Assembly: GCA_025201365.1 (NCBI GenBank)
Contig: JAIXMF010000217.1
Location: forward strand, 1-23,151
Origin: Syncephalis plumigaleata
Taxonomy: Eukaryota > Zoopagomycota > Zoopagomycetes > Zoopagales > Piptocephalidaceae
Direction of reading: 5' to 3'
DNA length: 23,151 bases
Made by a program: the position numbers and the translations under genes. Shown here piece by piece: positions 1-23,151 of this stretch. The notes below the pieces were generated by a model. The model did no database searches. It was not told the DNA's origin and was given only the letters and a program-made list of their open reading frames with translations. Numbering within the stretch: position 1 is the first letter of the stretch; each line of letters starts with the position of its first letter.

Positions 1-395
1 GAGTGTTGACCGCCTTTGCGTTCTGGCTCGCCTAGAGCAGCGACAACTTGCTTTCCAGTGAAGGAGAGCTGTATACCACCGGGTAGCGTGAATCTCATTA
101 TAGGGATCGATGATCCCGTGAGATGAACGGCACCAAGGGATAATAATGTCGAGTTGTCGGCACTACGATCGAAACAATACTCGATACGTGTGGTGTGCTG
201 GCTAGATGATACATTGAACGTGTGATACTCGCAGTCGCGAAATACCTTTACCGCATCGGCTGTAGGTGTTAGTTCGTCCACGTTCCCTCCGTATAGCGTG
301 GAGATATGCTCCTTGAATATCGTGTCATCAGGTGCAATTCCCAATACTTGGTGAAAGAAGCAGCTTAATCCCGTCAGTGGTACAGGTTGCGTCAT
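1..395 (-). CDS. Hypothetical protein, 3' end outside window (partial)
   Basis: Reading the minus strand from an ATG at 395, the frame stays open for 131 codons and runs off the window edge, so the C-terminus is missing. The protein begins MTQPVPLTGLSCFFHQVLGI and has no signal peptide or membrane segment. Its most recognisable part lies near the edge: FTLPGGIQLSF, then VVAALGEPERKGG. A Gly-rich 'LPxGxxF' strand followed by 'LGEPxRKGG' resembles, from memory, a group of uncharacterised fungal and bacterial proteins with no assigned biochemical role. It is divergent from the Arb2-family gene at 524, only 128 bp away, so the two probably share a bidirectional promoter. Function unknown. The gene call is fairly safe because codon use is smooth and the frame is long. 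Whether there are introns beyond the edge cannot be seen. Confidence 0.7.
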   Translation of the reverse strand, partial: MTQPVPLTGLSCFFHQVLGIAPDDTIFKEHISTLYGGNVDELTPTADAVKVFRDCEYHTFNVSSSQHTTRIEYCFDRSADNSTLLSLGAVHLTGSSIPIMRFTLPGGIQLSFTGKQVVAALGEPERKGGQH

Positions 396-523
396 AACGT
401 ATTTATGAGTGAAAGTAAAATATAAAAAAAGCGTTTGTAGACTAGTTGGGCGCGCGTACCACGCCTTTCTCCTCCTCTACTTTCCTACATTAGCACTTCA
501 CCCTTCTATTTGTTAACTGCAGC
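396..523. promoter_or_regulatory. Short intergenic region between divergent genes (putative bidirectional promoter)
   Basis: Only 128 bp separate the two divergent start codons. The segment holds an A-rich tract (about 415-430), a GC-rich GGGCGCGCG patch near 448 and a pyrimidine-rich run (about 467-510) just before the plus-strand ATG. Pyrimidine-rich stretches before the ATG are common in fungal promoters. No specific factor-binding site is claimed; the assignment rests on position. Confidence 0.45.
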
Positions 524-2326
524 ATGTTTCGTCCTAAACCAAAGCCGGTACAGAAACCGCCTAGATTCCCTAAAACACTTGCTGAACTAGGATTTCAACT
601 GCTCGATGAGAATAAACCCCTGCGCACCATAGCTGGTGAGTGGACAAGTGCAAGGGAATACGTAAGGGATACGTATATTAACGCAGGCTGACTAGGGAAA
701 CCTTTCAAATTCAGAGTCAAACCCGATGACAAAGAATACAATGAGAGACATATGATAGCGGTGGCCAGTAAGTGTTCATGTATATATATATAGAGTTTGT
801 ATAGTCTAGCAAGTAGATATATAACCGTTGAATGATAGAGGCAGTCGGTAAAGAAGTGAAGCTACATTTACAAAGACACTATGGCTTTTGTCGAATTAAC
901 TTGCCATTGAACGTATCCGACGATGAGCCACACTCGTTCATTTATCATAGGTATTTTTTTATTGCGATGATCATCGAATATATACATCTGTATTAATATA
1001 CATGTATGTGTATATACATATAGCCAGGACTACATGTATAATACTGACAAATTATTGGTATTAGTACCGGAGCGACTCAATCGGTAATTTTTTGATTATT
1101 ATCATGTAATAATGTATTGTATTATATTCTAATAATATCAATATATACTAGGGTTGGACAATGGGATCGACGCTATCTATTTGACGTGAGCGTACGAGTA
1201 AGTGATTCGCGTTTGAATAATGTAATTAGATGATAACTGTACTATTGTTAGAATGGAGCAATGTTCAGTTATATCGAGCAGGCCACCAGTGAAGGCTATG
1301 CAGTATTAATCACGAATCCAAGCACGAACTACTGGCGTAATGGTCGTAGTCTGGTAAGTGTCGACTAAACTAAACTCAGACGGGATATTATCAAGTCTAA
1401 TCGATAATACTAGGCGTATCCACCCTATAATAAGGAGTATACAGAAATACCAGGTATGTCAACTTGACAGATGAATCTATTGGCTAATATTCGATCATTA
1501 GACAATGAAGATGGTCCGGAACATGTTAAAACGGTATTTCGCGATATTATCCCGTAAGCTAAATAATTACCATATATATATACATGCATGCAAATACTGA
1601 TTATCGATCAGATTGTCACCGGCCAAGACCATCAATATTGTCGCTGTAGGCTATGGTGGTCATTGTGTTACGGAGGCTTTAGGTGAATTCTGTAAGTAAC
1701 AATGCTAGACTCGTGCATTACAACGATATTGACTGGGTTGGAACAAGACGACGTATTCCAAGAGCGTGTTACATTTATCAACACATTAGATTCGCAACAT
1801 TCCTCGGATTCACTACCGACTAATAAATGTAAAATCTGGCTAAGAGAGGTTAGTCGATGATATCAACAATAATTGTGATACATCTAATATTGAGTACATT
1901 TAATTTCTTTGCTAGCACACGCTCAACTGGATCAATTCTAATAAACCACGATGCACTGAGGTTAAAGATGAACGGTTCGGTTGTTGCTGCTTGGCTATAG
2001 GTGAGCTAGTAGATTGTTATACGACGAGTACATAATAATAATTGTTATTATTATTATTATTAGGACCAAAGAAGAATAGCATCTATGACGATGAGCAACG
2101 CAAATTGGTATTCCAATCGTTTAACGGACAACTGCAAATACTAGAGGATGACGAGGACGATGTGGAGGTGGCGACCATTTACACCGATAATGAGCCGGTG
2201 CACGTAGATGACGCATTGATGGAAGCTGCAAACGAGGCATCATCCACCGCAACATTAACTGTCCTCGAGGATAATGAGCACTTGCCTACTACTGCCCCGG
2301 CAGAAGCTGGTGAGAATCAAGAGTAA
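524..2326 (+). CDS. Arb2 / FAM172-family protein (alpha/beta-hydrolase-like fold), 12 exons
   Basis: Proposed exons: 524-635, 696-767, 845-950 (or from 839), 1024-1083, 1152-1197, 1252-1353, 1414-1453, 1502-1553, 1612-1691, 1748-1848, 1916-2000, 2064-2326. They splice in frame to about 372 residues. Family landmarks follow in order: FPKTLAELGFQL near the N-terminus, GKPFKFRVKPDD, DDEPHSFIYHSQD, DKLLVLVPERLNRVGQW, EGYAVLITNP, PEHVKTVFRDII, KTINIVAVGYGGHCV, NTLDSQHSS and LNWINSNKP. These match the Arb2 domain as I remember it in human FAM172A. Fission-yeast Arb2 belongs to an Argonaute chaperone complex and FAM172A has been linked to Ago2 and splicing, so a nuclear small-RNA or RNA-processing role is plausible by family only. 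The nucleophile-elbow Ser of the family (HSYGG) is Gly here (VGYGG), and the C-terminal His region does not match. The tail after about residue 310 is acidic and low-complexity. Family assignment is strong; individual splice sites are less certain. Confidence 0.85.
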
Positions 2327-2610
2327 ATATAAGCTTCTTTTTTTTCTGTAAATAAGCCAAACTACCAGGAGAGCCAAATTAAAATAATTACTAGACCAAT
2401 GAAACGAACAATAAGTGTAGTAAACGTTTTATTTCATTTCATTAGCATTGATGCATATTGTAACAATTAGGATATACAAATATAATAACGTATAGATACA
2501 ATTATTGATTACAAGTAGGAAAGAAGCAAATTTATTACTATTGTTGTTGTTAATCCAACAATATTCATATGAACATGAGTTATCGTGAATATTTTGCGTT
2601 ATTTTTATCA
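2327..2610. other. 3' intergenic region between convergent genes
   Basis: This 284-bp AT-rich spacer lies between the stop codon of the plus-strand Arb2-family gene and that of the minus-strand LPMO gene. It should contain both transcripts' 3' ends. Candidate A-rich polyadenylation signals are GTAAATAAG near 2348 on the plus strand and AATAAAAC read on the minus strand around 2427-2434. Nothing else was recognised. Confidence 0.5.
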
Positions 2611-3834
2611 TTAATCGTACTCGGCCGATTTAGTGGCATTGGTCTTTTTGACATGATCACAGAGTATGGCATTGCCTGAAGGCACGCATTCTGTGCCGAG
2701 AGCACACTTCATGGTATGAAGATGACCACCCGCACCACATACGGTGAATTGACTCGAATCGACGCAGCGATACTCGCCTTCCTTGCAACTACCACCGGTG
2801 GAGGCTGGTGTTGTACCAGTTGGCGCTGGTGTCGCGGTTGACGATTCCTCGTTTTGTGGCGTGGTGGTGGTACTATTCGTTGTAGGGTAGCTCGAAGTTG
2901 GTGTGGGAGTGGTGGGCTCCTCTTTCGGTGGTGATGATGATGATGATGGCTCGGTATCCGGTGATGATACAGTTTCGGGCGATTTGGAGGGTGGATAACT
3001 CGATTTAGGTGGGGATACCGGGTCTGCATCAGGTGAAGGAGTAGGACTATCACCGCTGGGTGCTTGATCACTTGGTGATGGTGATGGTGCTGACACCGGG
3101 CTAGGAGGAGTGTTGGGTGTCGTTGTCGGATAGCTTGGCTTGAGTTCTGGTGCCGGTGCAGGTTGTGGCGTTGCGCTGTTGTTATCATCGCTGGCAGGAG
3201 TGGATGAGCCACTCGCTGTAACCGTGATATTCTGACGAGCTGCCAATAATTTGACGCCCACTTTATCGGTGCCAGAGCCCCATTCGGGAACGGTGGGTCC
3301 ACCCAAAATGTTGGCCACAAGCATCTTGGGACCGGTTACCTTGCCATCGGACACGCCTTCAATGGCGATATCCGCGCAGTTCATGTAGTATTCGCGAACA
3401 CCCGTCGCATTAATCCAACTCCAGGCGAAGATGGCATTCTTGCAACTTGGTGCGGTAGTGGGAATCTGCACACTATACGTGCTACTAGCAATGAGACAGT
3501 TGTTGAGCACGTCTTTAATGACGACAAATGTCTTGCCGCCATCGTAAGAAAGCGAGAACTGACAATGGCCACCGTTGTGTTTGGCCTCGCCCGTAAGTAC
3601 CACGTCGACGGATGAACCGGCCTTGTACGTGCCTACAATGGCTCCAGCTGGTTTTCCTTGGCAAATGGCATGGGTGGGACTCTTGAGGTTGTAGTCGGCA
3701 TGAGACTTGTCGGGACCGTACAAAGAGCCGCGTGGTGGTGGCTTCGACATCTCGATATGGGCACTGGCGGAGTGAGCTGCCAGCAGCGATAATAGGAGGA
3801 CAGCAGGAACGAAAGTACAGATAGAGCGAAACAT
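2611..3834 (-). CDS. Secreted AA11-type lytic polysaccharide monooxygenase with CBM19-like chitin-binding domain
   Basis: A single-exon gene of 407 residues. Residues 1-25 are a signal peptide (hydrophobic core, ending AHSASA). Cleavage there exposes His26 (HIEMSKPPPRG) as the N-terminal half of the copper histidine brace. The second brace His is probably His86 in AKHNGGHC, matching AVHGGGSC of characterised AA11 enzymes. The segment AWSWINATGVREYYMNCA (about 137-154) is the AA11 hallmark and supplies the likely axial Tyr150. LVANILGG follows, as in AA11 proteins. Residues about 205-346 form a Pro/Ser/Thr-rich, probably O-glycosylated linker. Residues about 349-393 contain six Cys in a CBM19-like pattern (CKEGEYRC ... 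FTVC ... CALGTEC ... LCD). AA11 enzymes oxidatively cleave chitin, so the product is probably an extracellular or wall-associated chitin-degrading or chitin-remodelling enzyme. The upstream minus-strand region contains repeated CAACAT units just before the ATG. Confidence 0.92.
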   Translation of the reverse strand: MFRSICTFVPAVLLLSLLAAHSASAHIEMSKPPPRGSLYGPDKSHADYNLKSPTHAICQGKPAGAIVGTYKAGSSVDVVLTGEAKHNGGHCQFSLSYDGGKTFVVIKDVLNNCLIASSTYSVQIPTTAPSCKNAIFAWSWINATGVREYYMNCADIAIEGVSDGKVTGPKMLVANILGGPTVPEWGSGTDKVGVKLLAARQNITVTASGSSTPASDDNNSATPQPAPAPELKPSYPTTTPNTPPSPVSAPSPSPSDQAPSGDSPTPSPDADPVSPPKSSYPPSKSPETVSSPDTEPSSSSSPPKEEPTTPTPTSSYPTTNSTTTTPQNEESSTATPAPTGTTPASTGGSCKEGEYRCVDSSQFTVCGAGGHLHTMKCALGTECVPSGNAILCDHVKKTNATKSAEYD

Positions 3835-5628
3835 GGTTGTTGATGTTGTTGATGTTGTTATTCCTTCTTCAAACGAGTATAAACAAATAAAAACAGTAAG
3901 TGACCGGCACTTAAGAGGAATAACACCGCTAAAGGAGAAACAAGGAGTAGGTGATAGTGGCTAGAAGCGCAAGTGGGAGAGAAAGTACAAACGATAGAGG
4001 TTTAACACAGAGAGAGGAGCGAGAGAGAGAGAGAGGAGAGTCAACGATCAACGTTGAATTGATAAGGTAATAGAGATAGACTTAGCGAACAAGTGAACAG
4101 ATGCTTAATCAAATGAGGAGATACCACGGGATAGGGACCCTTTTAAATTGTTTACTACTACTCCTCACTTGGCGGCCTGGCAAGAGCCTATGCACATGCA
4201 ATGTCGTTTCATAGACGTGTTACACTAGGCAGGCGTATAGCATGGCGCCGTCTATCATATGTCATGTATCAGAGTTACAGACGGGGTGCAGTCATTCGTG
4301 TGCCACAGCATATTGGCCAGCAACAATGTGACTGAGCAATTCAATGATGAGTTGCAATAATCACGCTCGAGTAGAAATGAGAACAAAGCAACAACATACT
4401 AGTTATTAGTGCGTGGTATGTGTGTGTGTGTGTGTGTACACAGCATAACTCATACCGGTATGTAAGTGTGCATTTACGCGTGAATTGAATGAATGAACGG
4501 ATGAACAAGCGTGTATCATCATTGTTGCTGTTCAAGTTGGAGACTCCTCTTCAATGTCATGAATGCTCACTAGTAGGATTCATTATGAATGGATGGTCTA
4601 ACACTATTATCCTTGACTACATCTCCCCCTTGTGATCTACAACAAGACTACTATGATTCAATTGTTAATGCTACAAGTATGCTCAATTATATTGTTCATT
4701 ATAACTCTAATGAAATATTCATATTCATATAACATATAATAGTCTATAGTATAGGTAGCAATATATATACATGATGTATCACTATTCTATCATCAAGCAT
4801 CATACAAAACGACCATTGCAACTTTATCACAGGGGAGAAATGCTAATAGAGGAAGGAGCATCACGGGAACAAGGATGAAGGAAGCTACCACTCATGAAGA
4901 GAGAGAGAGAGTGTGTGTGTGCTTCGTCCACATGAGTGTGCAAGCAAGCAAACAAACAACGCAGCTTGACTTGCATGTATATGATGTTGATGTATGGTGT
5001 GTATGCGCGACTTGCTTCAATAAAAAGTTCGGATGCAGTGGTAGCACAATGTCGTACGTGTCAACGCAGAATGTCGATTCGTTTCACGCTAGCAGTGAAT
5101 GTGCCAGCACTCGCTGTAAAAGGCCGATCAATCATCACTAGATACGCTTAGTGTATATTGCCAGATAATCATCTCGTATTACCTGATCCTTTCTTCTTGT
5201 AACGATTAGAGAATGTCAAACAAACACAAACAAAAGAATAAGAACGCCATTCGATCAGTGTCGTCTAAGGTTGTCACAACAAAGAAGTCGAAAGTAAACC
5301 AATCGTTCCACGGTAGTCCGGTTATTTTGTGCAGATGCATCTGCCGCGAACAGGTAAAGTCATGACACCGTGTACTTCCCTCCATCAACATGAAGATGCA
5401 TCCTTCATCAGCAGCTTTTAATGGCCATTTCGTGACAACGTTCAACGCAGTAATAAACGGGTTTATTTTCAGTTTTATTTATACAATCACTACATTAAAC
5501 TGCACGATAGTGATAAGCAAGTGTAAATGAACGGGCATCTCCACGAATAGAATGGATGTACGAATGAGAGACGAGAGTGGGGAAGACACACACACACACA
5601 TGCGCATTCACACACACAACGCGAGAAG
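3835..5628. repeat. Intergenic region with microsatellites; no gene recognised
   Basis: About 1.8 kb without a convincing gene. It contains the LPMO 5' region and simple repeats: (GA)n at about 4019-4034, (TG)n at about 4419-4437, a (GA)n/(GT)n tract at about 4897-4920, and (CA)n tracts at about 5586-5600 and 5609-5618. A 14-bp perfect palindrome, GCAGATGCATCTGC, sits at 5331-5344. Short open frames here (for example 4341-4535, 4875-5141 and 5206-5445) encode low-complexity or composition-biased peptides and show no domain. No tRNA or rRNA signature was seen. Confidence 0.55.
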
Positions 5629-5811
5629 ATGGGGAGAGGACCGATCATAGGAGCGGGAACTGTCCAGACCATTCATCATCATTATCATCCAACCATATCC
5701 CTCGCTTACTTACGCACCCATTCACTCATTCACTCACATAAACAGAAAAAAATGATAGCGAAAGGGAAGGAGGGAGGGGTGAGGGGTGAGGGCTCGGCTT
5801 GTACCGGACGC

Positions 5812-5937
5812 ATGGCCCGACTTTTCGTAGCCCATAGCCCAAGTAAGTCCCGCCACATCTTACCACGACTTCAACCTTTCCATTCTCTTTCTTTCTCTTT
5901 TTCTTTATCGAACTGATTCTCGACTCGTATAGCATGA
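5812..5937 (+). promoter_or_regulatory. Probable 5'-UTR intron and uORF of the trihelix gene
   Basis: A consensus donor AA|GTAAGT (GT at 5843) and a pyrimidine-rich stretch ending in CGTATAG (G at 5932) define a likely 90-nt intron, one base before the main start codon at 5934. In the spliced leader, an ATG at 5812 would read 11 codons (MARLFVAHSPT) and stop at a TGA (5935-5937) that overlaps the main ATG as ATGA. An in-frame ATG at 5752 would give a 31-codon version. This arrangement would suit termination-reinitiation control, but both the transcription start and the splicing are inferred. Confidence 0.45.
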
Positions 5938-6237
5938 GTGCTGTAAGACAACCGCCTAGCGTATGGCAAGAGGAGGAAACCTCGGCCCTTATTCGTTTGC
6001 AGTCTGAAGTATGGTCCGAATATGAATCGGACCGCGCCATTCAAGGTGGCAGGTGGAATGAAGTGGCGCGTCGACTGGCACTTCTCAATGTAAGCCAGCA
6101 GCCTCGTTCGCGTAAGCAATGTTATAACAAATGGGTACGAATGCAAGAAAGTCAGACCAACAAAGAGGCCAGGTAAGTGTGTGCGCGTGCGTGCGTTTGT
6201 GTGTTTATTGTTTTTTCTTGTTTTATTATTGCTACTA

Positions 6238-6269
<32 letters not shown>

Positions 6270-7474
6270 TCTAATCAAACCGTGTTATTTGTTTAGTGAA
6301 CGAAATGGAAACCCACAGTCTGAAGCCGAGTATCCTGCCGTATTCCGTAATACTGATACAGTCAATTCCGAGTTAAACAATGTTATGCGTACATCGCGTA
6401 GTCCTCAAATTAGCAATGATGGTAATAGCAGTAGCAATAATAGTAATCATGATAGCGATGAAGACAGTATTATGCTACGCATCAATAGTCTGAGGTAAGC
6501 ATCCATGATGAAATGTGTACATTCACAGGAACTCATGCAAGCATGTTTGCTATTTTTTCTTTTCTTTTCTTCTTAAAAATAGCACACCCAACAGCGCACC
6601 CAGACGCAAAGGTCCACGGGATGGCGTGTCGACACCCAAAGCGAAACAGCAACGCATCAATGATTGGACCAAGGACACAAGCATGCTGATTGACTCGCGA
6701 GAAGAACTCTCGACCACACCGCCTGATCCACGAAACGACACGCCCACCAATCGACATCGATCGTTCGCGCCCATGATATACACGGAGGAGCGATACGCGG
6801 AACATGAGAATATAAACGGTAAACGCCCTTATCAGTCAGTGAAATCACATAGAGACTCACCATCCGGTATAGAGTGTCGCGAGTGTGCCTACGGTCCAAC
6901 CCCGAAACCCCACGATTCTCGTCAAGCCTATTACTGTAACGGTGATTATGATCACAGGCCTATGAATAAACATGATCATTTACCGTTGTCAAGTCAACAA
7001 CAATCGCAATTGCAATCGCAGCAGCAACCACTGCAACAATCGCAGTCGCTGCCGCTTCCACCAAGATCACAACTATCAGTACCAATGCATCAGTCGCAGC
7101 ACCATCAATCGTCGCCATCATTGCTGTCGTCGAGTCAGGGGTATCAAGTCCTGGCCGAGGCCTTTCAACGAGAACAGGAATTGGTAAAGGGTCTGATGGC
7201 GCAACAGCGTGTCGATATGGAAGAGTTACAACGCACCCATCGTGATCATTTACGTGATATCATGCAATTGCAAACGCAATTCACGAGTGAACTCAAGGCA
7301 CGCGAAGAAGCGTATCGCATCGAGCAGAAGAATCGCGAGGATGAGTATCGAAGTAAGGAACAGGAACGGGAGACACGCTGGTGGCAAGCTCTAGATGAAC
7401 GGGATCAACGTTTTGAAAAACTCTTCAATGAGCTACTTAAAACCATGAATGACAATAACAAACAACAAGAATAA
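5934..7474 (+). CDS. Myb/SANT-like (trihelix) DNA-binding protein with C-terminal coiled coil, 3 exons
   Basis: Exons 5934-6172, 6297-6494 and 6583-7474 splice in frame to 442 residues. Residues about 9-75 form a trihelix/Myb-like domain: W11 with EEETSALIRLQ, W27, RW41NEVARRL, then RSRKQCYNKW67. These are the spaced tryptophans and the 'R-x-x-Q-C-x-x-K-W' recognition helix of the Myb_DNA-bind_4 type. The middle is disordered: Asn/Ser-rich with an acidic HDSDEDS, a basic APRRKGPRDG patch, and Gln-rich stretches at about 284-320. Residues about 334-435 are a long, charged, Glu/Arg/Gln-rich coiled coil, likely for dimerisation. The layout resembles plant and animal trihelix/MSANTD transcription factors. 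Targets cannot be inferred. Intron 1 (124 nt) carries a (GTT)n repeat. AATAAA at 7522 is a good poly(A) signal and lies directly against transposon copy A. Confidence 0.82.
6238..6267 (+). repeat. (GTT)n microsatellite in intron 1 of the trihelix gene
   Basis: About nine to ten uninterrupted GTT/TGT units lie inside the 124-nt intron (6173-6296), about 30 nt before the acceptor at 6296, and make this intron longer than most in the window. A branch-site-like CTAATC follows the repeat at about 6271, so repeat-length change would alter donor-branch distance but not the branch-acceptor distance. Confidence 0.8.
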
Positions 7475-7765
7475 CAAACAACGATAACAACGATAAAACA
7501 TAGATTGTGATCACTTTATTGAATAAATACAGGGTTTTTCCATCCAATTTGCGCATTTATCCTTTAACATTTGCTGTTTATTAATAAATAGATTAACACA
7601 ATTGTTAACATTATTATCATCATAGAAATGCTAATTGACACAGCATAATAATAATAACAATTCAGTATTCAGTAATGAATCCTATATTGATAACAATAAC
7701 TATCATCATCAATTCTATAAGGTAGATGATACAAGTGTACTAGTATAGTTGGATATTGCCATGTC

Positions 7766-8050
7766 ATGTACTTACAAGTAGCTATTGATTATCGTGTATG
7801 GAATCGGGATATGGCAGCATGTCTGAATTTTATTCAGATTATTCGCAGTCTTCGCAATGGAAAGGGTGTTCCAACACAATTCCATCGAGGTGCCGTTCCT
7901 TCTAAACGTTCAAAGAGAGGGGGACAAGGACAACGGGGGTCCAAACAACGAAAATCAACTCATCCGTGGCGTTATCGCTTCCACGCCAGTCTCCGTGCTG
8001 GGATTACTAAAATAATTGTAAGTGTTATCATAACTATTATTTATTCGTAA
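7766..8050 (+). pseudogene. Fanzor (eukaryotic TnpB-like nuclease) C-terminal fragment in copy A
   Basis: An open frame contains YRVWNRDMAACLNF (W at 7799, D at 7808-7810), the RuvC-III motif WNRDxxAxxN of Fanzor/TnpB-type nucleases, where the Asp is catalytic. It continues IQIIRSLRNGKGVPTQF, then a basic Gly/Arg-rich tail (KRSKRGGQGQRGSKQRKS) similar to tails I recall in Mucoromycota Fanzor proteins. The RuvC-I, RuvC-II and zinc-finger parts are absent, and the in-frame segment before the motif hits a TGA around 7722. It therefore cannot encode an active nuclease. The last 25 or so codons probably read through what was once non-coding sequence, because copy B stops earlier. Identity rests on one strong motif plus the partner motifs in B. 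Confidence 0.7.
7966..8001 (+). ncRNA. Candidate guide-RNA (fRNA/omegaRNA-like) scaffold hairpins, copy A
   Basis: Two adjacent inverted repeats lie between the Fanzor remnant and the right terminal repeat. The first (7966-7984) pairs GTGG with CCAC plus one G-C closing pair around a TTATCG loop. The second (7986-8001) pairs CCAG with CTGG around an 8-nt loop. Copy B has two hairpins in the same order and place. TnpB and Fanzor guide RNAs come from the 3' end of the nuclease gene and the element's right end, so the position fits. The stems are short and only two copies are available; this is a hypothesis. Confidence 0.3.
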
Positions 8051-8093
8051 AGACAAATGGCTAACTGCGCAAATTGGATGGAAATGGCCTGTA

Positions 8094-9089
8094 TAGCTGT
8101 TATTAAAAATAGAACTTGTTTCTTATATATCTTTTGTTTCATAATCAATTCTAATGATTACAACTTGCAAACAGGTATCTATTTGTACGTATACCATTTT
8201 GGAACAATACTCGGCTACATATGACCTTGTAGTCGTGCTGGTAAGAAGGTAAAAATTTGACCCGAATGCATTATAATGTCGCCTATATCGTCCAATGGCA
8301 TGGATGTATCTCTTATCAGCAGCTATTTATCCGTCCAAAACCCGTGCTATTATTAAATATAACACATCATCTGATGCGGTACTGATGCCATCTGAAACCA
8401 TGTATCCGTAGATATGGCTTACAAGTTATCGTTTACACTCCATGGAGCAGGTTTGAAAACATGATATCGTGTTCCCGTAAACTGAATGTCAAGGTAGAAA
8501 TAGATGATGATGATGATGATAGAGAAGGTGTGCGTGTTTTTCATTCACTATCTCTCTCTCTCTCTAGGTGTGTGTGTGTGTGTGCACTCGTCCCCTTTTG
8601 CATTAATGAAATCATACTCCTGATGTACACAACTCATGATCTACGAGGAGGCTTATTGTTACCACACCGTAAGGACTAATCCCGGCTGCTTAATTGTCAT
8701 TAGTAACCTGTGCACACTCATTGCCCGTTTAGGCATGTGATCCAATGAAGTAATGTGCGTGTGCAGTTAATAATAACAACAATATTAATAGCAATAATAA
8801 CAATAATAACAATGTTGTTGTTGCTGATGAATGCTGAATGATGGTAACATTTAAATAGACGACATGCAGCCTAAATAATTCATGCGCCGACAACCTTGAT
8901 TCATTCCGTTCGATTCATTTAACATTTACTTAACAGCCATATATGCAAATACCATTACCATAAATATATCGCATCGATTTTCATTACCTATATTCGTATT
9001 TACTTTTTATAGTAAGGACTACTATTTCATTTCATTTCATTTTTTAACTACGCACGCTATCCTGCACACTATTATCGACACGCATCGGT
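8094..9089. other. Intergenic region upstream of sulfate permease; no gene recognised
   Basis: About 1 kb with no supported gene. It contains (GAT)n near 8503-8520, a (CT)n/(GT)n tract at about 8550-8585, an AAT/AAC-rich stretch at about 8768-8820 ending in GTTGTTGTTGC, and a TTTCATTTCATTTCATT run just upstream of the permease start (about 9025-9042). A 72-codon open frame at 8461-8679 is composed mainly of repeat-derived Asp, Ser and Cys codons and is not credible. The promoter of the permease should lie in the last few hundred bases. Confidence 0.5.
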
Positions 9090-11933
9090 ATGATGTTCCA
9101 GCTCAAGCTATGGCAAGGAGGCGCTACAAGCAGCATAAAACGCTATGTCCAGCAACGACTGCCAATTGTCGGCTGGTTACCCTATTACCATCGAAGTTGG
9201 TTTACGCGGGATATTGTGGCGGGATTCACCATTGGCGTGATGATTGTACCGCAAAGCATCGCCTATGCACGTCTCGCCGGTCTACCCGTGGAATACGGGC
9301 TTTACAGCTCGATGGTGGCCGCGGCAGTCTACGCGTTATTCGGTACCGCGAAGGATATCAATGTAGGGCCTACCGCCGTGTTATCGCTCTATACCGGACA
9401 AGGTCTTCACCAAATCATTCGGGATCATGCCGAGTTGAACACACCCGCGCATATGGTCGCACTGGCCTCTATGATGGCCCTTCTCACAGGTGGTCTGGTA
9501 ACCTTGCTGGGATTATTGCGAATCGGTATTCTCCTTGACTTCATCTCGGCCCCGGTAGTCGTAGGATTCACGTTTGGGGCTGGGCTCGACATTATGCTCA
9601 CACAGATACCGAAACTATTGGGTGTAGCCGGTGTCAACACTAACGAGTCATTCTTCAATACTATCTACGAGTTGGCAAGACGGCTCAAATCCATATCGGT
9701 ACCGAATCTTGCCGTAGGTCTCAGTGCCACGATAATGATACTGTCGCTTAAAGCGATCAACGACCGATACGGTTCACGATATAGGATAGCGCGTATCGTG
9801 GGCATCGGTCGTATCGCCATTATAGTCGTGCTCTACACGCTAATATCCTTTTTAATCGCGGTGGCCGGTCATGGCGACAACGAGGAAACGGGTCAACGCC
9901 ATCCGTTGTACATTCTACGTCACGTACCACGCGGATTGCCCATGCCATCGATGCCATCGGCGCATGGTGTACCGGTACAACAACTGCTCGTTGCATCTAT
10001 ACTTCCATTCTTACAAACCATGATTGAACATATCACCATGGCTAAAGCGCTAGGTGAGTGGAAGGAATAGTAATGTAGTAACGACTACTAAAGTGATATA
10101 ACACATTTATTAGGTCGTATCAATGGTTACACGGTTAATTCTAGTCAAGAGATGGTGGCACTCGGCTTCTCCAACATGGCCACTTCGTTCTTTTCCGGAT
10201 TCGGTGTCACCGGTGCCATGTCTCGATCGATGATGGTGGCGCAGATGGGAGCTCGTACACCGTTGAATAGTATATTTCCAACATTCGTAGTATGCGGATC
10301 CTTGCTCTTCTTACCGCCTGCCTTCTACTATATTCCGGATTCATGTTTGGCGGCCATTATCACTACAAGTGTATTCGGGTTAATGCGTGGTCCGCGTACT
10401 TTTATTAAGCTTTGGCGAATCAATCGTAAGTAACAGTAGTAATAGTATTGTGTCATTGAGTAGACATACTAGTATTTACACTCGGCACTTGTTGTTTCCC
10501 CTATTAGCGGTCGATATGATTACATGTTTGGCGGCATTTATATTCACGGTGCTATTCAACATTGCCGTAAGTAGAGTGTAATCATCAATGCATCATACAA
10601 GTAATAGCTAGCTAATAAAAAACCCTCCTAATTACAGATCGGTATCGGTGTAGCCGTGGGTCTCTCGCTCGTACTTATGCTCTACAAGGTTGCTCGACCC
10701 GATTGCATCCTACTGGAGCCATGCGTCGACAATCCCGATGTCTACGTTGATCCATCGCTGCCTGATGTCGTCACCAAACCGCCACCACCTGGTATCATTA
10801 TATTCCGTGTTGAGGAGGCCATCATCTTTCCTAATGCGCATTACATTCGACATCGACTATTAAAGGCGGTGCATCAAACGTGCGCATCCGGTAAACCACC
10901 GGTGACACTTGAAGATGAAATGTGGTGTGACGTGGGAACAGCAGCAACAGCAGCAGCAGCTAAGAAACAAGATTTAATTACTAATAGTGCGTGTAATTGC
11001 AATAACAACAGTCATCATGATGACGATGACGACGATGGAAATGGTGCATCGAGCAGTAATCGATTTTCTAAATTACGACGTTTATTCCAACGTCGTCGCC
11101 GTCACCGTCGTGATCAGCGTTGTACTCATGAGAATAATAATGCAGAGATGGAATCGCAACCAACACATAAACGTACACCCAATACTACCATCGATCCGAG
11201 TCATTACACGCAACGTCGTAATTCATTAAGCATCGTATCCATAGAGATGGATAGCGTTGATCCTAATAAGATAAATGATGATTTGACACAAGCTAAAAAG
11301 GTAGAATCGAATCAACATGGTTCATTTGTCAGAGAGGACGAAGCCATGAGTTATATGGAAAATAATGGTAAAAATACCTGGACTGGTCGTTCAGAAACAC
11401 GACCTCTAATCAAGGCGGTTATCATGGATTTCAGCGCGGTCAACAATATCGACGCTAGTGGACTACAAGTGCTACTGGACTTGAAAACAACCATCAGCGA
11501 GTATGCCGGTAATCCTACCTCTTATCCATTCCAAATGCATTTTGTATCGGTGAAGAAACGGGTACTGCGCGTACTTGAACTTTCAGGCATTACCAATACT
11601 GTGCTACCAGTGCTAGAAGATGAGCGTGTAGAAGAGGTGTTCGAGCAGAACAAGTCCTCCACTAGTAATGATCAAGTGAAGCAGCAACATGCTAGTTTGA
11701 CAAGTGTCGAGGCACACACTGATCCAAACTTGAATCAAGCCATTTCCGATGAAGAACAAGAGCATAATCATGGTCCTATCACAGGCATCACTAATAATAT
11801 TCCAATTGCTCGACCCATAGTAACACAGGATCAACGTCTAGTGCATCTTAGCATTGCGGATGCAGTACGAGAAGTGTTGAGACGTCATGAATTGCACTTG
11901 AACAAAGAGCATGAAGTGTCGAATACTTGCTGA
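9090..11933 (+). CDS. SulP-family sulfate permease (SUL1/SUL2-like) with interrupted STAS domain, 4 exons
   Basis: Exons 9090-10053, 10114-10425, 10508-10566 and 10638-11933 give 876 residues. Two ATGs are adjacent at 9090 and 9093; either may be used. The start of the membrane domain carries the SulP signature: DIVAGFTIGVMIVPQSIAYA, GLPVEYGLYSS and GTAKDINVGPTAVLSLYTG (about residues 45-105). Roughly a dozen hydrophobic segments follow to about residue 465, including NSSQEMVALGFSN and the FF/SGFGVTGAMSRS region typical of the family. A C-terminal STAS domain begins at GIIIFRVEEAIIFPNAHYIR (about 497) and contains the signature MDFSAVNNIDASGLQVLLDL (about 709-728). Between these parts lies a low-complexity insert of about 170 residues with poly-Asp and an RRRRHRR cluster. 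The role is plasma-membrane uptake of sulfate coupled to protons, by homology. It is convergent with the AAAP gene, 285 bp between stops. Confidence 0.92.
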
Positions 11934-12218
11934 ATGAATATCGCTAGCATCACATACATAAATACATTAAACAAACAAACAAACAAACAAACAAACATAA
12001 TAATAATGATAATCAGTCATCTACCAATGTATAATAAATAAATGACATGACAAATGTTTACTGTATTCATAATGGAGACTCATGATATGATTACTGAAAG
12101 ACGTAAGAAACAGATCATCCTATTAACATAGAGTGACATTTCTAAATGAACGTTAACAAATTGACGTGTATATGTATATATATATATGAATGAGAGTGCG
12201 TGTGCGTAATTGATATGC
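11934..12218. repeat. 3' intergenic region between convergent transporter genes, with (ACAA)n repeat
   Basis: An (ACAA)n tract of about seven units lies at about 11966-11996, and AATAAATAAATG at about 12033 is a likely poly(A) signal for the permease. A (TA)n tract sits at about 12172-12187. Nothing else was recognised. Confidence 0.6.
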
Positions 12219-13647
12219 TTATAAAATACCGCCATCACTACCGTTGAAATCTTTGTGCAATGCCTTGATGGCATCAATGGCACCGAGTACACAGGCAAAC
12301 AAGCCAATGGCCACTATTAGGAAACACCACGCGAGTGTAATCTTTCTAACGGACCACCAGCCGAATAGACGCAAATAGCAGAATATAGGCAATACGAAAA
12401 CGATCATACAGTTGGCGAGCGCGCCTAATAGTGCCATAAAGTCGCCAAAGTATGGTACGACCATTGCTACCACGGTTAGTAGGCACACGGTGGTGGTACG
12501 AATGGCGGCACGATAAATAAACTCCTTGACCCGACCTAGACGAGCCACATTGACGCTGAAACGATTTTCTACATCGAGCGAGAACGAGGTAATGAGAATG
12601 GGCGCAGCCAGCAATACGTGGATCGTAATTAGAATGATCGCGCTGGTGGTGGCGGCACCTTTTGGTAGATTGTCGAAGATGGGCGATTTCGTCTCATGAC
12701 CGTAGGCCAAGTAGCCAGGCACGCAAATGACAAAGTAGATCAGACACGTGGTGAGAATGGCGGCACCTAATACGCGAGACCACGATTTTGGATGACGCAT
12801 CGTTGCCTCGACGTGTGGATACACGACATTACCACCGAATGAGAATGAAATCGAAGCGAGAGCAATGGCAAGTTGCGATGGATTGACGAACGAATGCTCC
12901 TTGGCTACATGATTGGGTTGCGATAATTCGATACCGGACAATGTGGCGGATACGATCACTACTACGATAGTGGCAATGGTACCGAAAGCCGATAGGATAG
13001 CCGCTTCCTTTAGTGTTTTCACGGCAATCACTGGTAGTAGTACGACGGCACCGGCTACGGCAATCCAGGCACGTTCACTCAGGGGACTACCGGCACTGGA
13101 TGCAGCGAGTAATTTATAGGTGTTCGATCCCACCAACATGATATAGATACAGCCTACTCCCAATAAGATAGCGTAGTTGAAGAACATTACAATCCATCTG
13201 CCTGGACGACCGAACGCCGCCTCACCAACATCGCCGTAGCCTGTGAGACGACGACCAGGGAACACGTAGAGACAGCGAATCAATAGATTACCGGTGTAGA
13301 TGGCCATTAATGCCGATAGGGCAATGAGAATGAGACCGATCCAACCGCCTTGATGCAAGGCGAGCGGCAGTTGTAGCGTGCCAGTACCGGCGATAACGCA
13401 AATAATGTTAAAATACGCGCCAATACTGGAGCTAGTGCGTTCATGTCCATGTTGTCCGTTGGCATCGCTGGCCTCTAGTGCTTCATCGTAGTCCTTGACG
13501 GACATTTTATCAAATGTACTATGGGCTTTTTCATTGTTTAAATCGTAGGATGCCCTATAGCTCGGCGGTGACTCTACAGCAGGTATTAGAGAGATGGCCG
13601 TAGATGGATATGAAGTAACCTGGCTGGTGTAACAACTTACGTGTCAT
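12219..13647 (-). CDS. AAAP-family amino-acid transporter (Avt-like), start in a 7-nt first coding exon
   Basis: The main frame from an internal ATG at 13505 gives 428 residues with about eleven hydrophobic segments. The conserved AAAP opening is SSSIGAYFNIICVIAGTGTLQLP, then GGWIGLILIALSAL, TGYGDVGEAAFG, a SFSFGGNVVYPHVEATMRHP block and a C-terminal FVLPIFCYLRLFGWW. AAAP proteins (yeast AVTs, SLC32/36/38) move neutral amino acids with protons, often across the vacuolar membrane. The frame stays open upstream of 13505 (SPPSYRASYDLNNEKAHSTFDK). A consensus 67-nt intron, GTAAGT ... CTGTAG at 13574-13640, joins it to ATGACAC at 13641-13647. I therefore propose exons 13641-13647 and 12219-13573, 453 residues, beginning MTQSPPSYRASYDL. 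The alternative is initiation at 13505 with an untranslated upstream exon. Family call firm, start moderately supported. Confidence 0.88.
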
Positions 13648-15201
13648 AGTGCAAGCTATAATAGTAATAATAATACGATGATGGTAGTGATGATAGTGGT
13701 AGTGATAGAAGGAGAGGGATGGCGATAAGGGCAATGGCTATGACTATGGTTATGATGGTAGTGGTGGCGAGGCGAGGGTAAGGTAAGAGTAGAGTAGTCG
13801 TGAAGTATTCCTAAAGTAAAAAGAGAGAGACGACGACAGCAGCAATAACAAAACTAATAAATTAACATGGAAAAAAAGGGAGGATGTCCGTGGGATAATT
13901 ATAGTTGCCAGGTTCCGCACGACACTAATATGAACGAGTGGGATCCAGCTATATGTGATTCTATATTGCTACTAACGTGCAATACAAGCCTATATCAAAC
14001 CGAGTTGAAACAAACAAAAGGCGTATGAATGTCAAGTATTGTGCAGGAATACTAATAACGGGTTTCCTGTTTACTTATTGAAAAGAAAAAGTGAAAACAC
14101 CGTGTGGTTCGTTAAACGTCAAGTGAGCTGGCAAGAGAGGGAGAGGAGGGAGAAATCAAAAACTAGGAGCAACGTAGTCGTAACTGTAACGTACCGAGAA
14201 ATACTACCGTTAGTAATAGTAGTAGTAGTAGTGGGAATCAAAATGAAAGGAAAGTGAAAAAGGAGGAAAGTCACTTTTGAGGTCAGCCTTTTCATGTAGC
14301 ATTGCATACAGTCTAGTATTTATTGAGTATACCCAATGCGAATAGCAATAAGATTGATCACATCAACATCAGCAGTAGCATCATCATCATCATCATCAGA
14401 CATCAGACATCAGCAGTATCAGTTGACTGGCTTCTATTGTGATGTGAACGAAGATGGTCAGAGATGACATGTGGTACACCATGTGGTCATTAGGCCTTTC
14501 GGGTAGGACGAAACCGGACTGGTTATAAGAAGCATAAGCGGGGTTATCTAAAAATGGCTTTACAACAGAGTGGTCTATTTTCTTTTCTTTTTCCTCACTA
14601 ACAAACACAAGCTGTAGTGCCGAATTAGTGATGAGAAGCGTGGCACGAGTGCGCATATTAGCATAATAGCCAAATGGACACACGTTAGCATGATGCCATC
14701 TAGCACGATGAATAAACGAATGAGTCAATGAAAATACGTGCATACATGTACATAGATAGACAACTAGACACATCTGAACTATCTAGAGGGTCAAGAGAGT
14801 ATAAACAGTCTAGTAACGTCAAGGACTGTTATAAAAAATTAAAGCAATGTTGATATCGGAATGCCATTATACCAACTGGTATAGATCAAGATTGGAGGAC
14901 ACAGGCTTATGTTTCATACCTTGGTGCACCATGAACACAATTCAACTATAATGATGACTATTATTATTATTCAGTAGCCAGAGTCAGGGAGATAGATGTA
15001 TGAATGCAATGCTTAGCATTCAAGGATTAATACAGTCCTTGTTATTAAGTAACATGTTCAAAGTGGTCTATGCTATTCGTCTATTCTACTCGTATTCATC
15101 GAATGATAGCATCACTCTTTCTCTTTCTCTTCCTCTTTACTGCAATACATATTCATCATAAGCATATTCATCATTGTCATCATCTTACATTTAGGTTCAT
15201 C
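13648..15201. repeat. Intergenic region, simple repeats, no gene recognised
   Basis: About 1.55 kb. It includes an AT/TA-rich stretch with GTAGTGATGATAG-type repeats upstream of the AAAP gene (about 13660-13780), (TAG)n at about 14213-14230, and a CATCATCAT run followed by CATCAGA/CATCAGC repeats at about 14376-14415. A 125-codon minus-strand frame at 14396-14773 contains a composition-neutral stretch (about 14450-14600) but no domain, splice context or homology I recognise. Another frame at 14039-14257 is Arg/Val-rich and repeat-derived. No RNA gene was seen. Confidence 0.5.
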
Positions 15202-15300
15202 TACAGGCTTTTTCCATCCAATTTGCGCAGTTAGCCTTTTGTCTTTATGAATAAATAATATTTAACACTTACAAGTACAAGTACCCCCGTATTCTGTTTC

Positions 15301-15350
15301 CCAGCCCTCCTTCCCTTGGGGGAAAGACTGGGGCGATAGCGATAACTATC
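15301..15350 (-). ncRNA. Candidate guide-RNA scaffold hairpins, copy B
   Basis: On the minus strand, a GATAG/CTATC stem with a TTATCG loop (15335-15350) is followed by a longer imperfect hairpin closed by CCAG/CTGG (15301-15304 with 15328-15331) with an inner TTCCC/GGGAA stem. The loop of the first and the closing pairs of the second agree with copy A, while the rest of the stems differ. The segment lies just beyond the Fanzor remnant's stop codon. RNA status is unproven. Confidence 0.3.
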
Positions 15351-15366
15351 ACGGATGAATTGTTAT

Positions 15367-15684
15367 TCATTGTTTGGTTCCTCGATGTCCTTGTCCTCCT
15401 TGTCTTGAATGATTTGAAGGAACGACACTTGGATGAGGGTGTGTTGGAACATCGGTTCCACTACGAAGGCAGTTGGTGATTTGAATGAAATCCAGACGAG
15501 CAACCATAACCCCGATTCCACAAACGATACTTGAATCCTTTAACTTGCATGTCCTCTTAATCATTGTTTCGATGTGTGCATCTAATAGAATAATGAGTTA
15601 GTATACTGTAATAAATATCAAAGTGTAATGAGGTATATTTACCGTAAGGGATCATGACAAGTAGTAGGACACTTTCTCATTGAT
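15367..15684 (-). pseudogene. Decayed Fanzor RuvC-II / zinc-finger / RuvC-III remnant in copy B
   Basis: Reading the minus strand, INE (Glu codon 15676-15678) precedes CPTTCHDPLR (15643-15671 in another frame). A 61-nt intron with GTAAAT donor and CTATTAG acceptor (15582-15642) follows, and then RCTHRNND, a stop codon, DMQVKGFKYRLWNR (Trp codon 15518-15520) and a basic Gly-rich GGQGHRGTKQ tail ending at a stop at 15367. In Fanzor and TnpB proteins the RuvC-II Glu is followed by a CPxxC zinc finger and then the RuvC-III (W)NRD/DRD motif, so the order fits. At least three lesions are visible: a frame change between INE and CPTTC, an in-frame stop after NND, and a one-base insertion just after WNR relative to copy A. 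It is a pseudogene. Confidence 0.6.
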
Positions 15685-16266
15685 AGTGTGGGAGCTATGG
15701 TTGCTCGATTTGCTCAAGCACAATGTGTACGCGATATACAATAAGGTAGTGTGAGTAGAGTGTAATAGGGACGATTGAACTGGAAGATGAAGATAAGTTT
15801 ATTCAATTCGTACAAAATAGGACCCATATTTATAGTGGAATAATGTATATAGGTGTGAAGATATTTACATAGCGGCTGATAACAACTCACTCAGACTCGA
15901 TAGTCTGAGCTGTCATCAGTTCACATTTCATTAACATCGCTGTATGTACTTATCAGTATGTTCCCGCGACCCGGATAACGGTTTATTTCAACGAGCCGAA
16001 AAGCTCTCATGTAAAATGAGAAGACAACAAGATTCACGCTTTTACTTTCACATCGAATAAATCCCACTTTCTCTCTCTATCCTAGTGTATAATCTTTTTA
16101 TTGTAATCATTATTATAATTGTAACAGTGTTATGGACTACGTTTTAGATTTCCCTTAATCCCATTTCACAACTATTATATTAATGTTAATAATTGTGTTA
16201 ATCTATTTATTAATAAACTGCAAATGTTAAAGGATAAATGCGCAAATTGGATGGAAAAACACTGTA

Positions 16267-17099
16267 TTTCTGGTACAAGTGTGAGATTGAATGCGTTAGC
16301 TGCAGCAACCCTTTAACGATTAGCCAGTCATCACGCCGTATTACCTGCTTATCCATTGATTGTGTCTTCATACTTACTTACTAACTTTATATATACATAC
16401 GCATATACATATGCTGTATGACATGAACATTCTATGAACATATTATTGCATTTGACATTCATTAGTAATACGTAGCATTTATATATATTTATTTATTCAT
16501 TCATCATTTTTAGTAAGGTAAGTTATAGCATCAACAACATGCGTGTATATGTATATTTGTATGAACGTATGAGCGTACGTGTTCCCATGTGTGTCCGTGT
16601 ATCTGTTTGTGTGTATGTGTGTATGCGTGTGGATGGGTGGGTGGGCGAGTATGATCACATTGAACAAGTAATAAGCATACAAGTAGCGCGAATTGGTATG
16701 AGGAATGTGAAATAGTACCAGTGACCTTGACCCGCACTTTTTGTAACCTGATCCATTCCATCCACTCGCTCGCTCATTCATTCATTCATTCATGCTGTAC
16801 ACACGCCATCAAACACCGCTGTCGCTCTACAACTCTATTGTTACTCGACATTATCCTCCACTATTATTACCTTTTATTATCTATTCACTCACTCTATTCC
16901 ACTTTCTATTACTGTTTCTCCTGTTGATTCTAATGATTGCCCCCTTTGTTACTGTAATAGTTTCCTAGTGCAGCTGTGTTTGCCACCATTCTTGTAACTG
17001 TCGTTTTTCCTTCTAAGAAAACAACAATAACCAATATTGCATCTCTATCGTCAGCAACTGTTCCTTTCATATTGTACAAGTGAGCTACAGTCCATCTCT
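16267..17099. other. Intergenic / promoter region upstream of the MIT-domain gene
   Basis: Roughly 830 bp with (TA)-rich stretches, a GT-rich tract at about 16600-16635, (ATTC)n at about 16775-16792 and a pyrimidine-rich stretch (about 16840-17015) leading to the MIT gene start. Pyrimidine-rich DNA close to the ATG is consistent with a fungal promoter. Frames here (16497-16781 minus, 16721-16927 plus) are repeat-derived. Confidence 0.5.
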
Positions 17100-20000
17100 A
17101 TGACTTACCATCCGCCATCCATCTCACCGGCAATGGCGGCTGCTTCCGCATCGCCGACTACTGCTATGCCGGGACCACCCGCTCACCCACCGACCGCTCA
17201 GGCTATGCTGGCAGCAGCTAGGGCACGCGCTAACAAAGCAGTGCTTATGGATGGGGCACAGAACTTGGAGGCGGCACTTGAAGCATACCACGACGCTGTT
17301 CGTTTACTTAGCATGGCCATGGACCGTATGAGCGGTGTTCATGACGTACACCGTCTACGGGATATTGTAAGTAATAATCGTGATAAACACACGCACACGC
17401 ACTAGCTATTGTGTAATAGTAATAGTCGAGATAGCAATACTAACCATGATCTTACGCTCTACTACTACTAATAACTACTCCTAGCGTACCACTTATGAAG
17501 AACGTATTGCCGCGCTAGAACATATACAACAACAGCAACAGCAACAGCCACCAACACCAAAAATGCTAAAGATGTCAAATACACCTCAGGGTGCTTTAAA
17601 ATCACCTTATTCTCCCACTGCATCTAGTCATCCTTCTATTCATCGGCCTACGCCTCATCATCCTGTAGGTGTAAATGCCATTCTATTATAGTATTAAAAA
17701 CTAGCCTGCTAACCATGTTAATAAACCAAATGGGGAATATATACATTATATTATATATATATATATAGACAAAAGCTGATTCAGGTAATGGTTTCACCAG
17801 CACATTTTCAGCAGAAATCCTACGTATGACAAGTCGATCTCCTAAGCCATCCTCGACGGTACAGTCGAATGAATCCCGCTCCACCACTGTAAATGTATCC
17901 TCTCAGCATTCAATTCCATCTAGTGATCAGAATTCATTGGAATCACCATTGAAATCTGCACCTACATTAGCAGTTTATGGTCAAATGTCGACGGCATTAA
18001 GTAGAGCTGCACGACGATCGGAATCATCGCTAGTGCCTCAAAACAACGAAGGAACCATCGTTAATGATCATCGTAGTAATAGTAGCGAATACTCGACAGA
18101 TAATAACAATAGTAATATCAGTAATACTAGTGCATCACAACATCGCGTTTATCCTTTGAATAGTTCCACATCTGCTTCGCATCCCACATCAACGCGAGCT
18201 ATGGAAGGTAGAGCCTCTTCTCCTCAGCCACCACCTAGTTATCCGCCACCAGCACGACCAGACACCGCTAATCATAGTATAGCCTCACCTACAAGTACAA
18301 CCGCGCCAACATCATTGGCTGCACCTACACGTGGAGTGTATTCACGAAGTGCATCATCTACTTCATCCATACCGAGTTATTCCAGTCAGGGTAGTAATCA
18401 GGGCCTACCTGCATCGACATCGACATCAGCATTAACAGCACATCAGCCTCATGGTGGTAGTAATACTTTATCGATTAGAAAACCTGCATCTAAAGCGACA
18501 TTAGCTAAACAGCGTTCCATGTCTTCACTCAATGAACAAACATCTATGCGGCAAATCATGTCTAATTATTCTTCATTACATCAAACACCTGCAATACCAT
18601 CCAATACTACTACTACTGCTGCTACTACTAATGGGAATAGTAATAACGTACTAGTACGTAGTGAGAGTGATGGCGGGAACACCGCCACTCGATCACATCA
18701 CGCTTCACGTAATAGTCAGAGTGTACGATCCAATGCTGTACCATCTCAGTCATCGGTAGGATCGAATGCAGGGGCTAGATCTTCCTCATCTACTACTGGT
18801 TCAAATCAGAATGCATTGCCAGCACCAAGAATACCGGGTGTGATGTCGCGTTCATTCTCGCCGGCTCATCGACGTAACAAGTCAAGTACACCCTCGGTTC
18901 GATCGATAGATGGTTCACAGTCATCCTCGTCTAATAGTAGCAGTAATATGATGCGTGCATTACCGGTAGACATGGAGGATACATCGACGGGTCAGCAGGG
19001 ACAGACACGCATTAAGAATGGTCAATCACTATCGTTGTCATTATCAATGGCAATGGGCAACAACAATAAGAACAGTAGTAATAGTGATTTATCATCTACG
19101 ATTAATCGTAGTAATGATATACTCGACACTGGTAGTGTACATCGTAGATCTAGTTCAGAATCTGCACGATCTAATATGACATCCGGCACTACAACAATGG
19201 AGGTCAATCGAGATGGGTCATTATTGGAGCAGGATGCTCGTTCAGCGGCCATGTACGCACGCCGTCCCTCACTCGGTCGTGTCCCACCGCAGGGTCATCG
19301 AACGGCAGCGTCACTTCAAAATATATCTTATGGTAGAACGACAACGACAACTAGTACTACTAGTACTTATTCACAGGGAGATGTCATACTGTCATCCAAG
19401 TTGGAACATGGCAATAATACGCCAAGTATCAATGAACCAGTAAGAATCAATCAAAGGAAATCATCGCATCCCTCCATCGAGTTACATCACACTAGTGTCA
19501 GCAATCATAGCAATTACAATTATAGCAATTATAGCAATAGCAATAGCAATAGCAGTAGCAGTAATAGTAGTCTGTCACTCGTACCATCAGCTAGTTCATC
19601 AGCATCACGATTTACGCAAAGATCCAATCGAATTGACGATGGCAATTCAAGTCCTCGTTTAGATAATATACCAGATATCGATGAAGATACTGAAACGGAA
19701 GAGGATATGGATGGGGGTAGAGCACGAGCCGACACTGCTCCCTCGTTGGCATACGCTATTCCAGAGTCGGCCTCTGATCGTAACTCAAAGATTGACGTAG
19801 ATCAACCTAATACTAATAGTGCCACTACACTTGAACCCCCTACGCATGATCACGAGAGTGCACCACCACCATCACCATCGTTCCTTGTAACCACTAGAAG
19901 ACCATCCATTGTGGTACCAATCGATGAAATGGCCAAACCAGCACTGGCAGATGTAGCACCATTTATGTTTGCTAGTCCAGATGACGATAGTGATAGTAAT

Positions 20001-22099
20001 CCAGTGAATATTACCGTAATACGAGGACGTAAACAACGTCCAAGTGTTGATATGGGGTCGGATAACAAGGGTCGTTCACTATACTCGTTAACATCGCCAC
20101 CACCGCTAATTCCTACTACGCCCACCTCTGCAACACATCCTAGTTTCAACATGTCCGACTCGAATCGATCCAACACTCTACTGCCATTGTCGTCGACGAC
20201 GATGACGCCCGCCACATCAGGACTTGGCTCACCTCGAGCAGGTCTATTCCGATCACCTAGTAACTCGTCGATTAAGGTCGATTCCGAGCTATCTCGTCAA
20301 CAGAGGATGCAGAAAAGAGACTCTGAACGTAGCGGCAACTATGTTAGTGAGAACGAGGAAAGGGAGGATATGGAGAACGAGGAGCATCTCGAGTATGATG
20401 AGGCGATGCAATCCGGCATGCCACACGAACGTATACCGCAACGAAAACGTTCCCTCGCTCAATTATTCCATCGACGTAAACCGAGTGGTGGCGGTAACGG
20501 TAGTCATACACCGGATGTGAATACACTTGGTAAATCACTACCAGATGACATGAATACTATTATGGCATCATCGGTGTCAGGCAGTCACTCCACTGTTAAT
20601 GGTAGTAGTACTACAACAGCTGCAATAACTGCTGCTGGTCATCATCCGCCAGCACCTGTTAGACTACACGGGCATAGTCCGGCCAATTCTGTGCATAGTC
20701 TCATGGCTGGTCCCACGTCCTTACTCGCGAATACCATTGCAGTAGGTCGTCGAAATCGAATAGCGCAACAGTTGGCCGATGGTTCAACTGGTACCAATGC
20801 CGCCGGTCGTTTACCGCATCATTTCGCGACACTGCCTACACGTGGCAATGCGGTCAACAACGATGAGACTAATCGTCGTGTAGTGATTACATCATCGGCA
20901 GTGCCACGTCGTACGCACAATCATGGACGTCCCTCGTTATCGATTGCCCTGCAAATAACGCGTAATACAATTACAGGCGGGCCAGGTACGCGTAACAAGT
21001 TCTCCAATACATCATCGTCGGCATCAGCATCGTCCTCGTCATCGACCTCCAATCAGTCTTCGAATAATACGTTTACTCTCTTTGATGTTATGCGAGAGGA
21101 ACCGGATCCAGTAAGTAATAATAATAATAATAACAGTGCTATCTCCTTCTTTCTTTGCTTATACATTTAAATGATGTGTTTAGAATACTCTATTGGAAGC
21201 ACCTCCACAAGCGGTCGAGTTGCGTTCCTTCTGGCTTATGCGTTGTCTCGAACGATCCATCACATCGGGTGGTTATCTTACCTCACGACTTTACATACCG
21301 CGTAGTATATGGTAATTACAATAGTATACGAGTAATGTACAATTACTAATAATGAATAACCACTAGGATGACCACTGGTGTTAAACTGACAGCTATCGAC
21401 ACCAAGATACAAGCATGTGAACGATTACGCGATCGTTTAGAGAAGATGGCAGCAGTTGATCTTGAAGATTCCGATAATGCTGTAATAGTGAGTATAGCCT
21501 TATTTATCTATTTACGTATATTTATACCCATGTATCTATTAGGTATTGGATGAATTGGACGAAGAGTTGCACAACATTCAGAATCAATTAGCGCGTAAAC
21601 TTGATTTCATTAAGGAATCTAAACGACAAAAGGTGAGTATTTCTTTTTGTAAATACAAAATAAAAGTTACTAACCACGTAATAATAACAATGGTGGTAAT
21701 ACTATGATAGCAATCGGGTCTAGGATTGAAATCACTCGGTTTAGGATTGAAATCAATGGAACGTATGCATGCAAATATGACCAAAGACAAAGTGTAAGTG
21801 TGAAGTAGAGTATAACAATAACAAATTCAGCATATTAATTAATGAACCATCTAATTAGTGAGGATGCTGGCGAGTATATGGATGCATTGGTTAACTTGTT
21901 CCGCGCTTGTCAGTTGCTTGACCACTGGCTACGCTATTATAGTGGTCGAGCATCATGTAAGGAACGGGAACATGCATTGCAACGACTGCATCGTGCCTCC
22001 GATTTTATGCGTAGTGTTATTTGCGCATTCGTCATACGTGATCTCGGCTTACTCTACGACAAATACTCGAAACGTATTCACGAGTGGATGATCGATTAA
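17100..22099 (+). CDS. MIT-domain protein with long disordered middle and conserved C-terminal domain, 8 exons
   Basis: Exons 17100-17366, 17485-17664, 17769-21110, 21184-21311, 21367-21487, 21543-21632, 21711-21793 and 21859-22099 splice in frame to about 1483 residues. Residues about 36-104, split by intron 1, are an MIT (microtubule-interacting and trafficking) three-helix domain: ARARANKAVLMDGAQNLEAA, YHDAVRLLSMAMDRM and, after the intron, TTYEERIAALEHI. Such domains bind ESCRT-III tails. Residues about 110-1250 are Ser/Asn/Thr-rich and disordered, with many basic-Ser motifs of the AGC-kinase type (RRPSLG, RRPSIV, RRKPSGG). The C-terminus from about 1264 (SFWLMRCLERSI, SGGYLTSRLYIPRSIW, GVKLTAIDTKIQACE, DALVNLFRACQLLDHWLRYY) matches the C-terminal region I recall in uncharacterised fungal MIT-domain proteins. 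Membrane trafficking is a reasonable inference; the precise role is unknown. A TTG at 17037 extends the frame but is not a likely start. Confidence 0.87.
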
Positions 22100-22464
22100 T
22101 CCACTTACCCTTACTCTCTTACCCGTAGTTTATTAATATTAGTATAACCATCTCTTTATTCTTATTTACAATGATATTTCTCCCCTTCCATATGTGTGTG
22201 TTCGCATCCGTCTTTCCCGTTATCTCTATGTTGTAACATTTTATCTGCAATACACCGCACGATGGCATATTTGTTCTGTTTTAGGAATTTGATTTATTTA
22301 AGAAGTGTACTTGTTCATGAATTATAAATATATAAATATATAGAGAGAAATGTTCCTATTGCTGTACTACGAGATGATGCTGACAAACAAAAAATATCGA
22401 CACTTATTACAATTATTGATAGATAGAGATACAATGATACGATGATATCATGATGATATCTTGG
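22100..22464. other. 3' intergenic region between convergent genes
   Basis: A 365-bp AT-rich spacer that should hold the 3' ends of both convergent transcripts. It contains AAATATATAAATATATAG at about 22325-22342 and a GATGATATCATGATGATATC motif at about 22442-22461 just before the minus-strand stop codon. No gene was recognised. Confidence 0.5.
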
Positions 22465-23142
22465 TTATTCCGACTTTTCTTCTGAATTAATATAGATTGC
22501 TTGTGTAATGGATGATGTTGTAGCGTCATCATTGCTATGCACAATACTAGGCAAGTATACGTTGACCTTCAAGTGTCGTAAACGTGTCTTTTGCATTGGT
22601 AGTGCAACGACACCTGAATCAAATGCGCTACTATTCATACTTCGTCTTAAATTAATCATATCACGCTCGGCTCCTATATCGAACAACATGTCGTCATCCT
22701 CGTGATCATCACTATCGTAGAATAGCGAAGTGGGCGCGATACTCTCTGCATTAGCATTGATCAACTTGGCACGATGCACGGAACGTGGTGAAGCTGACGA
22801 ATTCGAGAAATCCGATAATAGCGACGTTTGCGAGGGAGTAGTTGGTGTGATGGGAGAGTAATTATTAATCACACTACTACATCCATGATCGCGAGCAGTA
22901 TCATGAAATACTTCAGTAGAAGTGGTATAGGATAAGCTGGAGAAACGTCGATTTGTATGTTCAACTCGTCCGAAACTAGCGAATGGTTTAATCGTACTAG
23001 TCATTGGTGTGCTATTTACATCAGATGCCGAACGAGTTCGTTCGATAGGACGGTCGAGATTAGCGCAATTACTTGCTGATAATGATAATGATGATGACGA
23101 CGATGATCTATCTCGATTAAGGAATAGCTTTGGAGATGGCAT
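22465..23142 (-). CDS. Ser-rich protein of unknown function, possibly 5'-incomplete
   Basis: An open frame of 225 codons begins at an ATG 10 bases from the window edge, so that Met could be internal to a longer gene. I do not recognise the protein. The N-terminal two thirds are Ser/Thr/Pro-rich (SSSSSSLSLSASN, RTRSASD, SPITPTTPSQTS) with candidate phosphorylation motifs. An acidic stretch, YDSDDHEDDDMLFDIG, follows at about residues 141-156. Near the C-terminus, KTRLRHLKVNVYLPSIV (about 184-200) is the only segment that looks folded (a basic-hydrophobic beta-strand pattern). It is convergent with the MIT-domain gene, 365 bp between stops. Coding status is supported by length and lack of simple repeats in half of it; more exons may exist on either side. 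Confidence 0.6.
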   Translation of the reverse strand: MPSPKLFLNRDRSSSSSSLSLSASNCANLDRPIERTRSASDVNSTPMTSTIKPFASFGRVEHTNRRFSSLSYTTSTEVFHDTARDHGCSSVINNYSPITPTTPSQTSLLSDFSNSSASPRSVHRAKLINANAESIAPTSLFYDSDDHEDDDMLFDIGAERDMINLRRSMNSSAFDSGVVALPMQKTRLRHLKVNVYLPSIVHSNDDATTSSITQAIYINSEEKSE

Positions 23143-23151
23143 AATATAATC

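Follow-up and report, generated by a model that had tools for sequence, protein, structure and literature searches.

A probable miniature derivative of a Fanzor1-carrying, transposase-less Tc1/mariner-type transposon in Syncephalis plumigaleata

The stretch of DNA analysed here, referred to as the window, comprises 23,151 nucleotides of Syncephalis plumigaleata and corresponds to contig C132 of the assembly. Its host genes are an LPMO_10-like gene (2611-3834, a match below the cut-off), a sulfate permease (9090-10070) and an amino acid transporter (12219-13505). The window also holds two short elements, Copy A and Copy B. Copy A spans exactly 7530-8091 on the plus strand (562 bp) and belongs to class II of the size classes described below, the members of which measure 517-656 bp. 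The features of both copies are as follows.

7528-7529, left TA target-site duplication, with AA upstream (AATA)
7530-7555, plus strand, left 26-bp terminal inverted repeat (TIR), CAGGGTTTTTCCATCCAATTTGCGCA
7530-7781, plus strand, left-end module common to the full-length elements, 92.9% identical to the full-length copy L021
7766-8050, plus strand, 94-aa open reading frame (ORF); the left end gives the start codon and continues in frame into the last Fanzor exon
7791-8091, plus strand, right-end module common to the full-length elements, 83% identical to L021
7799-7810, plus strand, WNRD, the RuvC-III motif with the third catalytic Asp of Fanzor1, placed by the ORF, PDB matches and alignment
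7963-7987, plus strand, hairpin with the loop UAUC at the position of the Fanzor stop, a putative omegaRNA scaffold whose arms stay complementary across copies
8066-8091, minus strand, right 26-bp TIR
8092-8093, right TA target-site duplication
8092-8112, plus strand, right flank, which would serve as guide if an omegaRNA extended past the right end, as it does in other Fanzors (by analogy with the consulted parts of PMC10432273 and PMC10711439)
15204-16264, minus strand, Copy B, a class III element of 1,061 bp, with TA at 15202-15203 and 16265-16266

The left 26-bp end of Copy A and the reverse complement of its right end differ at 3 of 26 positions, and beyond the TIRs a weaker inverted repeat reaches 73 nt at 71%. 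The right-end module contains the RuvC-III codons, a 3' untranslated part and the right TIR. Within the 94-aa ORF, positions 7796-7828 encode VWNRDMAACLN. The two best PDB matches of a 72-aa peptide from Copy A both fall on the extreme C-terminus of Fanzor1, and they are weak when taken alone (E 0.009 and 0.015). In Copy B the TIRs are mismatched at 2 of 26 positions and the Fanzor 3' end has diverged.

A second contig, C329, represents an allele without Copy A, the flanks of which are 97-98% identical on both sides. Its empty site reads ATAAATA/TAACAG (sequence ...TGAATAAATA followed by TAACAGTTATT) and carries one TA, so that the TA duplication can be seen directly. Hence, the insertion of Copy A is polymorphic between haplotypes. 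The C329 site differs from the filled right flank by two substitutions and a one-base indel; as these adjoin the site, a repaired excision at C329 is possible. Both alleles carry Copy B at the identical site (99.8% over 2,300 bp). The assembly thus seems, from these alignments, to hold two haplotypes here, the window contig being the alternative haplotype of C329.

With up to 2 mismatches permitted, the window contains the terminal core CCATCCAATTTGCGCA 4 times, against 0.03 expected from shuffles. The assembly of 32,639,069 bases (32.6 Mb) contains it 374 times in forward and 372 times in reverse orientation, and the reversed core pattern used as control gave 0+0 occurrences there. Sorting by the spacing of the ends places 151 distinct paired copies in four size classes, namely class I (<300 bp, 57 copies), class II (500-700 bp, 73), class III (1.0-1.2 kb, 9) and class IV (~4-5 kb, 12). 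TA together with a CAG-like end is present on both sides of 132 of the 151, and the flank counts given below omit the other 19. Copies of class II and class IV were chosen mostly by peptide search and at seven loci by DNA; those of class III and most early class I copies were taken among the first 100 hits of the core pattern search, the rest of class I from DNA searches. Copies sharing equal left flanks were counted once. Left out were L001, L009, L012 and L033, which repeat the window locus or another sampled locus, and L034, the empty allele.

Class II copies consist of a left end of ~257 bp (1-257 in the numbering of the L021 element) joined to a right end of ~280 bp (3872-4151). All 73 can be matched to the left end of the full-length elements for 200 nt or more, and to a full-length right end as well. 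They are short, present in many copies, bear the ends of a longer element and lack a functional transposase, as is characteristic of MITEs. Class I copies are ~225-240 bp long, and those that were mapped (L016, L129-L134) have a left end of ~92 or 182 bp and a right end of ~64 bp. The mapped class III copies have a left end of ~75-100 bp, followed by a stretch of their own and then a diverged 3' part. One class II copy, L015, is split by a nested retroelement and was counted with class IV in the class, flank, hairpin and right-end comparisons; the retroelement, recognised by eye at 529-4017 of that locus, carries a reverse-transcriptase-like frame of 1,163 aa.

Fanzors are eukaryotic relatives of the CRISPR nuclease Cas12. 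The full-length relatives of Copy A measure 4-5 kb and possess a single gene of two exons. Exon 1 encodes 617-688 aa in the 12 longest of 14 copies, the intron is of the GT-AG type with 60-61 nt, and the last exon supplies the second half of the C4 finger and WNRD. The spliced proteins are 711-795 aa long in 9 of 11 copies, the other two (L018 and L030) being without the 5' part in that frame. With phmmer, the spliced L021 protein matched the Fanzor1 of Parasitella (PpFz1) at 1.1e-107, that of Spizellomyces (SpuFz1) at 3.4e-36 and that of Guillardia at 0.067. The preliminary description had taken WNRD in Copy A for a Fanzor remnant, and these matches of the full-length relatives bear it out; a coincidental motif in an unrelated protein is not the case, as the full-length copies encode Fanzor1 with its catalytic motifs. 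The full-length parents that had been predicted are also present, with 28 loci holding an apparently intact, stop-free open frame of at least 600 aa (counted manually from an exon-1 scan in which 65 candidates were scored).

By a manual count on the alignment (chain offset 394), residues D383, E541 and D606 of SpuFz1, the catalytic residues as numbered in the consulted part of PMC10432273, align to VDPG, LIDE and WNRD. The RuvC triad is kept in nearly all full-length or 5'-broken copies, with the first D in 14/14, the repositioned E in 13/14 and the last D in 14/14. For all 66 pairs of 12 exon-1 ORFs, dN/dS lies between 0.32 and 0.52. The Fanzor1 signature, as given in the consulted part of PMC3627910, is [TS][TS]xx, a C4 zinc finger and RD after 5-50 residues. 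TSKCCPxC...CxxxxC and WNRD are present here, and the distance between finger and RD falls within 5-50 residues in proteins of the L013 type and exceeds 50 in those of the L021 type. No Pfam model exceeded its cut-off on the full-length Fanzor (PF07282, 13.0 bits against a cut-off of 26.3), and a scan of the whole genome with PF07282 gave 0 matches, so that Pfam and this model are too insensitive for this Fanzor. A 234-aa tblastn query found nothing in the phage records. In L013, a Fanzor with an otherwise open frame, the repositioned catalytic Glu is replaced by Lys.

The full-length copies that were read contain no ORF of at least 150 aa besides Fanzor, except for a nested Tc1 in L018; the ~1.7 kb upstream of the Fanzor start (L021) is likewise without a 150-aa ORF in these copies. 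Since no DDE transposase was seen inside the copies read, the Fanzor elements are non-autonomous. The transposase of L018 was considered as the element's own and rejected, as it is nested in the Fanzor exon and has different ends. This nested Tc1 (2724-4370 of L018; C1 ~572,000-573,700) has TACAGTGAGGGAAAG ends and a 380-aa transposase, and a transposase frame of 376-380 aa with the same score is found at five places.

A genome scan for DDE_3 gave 26 candidates with 31 matches belonging to several Tc1-like families, of which one member each of three families was examined, plus a fourth in L018. One of these is a candidate helper, with a frame of 383 aa that matches DDE_3 at 1.5e-28, two HTH models above their cut-offs and, distantly, Sleeping Beauty in the PDB (2e-4). 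It is carried by an element present in five copies (C39, C90, C116, C344 and C362), each 4,525 bp including both TAs. The end of this element aligns to the Fanzor left end over 47 bp with a score of 39 (5,000 mononucleotide shuffles gave at most 28) and to the Fanzor right end with a score of 32 (shuffle maximum 28). The L018 Tc1 end scored 14 and 15 against the Fanzor ends and is the only end control counted, a candidate end from L196 (34 nt; scores 12 and 12) having been set aside. The exon-1 scan found no Fanzor match in the five helper elements, including a stretch of ~1.0 kb that was left unread. As judged from sequence, a separate Tc1-like DDE element with homologous ends is the likely helper acting in trans. 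Because the ends are homologous, the simplest reading is a two-part system, in which Fanzor-only elements and miniatures borrow a Tc1-like helper. With this transposase between homologous ends elsewhere in the genome, and with the TA duplication seen at the empty allele, the Tc1/mariner-like nature first proposed for the ends of Copy A holds. The helper copies, among them loci L195, L198 and L199, are identical over the 300 bp compared, have a repeat-like tract before the transposase and look recently active. Four shorter forms of ~2.6 kb share the ends of the 4.5-kb helper element.

In full-length copies a hairpin begins no more than a few bases from the Fanzor stop codon and overlaps it in some subfamilies. 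Its arms vary widely (GUGG.../...CCAC, GAUAG/CUAUC, GUGAUGG/CUAUCAC, GCGAUGG/CUAUCGC, GGUUG/CAACC) but mostly remain complementary around UAUC or UAUA despite the differences in sequence. The loop motif is found in 89 of 90 copies of classes II-IV. For 29 distinct hairpins, the mean minimum free energy is -6.72 with their own arms against -5.28 (sd 0.34) when the 3' arms are re-dealt among copies, a control in which the kinship of the copies remains; 0 of 500 re-dealings reach the observed value. The signal is weaker for the 14 hairpins found in class II and in no other class, where 12 of 500 re-dealings reach the observed value, and three of the 29 are weak in themselves (-1.4 to -3.1). A second, longer hairpin lies further downstream in many variants and is absent in some. 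Published omegaRNAs overlap or follow the Fanzor stop (PMC10432273, in the part consulted). The hairpin appears to be kept by compensatory changes at the position expected of an omegaRNA, and it looks like a part of a putative guide RNA. For the terminal GGCU/AGCC helix closing with the TIR, no covariation was found (3.68 of 4 pairs in own arms, 3.69 re-dealt). Three features of the family had not been foreseen in the preliminary description, which are the lack of a transposase of its own in the elements read, the three short classes and the conserved RNA hairpin in Copy A.

Among class II copies, mean identity is 91.9% for left ends and 82.0% for right ends, and the left- and right-end identities of pairs are unrelated (Spearman -0.04; 2,540 of 2,628 pairs). 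The 73 right ends of class II find 13 different best partners among the 14 right ends of class IV (L015 included), with a median identity of 92.5% to the best partner and at least 95% in 22 of 73. Several hairpin types are common to class II and the full-length class. In the class II copy of L023, two WNRD blocks enclose a piece of the full-length linker, as would be expected of a recombinant. Because the identities of the two ends are unrelated, the partners many and the hairpin types shared, and given the structure of L023, right ends seem to have been exchanged between miniature and full-length copies.

Such exchange bears upon the reading frame of the class II copies. In 61 of 73 copies the fused ORF runs without a stop from the ATG site up to codon 38 beyond W; this count may include frameshifted copies, and 3 of its copies are without the ATG. 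The start region is thus broken in part of the copies, with a stop directly after M or MY in 9 of 73 and loss of the ATG in these 3 of 73. Exchange of right ends would explain why the Fanzor codons are open in 61 of 73 copies despite broken left-end codons in 12 of 73. Among class II copies chosen by DNA, for which 29 of the 35 listed were usable, the 38 Fanzor codons are open in 27.

A strictly symmetric integration would leave no difference between the left and right flanks. Before the left TA, A stands at -4 in 82 of 132 copies and A or C at -3 in 105 of 132, and the corresponding positions of the right flank give 47 and 69 of 132. The chi-square test of left against right flank gives p 3e-7 at -4 and 4e-7 at -3, and the difference is weaker at -6 and -7 (p 0.003 and 0.009). 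The ATA-rich left flank fits the target-adjacent motif (TAM) ATN of PpFz1 (PMC11423790, consulted in part), and the left flank A-A/C-T-A may be compared with the TAM CATA of SpuFz1 (PMC10432273). The bias as an imprint of Fanzor is nevertheless unsupported, as class I copies, which are without most of the RNA part, show it equally. For class I against the rest, A at -3 is found in 29/51 and 50/81 (Fisher 0.59), A or C at -3 in 39/51 and 66/81 (p 0.51), and both positions in 20/51 and 43/81 (p 0.15). Being equally strong in class I, the bias is no proof of Fanzor action; rather, a preference of the transposase with unequal ends explains it.

Taken together, we place the probability at roughly 0.75 that Copy A is a miniature derivative of a Fanzor1-carrying, transposase-less Tc1/mariner-type transposon, moved in trans and associated with omegaRNA and homing steps as follows. 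An internal deletion of a full-length Fanzor1 element would have joined the left end to the right end and given a miniature of the Copy A type. The Tc1-like transposase would cut and paste Fanzor elements and miniatures in trans. The 3' end of full-length and class II copies would be transcribed into an omegaRNA, with the right flank as guide. The Fanzor loaded with it may then cut at the TA-containing site, either in the emptied donor or in the empty allele, whereupon repair templated by a filled copy would restore or spread the element.

A nearly even chance, slightly on the lower side, is given to Copy A being an ordinary dead MITE, with the Fanzor 3' end merely carried along since the founding deletion and both RNA and peptide inert. 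Class I has spread with only ~64 bp of the right end, and a longer right end is therefore unneeded for movement; the equal left-flank bias of class I and the broken start regions in part of class II point the same way. However, most class II copies keep the hairpin paired although their arms differ, and nearly all DNA-chosen copies keep the 38 Fanzor codons open. Both properties may in turn have come from full-length copies through exchange.

A more far-reaching proposal, which we regard as doubtful, is that class II (and perhaps class III) constitutes a dispersed library of guide RNAs read in trans by a few dozen full-length Fanzors, every miniature retaining a functional omegaRNA scaffold and using the flank on its right as guide. 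Hundreds of insertions would then each be protected and spread by RNA-guided homing, and the exchange of right ends would keep scaffold and protein matched. Classes that keep the putative guide-RNA part and classes that lack it are natural controls for each other, and the homing idea is directly testable in this genome, where apparently intact Fanzor genes, a likely helper, hundreds of short copies and one empty allele occur together. What Copy A belongs to is more interesting than Copy A itself. To our knowledge, the natural role of Fanzors is still open.

It is improbable that class II copies are under selection for the fused peptide of 65-67 aa (MYLQVAI.YRVWNRD...) as a product in its own right, such as a dominant-negative or regulatory Fanzor fragment. 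The openness of the frame in most copies and a pN/pS of 0.28-0.35 would agree with selection. Yet the losses cluster in codons derived from the left end, which a selected peptide would need, and at least one open copy, L005, is frameshifted inside the Fanzor codons. Most class II copies were found by peptide search, which biases the sample to conserved peptides, and exchange with full-length copies explains the conservation equally well. As the three frames of a non-coding left-end control gave 0.41, 0.53 and 0.99, a pN/pS of 0.30 is a weak signal, and the claim of selection on the peptide was dropped.

A different superfamily, for instance MuDR, is hardly credible for these elements. The Fanzor1 elements of Rhizopus, Phycomyces and Mucor do possess TIRs of MuDR-like type and duplications of 9 bp (PMC3627910, section 12), but only TA is duplicated here and the ends match those of an element with a Tc1-like transposase.

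Fanzor1-only Mariner elements are already known. For example, PUl-4 shares with the present family Fanzor1, TA duplications, Mariner-type TIRs and the lack of a transposase (Bao and Jurka, 2013; PMC3627910, in the part consulted). Compared with that description of PUl-4, the present family comprises several hundred copies, three miniature classes that keep unequal 3' lengths, a two-exon Fanzor and a separate likely helper with homologous ends. The copy number, the likely helper, the RNA part in miniatures and the apparent right-end exchange make the present family a variant of its own. Similarly, the Fanzor1 transposon of the ascovirus SfAV is a non-autonomous TIR element that encodes Fanzor1 only, and its guide RNA runs past the target-site duplication (PMC10711439, consulted in part). 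It differs in having two copies and a TTAN duplication (PMC3627910), whereas TA is duplicated here. The TIR of SfAV has been predicted within the fold of that Fanzor1 RNA (PMC10711439), and covariation for such a fold is absent in the present family. In searches of open-access literature, outside of which most subscription papers lie, no account was found of Fanzor-derived MITEs as guide sources, and no Tc1-borne Fanzor was found reported in a fungus.

Among solved structures, SpuFz1 of Spizellomyces punctatus (8gkh) belongs to the same family and shares the catalytic D, E and D, but is distant (3e-36). The closest solved relative by sequence is PpFz1 of Parasitella parasitica (9cf0), to which most of the protein can be aligned, including the RuvC blocks and WNRD. 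In PpFz1, ~113 residues between the RuvC blocks (chain 983-1096), probably the FRI insertion, have no counterpart here. Conversely, the linker between zinc finger and WNRD is long here and acidic in proteins of the L021 type, whereas PpFz1 has only a few residues there. In the spliced L021 protein this linker between the zinc finger and RuvC-III (~641-703) is acidic and lysine-rich with a repeat-like character, and its length differs among copies.
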